From: Rosistilla carotiformis
GTDB lineage: Bacteria; Planctomycetota; Planctomycetia; Pirellulales; Pirellulaceae
DNA length: 64,000 bases
Reading direction: 5' to 3'
Assembly: GCF_007753095.1 (NCBI RefSeq)
Contig: NZ_CP036348.1
Coordinates: 5,929,411-5,993,410, forward strand
Numbering within the stretch: the stretch's first letter is position 1; the number at the start of each line of letters is the position of its first letter. The position numbers and the translations under genes were made by a program. The notes under the pieces were generated by a model. The model was not told the DNA's origin. It saw only the letters and a program-made list of their open reading frames with translations, and did no database searches. This document shows, piece by piece, positions 1 to 64,000 of this stretch.

Positions 1-1
1 T

Positions 2-919
2 TCCTGCGGAACCAACAATTCAAACAACGACACATTCAGCGGCCGATTGTATTCCGCCTTTTCGGCAGCACTATGCGAAGCCGATCCGTGTTACATGCCT
101 GAATGGCACCTGCTCGAATCCGCCTCGTTCTGGGTCGATTCGGCTCGCACGCAAAACCGTACACGCGTCCGCTGGGATTATGGGATCGACATGATCCTGC
201 CCGATCGCAGCGAATATTTCATGGCCAAGATCGGCGGCAAAGGCCCCTCGCCGCAACCCGGATCCGCCTCCATCAACCAACTCGACTACCACGAGATGAG
301 TCTGTATGCCGAGACCGCGCACGGGAAATTTTCGATGTTCACGGTCACCCCCTATCGATCGCTGTACATGGAACAGGCCGGGCATGGCGCGGGATTTGGC
401 GACATCCAAATCGGTACCAAAAGCATGCTGCACGATACGCGGATGCTGCAGGTCACGATGCAAACGACGACGACGATTCCCACAGGCAAAGCCCGAAATG
501 GTGTCGGCGCTGGACACATGTCGCTGGAACCGGCGTTGTTGATGGGGTTGGCCCTCACCGATCGCGATTTTCTGCAAGCGCAGGTCGCCGAATGGATACC
601 GTTGGGAGGGGACGCGGAATACGCCGGCGCTCTCCTGCGTTGGGGCGTCGCCTGGAACCGAATTTTTTGGCAACGCGACCCGGACAATTTGATGACCGTC
701 AACCTCGACTTTGTCGGTTGGTCGTTTCAAGATGGGGCTTACACCGATCCGGTTCTCGGAACCCAGTCGTCAAGCAACGAGACCTACCTGTATGTCGGCC
801 CCGGCACGCGCTTTCTTTTCTGTGGAAAGTTTGAGTTCGGCATCGGTGGACTCTACGCATTGTCGGAGCGTCATTTTGCCGAACATCTGATGCGTACCGA
901 ATTAACGATCCGGTACTAA
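2..919 (+). CDS. Putative outer-membrane/surface protein, 5' end outside the window
   Basis: The reading frame is open from the first bases of the window, so the start codon lies upstream and only about 305 C-terminal residues are seen. The sequence is rich in aromatic and glycine residues with alternating strands (for example TVTPYRSLYMEQAGHGAGFG and MTVNLDFVGWSFQDG) and ends on an aromatic residue (ELTIRY), as many outer-membrane beta-barrels do. No catalytic motif is visible. I do not recognise a named family. The barrel call is inferred from composition and the terminal aromatic residue only. The next gene is on the opposite strand and convergent. Confidence 0.6.
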   Translation, partial: SCGTNNSNNDTFSGRLYSAFSAALCEADPCYMPEWHLLESASFWVDSARTQNRTRVRWDYGIDMILPDRSEYFMAKIGGKGPSPQPGSASINQLDYHEMSLYAETAHGKFSMFTVTPYRSLYMEQAGHGAGFGDIQIGTKSMLHDTRMLQVTMQTTTTIPTGKARNGVGAGHMSLEPALLMGLALTDRDFLQAQVAEWIPLGGDAEYAGALLRWGVAWNRIFWQRDPDNLMTVNLDFVGWSFQDGAYTDPVLGTQSSSNETYLYVGPGTRFLFCGKFEFGIGGLYALSERHFAEHLMRTELTIRY

Positions 920-997
920 ACCGACGCGACGCCAGTCCAGCACAAACCTTTGTAGCGCGAAGGTTCGCGGGCTCGAAGGCCTGACGATGACGCCAGG

Positions 998-2485
998 TTA
1001 GATGAATTCTTCGCGTTTGGGTCGACCGGCCAGCAACCGTTGCAGGATGCTCCGCATTTCCCGTACCTTCAACGGCATCGACATCAGAACGCGGTGGGAG
1101 GACAGTTTGGCATTCCGAATTACATTCTGCTGCGATTGATCGGCCAATAGCACCGCGGGAATGTCGGCGGTGTGTTCGTCTTCAGCAAAACGATTGAACG
1201 CTTCCATCGCGAGCGATCCCAGTTCCGAAGCCGAGAAGATCACACAATCGGCGGGGGGATCGTCGCCCGGCACAAACCGGCCTAGCGCTCGGGTGGGATC
1301 GGAAATCACCAGAACGCGATAACCACGCTTCTTCAGCCGATCGCGAACCACGTCTTGCAACGAGGCCTTCGATTCGACCAACATCACAATCCGGCCTTCC
1401 CCTTCATTGGTCGGCATCTCGCCCGCCGGAGCGCTCGGCGTGACGGGGATCCCCTGGCGGATCTGCTTCATCCGTTCCAACGCCTGCTTCCCTTCCATCT
1501 GCAACGCAGCGGCGCTTTGCAAACGTTTCTCGGGATCAAATTCCAATGCTTTGGCAACCACTTGGATCGCAGGGACCGGAATGGTGGGATCGACTTGCCC
1601 AAGTGGCTTGATGTCTTGGAACCGGCTCACGTTGAGGCGTTTCATCCGCTCCCGCGTCTCCAGCAACGGCGGCTCGCCGCACAACATCGTGTACAGCATC
1701 GCACCGGCAAAGTAGACGTCGCTGCGCGGATCGTCCTTGCGAACATTGGTCCCCCGTTCCAACGCGGCATAATCGATCGCCCGCGCGTTGGGGCAATCGG
1801 CCACCTTTTCGGGATTGTCTCGATCGGCCAACGCCGCCAAGCCGAAATCGACAAGCTTCGCCCTGCCTTCGGAGGAGACCAAAACGTTCGACAATTTCAA
1901 GTCGCGATGCGAAATCCCAAGCGATGCCGCATAAGACAGCCCCGATGCAATATCGACCAACAACTTCATCGCGATCTCGGGCTGCAGCTTGCCCCGGATC
2001 CGGACCAGATCGCGAAGCGTCTCTCCCTCGACAAACTCCATCACCATGAAGGGGTTCATCACATTGGGATCGACTTCGTAGATCGAAACGATGTTCGGAT
2101 GCCGCAGCCGCAACCCCATCCTCCCCTCGCGAAGAAACTGCTCCATCTGAGCCACTTCGTCGCGGTACCGCTTCCGCAGCACCTTCAAAGCGACAACCTG
2201 ATTGGTCTCGCGATGGGCGGCGCGATAGACACGGGCAAAGGTTCCCGCTCCGATCAGGTACATGACTTTATATTTGCCGTAGAAATAGCCTGAACGCTCA
2301 CCGCGGCGAAGCTTATCCAGTTGCAGGTTCGTCAACAGTCCCTTGCCATGCAAGATGTTGATGAAGTCCTGAATCGTCGATTCGCCCGTCCCGACTTCCG
2401 AACGCGCCGCCTCCACTTCAGCCATCGGTGCCAGGCCGAGGTCGACGATCCGGGAAGCGAGTTGTTCAGGGGTGAAGTCAATCAT
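998..2485 (-). CDS. Hanks-type Ser/Thr protein kinase with N-terminal planctomycete domain and C-terminal degenerate receiver
   Basis: 495 aa from ATG at 2485; an upstream in-frame TTG at 2536 has no better ribosome site. Residues 1-70 form a helical domain (MIDFTPEQLASRIVDLGL) common in front of planctomycete kinases. The kinase domain follows: P-loop GAGTFARVYRA near 79, VALKVL with the ATP lysine near 101, HRDLKLSN at 193-200 and DFG near 213. The APE motif is altered to ALE. Residues about 375-490 resemble a response-regulator receiver (GRIVMLVES..., PLK near the end), but the acidic pocket and phospho-acceptor Asp are not conserved (DCVIFSAS). It has no transmembrane segment, so it is probably cytoplasmic. 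It lies downstream of a small coiled-coil gene on the same strand. Substrate unknown. Confidence 0.85.
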   Translation of the reverse strand: MIDFTPEQLASRIVDLGLAPMAEVEAARSEVGTGESTIQDFINILHGKGLLTNLQLDKLRRGERSGYFYGKYKVMYLIGAGTFARVYRAAHRETNQVVALKVLRKRYRDEVAQMEQFLREGRMGLRLRHPNIVSIYEVDPNVMNPFMVMEFVEGETLRDLVRIRGKLQPEIAMKLLVDIASGLSYAASLGISHRDLKLSNVLVSSEGRAKLVDFGLAALADRDNPEKVADCPNARAIDYAALERGTNVRKDDPRSDVYFAGAMLYTMLCGEPPLLETRERMKRLNVSRFQDIKPLGQVDPTIPVPAIQVVAKALEFDPEKRLQSAAALQMEGKQALERMKQIRQGIPVTPSAPAGEMPTNEGEGRIVMLVESKASLQDVVRDRLKKRGYRVLVISDPTRALGRFVPGDDPPADCVIFSASELGSLAMEAFNRFAEDEHTADIPAVLLADQSQQNVIRNAKLSSHRVLMSMPLKVREMRSILQRLLAGRPKREEFI

Positions 2486-2584
2486 TTTCTTGTCGTGTCG
2501 CGTACCTGCGATTGGGGAGGGACCAAATTTCTGCAACCCGGCCGACGCGATTGCGGCAATGCCTAGGAAGCTGGAACGCTTGGT

Positions 2585-2875
2585 CTATTCGTGATCGCCG
2601 TTGCTGGAGCCTTCGATCTGATCCCGCAGCGAATCGCGTTCACGACGCGTCGCTTCCAAATCGAAGACCAAATATTTCATGTCCAACCGCAACTGGGCCA
2701 ACGCCTCTTGCACCAGATTCAAGATTCGGCGACGACGCGAACTGCATTCGACGACGCGAAGCAGTGCCGGAGCAATGGTTTCCCGATGTTCTTGGGGGAG
2801 AGTATCGAACGCTTGGATCAGCTCTTGAATTTCGATCGGGGTGTCTTCGCTGGTGTGGGGTGCGGTGAATGCCAT
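2585..2875 (-). CDS. Small hypothetical protein with C-terminal coiled coil
   Basis: 96 aa, ATG at 2875. The first half is acidic and helical (IEIQELIQAFDTLPQEHRE). The second half is a probable coiled coil rich in Leu, Arg and Glu (LDMKYLVFDLEATRRERDS). There is no signal peptide or enzymatic motif. It lies about 100 bases upstream of the kinase start on the same strand, so the two may be co-transcribed and it could be a partner of the kinase; this is inference from position only. I do not recognise the family. Confidence 0.6.
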   Translation of the reverse strand: MAFTAPHTSEDTPIEIQELIQAFDTLPQEHRETIAPALLRVVECSSRRRRILNLVQEALAQLRLDMKYLVFDLEATRRERDSLRDQIEGSSNGDHE

Positions 2876-3148
2876 GGGCTCGAACTCTCCGGTAAAAAGA
2901 AAAGGTTGTCGTGTGGGTGGTAATTGTGGTAGAGCAGTCTCAGTGCCAAAACTTCCACCCGAACCATGTTTCGAACCGTAACTCCCTTTCCGGTAACGAC
3001 TTATAGCGAATCAGCCCCATTGGTCGGCATCTCATGAGGTTGCAAAAACGCAACACTCCGGTCCTCCAACATTGCCGCAAGCCGTTGTCCTTAAACGACT
3101 TAACGATTTGACCCTACACATCCCCATCGCGATGCTTTCAATCAACAG
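2876..3148. other. Divergent intergenic region
   Basis: About 270 bases between two divergently transcribed genes, so promoters for both should lie here. I see no strong hairpin, repeat or convincing -35/-10 pair. Confidence 0.4.
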
Positions 3149-5908
3149 ATGACGCGACAGCACCACCTTATTGGCATCCGCAGGCAAAGTGCTTCGAGCA
3201 CCTCCGCTGATAACCATCTTCCGCAAAGGGAGTCGGGTGGTCAACATTTGGTCTGGGCAACCTTAGCGATTGCGGTACTTTCTCCGCTGTTTTTCCCAAA
3301 ATATTCCCCTGCCCAGATCCAAGACTCCTTCGATGGCGGGGCTCCGGTGTGGCAACTGGACCGCGAAGACTGTGGTGCGCAGATCATCACCCATCAACGG
3401 ATCGCCGCTGGCGGCCGCGACGCGGGGCCATGCGAATCGCTTTCCATCCAAACCGGTTCGGGAACGCGAGCGGAATTCATCTACAGGATCGTCCCAACCG
3501 AGGTGATCAACGAACTGGTGGCCTCGGTCTGGTATTGGGCGCAACGTCCCGGCGCACGCCTTTCGCTGCGCGTGCGATTCCCGTTCGCCTTGGATCCACG
3601 AACCGGCCAACCCGCGATCGCCCGGATCGGCAACGTGGAATACACCCAACCGGGACAATGGCAGCAACTGTCGTTAACCAATGCGTATCAACAATTGGTC
3701 GTGCAGCAAGCAGTCGTCCGGAACGCGCTGGGGCGTGAGGTCGATCTGCGACAACCCTACATCGACGCCGTCACGATCAATACCTACGCGGGACCTGGCA
3801 CCGAGAACCTACGCATCGACGACCTACGCATCGATCGCGCGCTGCCGGTGCAATTGAACCGCTTGGAAAACCGCGGCGCGATCGCAAGCTCAGCGTCCGA
3901 CACAACACGCCCTGCGTTTCCTGGAGGCGTTGTCAAACGGTTCCTGGAGTACAACGGCGAATCATTGCCATGGCTGAAGGCGAACGGTTTTACGGGCATC
4001 CTGCTGCAGCGCGTTCCCGACGCGGCAATTCTTCGCGATGCCAACCAAGCGGGTTTAGAGATCATCGCGCCGTACGCCACCGTCGATCGCAAAGATCTCG
4101 CCAACCTCTTGGCTCCCGTGATCGCATGGAACCTGGGGGATGCGTTGCTCGAAAAAGATCTTCCCCGCAGCGTCGACATCGCCGGTCGTCTGCGTCGACT
4201 GCCCGGCGTGATGCGTCGCGAACTGGTCGCGTTTCCCATCGAATCCCATCGTCAATATCGTTCGGTCAGTGATTGCTTGGCGATCGATCTGCCACCACCT
4301 GTCCGCGGCCTAACGCCCGCCGAAGAAACGGCGTGGCAGGCCGAAGCGATTGCCTTGACGGGTCACTCGCCACGTTTCTTAACGGCGATCGCCAGCGGCC
4401 CCAGTCGGGCATTGCGCGATCAGATCGAAGGGCTCGCGGCATGCACCGACACCACCCCGATCGACGATTACGGCTGGCATGCGACCTGGCTGCAAACGAT
4501 GCGTGCTTTGGAAACGTCGCCGCGCGGGATCGTGTTCCGTTCCAGCGGAGCGCTCGACAGTGGCCGGGCCGAAGATTTTCAACGCGCCAACGTGTTGCGG
4601 TTGATCAATCGCTACATCGCACTAACGCAAACCATCATCTCGACCGGCGCCGCCACGGCAGAATTGGCCTGTTACGATGCCGCCTACCGCGCCCGCTACC
4701 TTCGCAACGGTAACCTGGGACTGATCATCGCGACGTCGACCAGCAGTGTCGGCACAATGCCCCACGCGGGAAACGGCAAGGTGTTGCGAATCGCCATCCC
4801 CCCGACCCTCCGAGGTCAACAAATCTTTCGGTTCAGCGGCATGCAACTGGAACGCTTGAAGCTCGACGCCACCCCGGGCGGGTCGACCGTCGACGTCGTC
4901 GCGCCCGATTTCGTCGAACTGTTTATCGTCTCCAATGACTCCGCAGCAACCGCCCGCTTTGACCGTCAATTGCATCAAACGTCTAGCCAAATTGGTTTCG
5001 ATCGCTGGCAACTGGTTCGCGAATCGCTCATGCGAACAACCCGCGATTGGGACGCGATGCGACAGTACGGAATGGCGACGCCCGCGGATCCGGCCTACGC
5101 GATCTTGCGTCAGGCCAACCAAGCTTTGGACGAATCGGCCCGGGTCCATCAATCGGGCGACGTCGCGTCGGCCTTTCGACTACTGCGACGCGCCGACGCG
5201 TGGGATATTCAAGCCACAGGCCAATTGATCGATGCGTTGGCGTTTGATCAAGACAGACTGGTCAGCCATCCGGCACTGAACGCTCCCAATTCCGCAAGCC
5301 TCTACATCGGCATGCTGCCCCAATCGAACCGTGGGCAATGGAAACAAGAGTCGGCCGTCTTAAATCCCTTCGAAAATCCACAACTGTGGGAGCGATCGGG
5401 TTGGACACACGATCGACGTCGTGAAGATCTGGCCCAATCCGATGTGCAAATTACCGAACACGAGGAACCGGGCAAAACGGTCCTCAGCCTGTCGGTCCGC
5501 AGTCTCAGCGGGCAACCGCTGCCGGGCGGATACGCCGGAACCATGCTGCGCGGTCGCAGCCAAGCGATCCCCTGCAAACAAGGCGACTGCGTTCGGATCG
5601 ATGCCCGAATCCGAATCCGCACCCACGGGCCGGTCCGTCCCCATCGGGGCGCGTTGATTTATGATTCGTTTGCCGGATCGGAACTCGGCCTCTTTGTCCG
5701 CCCCGACAACCGCTGGCACAACATCCGCATGTACCGGGCCGCAACCAACGATCAACCGTTGCAAGCGACATTCGAATTGATCGGCGAAGGTGAATTGCAG
5801 CTGGAGCAATTCTCCGTCGCCAAATGGGTTCCCAAATCGGCGGCCCTGCCGATCCGTCCGTTGAACGTCGAACGTTCCGACACGTTGATCTCCGAACCCG
5901 CCCGCTAG
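3149..5908 (+). CDS. Large secreted protein with carbohydrate-binding-like regions
   Basis: 919 aa. A hydrophobic stretch at residues about 35-55 (LVWATLAIAVLSPLFFP) ending near AQ looks like a signal peptide behind a long polar n-region, so the true start may be downstream of the ATG given. The region after it (to about 230) resembles a beta-sandwich carbohydrate-binding module ending in NLRIDDLRID. The middle (WLKANGFTGILLQRVPDAAIL, then EIIAPYATVDRKD) looks like the start of a TIM barrel. The C-terminus (about 750-900) is a second beta-sandwich. The architecture resembles the 1288-aa protein at 59226, so both may be members of a planctomycete secreted family acting on polysaccharide. No catalytic residues could be assigned. 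Confidence 0.65.
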   Translation: MTRQHHLIGIRRQSASSTSADNHLPQRESGGQHLVWATLAIAVLSPLFFPKYSPAQIQDSFDGGAPVWQLDREDCGAQIITHQRIAAGGRDAGPCESLSIQTGSGTRAEFIYRIVPTEVINELVASVWYWAQRPGARLSLRVRFPFALDPRTGQPAIARIGNVEYTQPGQWQQLSLTNAYQQLVVQQAVVRNALGREVDLRQPYIDAVTINTYAGPGTENLRIDDLRIDRALPVQLNRLENRGAIASSASDTTRPAFPGGVVKRFLEYNGESLPWLKANGFTGILLQRVPDAAILRDANQAGLEIIAPYATVDRKDLANLLAPVIAWNLGDALLEKDLPRSVDIAGRLRRLPGVMRRELVAFPIESHRQYRSVSDCLAIDLPPPVRGLTPAEETAWQAEAIALTGHSPRFLTAIASGPSRALRDQIEGLAACTDTTPIDDYGWHATWLQTMRALETSPRGIVFRSSGALDSGRAEDFQRANVLRLINRYIALTQTIISTGAATAELACYDAAYRARYLRNGNLGLIIATSTSSVGTMPHAGNGKVLRIAIPPTLRGQQIFRFSGMQLERLKLDATPGGSTVDVVAPDFVELFIVSNDSAATARFDRQLHQTSSQIGFDRWQLVRESLMRTTRDWDAMRQYGMATPADPAYAILRQANQALDESARVHQSGDVASAFRLLRRADAWDIQATGQLIDALAFDQDRLVSHPALNAPNSASLYIGMLPQSNRGQWKQESAVLNPFENPQLWERSGWTHDRRREDLAQSDVQITEHEEPGKTVLSLSVRSLSGQPLPGGYAGTMLRGRSQAIPCKQGDCVRIDARIRIRTHGPVRPHRGALIYDSFAGSELGLFVRPDNRWHNIRMYRAATNDQPLQATFELIGEGELQLEQFSVAKWVPKSAALPIRPLNVERSDTLISEPAR

Positions 5909-6189
5909 GCGACAAGCTGCCCCGGGGCCGTGTCGCCCCTCCGGAACGTTATGCCCCTGCGAGGCAAATCCCTGCGCCAACGCACATTCGTTGCGATCGC
6001 GCAAATCCGCCCAAGCGTTACGGACAACCTAATTCCGGCATCTTTGCAGAATGACTGAACCGCGGGCCGATAACCTTCAGTAAGGCGAATTTGAAAAATG
6101 CTCGTACACTACGGCCTACCATCACGCGACCTCCCAATCCGCGACGGTAGTGCCTTTTGTTTCCTCCTTATTGTGCTGAAGGCAATCCC
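5909..6189. other. Intergenic region upstream of the sigma factor
   Basis: 281 bases after the large secreted protein. It should hold the promoter of the sigma-factor gene. I saw no terminator with a T-tract and no convincing consensus promoter. Confidence 0.3.
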
Positions 6190-7104
6190 ATGGTCGAAGA
6201 ACTAGTGGCCGTTGATCCAGGTCTCGAAGATATCAAAGCGGCGCGTTCACGAACGACGGTACGAGCCAAAGACCCCGCGGTCCAATCGCCCCTGGAAACC
6301 TATCTTCGCGAGATCAATGAGACGGCCCTGTTGTCGGCCGAAGAAGAGCAGCAACTGGCCGCCGGGATCGCTCAAGGCGATGTGATGGCTCGCGACCGCA
6401 TGGTCCGCGCCAACCTGCGATTGGTCGTCAACATCGCTCGCGGTTACACCGGCAAAGGGCTGGGGCTGCAAGACCTGATCGAAGAGGGAAACCTGGGGCT
6501 GTTACGAGCTGTCGAAGGGTTTGACCCCAACGTCGGCACGCGGTTCAGCACCTACGCCAGCTATTGGATTAAACAGTCGATCAAACGCGCTCTGATCAAC
6601 AGCGCCAAGACGATTCGGATCCCCGCCTACATGGTTGAATTGCTCAGCAAATGGCGTCGGGCCACGGCGCGGCTGACCGAAGAACTCGGCCGCACCCCGA
6701 CCAATGAAGAGGTCGCTCGCGTGCTGGGGCTTCCGAAGAAGAAGCTGCCGATCATCAAAAAAGCGATCCGTATCAACAACAGCACTCCGCAGAGCGATCA
6801 ATCCGAATCGGGATGGTCGCTGGGCGAGATGGTGATGGATGAGAAGCAGAAGAGCCCCGACGACGCGATGCAAGATGACGACATCATGCACCACGCGCTG
6901 CAAATGCTCAGCCGCCTGGAATCGCGTGAAGCGACCGTGATCAAGATGCGATTTGGACTCGACGGCAGCGAACCCCACACGCTCAAAGAAATCGGGGCCG
7001 AACTGGGGCTGACCCGCGAACGCGTCCGTCAAATCGAAACCGAAGCGCTCAACCGCATGGCCGATGCCCTCAAAGACCCCAAAGAACGTATCGGCCTGGC
7101 ATAA
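6190..7104 (+). CDS. RNA polymerase sigma factor, sigma-70 family group 1/2 (RpoD/SigA-like)
   Basis: 304 aa from ATG at 6190, preceded by GAAGG eight bases upstream; a TTG at 6157 is in frame but has no such site. Region 1.2 begins SPLETYLREINETALLSAEE. Region 2 includes DLIEEGNLGLLRAVEGFDP and FSTYASYWIKQSIKRALI (-10 recognition). Region 3 follows (VELLSKWRRATARLTEELG). Region 4 ends with TLKEIGAELGLTRERVRQIE (-35 recognition). It lacks the long region 1.1 and non-conserved insert of a full RpoD, so a group 2 stress-type sigma or a short primary sigma is possible. It is monocistronic in appearance; the next gene is convergent. Confidence 0.93.
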   Translation: MVEELVAVDPGLEDIKAARSRTTVRAKDPAVQSPLETYLREINETALLSAEEEQQLAAGIAQGDVMARDRMVRANLRLVVNIARGYTGKGLGLQDLIEEGNLGLLRAVEGFDPNVGTRFSTYASYWIKQSIKRALINSAKTIRIPAYMVELLSKWRRATARLTEELGRTPTNEEVARVLGLPKKKLPIIKKAIRINNSTPQSDQSESGWSLGEMVMDEKQKSPDDAMQDDDIMHHALQMLSRLESREATVIKMRFGLDGSEPHTLKEIGAELGLTRERVRQIETEALNRMADALKDPKERIGLA

Positions 7105-7122
7105 GCGGAACGCCCTCGATGG

Positions 7123-8046
7123 CTACGCCTTCACGATAAAGTTCCGCAGGAAATCATGGCTCTGCCGCAGCGCCGCTTTCCGCGATTCCAACGTCCCTTC
7201 GTACGCCCGATCTTCGACCTCCACGCAGACCGGGCCGGCATACCCACTGTCCCCCAAGACCGACAGAAAACGTCCCCAATCGATCTCGCCAAGCCCCGGC
7301 AGTTTGGGACAGTGGTATTCCAGCGGATTGGCCATGATGCCAACTTGGTTCAAGCGATGCCGATCGACGCGGACATCCTTGGCGTGGGCGTGGAAGATCC
7401 GATCGGCAAAGTCCCACACCGGTTGGATGTGATCGATCTGCTGCCAGACCAGGTGCGAGGGATCGAAGTTCAAACCGAAGTGATCGCTTGGGATCGCATC
7501 GAACATCCGTCGCCAGATCGCCGGCGTCGTCGCCAGATTCTTGCCGCCGGGCCATTCGTCGTCGGTGAAAAACATCGGACAGTTTTCGATCCCGATCCGC
7601 ACTCCGTGCTGTTCCGCCGCCGCGATGATCGGTCGCCAGGTTTCCAAGAACCGCGGCCAGTTGGCGTCGACCGATTTGGTCCAGTCGCGGCCGACGAAGG
7701 TGTTCAATTGCGGGATGCTCAATTGCTGACACGCTTTGATCAGCGCGTACAGATGTTCGACCGCCGCTGCCGCTTCGTCCAGATCGCCAGCCAGCGGATT
7801 CGGATAATAACCGAGTCCCGAGATCGCCACGCCATGCTTTTGCGTGAGCGCCCCGATCGCGTCGACCTCCGCCGGCCCCAGCGCCGCGGTATCGATATGC
7901 GTGATCCCGGCATACCGCCGCTCCGCCTTTCCCTGCGGCCAACACATCACCTCGACACAGTCGTAACCGATCTCCGCGGCAACGGCCAACACCTCGTCCA
8001 AAGACAACTCGGGCAGAATCGCACTCACAAAACCTAATTGCAACAC
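7123..8046 (-). CDS. Sugar phosphate isomerase/epimerase (AP endonuclease 2-type TIM barrel)
   Basis: I prefer GTG at 8046 (307 aa). An AAGGAG lies 10 bases upstream of it but only one base from the in-frame TTG at 8055. The protein starts with a TIM-barrel strand ([19 protein letters not shown]) and carries typical metal-ligand strands of PF01261: [32 protein letters not shown] and a late CVEVED. Family members isomerise or epimerise sugars or inositols using a divalent metal; the substrate cannot be read from sequence. Its 3' end is convergent with the sigma-factor gene, 18 bases away. Confidence 0.87.
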
Positions 8047-8380
8047 AGCGGTCAAACTCCTTCAAATCGGTCCAAGCGGAGAGGGATGCCCCGCGGCGAC
8101 GCCGCACCGGCGACCACCTCGGCCCCAACCACGAGGCACCGTCAAGCGAGGGTTAGGTAAGCGATGTACTTCCGGATCCCCGAGCGGGACGCAACGAAAA
8201 CGCTGGATTATACGGGCTGATTCGCGCGGTCGGAACCATCGACCGGGCAGCGTACGGGGCCCGCACCATTGCCCAATACAGCCTCGCCCGGTAGATTCGC
8301 TGCATATCTTCAAGTCGACTCCCTTGTAGGCTTGGAATCGTCAGGTAAGTCCCCTTCCCAATCAAACATTCCATACGCTG
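8047..8380. other. Divergent intergenic region
   Basis: About 330 bases between the isomerase (minus) and aminotransferase (plus) starts. It contains the isomerase ribosome site (AAGGAG on the minus strand) and presumably both promoters. I saw no repeat or stable terminator hairpin. Confidence 0.35.
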
Positions 8381-9640
8381 ATGTCTACGACCAACTCCGA
8401 AACAAACTCCGCGGATCCTTACTTTCAGTCGCTGTTTGCCGAACGGATTGGTGGCAGTGGCTATGGCAAAGGGACGGCGATCTACAAATTCGAAAAGATC
8501 AAGCGTGCCAAGCGGAAAGCGTTGGCCGATTTCCCCGATCGCAAGTTGATCGATTTCGGCATCGGTGAAAACGATGGCGTCGCCGACGCGAAGGTCCGCG
8601 AGCGGATGGCGGTCGAGATCAACCAGCCCGAAAATCGCGGCTACGCCGACAACGGCATCGGCGATTTCCAGCAGGCGGTCGCTCGGTTCATGCAGCGGAA
8701 CTTCAATGTCACGCTCGATCCCGCGACCGAAATCAACCACTGCATCGGCAGCAAGACCGCCCTGTCGATGTTGCCCGCCTGCTTCATCAACCCCGGCGAC
8801 ATCACGCTGATGACCGCACCGGGATATCCTGTCGCGGGAACTCACACGACCTATTATGGCGGCACCGTCCATAAGCTTCCGCTGTTGGCCGAAAACAACT
8901 TCCTGCCCGATCTCGATTCGATCACCGACGAGATCTGGGAACGCGTCAAGATCCTGGTCCTGAACTATCCGAACAGCCCGACCGGCCGCTTGTGCCCGCC
9001 GGAGTTCTTCGAGAAGGTCGTCAAGCTGGCCAAGGAGAAGAAGTTCATCGTCGTGCAAGACGCGGCGCACATCATGTTGACCTTCGACGGACGGCCGACA
9101 AGTTTCCTGGAGACTCCCGGCGCAAAGGATGTCGGCGTCGAAGTCCACTCGCTCAGCAAAGGTTTCGACATGATCGGCTGGCGTTTGGGCTGGGTCTGCG
9201 GCAATCCAACTCTGGTCCGCGCCTTCTCCGACGTCAAAGACAACTGCGACAGCGGACAATTCATCGCGATCCAAAAGGCAGCGGTGACAGCGCTCGACGA
9301 CGAATCGATCACAAAGCGAGTGAACGCCAAGTATCGTCGTCGCTTGGAAAAGTTGGTCACGATGCTGAACGAATGCGGCTTCGATTGCCAGATGCCCGGC
9401 GGCAGCTACTTCCTGTACACCAAAGCCCCCGTGGCGTCGGCCGACGGCGGCAGCTTCGATTCAGGCGAAGCGGCCAGCCAATATCTGATCACGCAGCACT
9501 CGATGGTCACCGTTCCTTGGGACGACGCCGGACCTTACATCCGTTTCAGCGTCACCTACGAAGCGGCGGACGAAGCGGCCGAAGATGCGTTGATGGCTGA
9601 ATCGAAGAAGCGTCTGATGTCGGCCGGCCTGACCTTCTAG
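8381..9640 (+). CDS. Class I/II PLP aminotransferase, LL-diaminopimelate aminotransferase-like
   Basis: 419 aa. It shows the fold-type I aminotransferase signature: NYPNSPTG (substrate/PLP binding), an Asp in VVQDAAHI that should contact the pyridine nitrogen, SLSKGFDMIGWRLGW with the PLP lysine, and a late Arg in GPYIRFSVTYEA that should bind the alpha-carboxylate. The N-terminal FGIGENDGVADAKVRERM resembles the LGIGD segment of DapL enzymes, which convert tetrahydrodipicolinate to LL-diaminopimelate in one step for lysine and peptidoglycan. DapL is used by several PVC bacteria, which fits, but AspC-type specificity cannot be excluded. It is followed 95 bases later by purE. Confidence 0.85.
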   Translation: MSTTNSETNSADPYFQSLFAERIGGSGYGKGTAIYKFEKIKRAKRKALADFPDRKLIDFGIGENDGVADAKVRERMAVEINQPENRGYADNGIGDFQQAVARFMQRNFNVTLDPATEINHCIGSKTALSMLPACFINPGDITLMTAPGYPVAGTHTTYYGGTVHKLPLLAENNFLPDLDSITDEIWERVKILVLNYPNSPTGRLCPPEFFEKVVKLAKEKKFIVVQDAAHIMLTFDGRPTSFLETPGAKDVGVEVHSLSKGFDMIGWRLGWVCGNPTLVRAFSDVKDNCDSGQFIAIQKAAVTALDDESITKRVNAKYRRRLEKLVTMLNECGFDCQMPGGSYFLYTKAPVASADGGSFDSGEAASQYLITQHSMVTVPWDDAGPYIRFSVTYEAADEAAEDALMAESKKRLMSAGLTF

Positions 9641-9734
9641 GTAAAGCCGCAAAGCATCTCGTAGCGGAAGTCGTCAAGACTTTCGTCGAACACTTCCGCT
9701 ACGCCCAGAACTTAAAAACTTGAAGAGAGCTACG

Positions 9735-10256
9735 ATGGCAGATCCTTCGCCAACCGTCGGCGTGATCATGGGCAGCAAGTCCGATTGGGAAACGATGCGG
9801 CACGCCGACGCGATGTTGTCGGCGCTGCAGATCCCGCACGAATGCAAAGTCGTTTCGGCGCATCGGACTCCTCAACGGATGTTCGAATACGCTCAAATGG
9901 CCGCCGATCGCGGGATCCAAGTGATCATCGCCGGTGCCGGCGGCGCGGCACATCTGCCCGGCATGGTCGCTTCCGAAACGCTGCTGCCCGTGCTGGGAGT
10001 GCCGGTTCAGAGCCGCGCGTTGCAGGGACTCGATTCGCTGCTTTCGATCGTTCAGATGCCCGGCGGCGTTCCCGTCGGGACGCTTTCGATCGGGACTTCG
10101 GGAGCGAAAAACGCAGCCTTGATGGCGGCCCGGATCCTGTCGCTGACCGATCCCGCGTTGCAACAACGGCTCGCCGATTTTGTCGCTCAACAAACCGCCG
10201 ACGTCCTTGCCGACGCGGAGATCGAAAACGCAGATCTCGAGGATCTCCAGCGATGA
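9735..10256 (+). CDS. purE: N5-carboxyaminoimidazole ribonucleotide mutase PurE
   Basis: 173 aa from ATG at 9735, with GAAGAGAG just upstream. The N-terminus has the PurE signature [13 protein letters not shown], then [15 protein letters not shown] with the catalytic His and the glycine-rich [17 protein letters not shown]. It converts N5-CAIR to CAIR in purine biosynthesis. Its stop overlaps the purK start (ATGA at 10253), so the two are translationally coupled and work sequentially. Confidence 0.97.
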
Positions 10257-11395
10257 ACCCAACAGCGATCGTCTCACCAGGATCGACCATCGGCGTCTTT
10301 GGCAGCGGACAATTGGGCCGCATGTTTACGATGGTCGCTAAACAGATGGGCTATCGCGTGGTGATCTATTCGCCCGACGCCGATTCCCCCGCCGGACAAG
10401 TTGCCGACCGCGAGATCGTCGCCCAATACGACGACCAATCGGCCGTCGAAGACTTTGCTCGTCAGTGCGATGTGATCACGCTGGAATTCGAAAACATCCC
10501 GGTAGAAACCGTCGGCTGGGCCGGAGCGATCACGCCGGTCCATCCCGATGCCCGCGTCCTACACGTGGCTCAAGACCGGATCATCGAGAAGCAAACGCTG
10601 GCCGATGCCGGACTGCCGGTGACTCCCTTCCGCCCCGTCTTCAATGCCGACGATGTCCGCCGCGCGGCCGAGGAACTGGGCTACCCGATCGTCCTAAAAA
10701 CCGCCCGCAGCGGTTACGACGGCAAGGGACAGCGGATCCTTCGCGATCCCGAATCGATCGAACCGGCGCTAGCCGAACTCGGGTCGGACCGCCTGGTCGC
10801 TGAAAAGATGATCGACTTTCAGCGCGAAGTCTCGATCCTCGTCTATCGCAGCCGCAACGGCAGCGTGGGGACGTATCCGCTGATCGAAAACCACCACGCC
10901 AACCACATCCTCGATTATTCGATCTGCCCCGCCGCCGGCAGCGACACGCTCCGCGACGCCGCGCGACAGATCGCCCTGACGACCGCCAAATCGTTGGATC
11001 TCGTCGGCCTGTTGTGCATCGAACTTTTCGTCCAATCGGACGACCGCCTGCTGATCAACGAACTCGCCCCGCGACCTCACAACTCCGGTCACCTCACGAT
11101 CGAAGCTTTCCCCTGCTGTCAGTACCAACAGTTGTTGCGAGCGATCTGCGGATTGCCACTGGGAACCGAACCGCAAACGCGTCCCGCCGCGATGGCGAAC
11201 CTTCTGGGAGACGTCTGGGAAGGCGGAGCTCCCGCGTTCGAGAACGCCTTGGCGGTTGAAGCGGTCCAACTGCATTTGTACGGCAAGCAAGACGCTGTAC
11301 CGGGGCGAAAGATGGGACACCTGACCGCAACGGCCGATTCGATCGAAGCGGCGTTGGCCAATGTACTGGCGGCACGCGACCAGCTGAAACGCTAA
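10253..11395 (+). CDS. purK: N5-carboxyaminoimidazole ribonucleotide synthase PurK
   Basis: 380 aa beginning at the ATGA overlap with purE. The ATP-grasp architecture is clear: N-terminal [20 protein letters not shown], an ITLEFENIP strand, the ATP-grasp lysine segment [16 protein letters not shown], and the metal-binding end [19 protein letters not shown]. It carboxylates AIR with ATP and bicarbonate to N5-CAIR, the substrate of PurE. The reading frame is open upstream inside purE (to 9785), but that part is only a shadow. Confidence 0.97.
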
Positions 11396-11497
11396 CACAA
11401 TCTTCACGGATTGAATCCAGTAACTTCACAAATCTTCTTCGCCCACATTTTACGATGAGGCTCTAAACATCCCCAGCCGCTGCGAAGGAGACGACCA

Positions 11498-12412
11498 TTG
11501 AGTGACCAATACGCCGAGCATCTGAATCGACTGCAAGAAGAGTTCCTCGATTCGATCGATGAAGAGATCGAATTGGAGCTAGATGACTCTCGGTTTGAAC
11601 AGCTGAGCGAACGGGGCGTGGGAGAGAGCGATGCGAAGAAGCTCGCCCGCACGACCTACTTCCGCGAACTGCTGCGGCTGCAACGCGAACTGGTCAAGCT
11701 GCAAGATTGGGTCGTCAAAACAAACGCCAAGATCGTCGTGATCTTCGAAGGACGCGACGCGGCGGGGAAAGGGGGCGCGATCAAACGGATCACGCAGCGA
11801 CTGAACCCACGGGTCTGCAAGGTCGCCGCCCTGCCAGCCCCCAGCGAACGCGAGAAGACGCAGTGGTACTTCCAACGCTTCATCGCCCATCTGCCCGCCG
11901 GAGGCGAGATCCTGCTGTTCGACCGCAGCTGGTACAACCGCGCGGGCGTCGAACGGGTGATGGGCTTCTGCACCGATAAAGAATACGAAGACTTCCTGCA
12001 AACCGCTCCCGTCTTCGAAAAGATGCTTGTCGATTCGGGAATCCATCTGATCAAATACTGGTTCTCGATCACCGACGAACAGCAAGAGTTCCGTTTCAAT
12101 TGCCGGATCCACGATCCGTTGAAGCAGTGGAAATTGAGCCCGATGGATCTCGAATCGCGACGTCGATGGGAACAATACACCGTGGCGAAAGAGCGGATGT
12201 TGCAAGCGACGCACCGCCCCGAATCCCCATGGTGGATCATCGAAGCGGACGACAAGAAGCGCGCCCGATTGAACTGCATCCGCCATCTGTTGGATCAGAT
12301 CGATTATGCCGAAGTCGAACAGTCGACCGTCGAACTGCCGAGCCGACAGCGCGAACCCGACTACGAACGCAACCCGATCCCCTCGGATATGATCGTCCCC
12401 GCGTTTTATTGA
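11498..12412 (+). CDS. ppk2: Polyphosphate kinase 2 (PPK2 family)
   Basis: 304 aa, TTG start at 11498 with GAAGGAG eight bases upstream. It carries the PPK2 Walker A EGRDAAGKGGAIKRI, the Walker B/lid region ILLFDRSWYNRAGVERVMGF, and a C-terminal KYWFSITDEQQEFRF...PLKQWKLSPMD typical of PPK2 class I, which makes ATP or GTP from nucleoside diphosphate and polyphosphate. It stands alone between purK and a minus-strand gene. The sub-class (ADP or AMP phosphorylating) is not decided here; a single domain of about 300 aa favours class I. Confidence 0.94.
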   Translation: MSDQYAEHLNRLQEEFLDSIDEEIELELDDSRFEQLSERGVGESDAKKLARTTYFRELLRLQRELVKLQDWVVKTNAKIVVIFEGRDAAGKGGAIKRITQRLNPRVCKVAALPAPSEREKTQWYFQRFIAHLPAGGEILLFDRSWYNRAGVERVMGFCTDKEYEDFLQTAPVFEKMLVDSGIHLIKYWFSITDEQQEFRFNCRIHDPLKQWKLSPMDLESRRRWEQYTVAKERMLQATHRPESPWWIIEADDKKRARLNCIRHLLDQIDYAEVEQSTVELPSRQREPDYERNPIPSDMIVPAFY

Positions 12413-12475
12413 TGCGAGCCGAGGCGAGGAGTCTCGATTCGCGGCAGCCCCGCGTCGAACCCACCGCCAGTTAAT

Positions 12476-12931
12476 TCACTCGCGGGCTGCGAGGAAGCCC
12501 AGGTGATGCGCCGCGTGGCAGGCGTGGAATTGTTCCAGGGAGGCGTGATCAAATTTCCCAAACCCTGGATGGGGATGCAGGTATCCGGTATGCGTTCGGA
12601 ACCGCCGGACGCTTTCGGTAAACAGCGCTACCTCTTCGGCGTCGCTCAAATCTTCCGCGGGCACAAAAGTCGAAGCGGTCTTGATCCCCGCGGGCGAATC
12701 GCCGCGCAGCAGCTTGGGCAGCATCAACCAGCGCAGCAGCGGCCTCAACGGCTTCCCAATCGCCATCCATTTGGGATAGCCGTCGATGCTCGAATCGATG
12801 GTCATCCGCATGTGATTGCAGATCTGCGCTAACGACCAATTGCCGTTGCGTTCATACCCCGACTGCAACAACCGCTGACATTCCGTCGCCGCATCGTCGA
12901 GGTTTTCCAAATCTAATTTTCGCCGGGACAT
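12476..12931 (-). CDS. DinB-like / DUF1569 protein
   Basis: 151 aa from ATG at 12931 (MSRRKLDLENL); the longer open frame upstream lacks support. Four-helix content with NWSLAQICNHMRMTIDSSI in the first half and FHACHAAHHLGF near the end matches the His-based metal site layout of the DinB/YfiT superfamily, best fitting DUF1569 (PF07606). Such proteins bind a divalent metal; some act as thiol-dependent transferases, but this one's activity is unknown. It lies downstream of the sulfatase-modifying-factor gene on the same strand, 177 bases away. Confidence 0.7.
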   Translation of the reverse strand: MSRRKLDLENLDDAATECQRLLQSGYERNGNWSLAQICNHMRMTIDSSIDGYPKWMAIGKPLRPLLRWLMLPKLLRGDSPAGIKTASTFVPAEDLSDAEEVALFTESVRRFRTHTGYLHPHPGFGKFDHASLEQFHACHAAHHLGFLAARE

Positions 12932-13108
12932 GGAATCGTAAAGAACCTTGTTGGTTTGAAGTTGATATAGGAATTCGACACCAGCGTTCCCGCTGTGGCG
13001 AAATCTCGCAAGTCCGTGCTCAGGGAAGTCACGATTGTGACGTAGCCCTATCAGCCCCATGCGGACAGTGTTTTGAAGGATTCCCCACCGATGCAAGTCG
13101 GGATCTTT

Positions 13109-14191
13109 TTAATCGCGAACTCCGCGTGGCACGCCTAGACAGATCCGAAAACCGTCACGGGAGTCACCGTAGGCGGGACCTTGCAGTCCCAGTCGAACGG
13201 CGCAGCGAGCGTTGCCGGGGACATCGAAATAATTGCCGCCGCGACAGACCGGACGGTAGTTCGAATCGGTCACATACAGCTGCTCATGCCCTCCCTTGGG
13301 ATCGAAATGATCCAAGACGATCTCCCAAACGCCGCCACACATATCGGCCAGCCCGAAACCATTGCGGCCCTGCGGGCCGTAGTGGTCGACCGGCGAGACG
13401 AACGCGAAACCGTCGCTCCACGGAACGTTCGCCAGCGGCCAGATCTTGTTTCGCCCCGGCAGGAAATCGACAGCCGAAATGTTCAACCGCCCTTCGCCTT
13501 CTTTCAAATCATTGCCCCACCAGAAATAAGTGCTTTCGCGGCCACCGCGACAGGCATAAGCCCATTCCGCTTCAGTCGGCAGGCGGTATTCGAGCCCCTT
13601 CGGCAAGCGGCCGGCCATCCGTTCTCGTTCGGTCAACCAAGCACAGAACGCGCGGCCATCGTTCCAGCTGACGCAGACGACGGGATAGACGCTGCGTAGA
13701 GGAAAACCAAAGCCCGGATCGCGCCAACTCTTCCCCGGGCTGGGGATCCACGGATGAGGCGGGGCGATCGCGGAGATCTCCCACTCGGGATCAAAGCAAT
13801 GCGGCTGGCCTCCCGGCTTTTCCGCATCGGTCACATATCCCGATTCATCGGCGAAGCGGCGGAACTGCCCCACGCTGACCTCGGTCCGTCCCATCCAGAA
13901 CCCGTCGGCAACGCGCATCGCCCGCGGTTGCTCCCCTTCATAGGACTCGCGTTCGGTTCCCGGCGTCGCGCCGCCTTCGATGCCCGTCGCCCAAGCTCGC
14001 TCCTCCGCCGTGCTGCCCATCTTGAATTCGCCCGCGGGAATGAACACCAGCTCCAGATCGACCGCGTCGCCAAGATCGACAATCCGTGTTGCGCCCTGCA
14101 CCGGATCTTCCGCCAGCCCTCGGTTGACCGCCCCCGTCAACAAAAGAGCAAGAGCGGCAACGGGTACCCAAACATTTCTGAAATCCGACAT
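13109..14191 (-). CDS. Exported formylglycine-generating-enzyme-like (SUMF1 family) protein
   Basis: 360 aa, ATG at 14191. A signal peptide (VPVAALALLLTGAVNRGLA) precedes the FGE-sulfatase fold: FIPAGEFKMGS near the start, GFWMGRTEVSVGQFRRFADE, a YRLPTEAEWAYACRGG block, and the terminal core RCAVRLGL plus DGFRICL. True FGEs convert a sulfatase Cys to formylglycine using a late pair of Cys in the active site. Here the expected Cys pair is not obvious, so many such paralogues in planctomycetes may have other roles. Divergent from the ECF sigma gene. Confidence 0.85.
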   Translation of the reverse strand: MSDFRNVWVPVAALALLLTGAVNRGLAEDPVQGATRIVDLGDAVDLELVFIPAGEFKMGSTAEERAWATGIEGGATPGTERESYEGEQPRAMRVADGFWMGRTEVSVGQFRRFADESGYVTDAEKPGGQPHCFDPEWEISAIAPPHPWIPSPGKSWRDPGFGFPLRSVYPVVCVSWNDGRAFCAWLTERERMAGRLPKGLEYRLPTEAEWAYACRGGRESTYFWWGNDLKEGEGRLNISAVDFLPGRNKIWPLANVPWSDGFAFVSPVDHYGPQGRNGFGLADMCGGVWEIVLDHFDPKGGHEQLYVTDSNYRPVCRGGNYFDVPGNARCAVRLGLQGPAYGDSRDGFRICLGVPRGVRD

Positions 14192-14369
14192 CGTTCACGG
14201 CTCGCATGAGGTGGGGACGCAACTAAATAAAGGGCTGAGTTTAGCCGATCCCAACGCCCCGAGCTTGCCCGCGACGTCTAAAACGTGCAATCCGACATCG
14301 CGGTGACTAATTTTCCCAAAAAACGGGCGTCACGGGTAACCTCACCGCCAGTGCTGCCATAATCTACTG

Positions 14370-14966
14370 ATGACCGATCCCCCCCCCTCCAACGACGCCC
14401 ACCTTGAAGACGCGATCCGCCGCACCCGCGATGGCGACAAGGCTGCTTTCGAAACCGTGATTCGCCGGTTTGAGAAACCGCTGCGCAGTTGGCTGGCTGG
14501 CCACGTGCCCCCCGGTATCGATGTCGACGAAGTGGCCCAGCGAACGTTTGTCGCCGCCTATTGCCGGCTGTCCGATTACCAACCCGGCACGCAATTCGCC
14601 GCTTGGCTGTTCACGATCGCCCGATTCCAGCTTCGCACCGAAACCACTCGGCTGCGGCGGATCGCCGATTACCATTCGCGTTACGGGCCCGATCTGCTGC
14701 AACGCGAATTGGACCGACGCAGCGAGGAAGCTCCCCAGCGCTGGGACACGCGTTTGGATAGCTTGCACCTTTGCCTGGATGCGCTGAGCGAACCGCTCCG
14801 CCGTTTCGTCGACTGGCGATACGAAGAAGAAATCCCGCTCGAGGAGATGGCTGCCCGCTGCGGCCGCTCGGTTGCCGCAGTCAAAAAACAACTTTGGAAG
14901 GCTCGCCAGGCGCTCCAACAATGCGTGGAAACGCGACTGGCGCGGGCCGATGGAGGTCTGCAATGA
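14370..14966 (+). CDS. ECF-type RNA polymerase sigma factor
   Basis: 198 aa. Region 2 is seen in FETVIRRFEKPLRSWLAG and VDEVAQRTFVAAYCRLSDY followed by TQFAAWLFTIARFQL. Region 4 near the C-terminus (IPLEEMAARCGRSVAAVKKQ) is a helix-turn-helix. Its stop overlaps the start of the FecR-type gene (ATGA at 14963), which is typical for planctomycete sigma/FecR pairs. It probably drives this operon or a regulon of similar PSD1/DUF1501 modules; the target promoter is not identified. Confidence 0.92.
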   Translation: MTDPPPSNDAHLEDAIRRTRDGDKAAFETVIRRFEKPLRSWLAGHVPPGIDVDEVAQRTFVAAYCRLSDYQPGTQFAAWLFTIARFQLRTETTRLRRIADYHSRYGPDLLQRELDRRSEEAPQRWDTRLDSLHLCLDALSEPLRRFVDWRYEEEIPLEEMAARCGRSVAAVKKQLWKARQALQQCVETRLARADGGLQ

Positions 14967-16717
14967 ACGCTTTCGATCGTTTTGCCCAGCTCTGGACCGA
15001 CTATCTCGAAGGCGAGCTCGACGAGCAAGGTCTGGCCGAGCTTCGCCAACTGATGGCGGAAGATCCTCGGCGCGTGACGTTGGCGGCTGACATGTTTCAG
15101 ACGCATCGTTTGTTAGCGTTGGCCGTCGACGAATCCAAATCGCGACAAGATCAGTTTGTCCGCGAAGCGATGTCGCGGCTGCCCGACAATCAGGATGCCT
15201 TCGTCCGTCGCGTGATGTCCAACATGGAACCCGATGCGTCGACGTCTGCGACGCCGCCGAAGCGAAACGCGTTTCGTACGAAAGCTGCCGCGATTGGAAT
15301 CGCCGCCGCCATCATGTTGGCCGCTGTGGCAGCGTTTTACTTCGGAAATCCAACTCAACCGCAGATCGCTCACGATTCCGAGAACCAGCCCATCGGCAGC
15401 GCGACCGTGGCAGCGGATGTTCGTTTGGCGAGCAATTCCAATGCGAAGTTCTTCGGCGAACTGTCGCCTCCCGTGGGAGCGGTGCTTGCTGGCGAGCGAG
15501 ATTATGTGCTGATGAGCGGCATGATCGAAGTTGCCTTCCCCGCCGGCGCGTCGGCGATCCTTGAAGGCCCTGCGGTCTTTCGCGTGATGTCCGACGAATG
15601 CCTCGCCTTGGATGTGGGGAGTTGTTCGGTTCACGCCCCCGACGGCGCCGAAGGCTTTCGCGTGGAGACACCCGCCACGCGCGTGGTCGATCGTGGCACG
15701 CGGTTCTCGGTAAACGTTTCGGAGACCAGCGAGACCGAGGTGCAAGTGATCGAAGGAGCGGCGGACATCTACGACATCGGTGGCGATGGCGAACCGATGC
15801 CCGATCGCGATCCGACGATCCGCATGACCGACGGCGACGCTCAAAAATTCAGCCGCGGCCAGGCCTTTGCCGGCGGTGCGATTCCGTTTGATGCCAGCCG
15901 CTATCGCAGCCGACTGCCCGATCGCATCATCGCTTACGAAACAACAACAGCCGCCGAAGATGGAGGCGCAGAAAATCTGACCGGCGTCACGCTGCAGCGC
16001 GGTGGCCGCGTCGTGACCGTTCCCGTGGAAGACCTGATTCCGATTCGCGTTGCGTCGTTCAAAGCGACCGAACCGGGGCCGCTTTTTGTTAGCACCGGCC
16101 AGACGCTTCCCGACGGACGGATCGGCACCTCTTCGGACCGCAGCCTGGTCACCGGCGCGATCAATCCCGGCGGAAGCCGCGAACCGTTGACGAGCGACCC
16201 CGTGTTGAGCGGCCCCGTGTTGAGCGGCCCCGTGTTGAGCGGCCCCTCGGCAACGCCAGGGATGGCGATCCAGTTCGCCAGCCCGGTCGAAAACGGTCCC
16301 GGACCCGACGTCGTGTTCTTTGACGTACAAACGTTTTCCAACCCGCCCGATGGCGATGCCTTTCACGTCAGTCCGCTTCGCTTCCGCGAGGGACTGCGAT
16401 CGCACTCGATCCGCGTCTACGACCTGACGATGGAATCGCCCAACGCGCGGGATCTGACCGCTTTCTACATTCATCAGTTCGCCCAGCCGGTCGATTCGAT
16501 TGCGGACCTGCAGACGCAGGAGTGTTTCCCCAACGGCAAGGTGCTCAAATTTCGCGGCTTGGCCGTCGGCATCGACCTTTCCGATTTGGGCTACGCCGAT
16601 GGCCAGCGCGTCGACGGCCTGTTCATTCAAGATGCGATGGACGACCGCCACCACGTCGATCCCGTATTTATTGGAGGCCTGCCAGCGATGGCGGCTGCCT
16701 CAGGAGAGACTCCATGA
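14963..16717 (+). CDS. FecR-domain transmembrane protein, probable partner of the ECF sigma factor
   Basis: 584 aa. The N-terminus (FDRFAQLWTDYLEGELDEQG) is a short anti-sigma-like cytoplasmic part. One membrane segment lies at about 114-130 (AIGIAAAIMLAAVAAFYFG). A periplasmic FecR domain follows (ATRVVDRGTRFSVNV, EVQVIEGAADIYD). At 16199-16243 three identical 15-base units encode PVLSG x3. The C-terminal 140 residues form a beta-rich domain. Start and stop both overlap neighbours (ATGA at 14963 and 16714), so translation is coupled. Likely role: sensing or restraining the sigma factor; sensing ligand unknown. Confidence 0.87.
   Translation: MNAFDRFAQLWTDYLEGELDEQGLAELRQLMAEDPRRVTLAADMFQTHRLLALAVDESKSRQDQFVREAMSRLPDNQDAFVRRVMSNMEPDASTSATPPKRNAFRTKAAAIGIAAAIMLAAVAAFYFGNPTQPQIAHDSENQPIGSATVAADVRLASNSNAKFFGELSPPVGAVLAGERDYVLMSGMIEVAFPAGASAILEGPAVFRVMSDECLALDVGSCSVHAPDGAEGFRVETPATRVVDRGTRFSVNVSETSETEVQVIEGAADIYDIGGDGEPMPDRDPTIRMTDGDAQKFSRGQAFAGGAIPFDASRYRSRLPDRIIAYETTTAAEDGGAENLTGVTLQRGGRVVTVPVEDLIPIRVASFKATEPGPLFVSTGQTLPDGRIGTSSDRSLVTGAINPGGSREPLTSDPVLSGPVLSGPVLSGPSATPGMAIQFASPVENGPGPDVVFFDVQTFSNPPDGDAFHVSPLRFREGLRSHSIRVYDLTMESPNARDLTAFYIHQFAQPVDSIADLQTQECFPNGKVLKFRGLAVGIDLSDLGYADGQRVDGLFIQDAMDDRHHVDPVFIGGLPAMAAASGETP
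16199..16243 (+). repeat. In-frame 15-bp tandem repeat x3 (PVLSG)
   Basis: Three identical copies of CCCGTGTTGAGCGGC in frame inside the FecR gene, in a Gly/Pro/Ser linker. The copy number is likely to vary between strains by slippage; that is inference. Confidence 0.9.
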
Positions 16718-19700
16718 TTTCCCCCTTCATCCCTTTGCTCAACCGACCTGCTGGCAGTGCATGCCAGCTCGGAGTTCATTCCCCAATGCACCGATTCTTT
16801 CCCACCCTGCTTGTCGTCATTTCGATTGTTGTCGCAACCGCCAGCCGAACGCCCGGTGATTCTCCGCCGGTCGCACGCTGGGACTTTGGCAGCGAAGAAG
16901 CGACGCCGATGAAAGCCAACGGCAATCTCCAACGCGACCAGGCCGGCCCGCGTCCGCCGGAGTTCCCCGATTTGGACGCCAGCAACACCGCGGTCCGTTT
17001 CGACGGGGGCTACTTCAGCATTCCCGACGCGGGAGCCGACAGCGAGTTCGACTTCACCAACGGCGACGCGATCACGCTGGAAGCTTGGGTCAGTCCGATC
17101 GGCGGGATTACTGGTTCGCCGCACGTGGTGATCGGCAAGGGGCGGACCGGTTCTCCGAAATTCGCTCGCGACAACCAGAACTGGGCGTTGCGATTGGCCG
17201 GGAAGGGAAGCGAAGCGAAAGTCAATTTCCTGTTCGCGTCGAAGTTAGGCAGCGGCGATCGGCATTGGCATCGTTGGACGTCGAAGCAGAGTTTCCGCAC
17301 GAACACCGGTTGGTATCACATCGCGATCTCCTATCGTTTTGGCGATCCGAGTTCGATCCGCGGCTACATCAACGGCGAACCGACGCCGGGGACCTGGGAT
17401 ATGGGCGGAGCGACCAAGTTGGCGCCGGTGGTCGACGACGATGAGATCCGCATCGGCAGCGGTTTCAAAGGACTGATCGATGCGGTTGCGGTCCATCGCG
17501 AAGTGTTGGACGAAAAAGTCATGGCGGCTCGCTTCCGCCGCGTTGGTGAAGCTCGCATCGCCCGGCTGCAACCCGAAGTTATGCCGCAGTTGCAAGACCT
17601 TCCCAAGGGACGCGTGATGTTCCAAATTTCGGGCGGCTTGCCGTCGCGAGAGCGGTGGCTGTATGAAGGCGAGGAATGGCCGGCCGAATCGATGCGTTGG
17701 AACGGAGACGAATTCCTGTTGTCGCGGCTTCCGATGGAATACGACAGCTGGGGCATCCGGTCCAGCTGGAAGGCGCCGCTGTTGTTGCGGATGGCGGCCG
17801 ACGTCGATCTGCCAGCGGGAACACATCCGTTTTTGATGCGGGTTCGCGATCAAGCGCGATTGTGGGTCGACGGCCAATTGGTAGCCAAGACGAAATCGTC
17901 GACGGGGCGTCCGCCCGATGGCGAGGAGCCGATGCAGCCGCTGACTCAGCCGCCGTTGCCCGGACATCGACTGCCAGGTTACCGCCAGCAGGAGGTTGTT
18001 GGCGAAGCGACGATCGAGACCGAAGGGGACAGCGAAACGCGTCGCTGCCGCGTCGTCTTGGAACTGGTGGTGGGTGGTCCTGGCCGCCGGACCGAAACGG
18101 GAGAGATCTGCGTTGCGATGCTCTCTCCCGACGGCAAGCGGTACGACCTGCTGGGTGCCAACGACACACGATTACCACTGACCGACGCGGCCGTTGTGCC
18201 AGCGATCGATCGAATCGAACAACAACTCGTTCAACTGGACGACCAGCGACGGCGTGCCGCTGCAGCGTCTGAAGATCCGTATTGGGATCGGCGTCACGAA
18301 ATCGCGCGGCAATGGGCGGCTGAAAATCCTGCCGACGTGGCTGTCGCAGTGCAGGCTGGCGACGATCAAAATCCGATCGACAGGTTTATCGCCGCAAAGA
18401 TTGCAGGCGCCGTCGCCGCATCCGCGGACACCGATCCGAAGCAAGCCGAACATTTTCACGGCAAAGTTTTGCCGCTGTTGCGGGAGCAGTGCTTCCGATG
18501 TCACGGAGAGAAGAGCAAAGGGGATCTGAAGCTGAACTCGCGCGAAGCGGCGTTGAAGGCTGGCGAATCGGAGATCCCCGCGGTGGTGCCGGGCGATCTC
18601 GATGCCAGCGAATTGATTTCGCAAATTCGCAGCGGCGCGATGCCGCCGACCGACGATGGACTCTCCGAACCACAGATTGAACTACTGGAGCAATGGGTTC
18701 GCGACGGAGCGGTTTGGCCCGCGCCGCCGCTGGCTGACGCCGATGTCGCGTTGGCGGCGGTCGTCGACGAACAAGCGTTTCTGCGGCGGATCTATCTCGA
18801 TACCGTGGGCGTTCCGCCGACGTTCGCCGAAGCCCAGGCGTTTCTCGCCGATTCGCATTCCGACAAGCGAACGCGACTGATCGACAGCTTGCTGGACGAT
18901 CCGCGATACGCCGACCATTGGATGAGTTTCTGGCTCGACGCGCTCGCCGAAAACCCGTCGCTGCTGAACGCATCGCTCAACAGTACCGGACCGTTTCGTT
19001 GGTTCGTGTACGAAGCGTTGCGAGACGACAAGCCGCTGGATCGGATGGTGACCGAGCTGCTGATGCTGCGAGGCGGGGCGGCCGAAGGGGGAAGTGCCGG
19101 GTTTGGCATCGCCGCCGAAAACGATGCTCCGATGGCGGCCAAAGGGCACATCATCGCATCGGCGTTTTTGGGGATCGAACTGCAATGCGCCCGCTGTCAC
19201 GATTCTCCCTACCACAGCACTTCGCAACGCGATCTCTATTCGTTGGCGGCGATGATGGGACGCAAGTCGGTCACTGTGCCGAAGACCAGTCGCGTGCCGG
19301 ATGCGTTTTTTGAAAGCCAAAAAGATCGCGTCTCGCTGATCCAAGTGACGCTGAAGCCGGATGAACCTGTCACCGCCGAGTGGCCTTTCGCCACGGCGAC
19401 CGGCGCCGTCGATGGTCCCGAGATCGATGCGTTGATGATGAAGCCGTCCGATACGCGGGAACGACTGGCCGCTCTGATCACCACGCCGCAAAACACGCGG
19501 TTCGCCGAAGTGATCGTCAATCGGATCTGGAAGCAATTGATCGGTGCGGGCTTGGTCGAACCGGTCCACGATTGGGAGGGGAGCATCGCCAGCCATCCTG
19601 GTCTGCTGCAGTGGCTCGCTCGCGAACTGGTCTCCAGCGGTTACGACACCCGTCACATCGTGCGGTTGATCGCGACGTCGGAGACTTACCAACGGGCCGC

Positions 19701-20481
19701 GACGGGAAAGAATCTCGACGCGTCGGCTGAGATGCGATTTTTTAATGCGACCGAGCGTCGTCGATTGACTGCGGAACAAGTGGTCGATTCGCTGCATCAA
19801 GCGACCGGATGCGAGATCGATGTCGAACCGCTGACCTTCGTGCACGACGGCCGCGCCCTGTTGGGCAGCCGGCAAACGCTTGGCAGCCCGAGCCGGGCGT
19901 GGATGTTTGGCGATCTAAAGAATGAACGCGATCGACCTAGCTTGTCGCTCCCCAAGGCGCGGGCTGTCGTCGACGTGTTGGAAGCCTTCGGTTGGACCGG
20001 AGCCCGGCAGATGCCGATCGTCGACCGCGAGACCGATCCGAACGTCTTGCAGCCTGGCATCCTCGCCAACGGTACACTTTCGATGAACCTAACGCGGGCC
20101 GCTTATAAAAGCGATTTGGCGGAACTGGCGATCGATGCCGATTCCCCCGACCAGCTTGTCGACACGCTGTTCCTACGATTTTTATGTCGCACGCCAACCG
20201 AAGCCGAACGCCAAGCGTTCACATTGGCGTTGGCCGATGGCTTCGACGCGCGGATCGTCCTGGACGACGAGGTCGTGATGCCCGAGCCGCCACCGCGGCT
20301 GCAACAGGTGACGTGGTTTAACCATCTGCGTCCGAAGGCAAATGAAATTCAAGTTGAAATGGAACGCCGCGCAAACGCGGGCCCAATCCCCCACCCCCGG
20401 CTGCAAGCAGATTGGCGAGAGGTCTACGAGGACATCGTCTGGAGCCTGGTAAACCACCGTGAATTTGTTTGGATTCCGTAA
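16714..20481 (+). CDS. PSD1 domain-containing protein (LamG, cytochrome-c-like, DUF1549, DUF1553)
   Basis: 1255 aa if started at the ATGA overlap at 16714; ATG at 16786 ([20 protein letters not shown]) would place the signal peptide at the very N-terminus and is equally plausible. A LamG/concanavalin-like domain is at about 50-220 ([12 protein letters not shown]). A planctomycete cytochrome-c domain has the haem motif CFRCHG near 595. DUF1549 ([21 protein letters not shown]) then a second CARCH motif and DUF1553 ([27 protein letters not shown]) follow. These large proteins are always paired with DUF1501 partners in planctomycetes and are suspected of acting in polymer breakdown; the chemistry is unproven. 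Confidence 0.93.
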
Positions 20482-20494
20482 CGGAGAGACTCTT

Positions 20495-21787
20495 ATGAAA
20501 TCATCTATCACTCGCCGCGACCTGTTGAGTGCAGGTGCGCTGGCCGCAGGCGGAATCGCCCTGCCACGATCGGCCTCCGCCGAATCCTCCCTCCCGTCGA
20601 TGATGGGCCAAGCCGAGCATGTGATCTCGATCTGGCTGGGCGGCGGCATGGGGCAGATCGACACGTTCGATCCGAAACGCAAAGGGGATCCGGCCAACCG
20701 AAAAGCGGGCGCCTATTACGACGCGACCGATACCGCCGTGCCCGACGTGCAGGTCTGCGAGCACTTGTCGCAGATGGCTCCGTTGATGGATCGCGTGACG
20801 GCGGTCCGCAGCGTGCATCATGAGATGATCGACGAACATGCCGCGGCGACCAACCGGATGCACACCGGCCGGCCGATCAGCGGAACGATCTCCTATCCGT
20901 CGATCGGATCGATCGTCGCTCACGAGCGCGGTGCGGCTAACGACATCGCTCCGCCGTACGTTCTGATCGGTTATCCGAACGTCACGCGAGGCCCCGGTTT
21001 CCTGGGAGCTCGCGACAGCTATCTCTATCTGACCGACACCAGTCGCGGACCGGCGGGACTCAGTCGCCCCGATGGGATCACGCCCGATCGCCAATCGCGC
21101 CGCGAACGCTTTTTGGCGACGCTGCAACAAAACGGTGCGGCGGCGGCACAGCAGCGACTGGCCGATTACGACGCCGCGATCCAACAGAGCTTAAAGCTGA
21201 GTGGTCCGGAATTCACGCGCGTCTTCGATCTCGATAACGAACCGGACGATCTGCGTCAGCGTTACGGAGGGGAGTTTGGGCAGCGATGTCTGCTCAGCCG
21301 CCGACTGGTCGAACGAGGCGTCCGGTTTATCGAAGTCTCTCACAACCTGAACTTCTTAAACGGGGCTGGCTGGGACGTGCACAATGCGGGCATCCTGCAG
21401 CAGCACAAACTGATCCAAGAGATGGATACCGCCGTCTCGACGTTGATCTTGGACCTGGAGCAAAAGAAGCTGCTCGATAAAACGTTGATCGTGATCACCA
21501 GCGAATTTGGCCGGCCGCCGGAGTTTGATAGCGGTGGCGGTCGCGGCCACCAAGGGCGTGCGTTTACGTGCGTCTTGGCCGGCGGCGGGCTGGCGCATCG
21601 AGGCGCCTGGGGCGAGACGGATGAACTGTCCAAGAAGATCGTCTCCGACCCGGTCGGCGTCCCCGACTTCTTCGCCACGATCTGCGCCGCCGTCGGAATC
21701 GATTGGACGAAGAATCTGTACGCCGGCGACCGCCCGGTCCCGATCACCGATCGCGGGGAACCGATCGCGAAGCTGCTGCAAAGCTAG
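20495..21787 (+). CDS. TAT-exported DUF1501 protein
   Basis: 430 aa from ATG at 20495, with GGAGAG upstream. The N-terminus [20 protein letters not shown] is a twin-arginine signal. The body matches DUF1501, a distant relative of the alkaline phosphatase/sulfatase fold: [15 protein letters not shown] at the start, [20 protein letters not shown] in the middle, and [12 protein letters not shown]...GRGHQGRAF late, carrying candidate metal ligands. It begins 13 bases after the PSD1 gene and closes the sigma-FecR-PSD1-DUF1501 operon. Its exact substrate is unknown. Confidence 0.93.
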
Positions 21788-22044
21788 CGTTTCGATTTGT
21801 AACTGCTCGATTTAGCTGCCGCCGACAAAACGTCGGCGGCTGATGTCTCTCTAAGAGACGGACATCACACCTCTGGTTGGATCGACACCTCCATCGCCCG
21901 CGTGTGTCGGCCTCCGGCCTTTGTTTTGGGGGGCTGCTGTGGACCGGAGGCTTGCACCTCCGGCAGTTATACGTAAGTCATTTTGAGTTGTCGCGACCGA
22001 ACGCTTGCCAATCTAGTGAGAAGTCTTTCGTTCGTCGCAGACCG
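21788..22044. other. Intergenic segment with hairpin, before the 272-bp repeats
   Basis: Non-coding. A perfect 9-bp stem (GCCGCCGAC / GTCGGCGGC, 21816-21838) lies just after the DUF1501 stop and may stop transcription, but it has no T-tract. At 21869-21920 lies a segment (CACCTCTGGTTGGATCGACA...) with a diverged direct copy at 22891-22942. Confidence 0.55.
21869..21921. repeat. Bracketing direct repeat, left copy
   Basis: About 52 bases beginning CACCTCTGGTTGGATCGACA and ending TGTGTCGGCCTCCGGCC. A second copy with a few mismatches is at 22891-22942. The two copies have the same orientation and enclose the 272-bp tandem repeats. Confidence 0.8.
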
Positions 22045-22860
22045 TTGCACATCGCATGCATCCGAGCCAGGGCCGCAGGCTCGACCATTTGCCTAGCCCA
22101 GGCCATCGGCCTGGGTTCTAGCGGCGATGGTTGACATGGTTGGCCTGTAGGCCCGGTCGATTGTCACCACCTACCCCGGGGCGTTGCCCCTTCGCCCGTT
22201 GTGAAATGAAACCGGGCGCCGTCGGCTGATACCCAGCCCTGCAGGCTGGGCTATGCAAATTGCTGGACGTTCGGCCCGCGCCTGGCGTGTGAGGAACGTG
22301 CCTGTCCCTTTCGCCGTTCCACATCGCATTCATCCGAGCCAGGGCCGCAGGCTCGACCATTTGCCTAGCCCAGGCCATCGGCCTGGGTTCTAGCGGCGAT
22401 GGTTGACATGGTTGGGCTGTAGGCCCGGTCGATTGTCACCACCTCCCCCGGGGCGTTGCCCCTTCGCCCGCTGTGAAATGAAACCGGGCGCCGTCGGCTG
22501 ATACCCAGCCCTGCAGGCTGGGCTATGCAAATTGCCGGACCTTCGGCCCGCGCCAGGCGTGTGAGGAATGTGCCTGTCCCTTTCGCCGTTGCCCATCGCA
22601 TTCATCCGAGTCAGGGCCGCAGGCTCGACCATTTGCCTAGCCCAGGCCATCGGCCTGGGTTCTAGCGGCGATGGTTGACATGGTTGGGCTGTAGGCCCGG
22701 TCGATTGTCACCACCTCCCCCGGGGCGTTGCCCCTTCGCCCGCTGTGAAATGAAACCGGGCGCCGTCGACTGATACCCAGCCCTGCTGGCTGGGCTATGC
22801 AAATTGCTGGACCTTCGGCCCGCGCCAGGCGTGTGAGGAATGTGCCTGTCCCTTTCGCCG
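22045..22860. repeat. Three tandem 272-bp repeats
   Basis: Units at 22045-22316, 22317-22588 and 22589-22860 have exactly the same length and differ at only a few positions. Each holds small perfect hairpins, including CCCAGGCCATCGGCCTGGG and CCCAGCCCTGCAGGCTGGG. Open frames on the minus strand in each unit are the same meaningless translation repeated. I infer a non-coding, recently amplified element; it could yield a structured RNA, but no promoter is visible. Confidence 0.92.
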
Positions 22861-23280
22861 TTGCTTTCGCCGTTGTAGAGGCGGGCACCGCACTTCTGGT
22901 TGGAGCGACACCTCCGTCGCCGGCATGTGTCGGCCTCCGGCCTAAGAACCGGATGCTAGCTTTTCTGTCGCTTGTTTCTTTTTGCGTTTGGCACGCAGGT
23001 TGCAACTGTTCTCTTTCCAGATGGCGGTTGGGGAATGTCCAAGCCGATTTGAAAAATTTACAAATCAGCTTGGTGTTTGTTTCCCAACGATTCTCGGGAC
23101 TGCAAAGCCTTGGGAATCAGACGGGTTGGTAGTCAGGCCTGTACGGGGTTTGTAACGTTTACCACCCGAACCGACATTTTTACATCGGCGTTGCGGACAC
23201 GAAGCGGTTCGCCCCCCGAGATGTGAAAACTTTTCTGCTTATCTTTTCTAACTCAATTGCTTCGATGCAAAGGAGAGGCC
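22861..23280. other. Intergenic region upstream of pgsB
   Basis: It holds the right copy of the bracketing repeat (22891-22942) and then about 300 bases of unique, more AT-rich sequence that should contain the pgsBCW promoter. No clear consensus promoter was identified. Confidence 0.5.
22891..22942. repeat. Bracketing direct repeat, right copy
   Basis: Begins CACTTCTGGTTGGAGCGACA and ends TGTGTCGGCCTCCGGCC; the same orientation as the copy at 21869. Confidence 0.8.
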
Positions 23281-24513
23281 ATGGACGGCACTCTGGTAAT
23301 GGCTGGTGGTGCGCTCGCGTTGTCTGCTGCGGGTATCGCCGAATCTTGGTGGCACAACCACAATCTGCATAAGATCCCGGTACGGATTCATGTTAATGGG
23401 ACGCGTGGGAAGTCGAGTGTTACGCGCTTAATTGCTGCGGGTTTGCGAGCTGGCGGGATTCGGACGTGTGCAAAGACAACTGGTACCGTGCCTCGGATGA
23501 TCTTCCCCGACGGCAGCGAGGCAGCGGTCTTTCGTCCCTCGCGAGCCAACGTGATCGAACAGCGACGGGTCGTCCGCGCGGCCGCTCGATTGGGAGCCGA
23601 AGCGCTTGTCGTCGAGTGCATGGCGCTGCAACCTCAACTGCAATCGCTGTGTGAATTGCAGCTGATCCAATCGACTCACGGCGTGATCACCAACGCCCGC
23701 GCCGATCACTTGGATGTGATGGGACCCGATGTTCGCGGCGTCGCTCAGGCGTTGTCCGGAACCGTGCCGGTCGGCGGAACGATGTACACCGCCGAACAGC
23801 GGCAGATACCACGCGACGTGATCGCCGCGGCGGCGAAGGATCGCGGATCGAAGATGGTTTCGATTCTGGACGACAGCGTCGCCGAAGTCACTTGGGATGA
23901 ACTGGCCGGGTTTTCTCATATCGAACATCCCGACAACCTGGCTCTCGCGCTGCGGATCTGCAGCGATCTGGGAGTCGACCGGCAGACCGCTTTGCGAGGG
24001 ATGTGGGCCGCCGACGCCGATCCGGGAGTGATGCGGCTGTATCGGATCGCCGATCCCGAGCGGGAGATGGTCTTCGTCAACGGATTTGCCGCCAACGATC
24101 CCGAATCGACCGGGCACAGCTGGAACACCTTGTTCGACCGCTACGAAAAGGTCGAACGGCGGATCGCATTGTTCAATTGCCGCGAGGATCGGATCGACCG
24201 ATCGCTGCAACTGGCCGATGCCTGTGTCCGTTGGCGCCCCGCCGACCACTACATTCTTTCGGGAACGGGGACCGAGACGTTTGCTCGCCGAGCGATCCAG
24301 AAGGGACTCTCCAAAGATCGCTTGACCTGTGCGGAGCATCAACCGGCCGCGCGGATCGTCGAATTGATGCAGGGCCAATCGGGGCGTAGCTCGATGGTCA
24401 TGGGGATGGGAAACATTGCCGGGCCAGGAATGGATCTGCTGAACTATTTTCAACACGCCCAGGATTCGGGCCGCTGCGAAACCCGTGAACCCCAGCTGCA
24501 GGAGGCCGCGTAA
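23281..24513 (+). CDS. pgsB: Poly-gamma-glutamate synthase PgsB/CapB
   Basis: 410 aa from ATG at 23281, with AAAGGAGAGG immediately upstream. A Mur-ligase-like ATP site is seen in IRIHVNGTRGKSSVTRLIA (read as VRIHVNGTRGKSSV) near residue 40, then ECMALQPQLQS and GVITNARADHLDVMG, which are typical of PgsB. A hydrophobic N-terminus may associate it with the membrane. It is the ligase that adds glutamate to the growing gamma-polyglutamate chain. Its stop codon shares a base with the pgsC start (TAATG), so the genes are coupled. Confidence 0.94.
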   Translation: MDGTLVMAGGALALSAAGIAESWWHNHNLHKIPVRIHVNGTRGKSSVTRLIAAGLRAGGIRTCAKTTGTVPRMIFPDGSEAAVFRPSRANVIEQRRVVRAAARLGAEALVVECMALQPQLQSLCELQLIQSTHGVITNARADHLDVMGPDVRGVAQALSGTVPVGGTMYTAEQRQIPRDVIAAAAKDRGSKMVSILDDSVAEVTWDELAGFSHIEHPDNLALALRICSDLGVDRQTALRGMWAADADPGVMRLYRIADPEREMVFVNGFAANDPESTGHSWNTLFDRYEKVERRIALFNCREDRIDRSLQLADACVRWRPADHYILSGTGTETFARRAIQKGLSKDRLTCAEHQPAARIVELMQGQSGRSSMVMGMGNIAGPGMDLLNYFQHAQDSGRCETREPQLQEAA

Positions 24514-24977
24514 TGGATACCACTTTGCTTGCAATTGCTATCGGCCTGGTCGTCAGTCTGGTGGTGACCGAGGTCTTCGGTTTAAGTGTCGGCGGGATGA
24601 TCGTGCCGGGATACATCGCGCTGTCGATGCACCACCCGATCGCCGTGGTGATGACGATCGTCGCGGCCCTTGTGACCTGGGGAATCATTCGCCAGGTCTC
24701 CCGGTGGGTGATCTTGTACGGCCGCCGACGCGTCGTGTTGACGATGCTGTTTGGATTTGTCGTCGGGACGATGTTCCGTCTGCTGGCGACAAGTCTGGCC
24801 GGAGTGCCGGCCGAAGATGCGATGAACCCCGTGGTGATGATCGGTTTCATCATTCCCGGCCTGATCGCGCTGTGGTTTGAACGCCAAGGCTTTATTGAAA
24901 CACTGTCCCCGATGATGTCGGCGGCGGTGTTGGTTCGTTTGACCTTGATCACCATCGGCGTGGAGAACTTCTCATGA
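24513..24977 (+). CDS. pgsC: Poly-gamma-glutamate biosynthesis membrane protein PgsC/CapC
   Basis: 154 aa, almost entirely membrane helices (LLAIAIGLVVSLVVTEVFGL, MIVPGYIALSM, VVMTIVAALVTWGII, a fourth near PVVMIGFIIPGLIALW). The GGMIVPGYIAL segment is characteristic of PgsC. It forms the membrane complex with PgsB. Overlaps both neighbours (shared base with pgsB, ATGA with pgsW). Confidence 0.93.
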   Translation: MDTTLLAIAIGLVVSLVVTEVFGLSVGGMIVPGYIALSMHHPIAVVMTIVAALVTWGIIRQVSRWVILYGRRRVVLTMLFGFVVGTMFRLLATSLAGVPAEDAMNPVVMIGFIIPGLIALWFERQGFIETLSPMMSAAVLVRLTLITIGVENFS

Positions 24978-26191
24978 ATCGGCAATCGTTCCTCAAAATG
25001 AATCCTGCGCAACCGTTCCAGGTGATGTATTGGCGTCCCAAGCAGATCTCGCGGCGATGGTTGTGGGCTGGCATGCTCGCTTCGTTGGCCGGTTTGTTCG
25101 CCGTCGAATGGTGGCCTCAGCAAGTTGCCGCTCCATCGCCTCAATTGACAGCCGCTGCCGAAAAAGCGGACGAAGCGCTCCGCCACACCAAAGATCTGCG
25201 GATCGCTCAGGGGCATCGCGCATTGCCCAAGCTGGACCCCAGTGGATCCCACCTGATCGGCCCGTCGATGTCGATGGTCACTAGCAAGCTGGGTTCTTTG
25301 GAATCGAAGCAGACCTCGATCAACCCGAACCTCGCGGCAGTGGTCGTCCGTTGGTTGGAGCAGGCGGGCGTCGAGCCGGGAGATTCGATCGCGATCGGGG
25401 CCAGCGGATCTTGGCCGGCGCTGAACATCGCCGTCTATGCCGCTGCCGAAACGCTGCAACTGAAGCCGACAATCGTGCTGTCGGTGGCATCGAGCCAATA
25501 CGGCGCAAACTCCCCCGACATGATGTGGGTCGACATGGAACGCCAGCTCCGCGATGCCGGGATTTTTCCAGAGTCCTTCGCCGCGCAGAGCGCTTCGTTG
25601 GGAGGGCTGTTCGACCGCGCGGCCGGGATGACCGAACCAACGCGTGAGATGTTGGAACTGGCTGCGACCCGCAACGGCATCCCCGTGTTGGACGTCGCCG
25701 ACATCGAAGATTCGGTCGGTCAGCGGATGGAGATCTATCAAAACGCCAGCTCCGATCAACCGTATGCCGCCTACATCAATGTTGGTGGCGGATCGGCTTC
25801 GATCGGCGGCACAACCGGGAACGCCTGTTTCAGCGCCGGCGTGCATCGATCGACGCCAAGCGATCAAGAGGTCCCCGACTGTGTCGCTTCGCGAATGCTC
25901 GCCCAAGGCGTCCCGATTGTAAACGTCGTCGATGCAAAACAGATCGCGGAGTCCTACGGATTGGCGATCGCCCCGGCAGAGATGCCCCGCGTCGGCCAGG
26001 GATCGCTCTTCAGCCACATGACGTACCGTCGCCCGTTGGCAGCGGCATTGATCTGCATGACTTGGGTTTGGATGTCGGCGACCGTCTTCCCTCGCTGGTA
26101 CCTGAGGATGACGCTTCATCTGCGCCGCGTGTTCCGACGTTCCAAGCGCACGGCCAATGCCCTGCCCAAGCAGGTGGAATGGATGGTGTAA
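24974..26191 (+). CDS. pgsW: Poly-gamma-glutamate system protein PgsW
   Basis: 405 aa starting at ATGA overlap with pgsC. One N-terminal membrane helix (RWLWAGMLASLAGLFAVEWW) and another near the C-terminus (PLAAALICMTWVWMSATVF) flank a domain with SIAIGASGSWPALNIAVYAA and YINVGGGSASIGGTTGN. It matches the PgsW type found next to pgsB-pgsC in non-Bacillus lineages, where pgsA is absent. It probably takes part in polymer export or anchoring; its reaction is not known. No pgsA, pgsE or depolymerase gene is nearby. Confidence 0.85.
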   Translation: MNRQSFLKMNPAQPFQVMYWRPKQISRRWLWAGMLASLAGLFAVEWWPQQVAAPSPQLTAAAEKADEALRHTKDLRIAQGHRALPKLDPSGSHLIGPSMSMVTSKLGSLESKQTSINPNLAAVVVRWLEQAGVEPGDSIAIGASGSWPALNIAVYAAAETLQLKPTIVLSVASSQYGANSPDMMWVDMERQLRDAGIFPESFAAQSASLGGLFDRAAGMTEPTREMLELAATRNGIPVLDVADIEDSVGQRMEIYQNASSDQPYAAYINVGGGSASIGGTTGNACFSAGVHRSTPSDQEVPDCVASRMLAQGVPIVNVVDAKQIAESYGLAIAPAEMPRVGQGSLFSHMTYRRPLAAALICMTWVWMSATVFPRWYLRMTLHLRRVFRRSKRTANALPKQVEWMV

Positions 26192-26236
26192 TCGGCGACA
26201 GAATCATCCGCCGCCGGCTCACGTCGGGTTCGCCCG

Positions 26237-26995
26237 TTAACGTGTTACAAAGCCGCCGTTGACGAACAGAATCTGACCTGTCACCCAGGCCGAACCGGGC
26301 GAGCAGAGAAAGTCGATCATGGGAACGATGTCTTGGATCGTTCCCCGTCGATTGGCGACGCTCGCTGCACTCAAATAGGCAACCGACTCCGGACTTTCTT
26401 CGCCATGGAAGAACCCGGTGTCGACCGGTCCGGGAGCGACAACGTTGACCGTGACGCCGCGCCCCCCCACTTCTTTGGCCAGGGCGCGGGTGAAGTCTTC
26501 CAACGGGGCTTTCGATCCCGCGTAGACGCCGTAAAAGCCGGTGAAGGCGCCTAGCAACGAGGTTCCCAGAGAGATGATCCTTCCGTCGTCTTCGATCTCT
26601 TTGGCCGCCTCGCGCATGACGAAGAAAGCCGCTTTTGCATTGGCGTCGAACGACCGATCGAAATCCTCGTCGGTGTATTCGACAAACGGTTTCTTGATCA
26701 CGACGCCGGCGCAATTGATAACAAAATCGACCCGGCCAAATTCGGACTTCACCTTGTCGAAGATCTGCGCGACGGTCGCCGATTCAGCGAGATCGCCCGC
26801 CACGACGATCGCCCGTCCCCCCGCATCGACGATCTGATTCGCAGCCGCCTGGGCATCTTCTTGGGAACTCGCCCCGCGATGATGGACCGCCACCGCGGCG
26901 CCACGCTGAGCCAACGATTCTGCGAACGCGCGTCCCATGTTGCGTGCCGCTCCAAAGACGATCGCGACTTTGCCATTGAGATCTGTTTCAGGCAT
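26237..26995 (-). CDS. SDR family NAD(P)-dependent oxidoreductase
   Basis: 252 aa from ATG at 26995, which has GGAG six bases upstream; an ATG at 27016 is in frame but without a site. The Rossmann start is KVAIVFGAARNMGRAFAESL (a variant TGxxxGxG), followed by FVINCAGVVIKKP, SLGTSLLGAF with the catalytic Ser, and GVYAGSKAPLEDFTRALAKE with Tyr and Lys. A classical SDR of usual length. Cofactor preference and substrate are unclear. It converges on pgsW 45 bases away. Confidence 0.92.
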   Translation of the reverse strand: MPETDLNGKVAIVFGAARNMGRAFAESLAQRGAAVAVHHRGASSQEDAQAAANQIVDAGGRAIVVAGDLAESATVAQIFDKVKSEFGRVDFVINCAGVVIKKPFVEYTDEDFDRSFDANAKAAFFVMREAAKEIEDDGRIISLGTSLLGAFTGFYGVYAGSKAPLEDFTRALAKEVGGRGVTVNVVAPGPVDTGFFHGEESPESVAYLSAASVANRRGTIQDIVPMIDFLCSPGSAWVTGQILFVNGGFVTR

Positions 26996-27016
26996 GAGAT
27001 TCTCCAAAGTTGCCAT

Positions 27017-27266
27017 TTGAGTTTCGATGTCGTGGGCTGGCTGTTGGTGTCACGAGACAAAGGTTATTGAACGGTCTGTCTCCCCCCCGGAGGCTGGGCA
27101 TCTGTGACCAATCGCCGGTGCCGATTGTAACGATTTGCGAGTGATCGTTGATATGCATCCCCCCGAAGCGGGCCTGGGAAGAGGGACCTTAGCCGCACGG
27201 CAGGAGGCTGGGGGCCCGTTCACTGACGCGAGGTTATCGAATGGTTTCCCGATTCGAAGCCGCCGG
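27017..27266. other. Intergenic region before the hairpin array
   Basis: About 250 bases upstream of the SDR gene. It should contain the SDR promoter. It merges into the first unit of the 231-bp array; no gene seen. Confidence 0.3.
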
Positions 27267-28612
27267 GGGTGCCACGGGCTATGCCCGTGCTGCATTCCCG
27301 AGGTCACGGGAGAATAAACCACCAGACATTGATAGAAGCATGGGCGAGGTTGATCGCTGAGAGACTGTCGGGAACGACAACACCGTGGGGGATGGTCCGA
27401 GTTACCCTGCCGTTGGGTCCTCGATCGAAAAGCACTGGCAGAGCCAGTGCCACCCTGCACAGCAAACAGTCTCCACCGGAGGTCCACGAATTCTACGTGT
27501 GTGCCACGGGCTGTGCCCGTGCTGCATTCCCAAAGTCACAGGAGAATGAACCACCAGACATTGATACCAGCATGGGGCGAGGTTGATGCTGAGAAGATGC
27601 CGGGATCGATACTACCGTGGGTGATGGTCCGAGTTACCATGCCGTTGGGACTTCGATCGAAAAGCACTGGCAAAGCCAGTGGCACCCTGCACAGCAAACG
27701 GCAGCAACGGAGTTTCACGAATTCTACGTGTGTGCCCCGGGCTGTGCCCGTGCTGCATTCCCAAAGTCACGGGAGAATGAACCACCAGAAATTAATACCA
27801 GCATGGGAGAGGTTGATGCTGAGAAGATGCCGGGATCGATACCACCGTGGGTGATGGTCCGAGTTACCGGGCCGTTGGGACTTCGATCGGAAAGCACTGG
27901 CAAAGCCAGTGGCACCCTGCACAGCAAACAGTCTCCACCGGAGGTCCACGAATTCTACGTGTGTGCCACGGGCTATGCCCGTGCTGCATTCCCGAATTCA
28001 CGGGAGAATGGACCACCAGACATTGATACCAGCATGGGAGAGGTTGATCGCTGAGAGACTGTCTGGAACGACAACATCCTGGGTGATGGTCCGAGTTACC
28101 GTGCCGTTGGGACTTCGATCGAAAAGCACTGGCATAGCCAGTGGCACCCTGCACAGCAAACGGCAGCAACGGAGGTTCACGAATTCTACGTGTGTGCCAC
28201 GAGGCTATGCCCGTGCTGCATTCCCGAAGCCACGGGAGAATGAACCACCAGGCATTAATACCAGCATGGGCGAGGTTGATCGCTGAGAAACTGTCGGGAA
28301 CGACAACACCTTGGGTGATGGTCCGAGTAACCGTGCCGTTGGGACTTCGATCGAAAAGCACTGGCATAGCCAGTGCCACCCTGCACAGCAAACAGTCTCC
28401 ACCGGAGGTCCACGAATTCTACGTGTGTGCCACGGGCTGTGCCCGTGCTGCATTCCCAAAGTCACAGGAGAATGAACCACCAGACATTGATACCAGCATG
28501 GGGGGAGGTTGATGCTGAGAACCTGTCGGGAACGACAACACCTTGGGTGATGGTCAGATTTACCGTGCCGTTGGGACTTCGATCGAAAAGCACTGGCAAA
28601 GCCAGTGGCACC

Positions 28613-28665
28613 CCATGTGTCGAGTGTCGGAGTCGGGGCTGAATACTCCAACACTCGACACATGG
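28613..28665. repeat. Large hairpin inside the array
   Basis: A perfect 15-bp inverted repeat, CCATGTGTCGAGTGT against ACACTCGACACATGG, with a 23-base loop. A partial copy of its right half recurs at about 28882-28899, in the next unit. Confidence 0.8.
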
Positions 28666-29003
28666 CGTGCCACGGGCTCTGCCCGTGCTCCCTTGCCAAA
28701 CCCCCAGCGATCGAATGACCAACGGTGCCAGCCATACCATCAACCAACGCGAACACGGTCGGAACCAAAGGCAAAGCCACACGGGATTAGATAACGCTCC
28801 GAGATGCAGAGCACTGGGGCTTTGATCAGAAAGCACTGGCAAAGCCAGTGGCACCCGGCATCGGAGTCGGGACTGAATACTCCAACACTCGACACATGGG
28901 GTGCCATGGGCTTTGCCCTTGCTGAATTGCCAAAGGTCCCCGAGAATGCACCAGCTATCGATAACGCCAAAGTCATGGGGGTACGCTGAACCGGGAGCAG
29001 CCG

Positions 29004-29011
29004 AAGGGACG
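29004..29011. repeat. Target-site duplication, left copy
   Basis: AAGGGACG directly before the left terminal inverted repeat; the identical octamer directly follows the right one at 34774-34781. Confidence 0.85.
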
Positions 29012-29036
29012 GGCACTGCCTGAAACTTGTGTTGCT
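29012..29036. repeat. Left terminal inverted repeat (25 bp)
   Basis: Starts GGCACTGCCTGAAACTTGTG. Exactly complementary to 34749-34773; similarity stops abruptly after 25 bases, as expected for a transposon end. Confidence 0.9.
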
Positions 29037-29086
29037 CCGACCATCACCAGTTGAACCATCAGGGCGGATTAGTTCTCTTGCAATAC

Positions 29087-29692
29087 ATGAGCAAAGAACT
29101 ATTCAGCGACCTACGCAAGCTAGCCGAAGAAACTCGCAACCGCAAGCTTGACGAAATCCGTGCAGAGTACAGCGAGACCATCGCCGAAATCGCAGCGATG
29201 GAACAAAGGCTTATCGGGAAGCCGGTAGCAACCAGGCCAAAATCCAAACGGGAAGAGAAGCTTGTCGACCTTGTGGCAGCACTCATCCCAAACGATCGGA
29301 TCGTGACCGTTGACGATGTTCAAGGTCTCATTAAGTCTGCCGATCCAGATCGCAGCCCCAACATCCAGACCATTCGCGCGACGCTCCATCGCTTGGTCAA
29401 GGAAGGCACCATTAAGAAGGTGAGCCACCCGCAAGCCGACAAGAAGGTCGGCTATTGCTTGCCGGATTTTGATGCGGGCGAGCATCGATCACTGGCTGAC
29501 TGGGCAAGGCAAGTGTTAAGTGACACAGGCGAACCGTTGACAGCGGTTGACATAATGGTGCGAATGACTGAAGCGGGGTACGAATTGCCGTGTGAGCCGA
29601 GGGCGGCGGTTGAGCATCTTGAGAGGGCGTTGCGGCAGATCCCGATGGCAGTAGAGCACGGAGAAACGTGGCGGATGTATGACATCAAGTAA
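29087..29692 (+). CDS. Passenger: coiled-coil / winged-helix DNA-binding-like protein
   Basis: 201 aa from ATG at 29087 (MSKELFSDLRKLAEETRNRK); the frame is open upstream into the inverted repeat, so an earlier start is unlikely. Residues 1-45 form a likely coiled coil. Residues about 50-125 look like a winged helix (EKLVDLVAALIPNDRIVTVD, TIRATLHRLVKEGTIKKV). A second helical domain (LADWARQVLSDTGEPLTAVD) resembles another winged helix. It probably binds DNA; the family is not recognised. Its last 8 bases overlap the end of the convergent AlbA_2 gene. Confidence 0.7.
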   Translation: MSKELFSDLRKLAEETRNRKLDEIRAEYSETIAEIAAMEQRLIGKPVATRPKSKREEKLVDLVAALIPNDRIVTVDDVQGLIKSADPDRSPNIQTIRATLHRLVKEGTIKKVSHPQADKKVGYCLPDFDAGEHRSLADWARQVLSDTGEPLTAVDIMVRMTEAGYELPCEPRAAVEHLERALRQIPMAVEHGETWRMYDIK

Positions 29693-31298
29693 TATTATCC
29701 GATGCGTCTCTACTTCCGTCAGGCAAATCAATGTCGGATTTCAAGCGAAAAAAGGCCTGTGAGTCTCGTTCGCCATCGGGCTTAAATCGCACGTACTGTA
29801 AAACCTTCCGGCGAGTAAGTGTTATCAGTAGTTTCTTACACGTTCCCCATTCCTTGTCTAGCAAGCGAACGATGCTATTTACATTGCATTGGCCGTATTC
29901 AGCGATCCAATTCAGCACCCGTTTTTCGTCTTCGGAGAACTGCGATACAATAGCTTCGCCGACTATCTTACTTATGTCCTGGTCAACCCAGACTCGCCTT
30001 CGCTCGATATTGTTCTTCAGTCGCACCCTGACTATTGAGTACCCTATTTCGCTCTGCTTAAACTCAGGAGATGGCAGTTGCATCTCTTTCATAGTGTCGC
30101 GAATTCGCCTCGTGCCTTCCCGGTTCATCCTTACCAAGTTCAGGAAGTAAGCAGCCTCAAACACCCTTGGGTTCCTCGGGACCTCCATGTCGTAAATGTT
30201 ATCTGCGGTGACATATGGCGGGAATGGCCCTGGGCTCTCGATATCCAGGTGGTCGTCGAACATGCGAATCTTGACCTCTACGTTTTTCTTTCCGTCTCCG
30301 TAGGACCTATGAACGCATGCATTGACGATCGCTTCATACCAAGCTGTTTCAGGGTACTCCGGGACAGGGTAGAAAACGCCCCTGTGAAGTGGTGAGAATG
30401 TACGAAGGTGAGTTTTCAGCACCTGCTCTGCCCCTCGGATCATTTGCGGAATAGTTCCTTCTATCCACACATCTTGCACAGCGTTGTATTTTTCCCCAGT
30501 CCTCTCCATCGTTCCGTCAAAACGCAAGAACCGAACCCTACAGCCTGGGATGATGGCTCGAGGCTGTTTGGCAAATAGCAGAGCGCATGCGATGTTGGGA
30601 ACGAACCCATTCGGACCATTCTGGCCCAGGAAACGATTGGCCATCACTTCTTCATCCGAAAGACCATGCCCCGATCCCATCTTATCACGCACTTTCTGCG
30701 ACCACTGCGAGATTGCTGGCATGTCAAACCCGGAAGGGTACTCTAGCCCACAAGGCTCCTCTTCGAAGTTGACTTGCTTCTTGTCGACAGCTAGCTCCCT
30801 TGCTTCCTCTGGCTTTAGCTCGTGCTTTTCGTCACCCCTCCTGCAAAAAGCCAGCCCCTTTGATGTCTTGATGACGATTGACGGGTGATAATGCACTCTT
30901 AGTACGATGACGAAATCTTCTTTACCTGCGGTGTTTGTCACAGGAACTCGTTTCGACGAAACTTTTGCATCGGCACAAAACACAGAAGCCGCTTTTTCGA
31001 CTTTATTGATAAGGCTCTGGTTTTCATCTGCAAACCCGTCGTACCCTCCTCCGTCTTTCTTGTCGATTTGCCCTATTACCATCAAGCCACCGTCTGGTGG
31101 CGTATTGGCCCACATCGAAACATACTCGCCGATGTTTTCGCCACTGAACTTTTTGCGTTTCCGCTCGATTCGATTATCTTCGTTCAGTTTGTCAAGCAGC
31201 GTTTGATCGCACCGTTCATAGATTTCATCAGCAGTAAGCAGGTGGGTCAACTGATCATCGAACGGGAGAAGCGTTTGTTTGAGGCCTTTGGTCATCAT
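29685..31298 (-). CDS. Passenger: AlbA_2/Schlafen-type ATP-binding, DNA-binding-like protein
   Basis: 537 aa. The N-terminus has the AlbA_2 pattern (NRIERKRKKFSGENIGEYVS, then WANTPPDGGLMVIGQ and LAFCRRGDEKHEL). The centre and C-terminus match the HATPase-like domain found with it (AWYEAIVNACVHRSYGDGKK, HLDIESPGPFPPYVT, RNPRVFEAAYFLNLV, GTRRIRDTMKEMQLPSPEF). A winged-helix-like end follows (EKRVLNWIAEYGQCNVNSIV). Relatives are widespread on mobile DNA and their job is mostly unproven (regulation or defence are guesses). Two identical palindromes lie upstream, between it and the ribbon-helix-helix gene. Confidence 0.8.
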   Translation of the reverse strand: MMTKGLKQTLLPFDDQLTHLLTADEIYERCDQTLLDKLNEDNRIERKRKKFSGENIGEYVSMWANTPPDGGLMVIGQIDKKDGGGYDGFADENQSLINKVEKAASVFCADAKVSSKRVPVTNTAGKEDFVIVLRVHYHPSIVIKTSKGLAFCRRGDEKHELKPEEARELAVDKKQVNFEEEPCGLEYPSGFDMPAISQWSQKVRDKMGSGHGLSDEEVMANRFLGQNGPNGFVPNIACALLFAKQPRAIIPGCRVRFLRFDGTMERTGEKYNAVQDVWIEGTIPQMIRGAEQVLKTHLRTFSPLHRGVFYPVPEYPETAWYEAIVNACVHRSYGDGKKNVEVKIRMFDDHLDIESPGPFPPYVTADNIYDMEVPRNPRVFEAAYFLNLVRMNREGTRRIRDTMKEMQLPSPEFKQSEIGYSIVRVRLKNNIERRRVWVDQDISKIVGEAIVSQFSEDEKRVLNWIAEYGQCNVNSIVRLLDKEWGTCKKLLITLTRRKVLQYVRFKPDGERDSQAFFRLKSDIDLPDGSRDASDNIT

Positions 31299-31317
31299 TA
31301 CGACACGAACCTTTGCC

Positions 31318-31382
31318 AGGCTCGAGCCTCTCGTTTGGCATGTGTATTCAAAATCAACAACCGCAATCCTCGGCTCGAGCCT
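31318..31382. promoter_or_regulatory. Paired palindromes, candidate operators of the AlbA_2 gene
   Basis: GGCTCGAGCC occurs twice (31319-31328 and 31372-31381), the first within the longer palindrome AGGCTCGAGCCT. The centres are 53 bases apart, about five helical turns, so two dimers could bind the same face. They lie just upstream of the AlbA_2 start and downstream of the ribbon-helix-helix gene. Operator function is inference. Confidence 0.5.
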
Positions 31383-31437
31383 CTTGATCCGGAAAGCGGC
31401 CCGCGTCTCGGCTGACGCAGCAGCGTTATAAACTGTG

Positions 31438-31638
31438 CTAGGGTTCCGTCACATCGGACGGGTTCGACTCCCCCGCTTTCCGCTCACTCTGAGCGATGCG
31501 AAGCAATTCTAAACGCGCCCAGGTAGAAACCATCGTTCCGCCTGCGGCCCTCTCGATTGCCTCGTTCTCTGCATCGGATAGCCGTATGCGAAGAACGTTG
31601 TCTCGCCTTCGTTCTGCCTTTGTTTTTCTATCTGCCAT
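31438..31638 (-). CDS. Passenger: small ribbon-helix-helix-like regulator
   Basis: 66 aa, ATG at 31638. A basic N-terminus (KTKAERRRDNV) leads into LRIRLSDAENEAIERAAGGT, then STWARLELLRIA. This is the strand-helix-helix pattern of ribbon-helix-helix DNA-binding proteins (as in antitoxins and relaxosome accessory proteins). No toxin gene is beside it. It lies on the same strand as, and 139 bases upstream of, the AlbA_2 gene; paired palindromes in between are candidate binding sites. Confidence 0.6.
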   Translation of the reverse strand: MADRKTKAERRRDNVLRIRLSDAENEAIERAAGGTMVSTWARLELLRIAQSERKAGESNPSDVTEP

Positions 31639-31682
31639 CCGTGACCTTACGTGTCAAAAGCGTAGACACAATAGAGGGAGTG

Positions 31683-31721
31683 AAAAGAAAAACGCCTGAT
31701 CCAGCGTCAACTGGATCAGGC
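31683..31721 (-). terminator. Rho-independent terminator-like hairpin (minus strand)
   Basis: Perfect 11-bp stem GCCTGATCCAG / CTGGATCAGGC with a 6-base loop (31694-31721). Read on the minus strand it is followed by GTTTTTCTTTTC. No minus-strand gene ends here, so it may block read-through or antisense transcription into the small regulator gene. Confidence 0.7.
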
Positions 31722-31803
31722 ACGAAAACCCAGGCTGACGCCCAGAATTCCGCTTAGCATCTGAATTCTACCGCAATCAGCCGCAACTGCAAAAGGCTGA
31801 TCC

Positions 31804-32760
31804 GTGATTGCGCCATGTGAGCATGAAAATCGGAAGAAACACGGCAAAGACCGATACGGAAACCAGCGTTTCCGCTGCAAAAACTGCGGGCAGACTTTCC
31901 AAGAAGACCGCATTCGCCCCATCGGCACCATGCAAGTCGACCTAGACCGGGCGTGCATGGCGTTGTCAATGCTGCTTGAGGGCATGAGCATCCGTGGAAC
32001 CGCACGAATCACGAACATCGATCAGAACACGATCGGGAATCTGATCCTGACCGCTGGCGAGCAATGCGGGCGACTGCTTGATTCAATCTCGGGTGTCAGC
32101 GTCACTGACATTCAGATTGACGAAATTTGGACGTTTGTCGGCATGAAGCAGCGAACCGCGAACCTTCGCAACTTGGGCGATGATTCGAGTGTGGGCGACA
32201 GTTGGACTTATATCGCCGTTGAGCGGCACACGAAGATGGTTCTTGCTCATCACGCTGGCCGTCGCGACACGAATGACACGAACGTGTTTCTCGGCAAGGT
32301 GCGGCGTGCAATCGACGCATCGGCACCGTTTCAGGTTTCAACTGACGGATTGAGCAACTACCGGTACGGCGTGCCCTTTGCATTGGGATCGAATGCCAAC
32401 TTCGGAATGCTCATCAAGAAGTATGCGGCGCAGCAACAGGAAACCCGATACAGCCCAGCGGCAATAATAGGTGCTGAGAAGAAATCCGTGTTCGGTAGCC
32501 CCGATCCTGATTCGATCTGCACTAGCCATATTGAAACGCTGAACCAAAAGATCCGTATGCACTTGCGACGGTTTACACGCTTGACCGCTGGGCACAGCAA
32601 GAGCGTTGAGCATCACGTTGCAATGCAGAACATTTTCTTTGCGTGGTACAACTGGTGCCGAAAGCATCACACGTTGCGTCAAACGCCAGCGATGGAATGC
32701 GGGATCGCAATGACGAAGTGGAGCATTCGCGAGCTACTGGAATCGTCAGCAACTTGCTAG
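31804..32760 (+). CDS. IS1-family transposase, single-ORF type
   Basis: 318 aa, GTG at 31804. It begins with a zinc-ribbon/helix-turn-helix part (CEHENRKKHG then FRCKNCGQTF), comparable to InsA, fused to an InsB-like DDE catalytic part: IQIDEIWTFVGMK (first Asp), FQVSTDGLSNYRYG (second Asp), and HIETLNQKIRMHLRRFTR carrying the Glu. IS1 transposases recognise terminal repeats with a short duplication of 8-9 bp, which fits the ends of the surrounding 5.76-kb element. It looks intact. Its terminator has been interrupted by an IS3-family insertion. Confidence 0.88.
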   Translation: MIAPCEHENRKKHGKDRYGNQRFRCKNCGQTFQEDRIRPIGTMQVDLDRACMALSMLLEGMSIRGTARITNIDQNTIGNLILTAGEQCGRLLDSISGVSVTDIQIDEIWTFVGMKQRTANLRNLGDDSSVGDSWTYIAVERHTKMVLAHHAGRRDTNDTNVFLGKVRRAIDASAPFQVSTDGLSNYRYGVPFALGSNANFGMLIKKYAAQQQETRYSPAAIIGAEKKSVFGSPDPDSICTSHIETLNQKIRMHLRRFTRLTAGHSKSVEHHVAMQNIFFAWYNWCRKHHTLRQTPAMECGIAMTKWSIRELLESSATC

Positions 32761-32766
32761 AATGAG

Positions 32767-32784
32767 AAAGAGCCACGGCGGTAA
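32767..32784 (+). terminator. Left half of transposase terminator, split by IS3 insertion
   Basis: AAAGAGCCACGG then CGGTAA here; CCGTGGCTCTTTTTT continues at 34074 on the other side of the IS3 element. Joined, they give a perfect 12-bp stem, 6-base loop and T-tract directly behind the transposase stop. Confidence 0.88.
32781..32784. repeat. IS3 target duplication, left copy
   Basis: GTAA, repeated at 34070-34073 right after the other end of the element. Confidence 0.75.
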
Positions 32785-32828
32785 TGGGATGCCCCAGTTT
32801 TCTGCACCAGGCGTTATGAAAGATTGGG

Positions 32829-33722
32829 TTAGGAAACAGGGGTGGGTGATTCGCAGTGCTGCTGGAGTGAGGCCGTAGGCCGAACGGAAGCAGCACTGCG
32901 ATGCGCGAACTCTGATGGGGTTAGATAGCCAAGCGAACTGTGCGGGCGCTGGGTGTTGAAGTCCTCCCGCCAAGCTCGTGCTTTCATCCGTGTGTCGTCT
33001 TCATTGATCAAATCCGTTTGATGCAGATACTCGTCACGAAGCCGGCTGTTGAAACTCTCGCAGACACCGTTCTGCCATGGCGAGCCAGGTTCGATGTAAA
33101 GGATCTCAACGCCAATCTTTGCCAGCCATTGCTTGATCGCTGTCGAGATGAACTCGGGGCCGTTATCGCAACGAAGTCGTTTCGGAACGCCGTGCATTGC
33201 AAACAGCTCAGCCAGCGTGTCGATCGCATCTTCGCTCGTGATACTGCGGCCGACCTTGATCGTCAGGCATTGCCGCGTGTACTCATCGACGATGTTCAAG
33301 AAGCGAATCGTTCGTCCATCAAGTGTCGACGATTGCACGAAATCCCAGCTCCAAACATCGTGAACAAAACCTGCCGCTTGAACGTCGCATGCATTGCCTC
33401 GGACGCCAGTAGCACGCTTTTTGCGACGCTTTTGTGGCACCTTCAGCCCCGATGCTCTCCAAAGCCGATACATTTTTTTCCTGTTAATAGTCTCACCGTC
33501 GCGGCGAAGAAGTTGGCAGATACGTCGATACCCCCAGCGAGGACGCTCGCGAACAAAGTGAAGAATTCGCTTCGTCAGTCGCTCGTCTTCGTCTTTGGGT
33601 TTCCCCTCAAATCGCTGGCTCGATCGCGGTTGGTCGAGCACGCGGCAGGCACGTCGTTGCGACACAGCGAACTTCTGTTGAAGCTCTGCTACTGCCGCGC
33701 GTCGCGATCGAGGGGTCGTCAG
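32829..33722 (-). CDS. IS3-family transposase OrfB (DDE integrase domain)
   Basis: The frame runs from the -1 frameshift point at 33722 (LTTPRSRRAAVAELQQKFAV); the first standalone start is GTG-type at 33665 (VSQRRACRVLDQPRSSQRF), 278 aa. HTH-like part: RILHFVRERPRWGYRRI. The catalytic core (rve) has DVWSWDFVQ (first Asp), LRCDNGPEFIS (second Asp) and SPWQNGVCESFNSRLRDE (Glu). The typical tail FNTQRPHSSLGYLTPSEF is present. OrfB joins and cuts DNA once fused to OrfA. No inactivating mutation seen. Confidence 0.93.
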   Translation of the reverse strand: MTTPRSRRAAVAELQQKFAVSQRRACRVLDQPRSSQRFEGKPKDEDERLTKRILHFVRERPRWGYRRICQLLRRDGETINRKKMYRLWRASGLKVPQKRRKKRATGVRGNACDVQAAGFVHDVWSWDFVQSSTLDGRTIRFLNIVDEYTRQCLTIKVGRSITSEDAIDTLAELFAMHGVPKRLRCDNGPEFISTAIKQWLAKIGVEILYIEPGSPWQNGVCESFNSRLRDEYLHQTDLINEDDTRMKARAWREDFNTQRPHSSLGYLTPSEFAHRSAASVRPTASLQQHCESPTPVS

Positions 33723-34000
33723 TTTCCCTTGGTGATTTCCTTCAGCATCGAAATATCCAAAGCTTGGTCGGCCACAATCTTCTTGAGTCGGTTGTTCTCC
33801 TCCTCAAGTGCCCTAAGACGCTTGGCCTCTTCGCTCTTCATGCCGCCATACTGGCTCCGCCAGCGGCTCAGCGTGGCCTCGCTAACTTCCAGTGCTTGGA
33901 GAACCTCACCCACGCTCTTGTCGGCGGCAAGCATGGCATCCGCGTCACGCAGCTTCTTGATGATCTGTTCGGGTGAATGTCGTCGTCGTTTCTTGCTCAT
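33719..34000 (-). CDS. IS3-family transposase OrfA (helix-turn-helix, leucine zipper)
   Basis: 93 aa, ATG at 34000. Helix-turn-helix: HSPEQIIKKLRDADAMLAAD ... LEVSEATLSRWRSQYGGM. A coiled-coil/leucine zipper follows (RLRALEEENNRLKKIVADQA). It ends EITKGN* at 33719; the last codons contain the GGGAAAC slippery heptamer that would shift ribosomes to OrfB. OrfA alone usually binds the ends and regulates transposition. Confidence 0.93.
   Translation of the reverse strand: MSKKRRRHSPEQIIKKLRDADAMLAADKSVGEVLQALEVSEATLSRWRSQYGGMKSEEAKRLRALEEENNRLKKIVADQALDISMLKEITKGN
33722..33728 (-). promoter_or_regulatory. Programmed -1 frameshift site GGGAAAC
   Basis: In the OrfA frame it reads AAG GGA AAC TGA, so G GGA AAC fits the X XXY YYZ rule with the stop codon next. 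Slipping one base back continues into the OrfB frame without a stop (LTTPRSRR). This would yield the OrfAB fusion used by IS3 elements. Confidence 0.8.
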
Positions 34001-34069
34001 GGAAAATCCTTTGCCGGAATTGGCTCTAGACTTTCATAACACCTGGATCAGGTTTTGGGGAGCATTCCA

Positions 34070-34088
34070 GTAACCGTGGCTCTTTTTT
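34070..34088 (+). terminator. IS3 duplication right copy and right half of split terminator
   Basis: GTAA (34070-34073) is the right copy of the IS3 target duplication. CCGTGGCTCTTTTTT follows and is the exact complement arm and T-tract of the half at 32767. Confidence 0.82.
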
Positions 34089-34165
34089 GTTCCCTTTCGA
34101 GAACGCCGAAATTGCAGCGTCATTGTACGCAAAAAAGCGTTCTTGTTCAACGCTTGGATTGCGCG

Positions 34166-34714
34166 ATGGTTAAGTGTAAAGATTGTGGGTGGCTGTCGGT
34201 TCAGGATCAAAAACACATATGGCATTCTGCTGATAGCCGATTTCGGGTCAAAGGAGTGTCGTCCGGCGATTTCATTGATACGCCGCTGTGCAGTGAAGAC
34301 CTGCTCGAAAGTTGCGGCAACGGTTCTTCAAAAGCTACGATACTGGCGACAATCGGGAAGGATCGCGAATGTAGCGGTTTCATTCCCGTAGTAAACGGAA
34401 GGGAGTTAAAGGGGTATAAGGAGATGCAAGCGGTTGAAGTTCTACGAATTGAGACACGACAGAACCGGGCCGAAGACAAGGCAGAACTGTTGAAGTACCG
34501 CATGGAAGACAAAGCGGAGCGAGAGGAACAGCGAGCTGCCAGTGAAGCAAGGTACAGAAAGGAGAGGAACCGCACCTACGTTGCCATCGTGCTGGCGGCG
34601 GTCCTGACGTTTCTAGCGTCGTACTCGATGTACAAAATCGAGTCTACAGCCAAAGATCAGGCATCCCCCGCGACGGCATCCCCCGAACCCGCATCCAGTG
34701 CGGTATCGCCTTAG
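34166..34714 (+). CDS. Passenger: Cys-containing protein with coiled coil and C-terminal membrane anchor
   Basis: 182 aa from ATG at 34166 (MVKCKDCGWLSVQDQ); the open frame reaches further upstream across the terminator remnant, which is unlikely to be coding. N-terminal CKDC plus later Cys residues (LCSEDLLESC, ECSG) could make a zinc ribbon. Residues about 100-145 are charged coiled coil (RMEDKAEREEQRAASEARYR), followed by one membrane helix (TYVAIVLAAVLTFLASYSMY) and an Ala/Ser/Pro tail. Family not recognised. It is the last gene before the right inverted repeat, so a passenger. Confidence 0.65.
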   Translation: MVKCKDCGWLSVQDQKHIWHSADSRFRVKGVSSGDFIDTPLCSEDLLESCGNGSSKATILATIGKDRECSGFIPVVNGRELKGYKEMQAVEVLRIETRQNRAEDKAELLKYRMEDKAEREEQRAASEARYRKERNRTYVAIVLAAVLTFLASYSMYKIESTAKDQASPATASPEPASSAVSP

Positions 34715-34748
34715 CATTTACTGGAAGTCGTGGCGTGAAAAAGTTTTT

Positions 34749-34773
34749 AGCAACACAAGTTTCAGGCAGTGCC
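34749..34773. repeat. Right terminal inverted repeat (25 bp)
   Basis: Reads AGCAACACAAGTTTCAGGCA on the plus strand and continues GTGCC; exact complement of 29012-29036. Confidence 0.9.
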
Positions 34774-34781
34774 AAGGGACG
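34774..34781. repeat. Target-site duplication, right copy
   Basis: AAGGGACG immediately outside the right inverted repeat. Confidence 0.85.
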
Positions 34782-35167
34782 GCCGCCGGGAACCAAAGCC
34801 CGTTGAATGATGGTTTTGAGTCATCGAACCCGAACTACTTCGATCGAAAAGCACTGGCAGAGCCAGTGCCACCCTACACAGCCGACGTCCACCGAAAGAG
34901 GTCCCAATGCTAGGGGTGCCACGGGCTATGCCCGTGTTCCGCTGCCGGAGCCCCGACGAATAGACGACTCAGCGGTGTCTAACGCCATCGAACGTGGACG
35001 AGTCTCCCTGCAGCAGATGAGATATCGCTGAAGAAGCCTTGATATTGTTCGCTGGTTGGAACGATGGAGCAACTGAAGATTCGATCGGAAAGCACTGGCA
35101 AGCCAGTGGCACTCAATCGACCGAAATCTAGGCACCTCGAAAGGAAGGCAATAAGACTCAGCAAACG
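34782..35167. repeat. Right part of the hairpin array
   Basis: Non-coding. Hairpin A copies start at 34851 and 35092, hairpin B at 34918. This continues the array that stops at 29011, so the transposon inserted within it. No gene is seen between here and the rplL terminator. Confidence 0.8.
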
Positions 35168-35204
35168 AAAAAAGGGTGCGTTCCAGATTAGCTGGAACAC
35201 ACCC
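35168..35204 (-). terminator. Rho-independent terminator of the rplKAJL operon
   Basis: On the minus strand GGGTGTGTTCCAG pairs with CTGGAACGCACCC (one G-T pair, 5-base loop) and is followed by TTTTTTC. It lies about 70 bases after the rplL stop and should end transcription of the ribosomal operon. Confidence 0.9.
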
Positions 35205-35272
35205 TCTTCTATATTAAATGTCGGTCGAACGACCGCGGCGAACCGCGATTGTGACGACGATGGTTGGGCGAA

Positions 35273-35680
35273 CTATTTCAGTTCGACGCTTCCGCCAGCT
35301 TCCTCGACTTCTGCCTTGATCTTCTCGGCATCTTCCTTCGAGACGGCTTCTTTCAGAGTTGCTGGGCAGCTCTCGACCATCTTCTTGGCGTCCATCAGCG
35401 AAGCGCCGGTCAGGTTCTTAACAACCTTCACAACGTTCAACTTCTTGTCGCCGAATCCGGTCAGAACGACGTCGAACTCAGTCTTTTCTGCTTCAGCAGC
35501 AGGACCGTCGGTCGGAGCAGCCATCATGACAGCGCCACCACCGGAAGCTGGCTCGATGCCGTGCGCGTCCTTCAGGTAATCGCTCAATTCTTTGGCTTGC
35601 TTGAGGGTCAATTGAGCGATCTTGTCGCCCATTTCTTTAGTTTCGGCGCTGACTTCAGCTACTGCGGTGTCTTCCGACAT
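35273..35680 (-). CDS. rplL: Ribosomal protein bL12 (L7/L12)
   Basis: 135 aa. The N-terminal dimerisation helices (MGDKIAQLTLKQAKELSDYL) and an Ala/Pro hinge (PTDGPAAEAEKTEFD) precede the conserved C-terminal domain (FDVVLTGFGDKKLNVVKVVK then KKMVESCPATLKEAVSKEDA). It forms the ribosomal stalk that recruits translation factors. Last gene of the operon; a terminator follows and rpoB is not downstream. Confidence 0.97.
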   Translation of the reverse strand: MSEDTAVAEVSAETKEMGDKIAQLTLKQAKELSDYLKDAHGIEPASGGGAVMMAAPTDGPAAEAEKTEFDVVLTGFGDKKLNVVKVVKNLTGASLMDAKKMVESCPATLKEAVSKEDAEKIKAEVEEAGGSVELK

Positions 35681-35907
35681 GGGTATTCTTTCCTATTCAA
35701 AAAGGCGGATGAATTGTGAGGCGAGCACCATCAAATGCCCACCTTTTCAACCTCCCACAACACCGCCTCGCGACGGGTGAGGTACACAACGTAAGGGTTT
35801 ATTCAAATCAGACACCCGGTGGGTGGCTGGGTTACTTTCCAACGGGACCGCGTTGATGGCATCCCGACCAAACCGTGACGCCTCGAAAGGCCATCACACT
35901 ACTACTC

Positions 35908-36429
35908 TTATTCCTCTTCGGAAATCTTCTTGATCTGGCCGTTAAGCGTCTTACCCGGACCAAGCAATGCTGCAGACAACGTTGCACCTGGACCAAGGAT
36001 CTGCCCGACGAGCAACGAGATCTGCTCTTCACGACTAGGCCATTTGCTGACAGCCTTGAGCCCATCGGGGTCCAAAGCCTCACCATCCATCACGCCGCCG
36101 GCCGCAACAAACTTACCGAACTTATCGGTGTCTTTGTCAAGCCGAACGACTTCTTTGGCCAACGAAATGAAATCGCTGCCACCGAAGCAAACAGCCAACG
36201 AGCCACCGGCACCTTCGAACATCGGCCGAAGCGACGTTCCTTCAGTGGCCTTCCGCGCCAAAGAGTTCTTAACCACCATCATGGTGATATCCTTCTGCCT
36301 CAGCTCGGCACGAAGCTCGCACGTCGTGTTGGCGTCCATCCCAACCGTACTCACGATCACTGCGTCCTCGACTCCATCAAGACGATTCTTGATATCGCGA
36401 GTTACCAATTCTTTAACGAATTTACTCAT
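35908..36429 (-). CDS. rplJ: Ribosomal protein uL10
   Basis: 173 aa. N-terminus MSKFVKELVTRDIKNRLDGV, the conserved LRAELRQKDITMMVVKNSLA, and a C-terminal helix (LSAALLGPGKTLNGQIKKIS) that binds L12 dimers. It anchors the stalk to 23S rRNA. A 227-base gap before rplL is longer than usual; I see no obvious structure there. Confidence 0.96.
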   Translation of the reverse strand: MSKFVKELVTRDIKNRLDGVEDAVIVSTVGMDANTTCELRAELRQKDITMMVVKNSLARKATEGTSLRPMFEGAGGSLAVCFGGSDFISLAKEVVRLDKDTDKFGKFVAAGGVMDGEALDPDGLKAVSKWPSREEQISLLVGQILGPGATLSAALLGPGKTLNGQIKKISEEE

Positions 36430-36554
36430 ATTTCAATCTCACTTGCAGCTTGTCAGCAGCCGAAGCTCGCCATCAGCCGTATTGCGAATGTTTTATATTT
36501 GACGGATCCAAAGCCCTACGCTTCGGACGACCAATCGTGCTCCAACGAGAACGC

Positions 36555-37232
36555 CTAACCTGCGACGCGAACGCTTGGGCTCATCGTCGCGGCAATCGCG
36601 ATTCCCTTCACATAGGTCCCTTTGACCGTCTGTGGCTTCATACCCACAACAAGGCTAATAAACGCCTGAATATTTTCGGACAGTTTCTCGGCATCGAAGC
36701 TCAACTTACCGACGACCGCGTGGACGTTGCCACCCTTGTCGTTTCGGAACTCAACCTTACCGGCCTTATATTCCGCAACAACCTTACCGGCGTCTGGCGT
36801 TACCGTTCCGGCACGTGGCGCTGGCATCAAACCGCGAGGTCCGAGCACGCGTCCCAACGGACCAACAACTCCCATCATGTCGGGTGTTGCGATACAGACG
36901 TCGAAATCGGTCCAACCGTCTTTGATCCGCTTGGCCAAATCTTCTTGCCCCACTTCATCGGCGCCCGCTGCTTTGGCCGCTTCAGCCGCTTCGCCCTTGG
37001 CGAAAACAACAACGCGTTGGGTCCGACCAATACCGTGAGGCAACACGAGGCTACCGCGGATGATCTGATCGGCTTGGTTAGGGTCGATCCCCAACCGCAT
37101 GTGAATTTCGACCGTTTGATCGAACTTCGTTGTATTAAATTCCTTCAACGAGACAACGGCCTCGTCCAGTGGTTTTGGTACCGCCGTCGCTTTGGCGGCC
37201 AACGCGCGATAACGTTTTGATTGCTTTGGCAT
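36555..37232 (-). CDS. rplA: Ribosomal protein uL1
   Basis: 225 aa from ATG at 37232 ([14 protein letters not shown]); the frame is open upstream but that part lies in the rplK-rplA spacer. Conserved blocks: [20 protein letters not shown], the [15 protein letters not shown] strand, [18 protein letters not shown], and [20 protein letters not shown]1 binds 23S rRNA at the E-site side and often represses its own operon by binding the mRNA leader. Confidence 0.97.
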
Positions 37233-37349
37233 ATTTGGTTTATTCCTTGAGTGTCCATGGTTGAGGTCGCGTAAAGGTTCGCGACCGCTGGCGACATCCA
37301 TTTCGCGTGTGAACGCGATCGATGTCACCGAGGGTCACAATGGTGCGAC

Positions 37350-37775
37350 TTAACCTACGACGTCGATTCCCATACTTCGCGCGGTACCTTCGATCATGCG
37401 GATCGCGTGATCGATGTCGCGTGCGTTCAGATCGGCCATCTTCTTTTCGGCGATCTCTTGGCACTGGGCACGAGAGACGGTCGCGACTTTGTCTTTATGC
37501 GGAACGCCAGAGCCTTTGGCGATTCCAGCGGTTTGCTTCAGCAAAGAGGCCGCCGGTGGGCTCTTTGTGACAAAGTCGAAGCTGCGATCGTTGTATACAG
37601 AAACGATCACGGGGATCGGGGTACCTGCGTACTCCTTGGTGCGATCATTAAACGCTTGAACGAACTGCCCAAGGTTTACACCAAACTTACCAAGCGACGT
37701 ACCCACGGGAGGCGCGGGAGTCGCTTGTCCGCCAGGCACTTGGAATTTAGCCTGGCCAACAAGTTGCTTTGCCAT
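37350..37775 (-). CDS. rplK: Ribosomal protein uL11
   Basis: 141 aa, usual length. [20 protein letters not shown] is the conserved proline-rich N-terminal rRNA/factor-binding part; the C-terminus has [20 protein letters not shown]. It follows nusG and precedes rplA in the standard order. L11 forms the GTPase-associated centre. Confidence 0.97.
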
Positions 37776-37945
37776 TTTTGTTGTCTACTTTCTCGAGGCG
37801 GTCCATCGCGGCTGTACTCGGTTTACGTCACCGACTTCAACCTGCCGCCAGGAATACTATTTATGTGGGATCTGACGTAGACTGCCAGCCATGAATCGAA
37901 GCCTATCGCTTCGGCTGGCCACCTACACAAATCTGCGAGGGGATA

Positions 37946-38764
37946 CTAGAGCGGTTCGACCTGCCAATGGTCAAGCTCTACTGGCACAGATCGGCCAAAA
38001 ATATTGATATTAACCGAGATGCGACCGTTTGCCTCATCCAGTTTCTCAACTTCGCCTTCCTGATTCTGGAAGTTACCTTCCTTCACACGAACGCGTTCGC
38101 CGACCTTAAACGGTATCGACGTCTTGAGTTGCTTTTCACCATCTTCACCGTCGTCATTCGTCATGATCACCCGCTCGACTTCTGCGGGATCCATCGGCGC
38201 GGGCTTTCCCGCGGTTCCGGTGAAATCACTGACGCCCGTGGTATCACGAATCAAGAACCAGGTGTCGTCGTTGACGTGCATGTAGATCATCAAGTAGCCC
38301 GGATAGAGCTTCCGTTTGACGATCTTGCGTTTTCCGCTGCGATTGAACTCGACAATGTCTTCGGTGGGGACAAGCACTTCCCCGAAGTAGCCGTCCATGC
38401 CGGACATTTTGATCTGCTTGATGATCGCATCGCGGACAGTTTCTTCACGATTGAAGGCGACCTTCAGGATGTACCAATCCTTGGGCGCATCGTCGGGATC
38501 GAGGATCTCGTCTTCGACATCGACCTCGGGCTTTTTGATCCGCCGTGCACGCGGCTCAAAATCGTCCTCGAGGATCGGATCCGCTGCGGGCTCTTCTTTG
38601 CGTGCGGCCTTTTTTGCCGAACCGCCAACCGCTTCGCCCGATGCGAGCTCTTCGGTTACGCTGACCTCGGATTCAGCAGGAGCGTCAGACGAACCCTCCG
38701 CCGGCCCGGGTGCCGCAGCGGCGTCAAGTTGTTCGTCCTGGTCTCGTTTATCTTCGCCGTCCAC
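37946..38764 (-). CDS. nusG: Transcription antitermination factor NusG with acidic N-terminal extension
   Basis: 272 aa with a GTG start at 38764. The first about 90 residues are acidic, low-complexity and charged (AAAPGPAEGSSDAPAESEVS). The NGN domain starts at DWYILKVAFNREETVRDAII and continues GYFGEVLVPTEDIVEFNRSG and KLYPGYLMIYMHVNDDTWFL. A KOW domain closes it (FKVGERVRVKEGNFQNQEGE). It couples RNA polymerase to ribosome or Rho. The extension is about 90 residues longer than the E. coli protein (181 aa). Confidence 0.95.
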   Translation of the reverse strand: MDGEDKRDQDEQLDAAAAPGPAEGSSDAPAESEVSVTEELASGEAVGGSAKKAARKEEPAADPILEDDFEPRARRIKKPEVDVEDEILDPDDAPKDWYILKVAFNREETVRDAIIKQIKMSGMDGYFGEVLVPTEDIVEFNRSGKRKIVKRKLYPGYLMIYMHVNDDTWFLIRDTTGVSDFTGTAGKPAPMDPAEVERVIMTNDDGEDGEKQLKTSIPFKVGERVRVKEGNFQNQEGEVEKLDEANGRISVNINIFGRSVPVELDHWQVEPL

Positions 38765-38832
38765 CGCAGTTCAGCCTTTCTTGTCCGCATCAAGCAATCG
38801 GCCCGATGCTTATATCTATGTTCGCAATTCGG

Positions 38833-39279
38833 TTAAGCGGCGACGCCGATAAACTCAAAAATTGCCCGCCAAATGATGTCGAAAGTAAACAGCGACATCG
38901 CAAGGAAAAAAATCGTGAAGATCACGACGATCGAAGCCCGAATCAGTTCGGCCTTGCTAGGCCAAGAGACCTTGTTCATCTCCGCTTCGACGGCGATCAG
39001 AAAGTCCGCAAAACGCGGCCAATTCACCAACCGGAAGGAGATCCAAAAGCCAAGCAATGCAGCAATGCCCGGGATCGCCAGTTCTAACATCGCCGATTCT
39101 TCGCTGAAAAAACCTTTCAACGTATCGTGCAGACTCTTGCACCCCAAGGCGACGATCACCCAGAATGCCAGACAGGTCATCTGTCGTACCAGTCGCCCCT
39201 GATTTCGCTTGTAAACCTGCCCTTTGAACAGTTCAGGCAACAAGGGGGTGGTTGAATTTCCGGCTACTTCCGTGGACAT
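38833..39279 (-). CDS. secE: Preprotein translocase subunit SecE
   Basis: 148 aa. It has three hydrophobic segments (LVRQMTCLAFWVIVALG, LELAIPGIAALLGFWISF, IRASIVVIFTIFFLAMSLFT) and the conserved SecE signature before the last (FLIAVEAEMNKVSWPSKAEL). Longer than the minimal one-helix form. It clamps SecY in the membrane. Position between tRNA-Trp and nusG is standard. Confidence 0.94.
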   Translation of the reverse strand: MSTEVAGNSTTPLLPELFKGQVYKRNQGRLVRQMTCLAFWVIVALGCKSLHDTLKGFFSEESAMLELAIPGIAALLGFWISFRLVNWPRFADFLIAVEAEMNKVSWPSKAELIRASIVVIFTIFFLAMSLFTFDIIWRAIFEFIGVAA

Positions 39280-39471
39280 CCGGGCGAACTCCCGACGAAT
39301 CGTGTATCAATATAAGTTTGTTTTCTGGCTGTGACCACATCTGCCACCGCGCTACCACTCAATAGACAAGCCAAGCTCAGAAGCTTGCAAGCCAAGGTCG
39401 CTGCGGGATTTCGCGGCGGAGATTTTTACTCTTCCGCGAATGCAGTCAAATACCTTCAAAGCAAATGCTAG

Positions 39472-39545
39472 CAGGGGAGGCGGGACTTGAACTCGCAACC
39501 CCTGGTTTTGGAAACCAGTGCTCTAACCAATTGAGCTACTCCCCT
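39472..39545 (-). tRNA. tRNA-Trp (CCA)
   Basis: 74 nt to the discriminator base G, minus strand. Acceptor AGGGGAG pairs with CTCCCCT; anticodon stem CTGGT/ACCAG holds loop TTCCAAA with anticodon CCA; T-loop GTTCAAGTC is present. It sits between tuf and secE, as in many bacteria. Confidence 0.96.
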
Positions 39546-39585
39546 AGCAACGCAGACCAATTCTTCGCAAAGTGGTCCACATAGA

Positions 39586-39630
39586 GCTAAGTGGCAACCG
39601 CGATGGTTTAGTATCGCATTGCCACTTAGC
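39586..39630 (-). ncRNA. Long hairpin between tuf and tRNA-Trp
   Basis: A 12-bp perfect stem (GCTAAGTGGCAA / TTGCCACTTAGC) with an inner GCGAT/ATCGC stem in the loop. No T-tract, so it looks more like a processing or attenuation structure in the tuf-tRNA transcript than a terminator; that is inference. Confidence 0.5.
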
Positions 39631-39689
39631 ATGATCTTCATTTATTGCTCACACGTCAACCAGGTGGCGATGTGCTTGCGTCCTACCAA

Positions 39690-40886
39690 TTAGGCAAGGA
39701 TCTTGGTGACAACGCCCGAACCAACGGTACGCCCACCTTCGCGAATCGCGAAACGAACACCGTCGTCCATCGCGATTGGCTTGTGCAATTCAACTTCGAC
39801 CTTAACGTTATCGCCAGGCATGCACATTTCGGCGCCAACCAGGTTTGCAGTTCCGGTAACATCGGTGGTACGGAAGTAGAACTGAGGACGGTAGCCGCTG
39901 AAGAATGGAGTGTGACGTCCACCTTCGTCTTTGCTCAAGCAGTAAACTTCTGCTTCGAACTTGGTGTGCGGAGTGATGCTGCCAGGCTTGGCGAGAACTT
40001 GTCCACGTTCGATTTCTTCACGCTTCACGCCACGCAACAGGCAACCGACGTTATCGCCAGCGATACCCTTGTCCATTTGCTTGCGGAACATTTCGACACC
40101 GGTGCAGATCGTCTTCTTGGTGGCTTCGTGGAAACCAACGATTTCGACTTCTTCACCAACGTTGATCACGCCGCGTTCGATACGCCCGGTAGCAACGGTA
40201 CCACGACCTTCGATCGAGAAGACGTCTTCGATCGCCATCAGGAATGGACGATCTTCTTCACGAGCTGGTTCGGGAACGTATTGATCCAATGCGTCCATCA
40301 GGTCGCTGATGCACTTCGACGCATCGGGATCTGCAGGATTGTTGTAAGCAGGCAGCGAGCTACCTTGGATCACAGGAACGTCATCGCCTGGGAAGTCGTA
40401 CTTGCTAAGCAGTTCGCGAACTTCCAATTCGACCAATTCCAACAATTCGGGATCGTCGACCAAGTCGATCTTGTTCAAGAAGACCACGATGTATGGAACG
40501 CCTACCTGGCGAGCCAACAGAACGTGCTCTTTGGTTTGAGGCATTGGGCCGTCAGCAGCCGAAACGACCAAGATCGCTCCGTCCATCTGAGCCGCACCGG
40601 TGATCATGTTCTTAACGAAGTCAGCGTGGCCCGGGCAGTCGATGTGGGCGTAGTGACGATTAGCGGTCTCGTACTCAACGTGAGCTACGGCGATCGTTAC
40701 CGTTTTGGTCGAGTCACGAACGGTACCACCCTTGGCGATATCCGAGTACCCCTTGGCTTTCGCCAAACCCTTCGCAGCTTGAACTGCAAGGATTGCACCC
40801 GTGGTCGTGGTTTTGCCATGGTCAATGTGTCCGATCGTACCCACGTTCACGTGAGGCTTTGTGCGCTCAAAAGTCTCCTTGGCCAT
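39690..40886 (-). CDS. tuf: Elongation factor Tu
   Basis: 398 aa. G1 [15 protein letters not shown]3 [14 protein letters not shown]4 NKIDLVDD and domain 2/3 motifs ([38 protein letters not shown]) are intact. It brings aminoacyl-tRNA to the ribosome. It lies between tRNA-Thr(GGT) and tRNA-Trp, so it is likely co-transcribed with both. Only one copy in the window. Confidence 0.98.
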
Positions 40887-41020
40887 CGCTTTATTTCACC
40901 TACAAGATTCTATGTGTTAGTCCAGTTACCGGCCGACACAACGTCGAATTGCCAGGAACCGCTTGGCTGCACCCGACACTCGGGTCAACCGCCAGAAACG
41001 ATACAATAAAATTCGCAAAG

Positions 41021-41092
<72 letters not shown>

Positions 41093-41102
41093 TGATGGCG
41101 AA

Positions 41103-41173
41103 AGCGGGTGAAGGGAATCGAACCCTCGTCTTCAGCTTGGAAGGCTGTGGCTCTACCATTGAGCTACACCCGC
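41103..41173 (-). tRNA. tRNA-Gly (TCC)
   Basis: 71 nt, minus strand. Acceptor GCGGGTG/CACCCGC; anticodon stem CAGC/GCTG with loop CTTCCAA, anticodon TCC. Ten bases from tRNA-Thr(GGT). Confidence 0.95.
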
Positions 41174-41298
41174 AAACCTCTTCCGTCACCACTTTTCGGC
41201 TGCCATGGCCCAGTTGCGGTACATGGGCAGCGACGTTCATTTAGTCAGCCTGCGCACGCACATCACGCTATGTTACGCATGTGCGTTCCGCAAGCCTA

Positions 41299-41380
41299 TG
41301 GGGGGTACAGGATTCGAACCTGTGTAAGCAAAGCTAGCGGATTTACAGTCCGCCCCCTTTAACCACTCGGGCAACCCCCC
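41299..41380 (-). tRNA. tRNA-Tyr (GTA)
   Basis: 82 nt with a long variable arm (class II), minus strand. Acceptor GGGGGGT/ACCCCCC; anticodon stem CGGA/TCCG with loop CTGTAAA, anticodon GTA. Confidence 0.95.
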
Positions 41381-41465
41381 AAAACAATTCTGCTTGGTTC
41401 GGCTGAACGCCCTAGGGCACTCAACCTTTTCTTAGCAATTTGTCGCTTCAACCAGTTCGGCGAAG

Positions 41466-41538
41466 AGCCAGCGGAGGGATTCGAACCCACGACCGGCGGT
41501 TTACAAAACCGCTGCTCTGCCAACTGAGCTACGCTGGC
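41466..41538 (-). tRNA. tRNA-Thr (TGT)
   Basis: 73 nt, minus strand. Acceptor GCCAGCG/CGCTGGC; anticodon stem GCGGT/ACCGC with loop TTTGTAA, anticodon TGT. First tRNA of the cluster in transcription order. Confidence 0.95.
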
Positions 41539-42136
41539 TGGATAGACTCCAGCTAAGAAGACGAGAGTTTACCGATCTTGCAATCGAGGACAAGGCGAAT
41601 TTGGCCTGTTTTGGAACTATATTTCAGCCTTTCTCTCTCGAACGGAGACATTTTTATCGTTTCTTTGGTTCGCCAGCTTGAATGCGTTGCGCTCGTGAGT
41701 GCGATTTTCTGTGCTGCGTTGCTATTTTTTCCTGTTACGAAGCGGCGAATCAAACGCCAGTAATCGTTTGGACCGCGGTGGGTCCGCCCGTTTTCTGGTA
41801 GCGTCGCAAAGAGCGGGCTAGCGACCGCAGATCGCGTCGCAGTTATTCAGCGAGACAATGGGCCAGTTCCTTTTTGAAAGCTAGAGCGTTTCGGCAAATG
41901 GTTGTTCGTTGCGTAAGCAAGGCACCGCTTGAGTTCCGCGTTTGCGGTCCAGGGCCGCGATAGCACTTCTATCCAAACAGTGTCTTGCCCTGCAACACGG
42001 CGCGGCAAGCTTGTGTTCTTAGGGCCGCGACACTTTCGGTGTGTTCTTATCCGGCGCTCTTCGGACATCCGCGCCGCCCCGCGTTGGGGCGGCGGCGCAG
42101 ACTGCGGAAGTTTCTTCACCGATGATCGTCGCCGTT
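41539..42136. other. Intergenic region upstream of the tRNA/tuf operon
   Basis: About 600 bases without a supported gene. The AT-richer part next to the first tRNA (41560-41760) must hold the operon promoter. The minus-strand frame at 41847-42119 (90 aa) is Arg/Pro rich with no recognisable features, so I do not call it. Confidence 0.5.
41566..41593 (-). promoter_or_regulatory. Candidate promoter of the tRNA-tuf operon
   Basis: On the minus strand TTGTCC (41593-41588), 16 bases, TAAACT (41571-41566), ending 27 bases before tRNA-Thr(TGT). It fits a sigma-70 promoter loosely (four of six at -10). Planctomycete promoters often deviate, so this is tentative. Confidence 0.3.
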
Positions 42137-43138
42137 TTATTGGCTGTTGCCCGATGCGGTGACTGATGTCTCTGCCCGGGCTGCAGTCCGCGCAACGGGT
42201 TGGCCTTGCCCCAACTGCGCATTGGCTCGGCTGGTCGCTTGTGCAGCGCCGTTGACGCCTGCGGTTGCGGCGCCTTGGGCTTGCGTCTGCAGTCGGGATT
42301 GCAGCTGTGTTTGGGCTTGAGCAAATGCGTTCAAACGAGTCTCCAATTGATCGGCTTGCATCAGCAGTTCGGCGCTCCCGGTTTCGATCGCGTGGTCGCG
42401 AATCTGTGAGATCTCGGCACGTCGTTGGCGTGCCGCGATATGGACGCGCGTCGCGAAGTCGAGGTTTGCGTTGAGCAGTCCGCCGGCATGCGAAGGGCGC
42501 TGATCGTTGGTGCTTGCGACGTTTCCAGTCCCCTTTTCGTTGGCGGCGTCGCGTTGGCGGCCGCTTTCCGGTGCGGTTGCAGGTGCGGCAGTCGGGCGAT
42601 CGCTTGGCGCTTGTCGCAGCGGATTGAACTGGCCGAAGATGCTGTCATAGATCGCAACATCCGCTTGCGTGACTCCAGGTGGCAGCGACGCGCCCGCCTG
42701 CAGACTCAGCTGTCCGCTCGAGTTGAATCGCGTCCGATTTCCCGCAACGTTGGCGTCGGTCCCGGTGTTGGCTTGGACCCCCACGCCCAACTGAACGCCA
42801 TTGGGTGCGTTGGCGACGGTGGCCTGCGCGCGATCAGCGGCGCGAGCCGAGGCGCGCATCGCGATCTCGGCGGCCCGGTTGGCTTCGGCTTGGATTCGAG
42901 TTTGGATCTGTGCCTGGATGTTGGACTGGATGTTGGCTTGAACTTGCGTCTGCACGCGCTGTTGGATCTGAGCCTGAACGCGCTGTTGTACCTGGGCCTG
43001 GGCGCGGGCAGCATCCGCCGCTGCGCTGGCAGCACCCGAGGCACCCGATCCCAGTCCGCCAGGCAATTGGGCAGTGGCAAACTGCGTGAGGCATGCCATC
43101 GATGCAAGTGTTGCCACTGCGATGCAAGTGATTCTCAT
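42137..43138 (-). CDS. Exported Gln/Ala-rich protein with tetrapeptide repeats
   Basis: 333 aa from ATG at 43138, with AAGGAG upstream; the open frame continues to 43684 but lies over the neighbouring gene. Signal peptide ITCIAVATLASMACLTQFATA. Residues about 45-90 are nine or so four-residue units of the form [QRN][VI]Q[AQST], for example QVQQRVQAQIQQRVQTQVQA. The rest is low-complexity Ala/Gln with a more ordered part (VTQADVAIYDSIFGQFNPLR) in the centre and a Gln/Arg-rich C-terminus. Not recognised. Probably periplasmic or surface; helical or fibrous function is a guess. Confidence 0.7.
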   Translation of the reverse strand: MRITCIAVATLASMACLTQFATAQLPGGLGSGASGAASAAADAARAQAQVQQRVQAQIQQRVQTQVQANIQSNIQAQIQTRIQAEANRAAEIAMRASARAADRAQATVANAPNGVQLGVGVQANTGTDANVAGNRTRFNSSGQLSLQAGASLPPGVTQADVAIYDSIFGQFNPLRQAPSDRPTAAPATAPESGRQRDAANEKGTGNVASTNDQRPSHAGGLLNANLDFATRVHIAARQRRAEISQIRDHAIETGSAELLMQADQLETRLNAFAQAQTQLQSRLQTQAQGAATAGVNGAAQATSRANAQLGQGQPVARTAARAETSVTASGNSQ

Positions 43139-43290
43139 CTTCGGATCTCCTTCGCTACTGAACGTTTGCAACCCTGCGAGTTCGCCACACTGACCACCCG
43201 TCGTCGGCCGCAGATCGATGGATAGGTTTTCCCCACGCCAAAATGCCCAACCACATGTTCGTGGAAGATGTGATTGCATGACGAATCGCC

Positions 43291-44964
43291 ATGGCTTTAT
43301 GGGGTGAAAAAGCAGTACCGTCCGAGTCGGGCACCAGCCTGTCCGCTTCTTCCTATACGCGAACCAGCGAGTCAAGCGAAAGAGAGAACCGATTGAACAT
43401 CCACTATCGTGCAACCGTCCGGCGAGACACCGCGCAGTACGACAGGCAGGCATCGAATCGGCTTGGAGCAAGAGCGTTTCCAAGGGTAGGTGGCGCAGCG
43501 TTGCTAGGCATGGTCCTGTTTCTCGGGATCGCGTGTCGGTCGTCTGGTTTGTTTGGGCAGCAGCCAGCGGATAGCGGCGCATCACAGACTCCCGCCGATG
43601 CCATGCTGGCGATCGTGCGGGCGCGCACGCAACAGAATCCGGGGCATAGTGATTCATGGCGTTTGCTGGGGAAAGTGGAGGCAAAGGCAGGGAATTCGGA
43701 AGCCGCGATCAATGCCTACAGTCAATCGCTTCGGATCGATCCCGAAAACGCCGCCTCGCATTTCGACATCTGTCAACTGCTGCATGCCATCGGCGATCCG
43801 GCGGCCCCCTACCATGCACAGCAGTGCGTTTTACTGGCACCGGCAAGCGACTACGCCGAGCAGCTTCATGCTGGCGGCTTTGCCCAACGACCTCCTTCGG
43901 CAAGTCCCTCGGGGCAGGTGCATCCGGCGGGGAATCGCGGCAGCGCGCCTGCTGAGTTTGCATCCAACAAGACATCGATAGAAAGCGGCGCCGCGGCGGT
44001 CGATGTCGAGCCGGTCAGTTACCAGATCCAGACGTTTGACGGCGAAGAGGAATTGGATCGTCGGCTGGAACAGGTGCGTAGCGATATCAGTCCGACACCG
44101 AAGCGGTTGCGGGTGCTGTTGGAGCTGGGAGTCTTATACAACACAAACGTCAGCTTGACGCCGGTCAGCCGAGAGCTGGCGTCGAACAGTGCGGAAAGCT
44201 TTCAAGGCTTTATCAACCCGGAACTGGAATGGATCGCCATCCGCCGCGACTCATGGCGTGCCGGTCCGCTGGCACGCGGATACTTTACGGTCAACGAAGC
44301 CCATCAAAGCGACCTGGACCTAACCAGCGGGCAACCGGGTGCTTTTATCGAACGCGATTTTTGCTGGGGTGAAAACGACCTGATCGCGCGGCTTGATTAC
44401 GTCTACGCGCTGGATCTGCTGGGGGGCGAACATGTCGACGACCGCCATTCTGTGACAGCGTCGGTGATCATGATTCGCCCCGATCTGGATGTGTTCTACG
44501 CCTACCTGGCGACAGGTGTGTCGCAGTTTAAGGACGACGGAATCAACCCTTCAGCCACCTCGCTTGATGGGGCGGCGATCAGCGGTGGACTTAGTCGTTT
44601 TTCGCAAACCGGCATCGACTGGCTGCCCACCTGGAGCAGTGGAATCGATCTGGAATACGCCAACACCGAAGGGGACGATTATCGCTATTCCGCGATCAAT
44701 GGACATTCCGATGCGACGTTTCAGTTTGGTCGACGCCTGAGCTTCATCCCAAGCGTGGGGATTGGCTACCGCAACTATGCCGACTTCACCGGCACCCCCG
44801 ACCGCGATGAATTGACCTGGCGCGCCGGCGGCAAGTTGCGATGGATGTTCAGCGACTTGGTCGCCCTCTCGCTGGTCGGCGGGCACGATCGCTTTGCTTC
44901 CGACAACCAGGACTTTGACGCAAAGCGAACCCAAGCTGGCCTCGTGCTTGGCATAACCTACTGA
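43291..44964 (+). CDS. TPR-containing putative outer-membrane protein
   Basis: 557 aa if read from ATG at 43291; a TTG at 43393 behind GAGAG would give a shorter and more sensible N-terminus. A hydrophobic stretch (GGAALLGMVLFLGIACRSSG) is the export signal or anchor. One TPR pair is clear (SWRLLGKVEAKAGNSEAAIN, YSQSLRIDPENAASHFDICQ). The C-terminal 300 residues (LLELGVLYNTNVSLTPVSRE to the final QAGLVLGITY) have beta-barrel character and a terminal aromatic. It may be an outer-membrane protein of the type used in polysaccharide or peptide export; this is inference. Confidence 0.7.
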   Translation: MALWGEKAVPSESGTSLSASSYTRTSESSERENRLNIHYRATVRRDTAQYDRQASNRLGARAFPRVGGAALLGMVLFLGIACRSSGLFGQQPADSGASQTPADAMLAIVRARTQQNPGHSDSWRLLGKVEAKAGNSEAAINAYSQSLRIDPENAASHFDICQLLHAIGDPAAPYHAQQCVLLAPASDYAEQLHAGGFAQRPPSASPSGQVHPAGNRGSAPAEFASNKTSIESGAAAVDVEPVSYQIQTFDGEEELDRRLEQVRSDISPTPKRLRVLLELGVLYNTNVSLTPVSRELASNSAESFQGFINPELEWIAIRRDSWRAGPLARGYFTVNEAHQSDLDLTSGQPGAFIERDFCWGENDLIARLDYVYALDLLGGEHVDDRHSVTASVIMIRPDLDVFYAYLATGVSQFKDDGINPSATSLDGAAISGGLSRFSQTGIDWLPTWSSGIDLEYANTEGDDYRYSAINGHSDATFQFGRRLSFIPSVGIGYRNYADFTGTPDRDELTWRAGGKLRWMFSDLVALSLVGGHDRFASDNQDFDAKRTQAGLVLGITY

Positions 44965-45046
44965 ACCGATCGGGAACGCGTGTCGGCACACGGTCGCGCG
45001 ACATTTCGAGCTTGATTCTCTGTTGAGCGCGTCATACCATAAAAAC

Positions 45047-45463
45047 ATGATCGCACTTCGCTCTCTTTTCGTGGCAGTTATCTGCCTCGCGATAGCGATT
45101 CCAGTTCCTGGGATCTCTAGCTGCCGGTGCGCTGTCGAGCTGTCGCCTCTGGCATGCTGTGCGCCTCAGCCCGATCTGGGATCGTGCTGCTGCGAGCGAC
45201 CTGCGACGGCAGAGCGTTCGTGCTGCGACCGCATGCTGGGCGAAGGTTGCAATTCGTGCTGCGATCTCTCTGCCCCAAGAGCGGGCGAGCCCGCGGTGCC
45301 CAGTGAAACCAGCACGCCCGTGCAGGTTCCCCCTGTCGCCTGGGCGGCGTTTGTGCCGAATGTGCCGCCACTTACCTCTCTCGCTGCGATCGATTCCTCT
45401 TTTGCTCCGCTCCCCTGGTGTCATAACCAGCGGCAGGCGACGTTGTGCGTTTGGCGGAAATAG
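45047..45463 (+). CDS. Small exported Cys-rich protein
   Basis: 138 aa from ATG at 45047. Signal peptide LRSLFVAVICLAIAIPVPGI. Mature part has many Cys pairs or triplets: CRC, ACCAP, SCCCER, SCCDR, NSCCD. The C-terminal half is Pro/Ala-rich with a late His and Cys (PWCHNQRQATLC). It likely binds metal or forms disulfides outside the cytoplasm. It lies 59 bases upstream of another Cys-rich gene on the same strand, so the pair is probably one unit. Family not recognised. Confidence 0.65.
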   Translation: MIALRSLFVAVICLAIAIPVPGISSCRCAVELSPLACCAPQPDLGSCCCERPATAERSCCDRMLGEGCNSCCDLSAPRAGEPAVPSETSTPVQVPPVAWAAFVPNVPPLTSLAAIDSSFAPLPWCHNQRQATLCVWRK

Positions 45464-45522
45464 GCCTCCATCCTGAAGTCAGTCTGTTTTTAACAACTAC
45501 ATTTCAGTTTGGAGAATTTCCT

Positions 45523-45732
45523 ATGTTTAAGCTTATGTTTCTTGGTCTCGCATTGGTTGGCGGAATCGCCGTCGCCCCGTTCGCTCAATCCTCTGTAGCC
45601 GCCCCCTGCGTTTGCTGTGGCGAAGGCTGCACGTGCGAGTCGTGTGCTTGCGATGAAAAGCAGTGCGCATGCGATGTTGGTGGCCCCTGCCAATGTAGCG
45701 ACCAGTGCAATGCAACTTGCTGCACTAAATAG
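45523..45732 (+). CDS. Exported metallothionein-like Cys-rich peptide
   Basis: 69 aa from ATG at 45523, with GGAGA nine bases upstream. A signal peptide (LMFLGLALVGGIAVAPFA) is followed by a mature part of about 45 residues with 14 Cys, largely as C-x-C and C-x2-3-C (CVCCGEGCTCESCACDEKQC). This is metallothionein-like Cys density but with an export signal, unusual for metallothioneins. A strong terminator follows 30 bases later. Metal binding is inferred from Cys spacing. Too short for a reliable family call. Confidence 0.7.
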   Translation: MFKLMFLGLALVGGIAVAPFAQSSVAAPCVCCGEGCTCESCACDEKQCACDVGGPCQCSDQCNATCCTK

Positions 45733-45762
45733 CATCAGCGTCTAGCCATCTTTGCATGGTTG

Positions 45763-45799
45763 GGGTCGCCCAAGCGAACGCTTGGGCGACCTTTTTTTT
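45763..45799 (+). terminator. Rho-independent terminator after the Cys-rich genes
   Basis: Perfect 13-bp stem GGTCGCCCAAGCG / CGCTTGGGCGACC with a 2-base gap at the turn and a T8 tract directly after (45791 onwards). Confidence 0.92.
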
Positions 45800-45988
45800 C
45801 GTCACACGGAAGGACGCATTCCAGCCTGTTTGTGCCGCGATTTCAAATTCATTTGACCGAATGCGCGGTCGGTTCGCTGGAGCCTCTTGCCACTTCGCCC
45901 TCCTGCGTAAAAACTGGTGGTTCACGGACGATCCAATTCGTGTGAATGCTCCCAAAGTTATGACGCCTGTTATGAATCGAGGTCGAAC

Positions 45989-46654
45989 GTGCAGAAGTTA
46001 ATCGAAGGAATCCATCAATTTCAGCGTGAGAGCTTCGTTCCGCTGCAGGGACTGTTTGAACAACTGGCCAAAGGACAGTCCCCCGAGACCTTATTCATCA
46101 CCTGTTCCGATTCGCGGATCGATCCGACGCTATTGACCCGCACTCAGCCAGGCGATCTGTTCATCCTGCGAAACGCAGGGAACATCGTGCCGCCCCACGG
46201 GGCCGGTGGAGGTGAAGCGGCAACGATCGAATTCGCAGTCGCGGGCCTGAACGTGAAGGACATCATCGTCTGCGGCCACTCCCACTGCGGTGCGATGAAG
46301 GGGCTGCTCGATCCGGAACAAGTTGTCGAAATGCCTGCCGTCGCCGATTGGCTGTCGAATGCCGACGCCACGCGGCGGATCATGAAAGAGAACTACAGCG
46401 AACTCGAAGGAGATCGGTTGTTAAGTGCGACGGTCGAGGAGAACGTTCTCGTTCAGCTCGAAAACCTCCGCACCCTACCGGCAGTCGCAGCTCGACTTGC
46501 CAGAGGCGATCTGCATTTGCATGGGTGGGTCTACAAAATCGAAACAGGCCAGGTGTTCGCTTACGATATTGAAAGTTCGCAATTCCTGAAGCTGACCGAT
46601 TGCAGTCCATCGATGGAGGCGACGGCGCAGCAGCGGAAAACGAACGTGATCTGA
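45989..46654 (+). CDS. Beta-class carbonic anhydrase
   Basis: 221 aa from GTG at 45989 (read [16 protein letters not shown]); the upstream extension has no typical family residues. Zinc ligands and dyad: [11 protein letters not shown] (Cys39, with Asp41-Arg43) and [12 protein letters not shown] (His97, Cys100). [15 protein letters not shown] is the conserved substrate-side loop. It hydrates CO2 to bicarbonate, which would also feed PurK-type carboxylations. It stands alone after the Cys-rich gene terminator. Confidence 0.94.
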
Positions 46655-46719
46655 TCAGCCACTGCTTGGTCGCGGAGAGTGCTCTCAGCCGCTGGTGCTG
46701 GGAGCCATCGGGCCGTCCG

Positions 46720-49005
46720 TCAGACCATTCCCCAGCGCTTCCGTAGCACCCAGTCGCTGGTCAGCAGCCCGCCGAAGATCAGCATCGTCAGCCAACCGCT
46801 GACCGGTTCGTCCCCCAGACGCCATTGCTGCACGACCGGCGAGACCGATCGTTGACGGTTTTGAGCGATCAGTTCGCGGAGCGATTCGATCTGCTCGGGA
46901 GGGATCGAACGTCCACCGATCTCCGATGTGACCTGAGCCAGTTGCTGCATCTGAGCGATATCGGCAACCGGGCGGCTGAGTTCGCGGTCGATCGACGCAA
47001 CTTGAAAGGCGAGCTCTTGGGGCTCGATCTTGCTGCCGGTGGTCGTATCTTTCGCTCGCAAGCGATACATGCCGTCGGCCAGTTCGGGCAGCTTGCCGGT
47101 CCAGGCAGTCGCTCCCCCCGCCTGTGCGTCGCTTTTCGCGACGGGGACGTCGATCGCTTTGTCGGCGGAATCGATCACCTGGACCGTCAGTTTTCGCTCG
47201 GCCGCATCGTCCGCGTCGCCACCGAGACTCGCCTGGAACTGCACTTCGATATCGGCGGCGAAGCGGCGGCGGTCCATCTGTAAGTCGATCTGGTCGGGGG
47301 AGGCGAGTTCGCGCCGCATCAGCCACAGCAACACCTGTCGCCAGAACCGCTGGTGCAGCTCTCGTTCCCCCTGACGCCACCACTGCCACGTGCTGTCGCC
47401 GGCAAAGGCGGCGCAGCGGCCGTTGCCGAAATCGCCGATCACCAGCAGGGGCTCCTCGGAGGGAGTTTCCAGCAGCACCTCGACCCCAGGAATTGGCTTG
47501 GGGCCCAGCAAGCGGTTCGCTCCCTTGAGCGGACGCAGCTGGTCCCAGGCGGCCTGCTGGGGGCCGCCAGCGGCAAGCTGGTTGATCGGGTGGGGGCGGG
47601 TGATCCGGACCGGCAGCGGGCCCTCGATCTGCAGCTGCGGGTCGGGGGGCTGGCCATACGACTGGCGGCGATCGGGAGAGGTTTTGACGGGAAGGACGTC
47701 GGCCAGGGGAGAGCTGCCGTAACCGCCGGCGTCGAAGCTGTGGAAGCCCCCGAGCGTCAACAGGCCCGCTCCCTCATCGATCCGTTGGCGGAGCGCCTGC
47801 AGTTGCTTCTCGCCAAGCGCCTGCGAATCGAGATCGCCCAGGATGTAGATGTCGTAGCGATCGGGCTCAAACGCGGTTCCCAGATCGACGGGCCAGTTTT
47901 TCCCCTGCCCGATTCGTTCGATCCACTGGAACGAGAGTTCGAAATCGGCCGAGGCGGCGATGCTGCGTCGCAGGAACAACTGTTCCGGCCGCGGTTGTCC
48001 TTCCAAATAGAGAACCCGGCCGCCGACATCGCGGACATCGAGGAAGGCGGTTTGGCGATTGTTGTCGGTAAGAATCTCGCCATCTTGCGGCTCAGCGATC
48101 AGGTCCAGCCGGTAGTTGCCCGGCGCGGGGGCGGGCAGTTCGATCGCGATCCGCTGATCGTCATCGCCTCCCCGGGCGACGATCTCCCGCTGGGCGATCT
48201 CCTCGGTCTCACCTTGCGCGTTGGTTAGCATCAACCGCAGCGGAATCGAGCGGTTGTCGAGTCCCTGGGCGGAGAGCGTGGCCGTGACCTGGAACAGATT
48301 CTTGGCGAAGACGCTGAACTGGTCGGGCATCCCGTCGATCGCGACGTCGCGGGCGGCGGAGGTGTCTTGGCTGGGGCCGATCGGGACGGTCCACAGCGGC
48401 ACCTCCAGCGAGGCGAGCGTTTGCGCCACCGCTTGCGGGCCGATGTCGATATCCGCGGTTTGGGTTCCGTCGCCGATCAGGACAATCCCGGCCAGCGGGC
48501 TGCCGGCGGCGCGGGTGATCGTGTCGCGAAGGGCTGCCGCTAGATCGGTCTGTTTTCCCTCGGGCTGCGATTTTAGAAACGCATCGACCGCGCCGGTCGC
48601 TGGGTCGAGAGGTGAAAGGTCGCCGGAGTATTCGTAGACGGCGGTTTTTAGCGTCGGGTCGCCGCTGTCGAGCATCGGCGCGATCCGTTGCCAAACTTCG
48701 CTCTGCGATTGCCAGCGCGACCTGGTGCCGCCGGCGGGAAGGGTCATGCTGCGCGAACCGTCTAACAGAATCGCGAGCGTGGCGGCGGCGGGTTGTTGGA
48801 GCGTGACGACGTGCGTTGGCCGCAGCAGCGCCAGGACCAAGACGGTGGCGGCGACTAACCGCAGCCCGATCAGGGTGCGTCGCCGACGTTGCGTCAGCTG
48901 AGTCGATTGCGGAACGACAAGAAGTGTCGTGAGCACAAAGAGGATCGCCACCAGGCCGATCAGCCCGAGCGAATCAAAAATCGGCTGCGTCGTCCAACTG
49001 CTCAT
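46720..49005 (-). CDS. Large membrane protein with VWA-like and glutamine-amidotransferase-like regions
   Basis: 761 aa. Two N-terminal membrane helices (GLIGLVAILFVLTTLLVV, LRLVAATVLVLALL) and one at the C-terminus (SGWLTMLIFGGLLTSDWVL). Region 75-220 is VWA-like (LAILLDGSRSMTLPAGG with a DxSxS variant DGSRS, then GIVLIGDGTQTADID). Region 325-480 resembles the GATase1-like part seen in such planctomycete proteins (VLYLEGQPRPEQLFLRRSI, YDIYILGDLDSQAL). Relatives sit in MoxR-DUF58-BatA clusters; here only a MoxR-like ATPase 3 kb away could be a partner. Function unknown. Confidence 0.8.
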   Translation of the reverse strand: MSSWTTQPIFDSLGLIGLVAILFVLTTLLVVPQSTQLTQRRRRTLIGLRLVAATVLVLALLRPTHVVTLQQPAAATLAILLDGSRSMTLPAGGTRSRWQSQSEVWQRIAPMLDSGDPTLKTAVYEYSGDLSPLDPATGAVDAFLKSQPEGKQTDLAAALRDTITRAAGSPLAGIVLIGDGTQTADIDIGPQAVAQTLASLEVPLWTVPIGPSQDTSAARDVAIDGMPDQFSVFAKNLFQVTATLSAQGLDNRSIPLRLMLTNAQGETEEIAQREIVARGGDDDQRIAIELPAPAPGNYRLDLIAEPQDGEILTDNNRQTAFLDVRDVGGRVLYLEGQPRPEQLFLRRSIAASADFELSFQWIERIGQGKNWPVDLGTAFEPDRYDIYILGDLDSQALGEKQLQALRQRIDEGAGLLTLGGFHSFDAGGYGSSPLADVLPVKTSPDRRQSYGQPPDPQLQIEGPLPVRITRPHPINQLAAGGPQQAAWDQLRPLKGANRLLGPKPIPGVEVLLETPSEEPLLVIGDFGNGRCAAFAGDSTWQWWRQGERELHQRFWRQVLLWLMRRELASPDQIDLQMDRRRFAADIEVQFQASLGGDADDAAERKLTVQVIDSADKAIDVPVAKSDAQAGGATAWTGKLPELADGMYRLRAKDTTTGSKIEPQELAFQVASIDRELSRPVADIAQMQQLAQVTSEIGGRSIPPEQIESLRELIAQNRQRSVSPVVQQWRLGDEPVSGWLTMLIFGGLLTSDWVLRKRWGMV

Positions 49006-49134
49006 CAGCCCAATCGTAGCAAAACCGATCCCTCAGCCGCAAACCGCTATCGACAGGCGGTCGCCGGGGCGATTGCCCCGGCGCTTCGCAACCGGATCGA
49101 ATCCGGTTGATTCAACTCTCTGGCAAGCCGCGAA
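49006..49134. other. Short intergenic region with two GC-rich inverted repeats
   Basis: AACCGGAT / ATCCGGTT (49090-49108) and GCCGGGGC / GCCCCGGC. They lie after the Gfo/Idh stop on the minus strand and may end its transcription; no T-tract. Confidence 0.45.
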
Positions 49135-50970
49135 CTAGACGGGCTTCCAGTCCTTCAAGGCCTTCATTTCCGCAGCCACATCGCTGCCATCGGGGGTCTT
49201 GTCGCTGTCGCGCTCGAACCACTCGGGGTCGAACTGCAGGTAACCGCCCTTGCCTTGGTTAGCGTTCTTGATCGCAACGTTGGTCGACAACGCGATCACA
49301 GCATCGCCCATCGCCACCTCGGGGTAGCAACGCGGGCGATTTTCTGGCGACGGATTGCGGATGCAATACGCCCAGTGCTCGATCTCTTCGTTGTAACCAC
49401 GGCTGACGGGACCGCTGTCGGCAGCTTGGGCCACCGGTGCGGCCATGCTTCCGCTGGCCTGGGTGTCCATCGCCGCCATGTCGCCATCTTTCTTGACGCC
49501 CACTTTGGCCGACGTGTTGCTGTCCTTGTACAGGTAAACGTCTTTCTCTTTCTCGAGAACCAGCGTTCCCTTGGTACCCATCACAACTTCGCCGTAACCG
49601 CCGAAACCGTTGCCGTTGATCGTCGAATAGGTAACGACAACCTTCTTGGAGGGGTCGGTGTTGTAACCTTCGATCTCCCCCTTAGGGTTCGGGTAGTTTT
49701 CGACGCGGTCGTAGTACTTGATGCCGAACTTCGGGTCGTATTCTGGACCAGGGAATTCGAACATGCAGTAGACGTGATCGTCGACGTCGCGATCGTGTGG
49801 GAAGATGTGACGACCACCGACGGCGGAAACGCTCAACGGGTGCGCCTTCTTGCCATCGTTCCGCAGCGAGCTGAGGAAGATCGTGGCAGCGTCCAACTGG
49901 TGGCTGCCCAGTTCGGCCATCAGTCCACCACCGGTGCGGTCGAACAAACGCCAGCGGCACAGTTCTTCCAGGGCGGGGCGAACGCGATCGCCGATAGAAC
50001 CGTCTTCGTATCCGTGGCCCGATGCGTCGACACCCTTGTCGGCATCCCACGCTTCCCACTGGGCGATCTTCTTGGCCCACAGTTCCGCCGTTGCGGGATC
50101 GGTCTCGGCGTCCAGCTTACGCTTCATGCTGCCCAACTGGTCGGCGATCTTGTCGTATCGCTTGCTGGTTCCGTTGATCGCTTCGCCACCTGGCAGCGGC
50201 ATCTTCCAACTGTCGGCACCCGGGACGTTGCCACGGTGCCATTGAGCGCGGATGTGGTGGATCTGGCCCAACATCCCCCAACGCATCAGGTTGATCGCGT
50301 TGTCGTATTTGACGCTGTAGTGACGTTGGTGACCGGTCGCCAAGTGAAGCGGATCGCCTCCCTTGGTGGTCATTTCCTGAGCACCGCGCGCCATCGCTTT
50401 GCACTGCGCGACGCTGTGTGCCATCAGTTTTTCAGTCAGCACGTGCTTGCCGCGCATCATCGCTTGGATGGCAACCGGAGCGTGCAGGAACAACGGCAAC
50501 GCGATGATGATCGCTTCGATATCGGGGTCGTCCAGAATCGCCTGGATGCCACCGTTGCTGCTGTCGTAAACCTGGACTTCCTTGCGTGCTTCGGCTTCGC
50601 TCTTGTAGCCGTATTGCTTGATCAGGCCAGGCCGGGCGGCTTGGGCGGCGGGGCTGCTGACGTCGCCATGGAACGCCCGGTGGACGTTGTAGGGGCGGAT
50701 GTCGCAGATCGCTTTGACGGTCACGTAGTCGGGGTTGCAGCCGCCGATCAGGACGCTTCCTTCATCGCCGGTTCCGATCACGCCGATGCGGACCGGGTCG
50801 GTGACCTTGTCGTAACCGAAGTACATCGCGCCGAGGCCGGCACCGCTGACAGCTCCCGCAGCGACAACGCCCTGCAGGAAATCGCGTCGCGTGACGCCAA
50901 CGGCTTCGTAATAGTTGGCACTACCGATTTGGCGTGCTTCGTCGGATAGTTTATCGACCATGGGGATCAC
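49135..50970 (-). CDS. Gfo/Idh/MocA family oxidoreductase with TAT signal
   Basis: 611 aa from a GTG at 50970 overlapping the previous stop (GTGA); ATG at 50961 is the alternative. TAT signal TRRDFLQGVVAAGAVSGAG. The NAD(P)-binding Rossmann motif is RIGVIGTGDEGSVLIGG, followed by ICDIRPYNVHRAF and HVLTEKLMAHSVAQCKAM (the EKP motif is EKL here). A longer C-terminal domain includes GGGLMAELGSHQLDAATIF. Such proteins oxidise or reduce sugar derivatives; TAT export would place it folded in the periplasm. It is coupled to the DoxX gene. Confidence 0.9.
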   Translation of the reverse strand: MIPMVDKLSDEARQIGSANYYEAVGVTRRDFLQGVVAAGAVSGAGLGAMYFGYDKVTDPVRIGVIGTGDEGSVLIGGCNPDYVTVKAICDIRPYNVHRAFHGDVSSPAAQAARPGLIKQYGYKSEAEARKEVQVYDSSNGGIQAILDDPDIEAIIIALPLFLHAPVAIQAMMRGKHVLTEKLMAHSVAQCKAMARGAQEMTTKGGDPLHLATGHQRHYSVKYDNAINLMRWGMLGQIHHIRAQWHRGNVPGADSWKMPLPGGEAINGTSKRYDKIADQLGSMKRKLDAETDPATAELWAKKIAQWEAWDADKGVDASGHGYEDGSIGDRVRPALEELCRWRLFDRTGGGLMAELGSHQLDAATIFLSSLRNDGKKAHPLSVSAVGGRHIFPHDRDVDDHVYCMFEFPGPEYDPKFGIKYYDRVENYPNPKGEIEGYNTDPSKKVVVTYSTINGNGFGGYGEVVMGTKGTLVLEKEKDVYLYKDSNTSAKVGVKKDGDMAAMDTQASGSMAAPVAQAADSGPVSRGYNEEIEHWAYCIRNPSPENRPRCYPEVAMGDAVIALSTNVAIKNANQGKGGYLQFDPEWFERDSDKTPDGSDVAAEMKALKDWKPV

Positions 50971-52052
50971 CCTTGTTCGTGGGAGCGGCCTCGGTGGAAG
51001 GCAGCATGGATGATGGAATCGAGGCCGGCGAATCGTCCGGCTCCGGTCGAAGCGATGACCAAGCAGGCCATCGATTCAATCAATTGGTAATACGTGGAGG
51101 TAGGTCCCGTCGCCGGTGGGAACTGGCTCAGGAAGACCGAAAACAGGAACCCCGCGGCGGCAAGTGCAGCCACTGGAGTAAACAGCCCCAAGATCAGCAA
51201 AACGCCGATCGTGCAATCGAACCATGGGACAAACTTGTCCATCACGGTGGTGTCGATCCGTTGATCGCGAAGTGGCGGCAGTTCCAGATGACCGTGGCGG
51301 CGCAGTTGGTCGTCGCTGGCAACGGCGTTCATATCGCGTTCCAGGTTCTCCCATGCATTATCCACCTCGCTCAAGATCGGGTCCAGTTTTTGTCGCCATT
51401 CTCGCTCGATTGTTTCTTTTTGTCCGATCAGGCTCGCGACGTCGTTCCGCTCCGGACGCGCCGCCAAATCGGCCAGGCGTTGCCGACCGAAATCGACTTC
51501 GGCCAGTTCATCGACGTTGTTGTCGAGGACAAATTGATATTGGTTCAGGGTTCGCTTGAGCACTTGATCGGCTTGCTTTTGCTGAGCATCGTCGAAGCCG
51601 AAGTGCGAACCGGCGGTGTTGCGGTACCATTGCCAACGTCGCTGAGTCGCTTCGTCGTCCAATCGCAGGCCGCCGTCGCGGTCCCAGACGACGCTGTGGA
51701 AGTGATCGGCGAACGGGCCTCGAGCAGCGCTCAGGAAGCGGCTCGAATCGAAGCCGTTTTGGATTTTGTCAGTCCCTTCGCTGTAGAACTGCCAGCCGAT
51801 GGAGAGTCGCAGCAGGACCAGCATCAACGCTGCTAGAAGGCTCAGTTTCTTGGGGTAGGGCCCCCAACCTGTGGCCAGCCGCAACGGGATGCAGAGGGCA
51901 GCGAGTCGCGAAGGGGCAGCGGACGGGATTTTCTCGGACACCATGCGTTGAATTGGGGCAAGAGGCAATTGGAGGGGAGCGAGCAATCTCGCGAGCACAA
52001 AAGCGAACTTTCTTCCGTTCGATTTGGGCCCGATCGAATCGGTCCCAGCCAC
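50967..52052 (-). CDS. DoxX-like membrane protein with a soluble insertion
   Basis: 361 aa from 52052; ATG at 51944 (MVSEKIPSAAPS) would remove 36 residues of uncertain value. First DoxX helix near 73-90 (LSLLAALMLVLLRLSIGWQF with FYSEGTDKI), then about 170 mostly charged residues (ADQVLKRTLNQYQFVLDNNV) before the remaining membrane helices (CTIGVLLILGLFTPVAALAA, FLFSVFLSQFPP, a last one near SMACLVIASTGAGRF). DoxX proteins sit in quinone-related or thiol redox complexes. The gene ends in a GTGA overlap with the Gfo/Idh gene. Confidence 0.8.
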   Translation of the reverse strand: MAGTDSIGPKSNGRKFAFVLARLLAPLQLPLAPIQRMVSEKIPSAAPSRLAALCIPLRLATGWGPYPKKLSLLAALMLVLLRLSIGWQFYSEGTDKIQNGFDSSRFLSAARGPFADHFHSVVWDRDGGLRLDDEATQRRWQWYRNTAGSHFGFDDAQQKQADQVLKRTLNQYQFVLDNNVDELAEVDFGRQRLADLAARPERNDVASLIGQKETIEREWRQKLDPILSEVDNAWENLERDMNAVASDDQLRRHGHLELPPLRDQRIDTTVMDKFVPWFDCTIGVLLILGLFTPVAALAAAGFLFSVFLSQFPPATGPTSTYYQLIESMACLVIASTGAGRFAGLDSIIHAAFHRGRSHEQG

Positions 52053-52212
52053 ACGACGGTGCCAGACCGCATCGAAAGTCGCTAAGCAAGGGATTATAGC
52101 TAAACGTTGTCAGATCGGCGAGGCTGTGAACCGGAAAAGCAAGGCAAATCAAAATCGGCCAATCCGGCACCAGCCGTTTTATCGCGACTGTCCCTACTCT
52201 TGTTCGGCGGTG

Positions 52213-54372
52213 TCACGTCCCCGCTTCGATCTCGTCGGCCAATTCCTCGACATTTTTTTCCGACAACTTTTTCCATTGGATCAATTTGGGGTCGGTGACG
52301 ACGATCTGAACCAGCTCCATCCGCAGCCGGTCGACGCTGCTGATCAATTCGATCATCGCTTCGATCGCCAGGTCGTTCATCTCGCTGCGGGCTTCGCCTT
52401 CAAAGGTTCTAGCGGCGTCAAATTTTGCGTTGATCGCATCCATCTCCCCTCGCAGCTTGATCGCCCGCTCGTCGATATCGCTCAACAAGACCTCGATCCC
52501 CCCTTCCAGCAACGCCGACCGGATCAGCGATTCCACGTCCCGCTTGTACGATTCCATCCCCTGCACGTTGCGAATCGTCAGGATGTCCTCAACGATCATC
52601 CGTTTCCGCCCATGTCGCCCGACGCTGTTGACCGCCAGTCGCAGCCCCCCTAACGCGATCCGTGGCGACACCTTAAATCCGGCCTCGCGTTCGTCGTTCA
52701 GACTGGCGATCACATGCGCATAGATCCGCTGCAGCTTCCGTTTGTCGCTGCTTGCGTCGGGCTGCGATTTGGCGAACAACGCTTCGTAATCCGATTGCAC
52801 GTACGATGGCCAACGGACCTCCAGTTGCAAGGGGAATCGTTCGAGCAGTGCTTTGATCGCGTCGCTGTCCTTGGCGAATTCGCGGGGATCCTTATTGGTG
52901 CAGGCGATGATCACCTTGCTTTTCATCGGCACCGGGCGGCTGCCGTTCATGAACGTCCGCCGCGTCAGGACGTCTTTCAGCGGCAGCAGCGCCTGCGACG
53001 AAGCGTCGAGGATCTCCTCCAGCACCACCATCTCATACGGCAGGAAAGATCGATCCGTATCGTATTCAAGGCACTCGTCCAGTTTGGAGATATCGGGGCC
53101 GCCCCACAGCCGATCCTCGCTCATCCCTTCGCCAAACGACTGCAGGAAGATCTCCTCCTCGCCATACCCCAGCTTGCGCAGCGCGGTCATCACCATGTCC
53201 GACTTGCCGTGCCCGCCGGGCCCCCACAACAAGACGTTGCACGGTTGGTAGAACGCGTGCGTGAGGACTTGGATGATCTCGTCACAGTGGATGTAGCGTG
53301 ACTTGAGACTTTTGGAGATCACGGTCGGGATCTCGGCCCGCGGCGTCCGCAGCGGATCTTCGCTCGCGTCGCGGAGGTCGCTCGCTTCCAGCTTCAACTT
53401 GATTGCCCCGCTGGGCAGCTGCTTCTCGATCTTGCGAGTTAGATCCGCGGTATAGGACTGCATCCCTTGGACAAAACGAATGCTCTGGAACGCGTCGGCG
53501 GTGATCAGGTTGTCGCCCCGAATCCTCGCGCAATTGGCGACGACTTCCAGCGATTGCAGCGCCATCCGGGGCGACATCGTAAACGCCTCTTCGTTCAGCC
53601 CGGCGATCACGCGGCTGAGCAAACGCTGCAACTCGTACCCGGCGGCCGATGCGTTTGGGTGGACTTTGGCGAACAATTCGCGGTAGTTCTTCTCTTCGTA
53701 CTGCGGCCAACGGACTTCCTTTTGCAAGAGGAAGCGTTCCATCAACGCCTGGACCGCGTCGTTTCCCTCGACAAAATCGCGGGGATCTTTGTTGGTGCAA
53801 GCGATCACGACTTTGGCGTGCATCGGGACGCGATCGGGCCCATTCATAAAGACTCGCCGCGTGAGCACATCCTTCAGCGGCAGCAGCGCCTGCGCCGGGG
53901 CGTCGAACAATTCTTCGAAGATCACCACTTTGTATTGAGGTGCGAGGAACGATCGCGAGGTGTCGTACCGCACGCACGTGTCCAGCGACGCCATGTCGGG
54001 ACCGCCCCACAGCCGATCTTCGCTCATCCCTTCCCCGAACGATTGGATGAAGATCTCGTCGTCGGTCAGGCCGATCGCGCGAAGTGCGGCCAGGACCATG
54101 TCCGATTTGCCGTGCCCGCCGGGGCCCCACAGCAGCAGATTGCATGGTTCGTAGAGCGCCGCCGAGAGGACGTCACCGATTTCGTCGCTGTAGATGAACC
54201 GCTGCTGCAGGCCATCGAGCACCTTGGGCAGGATCTCTGCTCGCGAAATCGGTAACCATTTAGAATCGACAGCCACAGCACAGGCCAGCAAGGAGGATTG
54301 AGAAGAGTCTTGATATTGGGACACGAGCGGACGTTTTATCAGCGTGGCACGCGTTGGCGCCCGGTTCAGCAA
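52213..54372 (-). CDS. Tandem MoxR-like AAA+ ATPase
   Basis: 719 aa; the start (TTG at 54372) is uncertain, and GTG at in-frame Val17 or Val33 is possible. Two homologous AAA+ domains are joined. Domain 1: Walker A GPGGHGKSD at 83-91, FGEGMSEDRLWGGPD, Walker B VVIFEELFDAP, sensor-1 CTNKDPR, and an ERF arginine. Domain 2 (about 345-650) repeats the same motifs with MVVLEEILDAS as Walker B. Both retain the Walker residues, so both may hydrolyse ATP. The C-terminal 70 residues are charged and helical. MoxR/RavA proteins act as chaperones with VWA partners. Confidence 0.88.
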   Translation of the reverse strand: MLNRAPTRATLIKRPLVSQYQDSSQSSLLACAVAVDSKWLPISRAEILPKVLDGLQQRFIYSDEIGDVLSAALYEPCNLLLWGPGGHGKSDMVLAALRAIGLTDDEIFIQSFGEGMSEDRLWGGPDMASLDTCVRYDTSRSFLAPQYKVVIFEELFDAPAQALLPLKDVLTRRVFMNGPDRVPMHAKVVIACTNKDPRDFVEGNDAVQALMERFLLQKEVRWPQYEEKNYRELFAKVHPNASAAGYELQRLLSRVIAGLNEEAFTMSPRMALQSLEVVANCARIRGDNLITADAFQSIRFVQGMQSYTADLTRKIEKQLPSGAIKLKLEASDLRDASEDPLRTPRAEIPTVISKSLKSRYIHCDEIIQVLTHAFYQPCNVLLWGPGGHGKSDMVMTALRKLGYGEEEIFLQSFGEGMSEDRLWGGPDISKLDECLEYDTDRSFLPYEMVVLEEILDASSQALLPLKDVLTRRTFMNGSRPVPMKSKVIIACTNKDPREFAKDSDAIKALLERFPLQLEVRWPSYVQSDYEALFAKSQPDASSDKRKLQRIYAHVIASLNDEREAGFKVSPRIALGGLRLAVNSVGRHGRKRMIVEDILTIRNVQGMESYKRDVESLIRSALLEGGIEVLLSDIDERAIKLRGEMDAINAKFDAARTFEGEARSEMNDLAIEAMIELISSVDRLRMELVQIVVTDPKLIQWKKLSEKNVEELADEIEAGT

Positions 54373-54516
54373 ACGCTCGGTCGCCCTCGGGCGGGGCGCT
54401 GCCGGATTCTATTCACAGCCGCACAGCGACCCGATAGAATGTCGCCCTGTCGATGCGATTGTACCAATCTTCGTCGCAAGAAAAACAATTCCACCCGCGG
54501 ATCATGGACGACTTCG

Positions 54517-56547
54517 ATGAACAAGGTTTCTCTAGTGCTCGCTTTCTTGTTATCCAGCAACAGCTTTGCCGACGAAGGGATGTGGTTGTTCAACGACCTT
54601 CCCAATGAATACTTGCGAGATCGCTACAGCTTCAAAGCCGATGACGCCTGGGTGAATCGACTGATGCAGGCGTCGGTGCGGCTGAACTCCGGCGGCTCGG
54701 GGTCGTTTGTGTCGAGCGATGGACTTGTGTTGACGAACCACCACGTCGCCTCGGACACGCTGCACAAACTGAGCACGGCCGATCGCAACCTGATCGAAGA
54801 GGGTTTTCTTGCGCGTTCGCACGAGCAGGAACTAAAAGCCCCCGACCTCGAATTGAACCAGTTGGTCGAGATCGTCGATGTCAGCGAAAAGGTGGCCGCC
54901 GCGGTCACGCCGGCGATGTCTCCCGAACACGCCGTCACCGCGCGGCGGGCTGTGATCGCAGAGATCGAGAAGGAATCGCTCGACCGGACCGGGCTGCGGT
55001 CGGATGTCGTAACGCTCTTCGGCGGTGCGAAATATCACCTGTATCGATACAAAAAATACACCGACGTCCGCTTGGTCTGGGCTCCCGAGACCAAGATCGC
55101 CTTCTTCGGCGGCGACGCCGACAACTTCGAATACCCACGCTACTGCATGGACGCCACGATCCTGCGGGTCTACGAACAGGGAAAACCGGCCAAGATCGAG
55201 AACTTCCTGCCTTGGAGCAACAAGGAGATCAATGAGCACGAATTGGTCTTCGTTTCCGGACATCCAGGGCGTACGCAGCGGATCTTTACTGTCGAGGCGC
55301 TGAAGTACCTGCGCGACCACCGGCTTCCTTATGTGCTTGATTACTTGCGGCGCAAAGAGGTGCTGATGCAGCAGTTTGGGCTGCGTGGCAAAGAGGAATC
55401 CCGCCGCGCCCGCGACGAACTGTTCGGCATCCAGAACTCGCGGAAAGCGTACGGTGGCATGTTGGCGGGACTGCAGGATCCCCAAACGATGCAGGAGAAA
55501 ATCCGTCGGCAGCAGCGGGTGCTCGAAGCGGTTCGGTCCAAGCAGCCCGAAGCGGCAGCGGCCTGGGAAACGATCGCTCGACTGCAACAACAACGGGTCG
55601 AAATCCTCGATCAGACCAGCGGCTTCCGTTCGCGGCTGTACGATTTGGCGGAGACGCTGGTCTTGATGGCTGCTGAAGACAAGAAGCCGAATTCCGAGCG
55701 ATTGCCCGAACTGCGCGTCTCCAATCGCGATTCGCTGCTGCAGGATCTATTGAGCACGGCGCCGATCTACAACGACCTGGAGCACGTCAAATTGACCGAT
55801 GAACTGATGCGTTTGGCCGAGCGTCGCGGCGGCGATGATCCGCTGGTCGTCGAGATTCTCGACGGCAAGCGGCCCGACGTCCGAGCGGCCGAACTCGTCT
55901 TCGGCACCAAGGTCGGCGACCTCGAGACGCGGAAGCAGTTCGTCGAAGTCGGCGCGCCGCTGATCGACAAATCGGAAGACCCCATGATCCTGCTGGCCCG
56001 AGCGATGCAGGGGGAATACCAGCGGCTGCGGAAGATCCGCGACGAACTGGACGAACAGGAAAAACAGGCTTACACGCAGATCACCGAAGCTTCGCTCGCC
56101 GCCGGCAACACGTCGAAGTACCCCGACGCAACCTTCTCGCTGCGGCTGGCGATCGGCACGATCAAAGGATATTCGCAGAACGGGGTAGAGGTTCCGGCCT
56201 GGACGAAGATGGAGGGGATCTTCGACTACGCCGCGAAACATGCGGGGCAGGAAGACTACGAACTTCCCGAAAGCTGGCAGCGCGCGGCCGCCGCGATCCC
56301 GCGGGGAACCCCGATGAATTTTGTTTGCACCGCGGACATCATTGGCGGCAACAGCGGTAGCCCGGTCGTGAATCGGGCCGGCGAACTGGTGGGGCTGATC
56401 TTCGACGGGAACATCCAAAGTTTGACATCCGATTACATCTATACCTCCGATCAGGCACGAGCGGTTTCGGTATCAGCAGCCGCAATTCGGGTGGCGCTGG
56501 AAAAAATTTACGGTGCTCCGTTCCTGGCGGATCAGCTCGGCCGCTGA
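54517..56547 (+). CDS. S46 family serine peptidase (dipeptidyl-peptidase 7/11-like)
   Basis: 676 aa from ATG at 54517, with signal peptide NKVSLVLAFLLSSNSFA; the frame is open upstream but crosses the divergent promoter region. S46 catalytic triad: LVLTNHHVASD (His), KIAFFGGDADNFEYPRYCMD (Asp), and GGNSGSPVVN (Ser) near the C-terminus. Typical length for S46 (about 700). Such enzymes release dipeptides from N-termini in the periplasm. Divergent from the MoxR-like gene. Confidence 0.94.
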   Translation: MNKVSLVLAFLLSSNSFADEGMWLFNDLPNEYLRDRYSFKADDAWVNRLMQASVRLNSGGSGSFVSSDGLVLTNHHVASDTLHKLSTADRNLIEEGFLARSHEQELKAPDLELNQLVEIVDVSEKVAAAVTPAMSPEHAVTARRAVIAEIEKESLDRTGLRSDVVTLFGGAKYHLYRYKKYTDVRLVWAPETKIAFFGGDADNFEYPRYCMDATILRVYEQGKPAKIENFLPWSNKEINEHELVFVSGHPGRTQRIFTVEALKYLRDHRLPYVLDYLRRKEVLMQQFGLRGKEESRRARDELFGIQNSRKAYGGMLAGLQDPQTMQEKIRRQQRVLEAVRSKQPEAAAAWETIARLQQQRVEILDQTSGFRSRLYDLAETLVLMAAEDKKPNSERLPELRVSNRDSLLQDLLSTAPIYNDLEHVKLTDELMRLAERRGGDDPLVVEILDGKRPDVRAAELVFGTKVGDLETRKQFVEVGAPLIDKSEDPMILLARAMQGEYQRLRKIRDELDEQEKQAYTQITEASLAAGNTSKYPDATFSLRLAIGTIKGYSQNGVEVPAWTKMEGIFDYAAKHAGQEDYELPESWQRAAAAIPRGTPMNFVCTADIIGGNSGSPVVNRAGELVGLIFDGNIQSLTSDYIYTSDQARAVSVSAAAIRVALEKIYGAPFLADQLGR

Positions 56548-56939
56548 TCGTTTGGCTGCCAGAATCCTACCGCTTGAGTGGTACGGTCCGCCACAATGGT
56601 TCATTAACCCCCGGCCAGGGCGTCTCAGAGGTCAGTGAAGGGAAAAATATTGCGCAGAACTACTTTCAGTCGAGCGAAAAAGTTATTAAGGTGAATTAGT
56701 TCGACAGAGAAGCGATCGAGGGTCTAGGCAACCCAATGAATCGAAACAGATCTGTAGCAGCACAAGGATGTGCAAATCTCGGCGGTTTTTGGCGGACGCG
56801 AGAACGAACAACGACGGGTCGACGGCTTTTATATAATGAGAGCAATCGTCCTGTTTTTGGATGTTTGTCATCGGTCGAAATTGTTCGATCGAATTGTTAC
56901 TCGATTCTTTTGTTTAGGTTCCTTTGGGGGAAGCTCCGC
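56548..56939. other. Intergenic region upstream of glutamine synthetase
   Basis: 392 bases. The proximal part is AT-richer and should carry the glutamine synthetase promoter; the frame is open upstream of the start to 56736 but lacks family similarity. No riboswitch, repeat or clear sigma-54 element recognised. Confidence 0.4.
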
Positions 56940-57965
56940 ATGACCAAGTGCAAACTCGAATACGTTTGGCTCGATGGATATCAGCCAACACAAACGCTCC
57001 GCAGCAAGACTAAGATTGAAGATGATTTCAGCGGGAACATTGAAGACGCCAAGATGTGGTCATTTGATGGATCGTCCACCGAACAAGCGACAGGCGGCAA
57101 GTCGGACCTGTTGCTCAAGCCTGTGAAAGTGATTCCTGATCCAGGCCGTATCGGAACAGGCTTCCTGGTGATGTGCGAAGTGCTCAACAGCGATGGCACG
57201 CCGCACAAGACCAATGGTCGATCGACCATTGCCGATGACGATGGCGATTTCTGGTTCGGTTTCGAGCAAGAATACACCCTCTGGGATCCCGAAACTCAAA
57301 AGCCACTGGGCTTCCCTGAGCAAGGCTACCCCGCCCCTCAAGGCCCTTATTACTGCAGCGTTGGCGGTGGCCGAGCGGTTGGTCGCGACATCGTCGAAGA
57401 ACACCTGGAAATCTGCTTGCAAGCAGGCCTGAACGTCGAAGGCATCAACGCCGAAGTGATGTTGGGACAATGGGAATTCCAAATCTTCGCCAAGGGCGCA
57501 CGCGACGCTGGCGATCAAATTTGGTTGGCCCGTTACCTGTTGGATCGCACAGCTGAAAAGCACGGCCTGGAAATCAATTACCACTGCAAACCGGTCAAGG
57601 GCGACTGGAACGGCAGCGGCATGCACGCCAACTTCAGCAACTCCTTGCTCCGCACCTGCGGCAGCCAAGAAATCTACGAAGCGGTTTGCCAAGCTTTCGA
57701 ACCACGCATCAAAGAGCACATCGATGTTTACGGTGCTGACAACGACCAACGCTTGACCGGCCTGCACGAAACGCAGTCGATCGACAAGTTCAGCTATGGC
57801 GTTTCGGACCGTGGCGCGTCGATCCGGATCCCAATTTTCACCGTCGAGCACGGCTGGAAGGGCTGGTTGGAAGACCGACGCCCCGCTTCGAACGCGGATC
57901 CTTATATGGTTGCTAGCGCAATTATTGCGACAGTTAAGAGCGCCAAGCTGCCTGTAACGGCATAA
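56940..57965 (+). CDS. Glutamine synthetase, GSII (eukaryote-like) type
   Basis: 341 aa from ATG at 56940, with GGGGGAAG just upstream. It begins KLEYVWLDGYQPTQTLRSKT, the GSII beta-grasp. Conserved blocks: WSFDGSSTEQATGGKSDLLL, FWFGFEQEYTLWD (Glu ligands), INAEVMLGQWEFQI, NYHCKPVKGDWNGSGMHANF, and RGASIRIPIFT. The length matches the short GSII rather than GSI (about 470). It makes glutamine from glutamate, ammonia and ATP. A strong terminator follows. Confidence 0.95.
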   Translation: MTKCKLEYVWLDGYQPTQTLRSKTKIEDDFSGNIEDAKMWSFDGSSTEQATGGKSDLLLKPVKVIPDPGRIGTGFLVMCEVLNSDGTPHKTNGRSTIADDDGDFWFGFEQEYTLWDPETQKPLGFPEQGYPAPQGPYYCSVGGGRAVGRDIVEEHLEICLQAGLNVEGINAEVMLGQWEFQIFAKGARDAGDQIWLARYLLDRTAEKHGLEINYHCKPVKGDWNGSGMHANFSNSLLRTCGSQEIYEAVCQAFEPRIKEHIDVYGADNDQRLTGLHETQSIDKFSYGVSDRGASIRIPIFTVEHGWKGWLEDRRPASNADPYMVASAIIATVKSAKLPVTA

Positions 57966-57993
57966 CGCTGTCTAGAAAAATCGTTAAACTAGA

Positions 57994-58028
57994 ACCGATC
58001 GCCCAAAGCCTGGGCGGTCGGTTTTTTT
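57994..58028 (+). terminator. Rho-independent terminator of the glutamine synthetase gene
   Basis: 12-bp stem ACCGATCGCCCA / TGGGCGGTCGGT with one G-T pair, loop AAGCC, then a T7 tract. Confidence 0.93.
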
Positions 58029-58053
58029 GTTCTAGGGCGAAACGGAATTTCAG

Positions 58054-59040
58054 ATGGCTGATCACACCTCGACCGGTATCGTGCTCTCGGCGACCGATCA
58101 TCGGCTCCCCGATCCGATGCCTGTTGGATTGGCGAAATACACGAATTTCAAAGACATGGCCGAAGGGGGAAGCGGGAAGCTGCGATCCTGCTGGGACACG
58201 GTAGTCAATCGATTGGTCGTGATGAAGACGTTACAGTCGAAATTCATCCACGATCCGAAGGAAAATCGTCGGTTCCTCCGCGAAGCGCGAATCACCGCGA
58301 TGCTTCAGCATCCCAACACCGTGCCGGTCTACGAAATTGGACACGATCCGGAAATCGGGATCTATTTCACGATGAAGCGGATCTCGGGAGAAAACTTCTT
58401 CCAGGCGCTCAAACGGATTGCGATGGGAGACGAAGCGACCGCCGAAGCCTATTCGCTGCAGCGACGTCTCGAAATTGCGATTTCCGCCGCCCAAGCGCTC
58501 GCCTACGCTCATGTTCGTGGTGTGATCCACCGCGACGTCAAACCCGAGAACATCTGGATCGGCAATTTCGGCGAAGTGATCCTTTTGGACTGGGGCGTCG
58601 CAAAAGTCTGGGGGCACTCCGATGAATCGGAATCGTTTGTGTTCCGCCGCGAAGACGCGGAGGACGAAGAGATGCAGTTGCGAACCCTAACCGGAGGGGG
58701 GCAACGTCCAGGGACCCCCTTATATATGTCCCCCGAACAGGTTCGCGGCTACAAGTACCTCGACGAGCGGAGCGATATTTTCAGCATGGGGATCGTCCTC
58801 TACGAAATGCTTGCAATACGCGAACCCTTCCGTGGCCGTAACATCAACGAAACGTTCGACAACATCCAAAACGTCGATCCTCCCCCGCCAAGCGAACGGT
58901 CTCCCGATCGCGAGATCCCCGCGGCGGCCGACGCGATCGTGATGCGAGCGATTCAGAAAAAGCCCAAAGATCGCTATCAATCGATGCGTGCGATGATCGC
59001 GGACTTGCACGAACTGCTGGAAAACCGAAAGATCGAGTAG
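58054..59040 (+). CDS. Hanks-type Ser/Thr protein kinase
   Basis: 328 aa. A single kinase domain with no membrane segment. P-loop MAEGGSGKLRSCWD, VVMKTLQ with the ATP lysine, GVIHRDVKPENIWIG (catalytic loop), LLDWGVAKVWG (DWG in place of DFG, seen in many planctomycete kinases), and GTPLYMSPEQVRG (activation segment end). Ends right after subdomain XI, so it has no sensor domain of its own. Starts 26 bases after the preceding terminator and is therefore expressed separately. Substrate unknown. Confidence 0.93.
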   Translation: MADHTSTGIVLSATDHRLPDPMPVGLAKYTNFKDMAEGGSGKLRSCWDTVVNRLVVMKTLQSKFIHDPKENRRFLREARITAMLQHPNTVPVYEIGHDPEIGIYFTMKRISGENFFQALKRIAMGDEATAEAYSLQRRLEIAISAAQALAYAHVRGVIHRDVKPENIWIGNFGEVILLDWGVAKVWGHSDESESFVFRREDAEDEEMQLRTLTGGGQRPGTPLYMSPEQVRGYKYLDERSDIFSMGIVLYEMLAIREPFRGRNINETFDNIQNVDPPPPSERSPDREIPAAADAIVMRAIQKKPKDRYQSMRAMIADLHELLENRKIE

Positions 59041-59225
59041 CCCCAAAACGAGTGGATGCGTCGACGCCCGCATCGCGACATAGGGCGCCTCACGGGAAAC
59101 AAATGCCTGCATCGACTGGTATTTACCCGGTGGCATGGGCCTGCGTACTATCGGAGATGACCGTTCGACAGCGTGAACCGCTGTTTTCAACGTAACATCA
59201 CACTCCTCCCCCGAAGACGCTCACG

Positions 59226-62200
59226 ATGCACGGACAAGGACGTCCGCTTCGATTGGCTCGGCGATTTCGATCGTTCGCGATTTGCGGAACGATCGCCTGG
59301 TTGTTCGCTGCGCTCCCAACAACGCTCCATTCGCAAGAACAGGAACTGCGGCTGCGCGTCCATTGGCAAACCGCGGCCCTGGAGCGCACCGGCCTCTCGA
59401 TCGAAATCGACAAGGGCAACCTGAGCCGACTGCGGAACCTTTCCCTCGATGCGGGATCGACGGGTGGATTGGATCTGTCCCCCGACGGCAAACGGATCTC
59501 CGTCTACTCACGGACCGCTTCGCTGCGAGGTGGACTCGAATTCGTTGCCCAGGGGGATAACGATGCGGTCCTAACGTTGCAGGAATCGGCAAACGCCTCC
59601 TCTCCCGCGGCCTCGGCCTCGGCCAAGCCCGCGACAACCGTGAACCTCGCGGCGCTGATCGCTCAACCGCAATCGATTGAACTCTCCGGCGGCCGGATCC
59701 AATTGGTGATCGACCGCGCCCCTGGCGATCGATTGCGCGTGCAATGGGACCGCGAGAACCTGATCTTCCAACCCGGCGAGCGCGTCCCATTGACGATCGT
59801 TCCCAATGCGACCGGATTGCTCCCCAATCAAAAGCTACGGCTGACGATGACGCTCACCAAAGCGCGTTCATCCAAAACGATCAGCCAACAAGAATGGCAA
59901 GTCGCTACCGATGCCGATGGCAGGATTGCTGCGGTCGATGCCGGGCCGTTGACGATCCCCGACGCCGAAGCCGCCTACGCGATCCACGTGCGCCTCGCAT
60001 CGGAACGACGCTACCTAACGCTGGAAGTCCCTTGGACTCAAGAGACCGATACGATCGAACGCAGCGTCCAGTTTGTCGTGCTCAGCGAAACCCAACCGAC
60101 CGAAGACCTGCGTCCATTTATTGAAGTGGCCCGCATCGAACCGACCAAACGCCAATGGTGGAATCCAGTTTGGATGCCCGACCGCTTGCTTCCGGGCAAG
60201 CTTGTCCCCGATGCCATTCCTTCGATTGTGCCTGCGCGGCAGCAACCGCTCAGCAGCGAACCGCTGACCCACCAGGCCTGGCAAGATGGATTGGTCTCCG
60301 AATTGCAACCGCGCGGCTGGCAATCCTATCCGCTGCAAATCAAAGATCCGGGCAAACCTCATGTGTTGGTGGTCCGCTACCCCAACGATCGCCCAATGCG
60401 TTTGGGCGTCAGTGTGATGGAGCCCAATGCCAGTGGCAAAGTGATCCCGCTGGGGGTCGACACCGGCGTCGCCGTGCTCCCCAAAGCACTCGCCGCCCCA
60501 CCGGAACTGCTAGAACATCGGATCGTCTTTTGGCCCAAGACCCGCCAACCGATGGTCTTGCTGACAAACTTCGATTCTTCCAAGCCGGCATGGTTTGCCA
60601 ACCTGAGCATTGCAGCAGGCCCCGAGACGCTAGCGTCCGAAGACGATCTCGCGGTCAACAGCAACGATCCGGCGAACCCGCATCGCTTGGCCGCCCTGTA
60701 TTTGGACAAGCCAGTGCTTGCCGACACCTTCGGCTGCACACGAGCGATCGACGCCGATGGCGTCACCTTGATCGATGACTGGCAAACGTTTCTCGAAGCG
60801 GGCCAACGGTTGGTTCAATACGTCAAATGGGCCGGCTTTAATGGCGCAATCGTCACGGTCAACGCCGAAGGTGCCGCGCTCTACCCGACCGAAACGATGT
60901 CGGCAACCGCCCGCCACGATATGGGAATCTTCTCGTCGACGGGAATCGACCCAAACAAAAAGGATGTTCTGGAACTGTTGCTGCGAATGTTCGATCGCGC
61001 CGGCCTGAAACTGGTCCCCGCCGTCGAACTCGCCACTCCATTGACCCAACTGGAACGAGCGCTTCGCGATCCGCAAACATCACGGGGAATCGAACCGATC
61101 AATGCGGCAGGGCACCGATACGTCGACATCTCCGAATCCGAACACGGATTGGCACCGTACTACAACCCGTTAGACCAACGTGTCCAGAAAGCGATCACCG
61201 CCGTGATTGCCGAACTGGAAACCCGCTACGGCAAACACCCGGCGATGCACGGGGTGGGAGTCCACCTAGGCGGCAAGACGTTCATGCAATTGCCCGGAAT
61301 CGACTGGGGTGTCGACCAGCACACGCTGGATGAATTTCGCGGCACGCTGTCATCGGCGCCGGTTGGCAGCAATCAAATGATCGGCTGGATCGAAGGAGAA
61401 GGGCACGGCGCCTTCCTTGACTGGCGAGGCCGACAATTGGCGGGCCTGTTCGCCGCGATGTCCCAAGCGGCCGGCAAACGGCCTCTTCTCTTGCTGACGG
61501 CTGACTGGATGTCCGACACCACCGATGGCAACACCGATCCCCAACGCCGTTCGCTGGATGCGGGCATCGACTGGGAATCGATCGGTGGCGCTGAGAACGT
61601 GATCCCCATGCGATTGCATCGCTCGCAACCCTTGGCCGACCATGCCCGACAAAGCGTCGACGCGGCGCTCTCGCAAGACACGCTGTGGGACAACCACTTG
61701 GCCGCCCTGCCCGCATCGGGAGCGTTGCTGATGCGACCGCCGACCGATGTCCGACTGGGGGCCTTCGAATCGCAAAGCCCTTGGGGCGCGGAGAACACCC
61801 AAGCCTGGCTGTTTGCCCACGGCGTGCCTTCGAGCGACGATGGCAAGCGGGCTCTTGCACAGATCCTGATGCCTGCGGACGCCAACGTTTTGGCGGTTGG
61901 CGGATGGACCACGCCGCGGGGAAGTGAAGCGGCATCGCGCGAGTTCCTGAGGTGCTTTCGTGCCTTGCCCCCCGGACGCTTTGAATCGGTCCCAGCCGAA
62001 CGCCCCGAGGCGGCCCAACTGGCGATCGTCCGGCGTCTCCGCACCCCCAACGCATTCCACCTTTACGCACTGAACCCCGCCCCTTGGATGGTTCAGGTCA
62101 AAATCGAATTGAACAATCCCGATGCGGCTCCGATCCATCCGTTGGGTGCGGAATCGGACAACCTCCCCGCGACGCGAACGCTCACGCAAACGCTGCTGCC

Positions 62201-63092
62201 GGGACAAATCATCGCCTACCGGATCGATTCTCCCAAGGCGGAGATCGCCGCTTGGAATGTCGAGATCCCCGGATTGCCAGCGCTTCGCGACCATCTCGGA
62301 TTGCAATTGCAACGCCTGACACAAACCGTTGGCACCCTAGGTCAGCCCAAACCGTACCAAGGGCTTCCCAACCAGAACTTCGAACAGCCCGTCGTCAACC
62401 GCAGCGATATTCCAGGTTGGTTGTCGGCTCAGCATCCCCCCGGCTGCGTCCAACTGGCGTCCGAAGCGGGCGTGCTGGGAAGCCAAGCCGTTCAATTGAC
62501 AAACAATGGCGAAACGAATGCCAAAACCTGGCTGTTGAGCAATCCTTTTGATGCCCCCGCGTCGGGCCGATTAGCGGTTCACGCCCGCGTTCGTCGCGAC
62601 ATGAAAACCGAAAACGTACGCCTGCGATTGTCGCTCGAAGGCCGCTACCGCGATCGTTCGATCCGTCGCAGCACCGTGATCGGTGAGGAACCGGCCACGG
62701 CAACCAGCAGTGATTGGTCGAACATGCCGTTCCGACTCGAAGTCACCGACCTGCCGGTCGAAGGACTCGAAGAGCTTCGGATCGCGTTTGATCTCGCCAG
62801 CCCGGGCAAAGTTTGGATCGACGACGTCATGCTGTACGATCAATTCCTGACGAGCGAAGAACGCAAGGAACTGCAAAGCCGGGTGTTTGTCGCCGTCGAA
62901 CGGATGCGAGGCGGCGACCTTTCGGCCTGCGGACGCTTGCTCGATTCCTATTGGGGGCGTCACGTCTTGGGCCTGCCAGACGAACCGATCGCGACCAAGG
63001 ACGTTCCAGGACCCGTCGAAGCATCGATCGAATCGGCCCCCGGCATCGCCGAACGTTTTCGGCAATGGTTGCCATCGCCGATCTGGCGTTAG
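59226..63092 (+). CDS. Very large secreted protein with GH10-like TIM-barrel region
   Basis: 1288 aa. Signal peptide SFAICGTIAWLFAALPTTLH. N-terminal 500 residues are beta-rich. Residues about 510-780 look like a TIM barrel of the glycoside-hydrolase-like GHL10/DUF187 kind: WAGFNGAIVTVNAEGAALYP, RAGLKLVPAVELATPLTQLE, GLAPYYNPLDQRVQKAITAV. The C-terminal 200 residues contain a carbohydrate-binding-like module (PNQNFEQPVVNRSDIPGWLS) ending with KVWIDDVMLYDQFL. Resembles the 919-aa protein at 3149 in plan. Catalytic acids not assigned. Confidence 0.7.
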   Translation: MHGQGRPLRLARRFRSFAICGTIAWLFAALPTTLHSQEQELRLRVHWQTAALERTGLSIEIDKGNLSRLRNLSLDAGSTGGLDLSPDGKRISVYSRTASLRGGLEFVAQGDNDAVLTLQESANASSPAASASAKPATTVNLAALIAQPQSIELSGGRIQLVIDRAPGDRLRVQWDRENLIFQPGERVPLTIVPNATGLLPNQKLRLTMTLTKARSSKTISQQEWQVATDADGRIAAVDAGPLTIPDAEAAYAIHVRLASERRYLTLEVPWTQETDTIERSVQFVVLSETQPTEDLRPFIEVARIEPTKRQWWNPVWMPDRLLPGKLVPDAIPSIVPARQQPLSSEPLTHQAWQDGLVSELQPRGWQSYPLQIKDPGKPHVLVVRYPNDRPMRLGVSVMEPNASGKVIPLGVDTGVAVLPKALAAPPELLEHRIVFWPKTRQPMVLLTNFDSSKPAWFANLSIAAGPETLASEDDLAVNSNDPANPHRLAALYLDKPVLADTFGCTRAIDADGVTLIDDWQTFLEAGQRLVQYVKWAGFNGAIVTVNAEGAALYPTETMSATARHDMGIFSSTGIDPNKKDVLELLLRMFDRAGLKLVPAVELATPLTQLERALRDPQTSRGIEPINAAGHRYVDISESEHGLAPYYNPLDQRVQKAITAVIAELETRYGKHPAMHGVGVHLGGKTFMQLPGIDWGVDQHTLDEFRGTLSSAPVGSNQMIGWIEGEGHGAFLDWRGRQLAGLFAAMSQAAGKRPLLLLTADWMSDTTDGNTDPQRRSLDAGIDWESIGGAENVIPMRLHRSQPLADHARQSVDAALSQDTLWDNHLAALPASGALLMRPPTDVRLGAFESQSPWGAENTQAWLFAHGVPSSDDGKRALAQILMPADANVLAVGGWTTPRGSEAASREFLRCFRALPPGRFESVPAERPEAAQLAIVRRLRTPNAFHLYALNPAPWMVQVKIELNNPDAAPIHPLGAESDNLPATRTLTQTLLPGQIIAYRIDSPKAEIAAWNVEIPGLPALRDHLGLQLQRLTQTVGTLGQPKPYQGLPNQNFEQPVVNRSDIPGWLSAQHPPGCVQLASEAGVLGSQAVQLTNNGETNAKTWLLSNPFDAPASGRLAVHARVRRDMKTENVRLRLSLEGRYRDRSIRRSTVIGEEPATATSSDWSNMPFRLEVTDLPVEGLEELRIAFDLASPGKVWIDDVMLYDQFLTSEERKELQSRVFVAVERMRGGDLSACGRLLDSYWGRHVLGLPDEPIATKDVPGPVEASIESAPGIAERFRQWLPSPIWR

Positions 63093-63144
63093 GGTTCGCG
63101 GAGGCCGCCCGATTGGTGGGCACCGCCGCTGCCGGACGACGTGA

Positions 63145-63846
63145 TCAGCTGCCGCCGTGCTGGAAGTAAACCTCTTCGTAGGGCTGCACGACAACAAAGC
63201 CGTTGCCACGAAACATCAACTGGACCGATTCGCCCGAACCGCGTCCGAAGAACGTCTTCAATTGCAGGTCGGTCTTCAATTCCGGTTCGAGATTTCCCGA
63301 CCACAGGACCGTCGCGTTGGGATCGGTCGTAACCGGTTGAGACGGCGTTACGGGAAGCGTCATCGGGTCGTAATGACTAGTGATCGCCACCATCCCGGTC
63401 CCCTCCAAGCGGATGTTGAACAGCCCGCCAGCCAATACCGACGTCATTCGCTTCATCATCTTGATGTCGTATTTCAGCGACATTTCAAACGCCAACAGAT
63501 CGTTTCCGTTGACGCAGATCGCATTGTTATGCAACTGAAGGATCGTAATTTTCTTCCCCGCATCGGCGCAGAACACCGAACCATTCCCAGAGGCCTTCGT
63601 CAGCGAAGTCCCTTCGCCCGAGACCGCCTTCTTCAGCAGGTTGCCGATCCCACGGGAAAGGATCCCCTCCCGCTCAAACGTCACCTGGCCGGTGTACGCC
63701 ACCATCGCCCCCATCTTGATCCAAACCTCGCCATCGAGATTGATGTCGAGCATCCGATCCGATTCCAGTTCGAACAGCCCTTGCTTCCGATCGCGATCCC
63801 GAGTCTTCTCTAAAAAGGCTTCTAGGGTGTAACGGCTTTCTGTCAT
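63145..63846 (-). CDS. AIM24 family protein (PF01987)
   Basis: 233 aa from ATG at 63846 (MTESRYTLEAFLEKT). Beta-rich with repeated Gly motifs (GEVWIKMGAMVAYTGQVTFE, SVFCADAGKKITILQLHNNA, LFNIRLEGTGMVAITSHYDP), as in the double-stranded beta-helix AIM24/TerD-like family. Bacterial function is unknown. It converges on the large secreted protein 52 bases away. Confidence 0.88.
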   Translation of the reverse strand: MTESRYTLEAFLEKTRDRDRKQGLFELESDRMLDINLDGEVWIKMGAMVAYTGQVTFEREGILSRGIGNLLKKAVSGEGTSLTKASGNGSVFCADAGKKITILQLHNNAICVNGNDLLAFEMSLKYDIKMMKRMTSVLAGGLFNIRLEGTGMVAITSHYDPMTLPVTPSQPVTTDPNATVLWSGNLEPELKTDLQLKTFFGRGSGESVQLMFRGNGFVVVQPYEEVYFQHGGS

Positions 63847-63930
63847 GACAGACCTCCATGATCCGGTAAAACAATCAGTGATGGCGAAGCGAGGGAACGA
63901 CCTCAAACGGCACGTCGCCAAACGGCAACG

Positions 63931-64000
63931 TTAAAGCGCCAAATCGGTCCGCATCTGCTCGACATAGCGGCGGCATTCGGCAGGCACGTCGCCCGGTTCT
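63931..64000 (-). CDS. C-terminal fragment of a gene continuing past the window
   Basis: TAA at 63933-63931 closes a minus-strand frame that is open to the window edge: ...EPGDVPAECRRYVEQMRTDL then AL. Only about 22 residues are visible, too few to identify. Lies 84 bases upstream of the AIM24 gene on the same strand. Confidence 0.5.
   Translation of the reverse strand, partial: EPGDVPAECRRYVEQMRTDLAL

Follow-up and report, generated by a model that had tools for sequence, protein, structure and literature searches.

In the 64,000-bp window (the whole stretch of DNA analysed), an inverted-repeat search yielded two perfect arms of 25 nt, 100% complementary to each other, at positions 29012–29036 (plus strand, GGCACTGCCTGAAACTTGTGTTGCT) and 34749–34773 (minus strand). 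The arms begin with GGCACTG, which fits the GGnnnTG type of end found in relatives. The octamer AAGGGACG, read directly, abuts both arms on the outside (29004–29011 and 34774–34781), and the unit between the outer ends of the arms measures 5762 bp. Judged by base composition, perfect inverted pairs at a spacing of up to 10 kb are expected about 1e-6 times per 64 kb by chance; this expectation falls to ∼2e-11 once the flanking octamer is required as well. The ends, the octamer duplication and the length of the unit were all as the original prediction had given them, and each of the five genes that it had named, a transposase and four others, corresponds to an open reading frame. A composite transposon was considered and rejected: there are 25-bp inverted ends only and no flanking IS pair, and the sole further IS, of the IS3 type, lies inside the unit.

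The element interrupts a tandem repeat of ∼232 bp. The repeat units from 27429 to 28830 are spaced by 230–243 bp, and the spacing across the element is 6018 bp (5770 + 248); with the element and one octamer taken out, a spacing of 248 bp remains and the array is in phase. We used the phase of this repeat because the two congeners searched (G594 and G662) lack the whole block 26191–35155 (∼9 kb), and hence a clean empty site; AAGGGACG was not found there. The element is present as a single copy in its own genome, and its exact 25-mer end had no further match in the genome contigs searched.

Next to the left end lies a gene on the plus strand (29087–29692; open frame from 29027, ATG at 29087 picked by eye), whose Pfam matches are weak and for which "winged helix" is a tentative name. 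It is followed on the minus strand by a gene for a protein of 537 residues (29685–31298) and by a ribbon-helix-helix (RHH) type gene (31438–31638; an ORF with a weak NikA-like Pfam match and with homologues in relatives), which is divergent from the transposase gene on the plus strand (31804–32760). A small gene on the plus strand (34166–34714; ATG picked by eye in the ORF 34055–34714) adjoins the right side. Between the latter two, a 1285-bp copy of the IS3 family is nested at 32785–34069 on the minus strand (ORFs 32829–33665 and 33719–34000, both minus), flanked by a 4-bp duplication, GTAA, at 32781–32784 and 34070–34073. The original prediction made no mention of this copy.

The transposase is a single-frame protein of 318 residues. 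It scores above the cut-offs of two family models, NF033558 (102 bits; cut-off 100) and PF03400 (31.5 bits; cut-off 24.1), which bears out its earlier description as IS1-like, and D106, D181 and E244 of the DDE triad align with those of E. coli InsB. An IS1_IS1595_Zn zinc domain (NF050000) is found at the N-terminus (38.9 bits; cut-off 28; 9e-10); the HTH gave a weak match only. The stretch that joins the second D to the E contains an extra conserved segment, in which Y216 is present in 39 of 39 rows of the alignment and faces a gap in E. coli InsB; P218 is likewise invariant in a separate alignment. No second relative of the transposase was found in its own genome.

IS1 is the textbook minimal element. 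Members of its family have ends of about 25 bp that begin with GGnnnTG, duplicate 8–9 bp of target and, in the classical form, normally carry transposase genes only. The window element shares with them the IS1 DDE domain, the zinc ribbon, the type of end and the length of the duplication. Unlike classical IS1 (0.77–0.79 kb, with an insA/insB frameshift), it is 5.8 kb long, carries cargo together with RHH and winged-helix genes, and encodes its transposase, including the extra segment, in one frame. As the classical form of about 0.8 kb with transposase genes only is not what we found (5762 bp, a single frame, four other genes), we filed the element as a candidate transporter-IS branch of IS1. 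The IS1595 family, in which 8-bp duplications and passenger genes are both known, could account for part of this anatomy: the duplications are 8 bp rather than 9, although the finder also allowed 9 and 10, and the N-terminal zinc domain is common to IS1 and IS1595. We nevertheless consider membership of IS1595 very unlikely and rejected it on family models and anatomy, since the catalytic domain matches PF03400 and NF033558 and gave no match to the IS1595/ISXO2 DDE models at E up to 1, ends of the form GGTA[CG]TG fit the GGTAATG seen in the E. coli IS1 copy L118, and the classical IS1 copies of four planctomycete genomes (781–790 bp) mostly duplicate 8 bp too.

Because the ends differ between elements, the transposase rather than the 25-bp end served as the probe for relatives. 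The survey retrieved 42 of the 61 other listed places, mostly the more similar ones; L060, which is the same place as L028, was removed from the counts, and L073, which repeats L072, was retained in the count of places. The original prediction had offered as a test whether the inverted repeats delimit other copies, and this test did not refute it: the exact 25-mer occurs nowhere else in the contigs searched, but ends of the same type with an exact 8-bp duplication were found at 33 of 44 related transposase places in other genomes. At four further places ends were present and an exact duplication was absent, and at seven no ends were found (L063, L069, L074, which is a truncated copy, L077, L078, L081 and L095). 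An end-finder of similar rule returned nothing in 210 triplet-block shuffles and 25 unrelated loci. The 38 delimited planctomycete elements, that of the window included, span 2.4–9.9 kb. On contigs classified as viral, 38 of 80 loci were delimited (1891–5262 bp; 0 of 160 shuffles in the control) and 42 had no delimitable ends; three pairs of equal length, ends and duplication reduce the 38 to 35 distinct elements, which were used for the cargo analysis. Three of four loci on alphaproteobacterial plasmids were delimited (2634–4224 bp); ends were not found for the plasmid loci L117, L119, L120 and L121. No delimited relative comes near the 781–790 bp of ordinary planctomycete IS1, and every one of them has open frames and room for cargo. 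One genome holds two identical copies of 3318 bp, cargo included, whose duplications differ (GGATTGTG and CCCAACCT).

These data make it very probable, as read from sequence comparison, that the window element belongs to a cargo-bearing IS1 branch of autonomous transposons, as a transporter IS with exchangeable cargo between fixed parts. The transporter-type IS1 relative of the original prediction is thus supported by the IS1-type transposase, the four non-transposase genes and the recurring layout. Passenger genes unrelated to transposition lie between IS-type ends in the window; their movement with the element is seen in the relative with two identical copies and would apply to the window copy by extension. 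That the inverted repeats instead stem from an older composite or non-autonomous structure, into which the transposase and the other genes landed by chance, would accord with the one genuine nested insertion, the IS3 copy; it is extremely improbable, since 37 other planctomycete elements are arranged alike and have ends that match, identical whole copies occupy two sites, and no further transposase related to this one was found in the genome.

The recurring core consists of the transposase and, in 24 of the 38 delimited planctomycete elements, the RHH gene, which always lies on the strand opposite the transposase. The RHH profile gave no match when run on the flanks of 32 loci (425 kb in total), and by the same search RHH went undetected in the other 14 planctomycete elements; nor was RHH detected in 32 of 38 delimited viral-contig elements. 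Its conserved place suggests that the RHH protein is most likely a repressor of the transposase gene, acting on a promoter in the intergenic gap (31639–31803). One transposase clade adds the winged-helix gene, with homologues in seven other elements, all of that clade; situated at the element end, this clade-specific accessory gene probably acts as a regulator. In the favoured scheme, the DDE transposase would recognise the observed GGnnnTG ends and insert the whole unit into a target whose strands are cleaved 8 bp apart, leaving the duplication.

The cargo of the window element comprises two genes. Pfam recognises HATPase_c_4 alone in the 537-residue protein (PF13749, 1.1e-14) and the AlbA_2 half in homologues only, so that, of the earlier AlbA_2/HATPase assignment, the HATPase part is recognised in the window protein itself and the AlbA_2 part through its homologues. 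The best PADLOC hit, model PDLC02394 (pAgo), matches residues 38–442 (3.7e-40), a match limited to the N-terminal part; no Ago domain was found. A homologue with 50% identity sits inside another, distantly related IS1-type element, and the homologue L155/L158 aligns over residues 254–480 only, at a place where no element with a duplication was delimited. The small protein belongs to no Pfam family and has a homologue in the element L075; its N-terminal CxxC, which is zinc-ribbon-like, and its C-terminal membrane segment were both judged by eye. No homologues of the window cargo were found in viral contigs.

Comparison between elements shows that cargo is swapped amid the fixed parts. L026 and L056 have transposases of 78% DNA identity and near-identical ends, and their middles share no DNA similarity at E 1e-3. 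The original prediction had raised the question of whether the passenger genes travel together; they do so in the identical copies of one relative, and most of them are exchanged from one element to the next. The relatives carry HigB, XRE-IrrE (PD-Lambda-2-like), PIN, GmrSD, methyltransferases, Panacea, NYN, AAA ATPases and many proteins of no recognisable kind. The planctomycete scans covered chosen proteins only (30 by Pfam, 10 further mixed ones, 30 by PADLOC), and 16 of the 30 Pfam queries had no family over the cut-off. Of the PADLOC queries, nine gave clear matches, two gave weak ones and 19 had none. Matches were to PD-Lambda-2_B in the cargo of L026, L067, L091, L092 and L094, to HEC-04 in L061, to HEC-06 in L068 and to HEC-09 in L065. 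Unlike this cargo of the relatives, that of the window does not match these candidate defence families at E up to 1.

It could be argued that such a transporter IS picks up host genes at random, without bias towards defence or toxin-antitoxin functions. Many cargo proteins match no family, the PADLOC contrast (9/30 against 0/10 in the flank control) is small and the nine were all picked after their Pfam results or cluster membership had been seen, rather than blind. Among 67 cargo proteins of the 35 viral-contig elements chosen by length alone, which were scanned without a host-gene control and with 25 of 37 families listed, ordinary families are also present (SDH_protease 2, acetyltransferase 1). 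Random sampling appears unlikely all the same, because this length-chosen set contains Peptidase_M78 (9), N6_N4_Mtase (4) and SocA_Panacea (2), with one each of HipA_2, Mrr_cat and AAA_21, and because PD-Lambda-2-like genes recur across transposase clades. As a sizeable share of the cargo that can be recognised belongs to toxin-antitoxin, restriction or candidate anti-phage types, the cargo of this IS1 branch may offset the cost of the element through protection or addiction of the host. We only tentatively extend this to the whole branch (planctomycetes, alphaproteobacterial plasmids and virus-classified contigs) as an obligate carrier, whose fixed core of GGnnnTG ends, a single-frame transposase and often a divergent RHH repressor would shuttle exchangeable toxin-antitoxin, restriction and anti-phage modules, with the AlbA_2-like/HATPase gene of the window and its membrane partner possibly forming one undescribed module.

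Transporter ISs, as portrayed in two reports (PMC9330008, PMC3129680), hold passenger genes within IS-type ends beside a transposase, and the window element resembles them in having all three. It differs from that general description in that each of the relatives delimited here contains open frames and enough space for cargo. Tn7-like transposons are likewise bounded elements, whose cargo includes many defence systems (PMC8649781); their machinery is unrelated to the one IS1-type transposase and 8-bp duplication seen here. In the literature searched, no IS1-family example of a transporter IS with this core was found. The kind itself being known, what would be new is an IS1 lineage of transporter ISs whose cargo is exchanged.

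A branch whose delimited members are all long enough for cargo, and whose ends are precisely readable, makes small mobile gene modules easy to look for, including those of toxin-antitoxin and defence types: the search recipe is whatever sits within GGnnnTG ends beside this transposase. IS1-type carriers may help to explain the single scattering of such genes through planctomycete chromosomes, and with this branch the exchange of cargo between transposons becomes directly testable.

The nested IS3 copy has four identical counterparts elsewhere in the genome, each with its own 4-bp duplication; without it, the unit measures about 4.47 kb. It divides the hairpin terminator of the transposase gene, whose 5′ arm lies at 32760–32778 (plus strand) and whose 3′ arm at 34074–34092. 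When the flanks are rejoined with one GTAA, the stem comprises 19 bp (−29.2 kcal/mol). The IS3 copy is a later arrival in the terminator loop and disrupts none of the five reading frames.

The element, which occupies positions 29012-34773 of the window, is bounded by 25-bp inverted repeats (29012-29036 and 34749-34773). The two arms are complementary throughout, and the octamer AAGGGACG abuts the outer side of each (29004-29011 and 34774-34781), which bears out the original observation of perfect ends with identical flanks. From base composition, the chance expectation in 64 kb is ∼1e-6 for such inverted pairs at a spacing of up to 10 kb, and ∼2e-11 for an inverted pair together with an octamer.

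The element lies between two parts of a tandem array of ∼232-bp units (27429-28970 and 34838-35120) in which every unit carries a palindromic pair such as GCACTGGCAAAGCCAGTGGCACC / GGTGCCACGGGCTATGCCCGTGCT; many scattered stretches resembling the array were seen in the congener genome G662. Units begin at 27429, 27661, 27891, 28123, 28355, 28587 and 28830 to the left of the element, and the first one beyond it at 34848. Subtraction of 5770 bp (the element plus one octamer) from the 6018-bp jump leaves 248 bp, close to the array's spacing of 230-243 bp elsewhere; the insertion thus interrupted a single repeat unit. The block 26191-35155 is missing entirely from both congeners searched (G594 and G662), which have ∼0.3-0.4 kb at that place, and hence neither can serve as an empty site. 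By eye, this 9-kb block also holds an SDR-like gene (26237-27016).

Leftmost in the element is a winged-helix gene directed inward from the left end. Two minus-strand genes follow, the first encoding 537 aa (29685-31298; HATPase_c_4 by Pfam) and the second a small ribbon-helix-helix (RHH) protein; to their right lie the plus-strand transposase gene, a nested 1285-bp copy of an IS3-family element (32785-34069; duplication GTAA) and a small plus-strand gene (34166-34714). The winged-helix and RHH genes are named from weak Pfam matches and the look of their sequences; the CxxC motif at the start of the small protein and the membrane segment at its end were recognised by eye, and it has a homologue in the relative L075. 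Four further identical IS3 copies, each with its own 4-bp duplication, are present in the genome. The IS3 insertion point is the loop of a hairpin 3' of the transposase: joining the IS3 flanks with one GTAA rebuilds a 19-bp stem followed by a T run (−29.2 kcal/mol), and the fold has a z of −6.3 against shuffles for a join retaining a few IS3 bases. Without IS3 the element measures ∼4473 bp; the related elements L026, L027, L056 and L057 span 4219-4876 bp, which takes in this value.

The transposase scores 102 bits against NF033558 (IS1; cut-off 100) and 31.5 bits against PF03400 (cut-off 24.1). Asp106, Asp181 and Glu244, aligned to the D, D and E of E. coli InsB, are invariant in 39/39 sequences. 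Tyr216 is likewise present in all 39, within a segment that is a gap in InsB and in one classical planctomycete copy; together with Pro218 it is invariant in a 13-row alignment.

Counting the window's own genome, matches to the transposase were found in 16/392 genomes of the phylum (E up to 1e-30) and 40/397 of the class (E up to 1e-40). Of the 61 places besides the window's from the class-level search, 42, mostly the more similar ones, were fetched in 40 regions; three named loci brought these to 45 transposase places, counted as 44 since L060 duplicates L028. Ends of the same type do recur near IS1-like transposases in other planctomycetes: 33/44 places have ends agreeing at ≥19/25 positions and an exact 8-bp duplication. 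At L027, L028, L067 and L087 ends were found and an exact duplication was absent; at 7/44 places no element limits were found. A control finder with a like rule (≥19/25 plus exact duplication) returned 0/210 triplet-block shuffles and 0/25 unrelated loci, most of the latter only 3-4 kb long. The 33 places, the four without an exact duplication and the window's own give 38 elements, which span 2413-9871 bp; all are far longer than a transposase gene and contain additional open frames. The largest (L066:3593-13463, 9871 bp) also encodes an unrelated second transposase (DDE_Tnp_1), possibly from another transposon nested in it like the IS3 copy in the window.

In four planctomycete genomes, copies of classical IS1 measure 781-790 bp and have GGTAGTG or GGTGGTG ends; their duplications are mostly 8 bp, with 9 bp in one and none in two. 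This short form is multi-copy in genomes G505 (L123, L136, L141, L145, L148, L151) and G410 (L122, L135, L140, L144, L149). Several of these copies have a two-frame layout, and L141 and L145 are without duplication.

Among virus-classified contigs, some of which may be chromosome or plasmid, the best 80 of 175 stretches encoding a relative were kept. A fixed rule (GGnnnTG, ≥17/25, exact 8-bp duplication) delimited 38/80 elements of 1891-5262 bp (median 3353, none <1500), and 0/160 shuffles; in each of the 35 distinct elements the transposase is accompanied by one or more open frames of ≥100 residues. Three of the four alphaproteobacterial plasmid loci L114-L117 were delimited (2634-4224 bp). 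Of 50,697 phage records, one, Brevundimonas phage Gurke, carries a relative (28%).

In the tree, the window pairs with L027 (100/99), both inside an eight-row clade (100/99). All eight members have the winged-helix gene, broken in L027, reading inward from an element end, the left in six and the right in two (L057_12052, L058_7879). It was absent by tblastn (E 1e-3) from the other fetched planctomycete loci and occurs in 1/38 viral-contig elements. The RHH gene, where present, holds a conserved place: a profile derived from 12 elements matches 24/38 planctomycete elements (a count that includes both L072 and its copy L073), always on the strand opposite the transposase, with 0 matches in 425 kb of flanks from 32 loci. 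It matches 6/38 viral-contig elements, so the gene is not universal.

A related element has moved as a unit: genome G683 contains two identical 3318-bp copies, cargo included, at two places with different duplications, and a truncated third. Their cargo belongs to a family of 265-300 aa common to L059, L072 (and its copy L073) and L075; the L072 and L075 members have no Pfam match. Cargo is also exchanged between elements. L026 and L056 have near-identical ends and 78% DNA identity over the transposase, whereas their middles have no DNA similarity at E 1e-3; cargo thus changes faster than core. Passenger genes travel together in the G683 copies and are for the most part exchanged from one element to another. 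A 50% homologue of the 537-aa window protein occurs in genome G492; the 4022-bp element that contains it has another IS1-type transposase (30% identity), an exact 8-bp duplication and ends agreeing at 17/25 positions. A second homologue (G630) lies at a contig edge, adjoining sequence that by eye resembles RHH genes; 4 of the 297 genomes searched matched, including the window's own. On the Mesorhizobium and Methylocapsa plasmids (L115, L117), a PD-Lambda-2-like gene pair adjoins an IS1-type transposase, an arrangement also seen in planctomycete elements, with ∼37% identity for the larger gene; this suggests transfer between phyla.

Pfam families in 30 chosen planctomycete cargo proteins included HTH_3 with Peptidase_M78 (L026), PIN (L056, L086), HTH_3 with a Gp49 neighbour below cut-off (L057), AAA_21 (L061), PIN_10 and DUF433 (L062), NYN (L065), GmrSD (L068), P63C (L071), Panacea (L080), N6_N4_Mtase (L084), HigB (L094) and the second transposase of L066; 16/30 had no family above its cut-off. 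PADLOC matched 9/30 at E 1e-30 or better, as PD-Lambda-2_B (L026, L067, L091, L092, L094), HEC-04, HEC-06, HEC-09 and a type II methyltransferase; of the rest, two matched only weakly and 19 not at all. The contrast with flanking host genes (0/10) is only suggestive, because five of the nine were picked knowing the Pfam results and four were already known homologues of the L026 gene. A sample of 67 proteins chosen by length only (up to two longest other ORFs per element, from the 35 distinct viral-contig elements, with no host-gene comparison set) gave HTH_3 (10), Peptidase_M78 (9), N6_N4_Mtase (4), P63C (3), SocA_Panacea (2), SDH_protease (2), and HipA_2, Mrr_cat, AAA_21, Lar and an acetyltransferase (one each), the families given being 25 of 37.

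In the proposed mechanism, the transposase would use these ends as its substrates, with a stagger of 8 bp, the RHH protein may repress it, the winged-helix protein might regulate or bind the end, and cargo could favour keeping the element via protection or addiction. Transporter ISs are an established class (PMC9330008; PMC3129680), and cargo rich in defence genes has been reported for Tn7-like transposons (PMC8649781). A search of titles and abstract openings in the open full-text literature, with ISfinder and subscription papers outside its scope, found no report of a cargo-bearing IS1 branch. We rate this branch, which may have been named earlier, as an apparently undescribed variant of the transporter-IS class.

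The 537-aa window protein aligns with a pAgo model over the model's initial 40%, and its HATPase part matches 3lmm, a solved structure without an assigned function. A streptococcal homologue gives a clear SLFN_AlbA_2 match (2.9e-19) and the G492 homologue a weak one (0.0015); the G630 homologue and the window protein give none. On a Rubrobacter plasmid (L160:3640-7056), a homologue makes up the N-terminal portion of a far larger protein adjoining a Tn3-family transposase.
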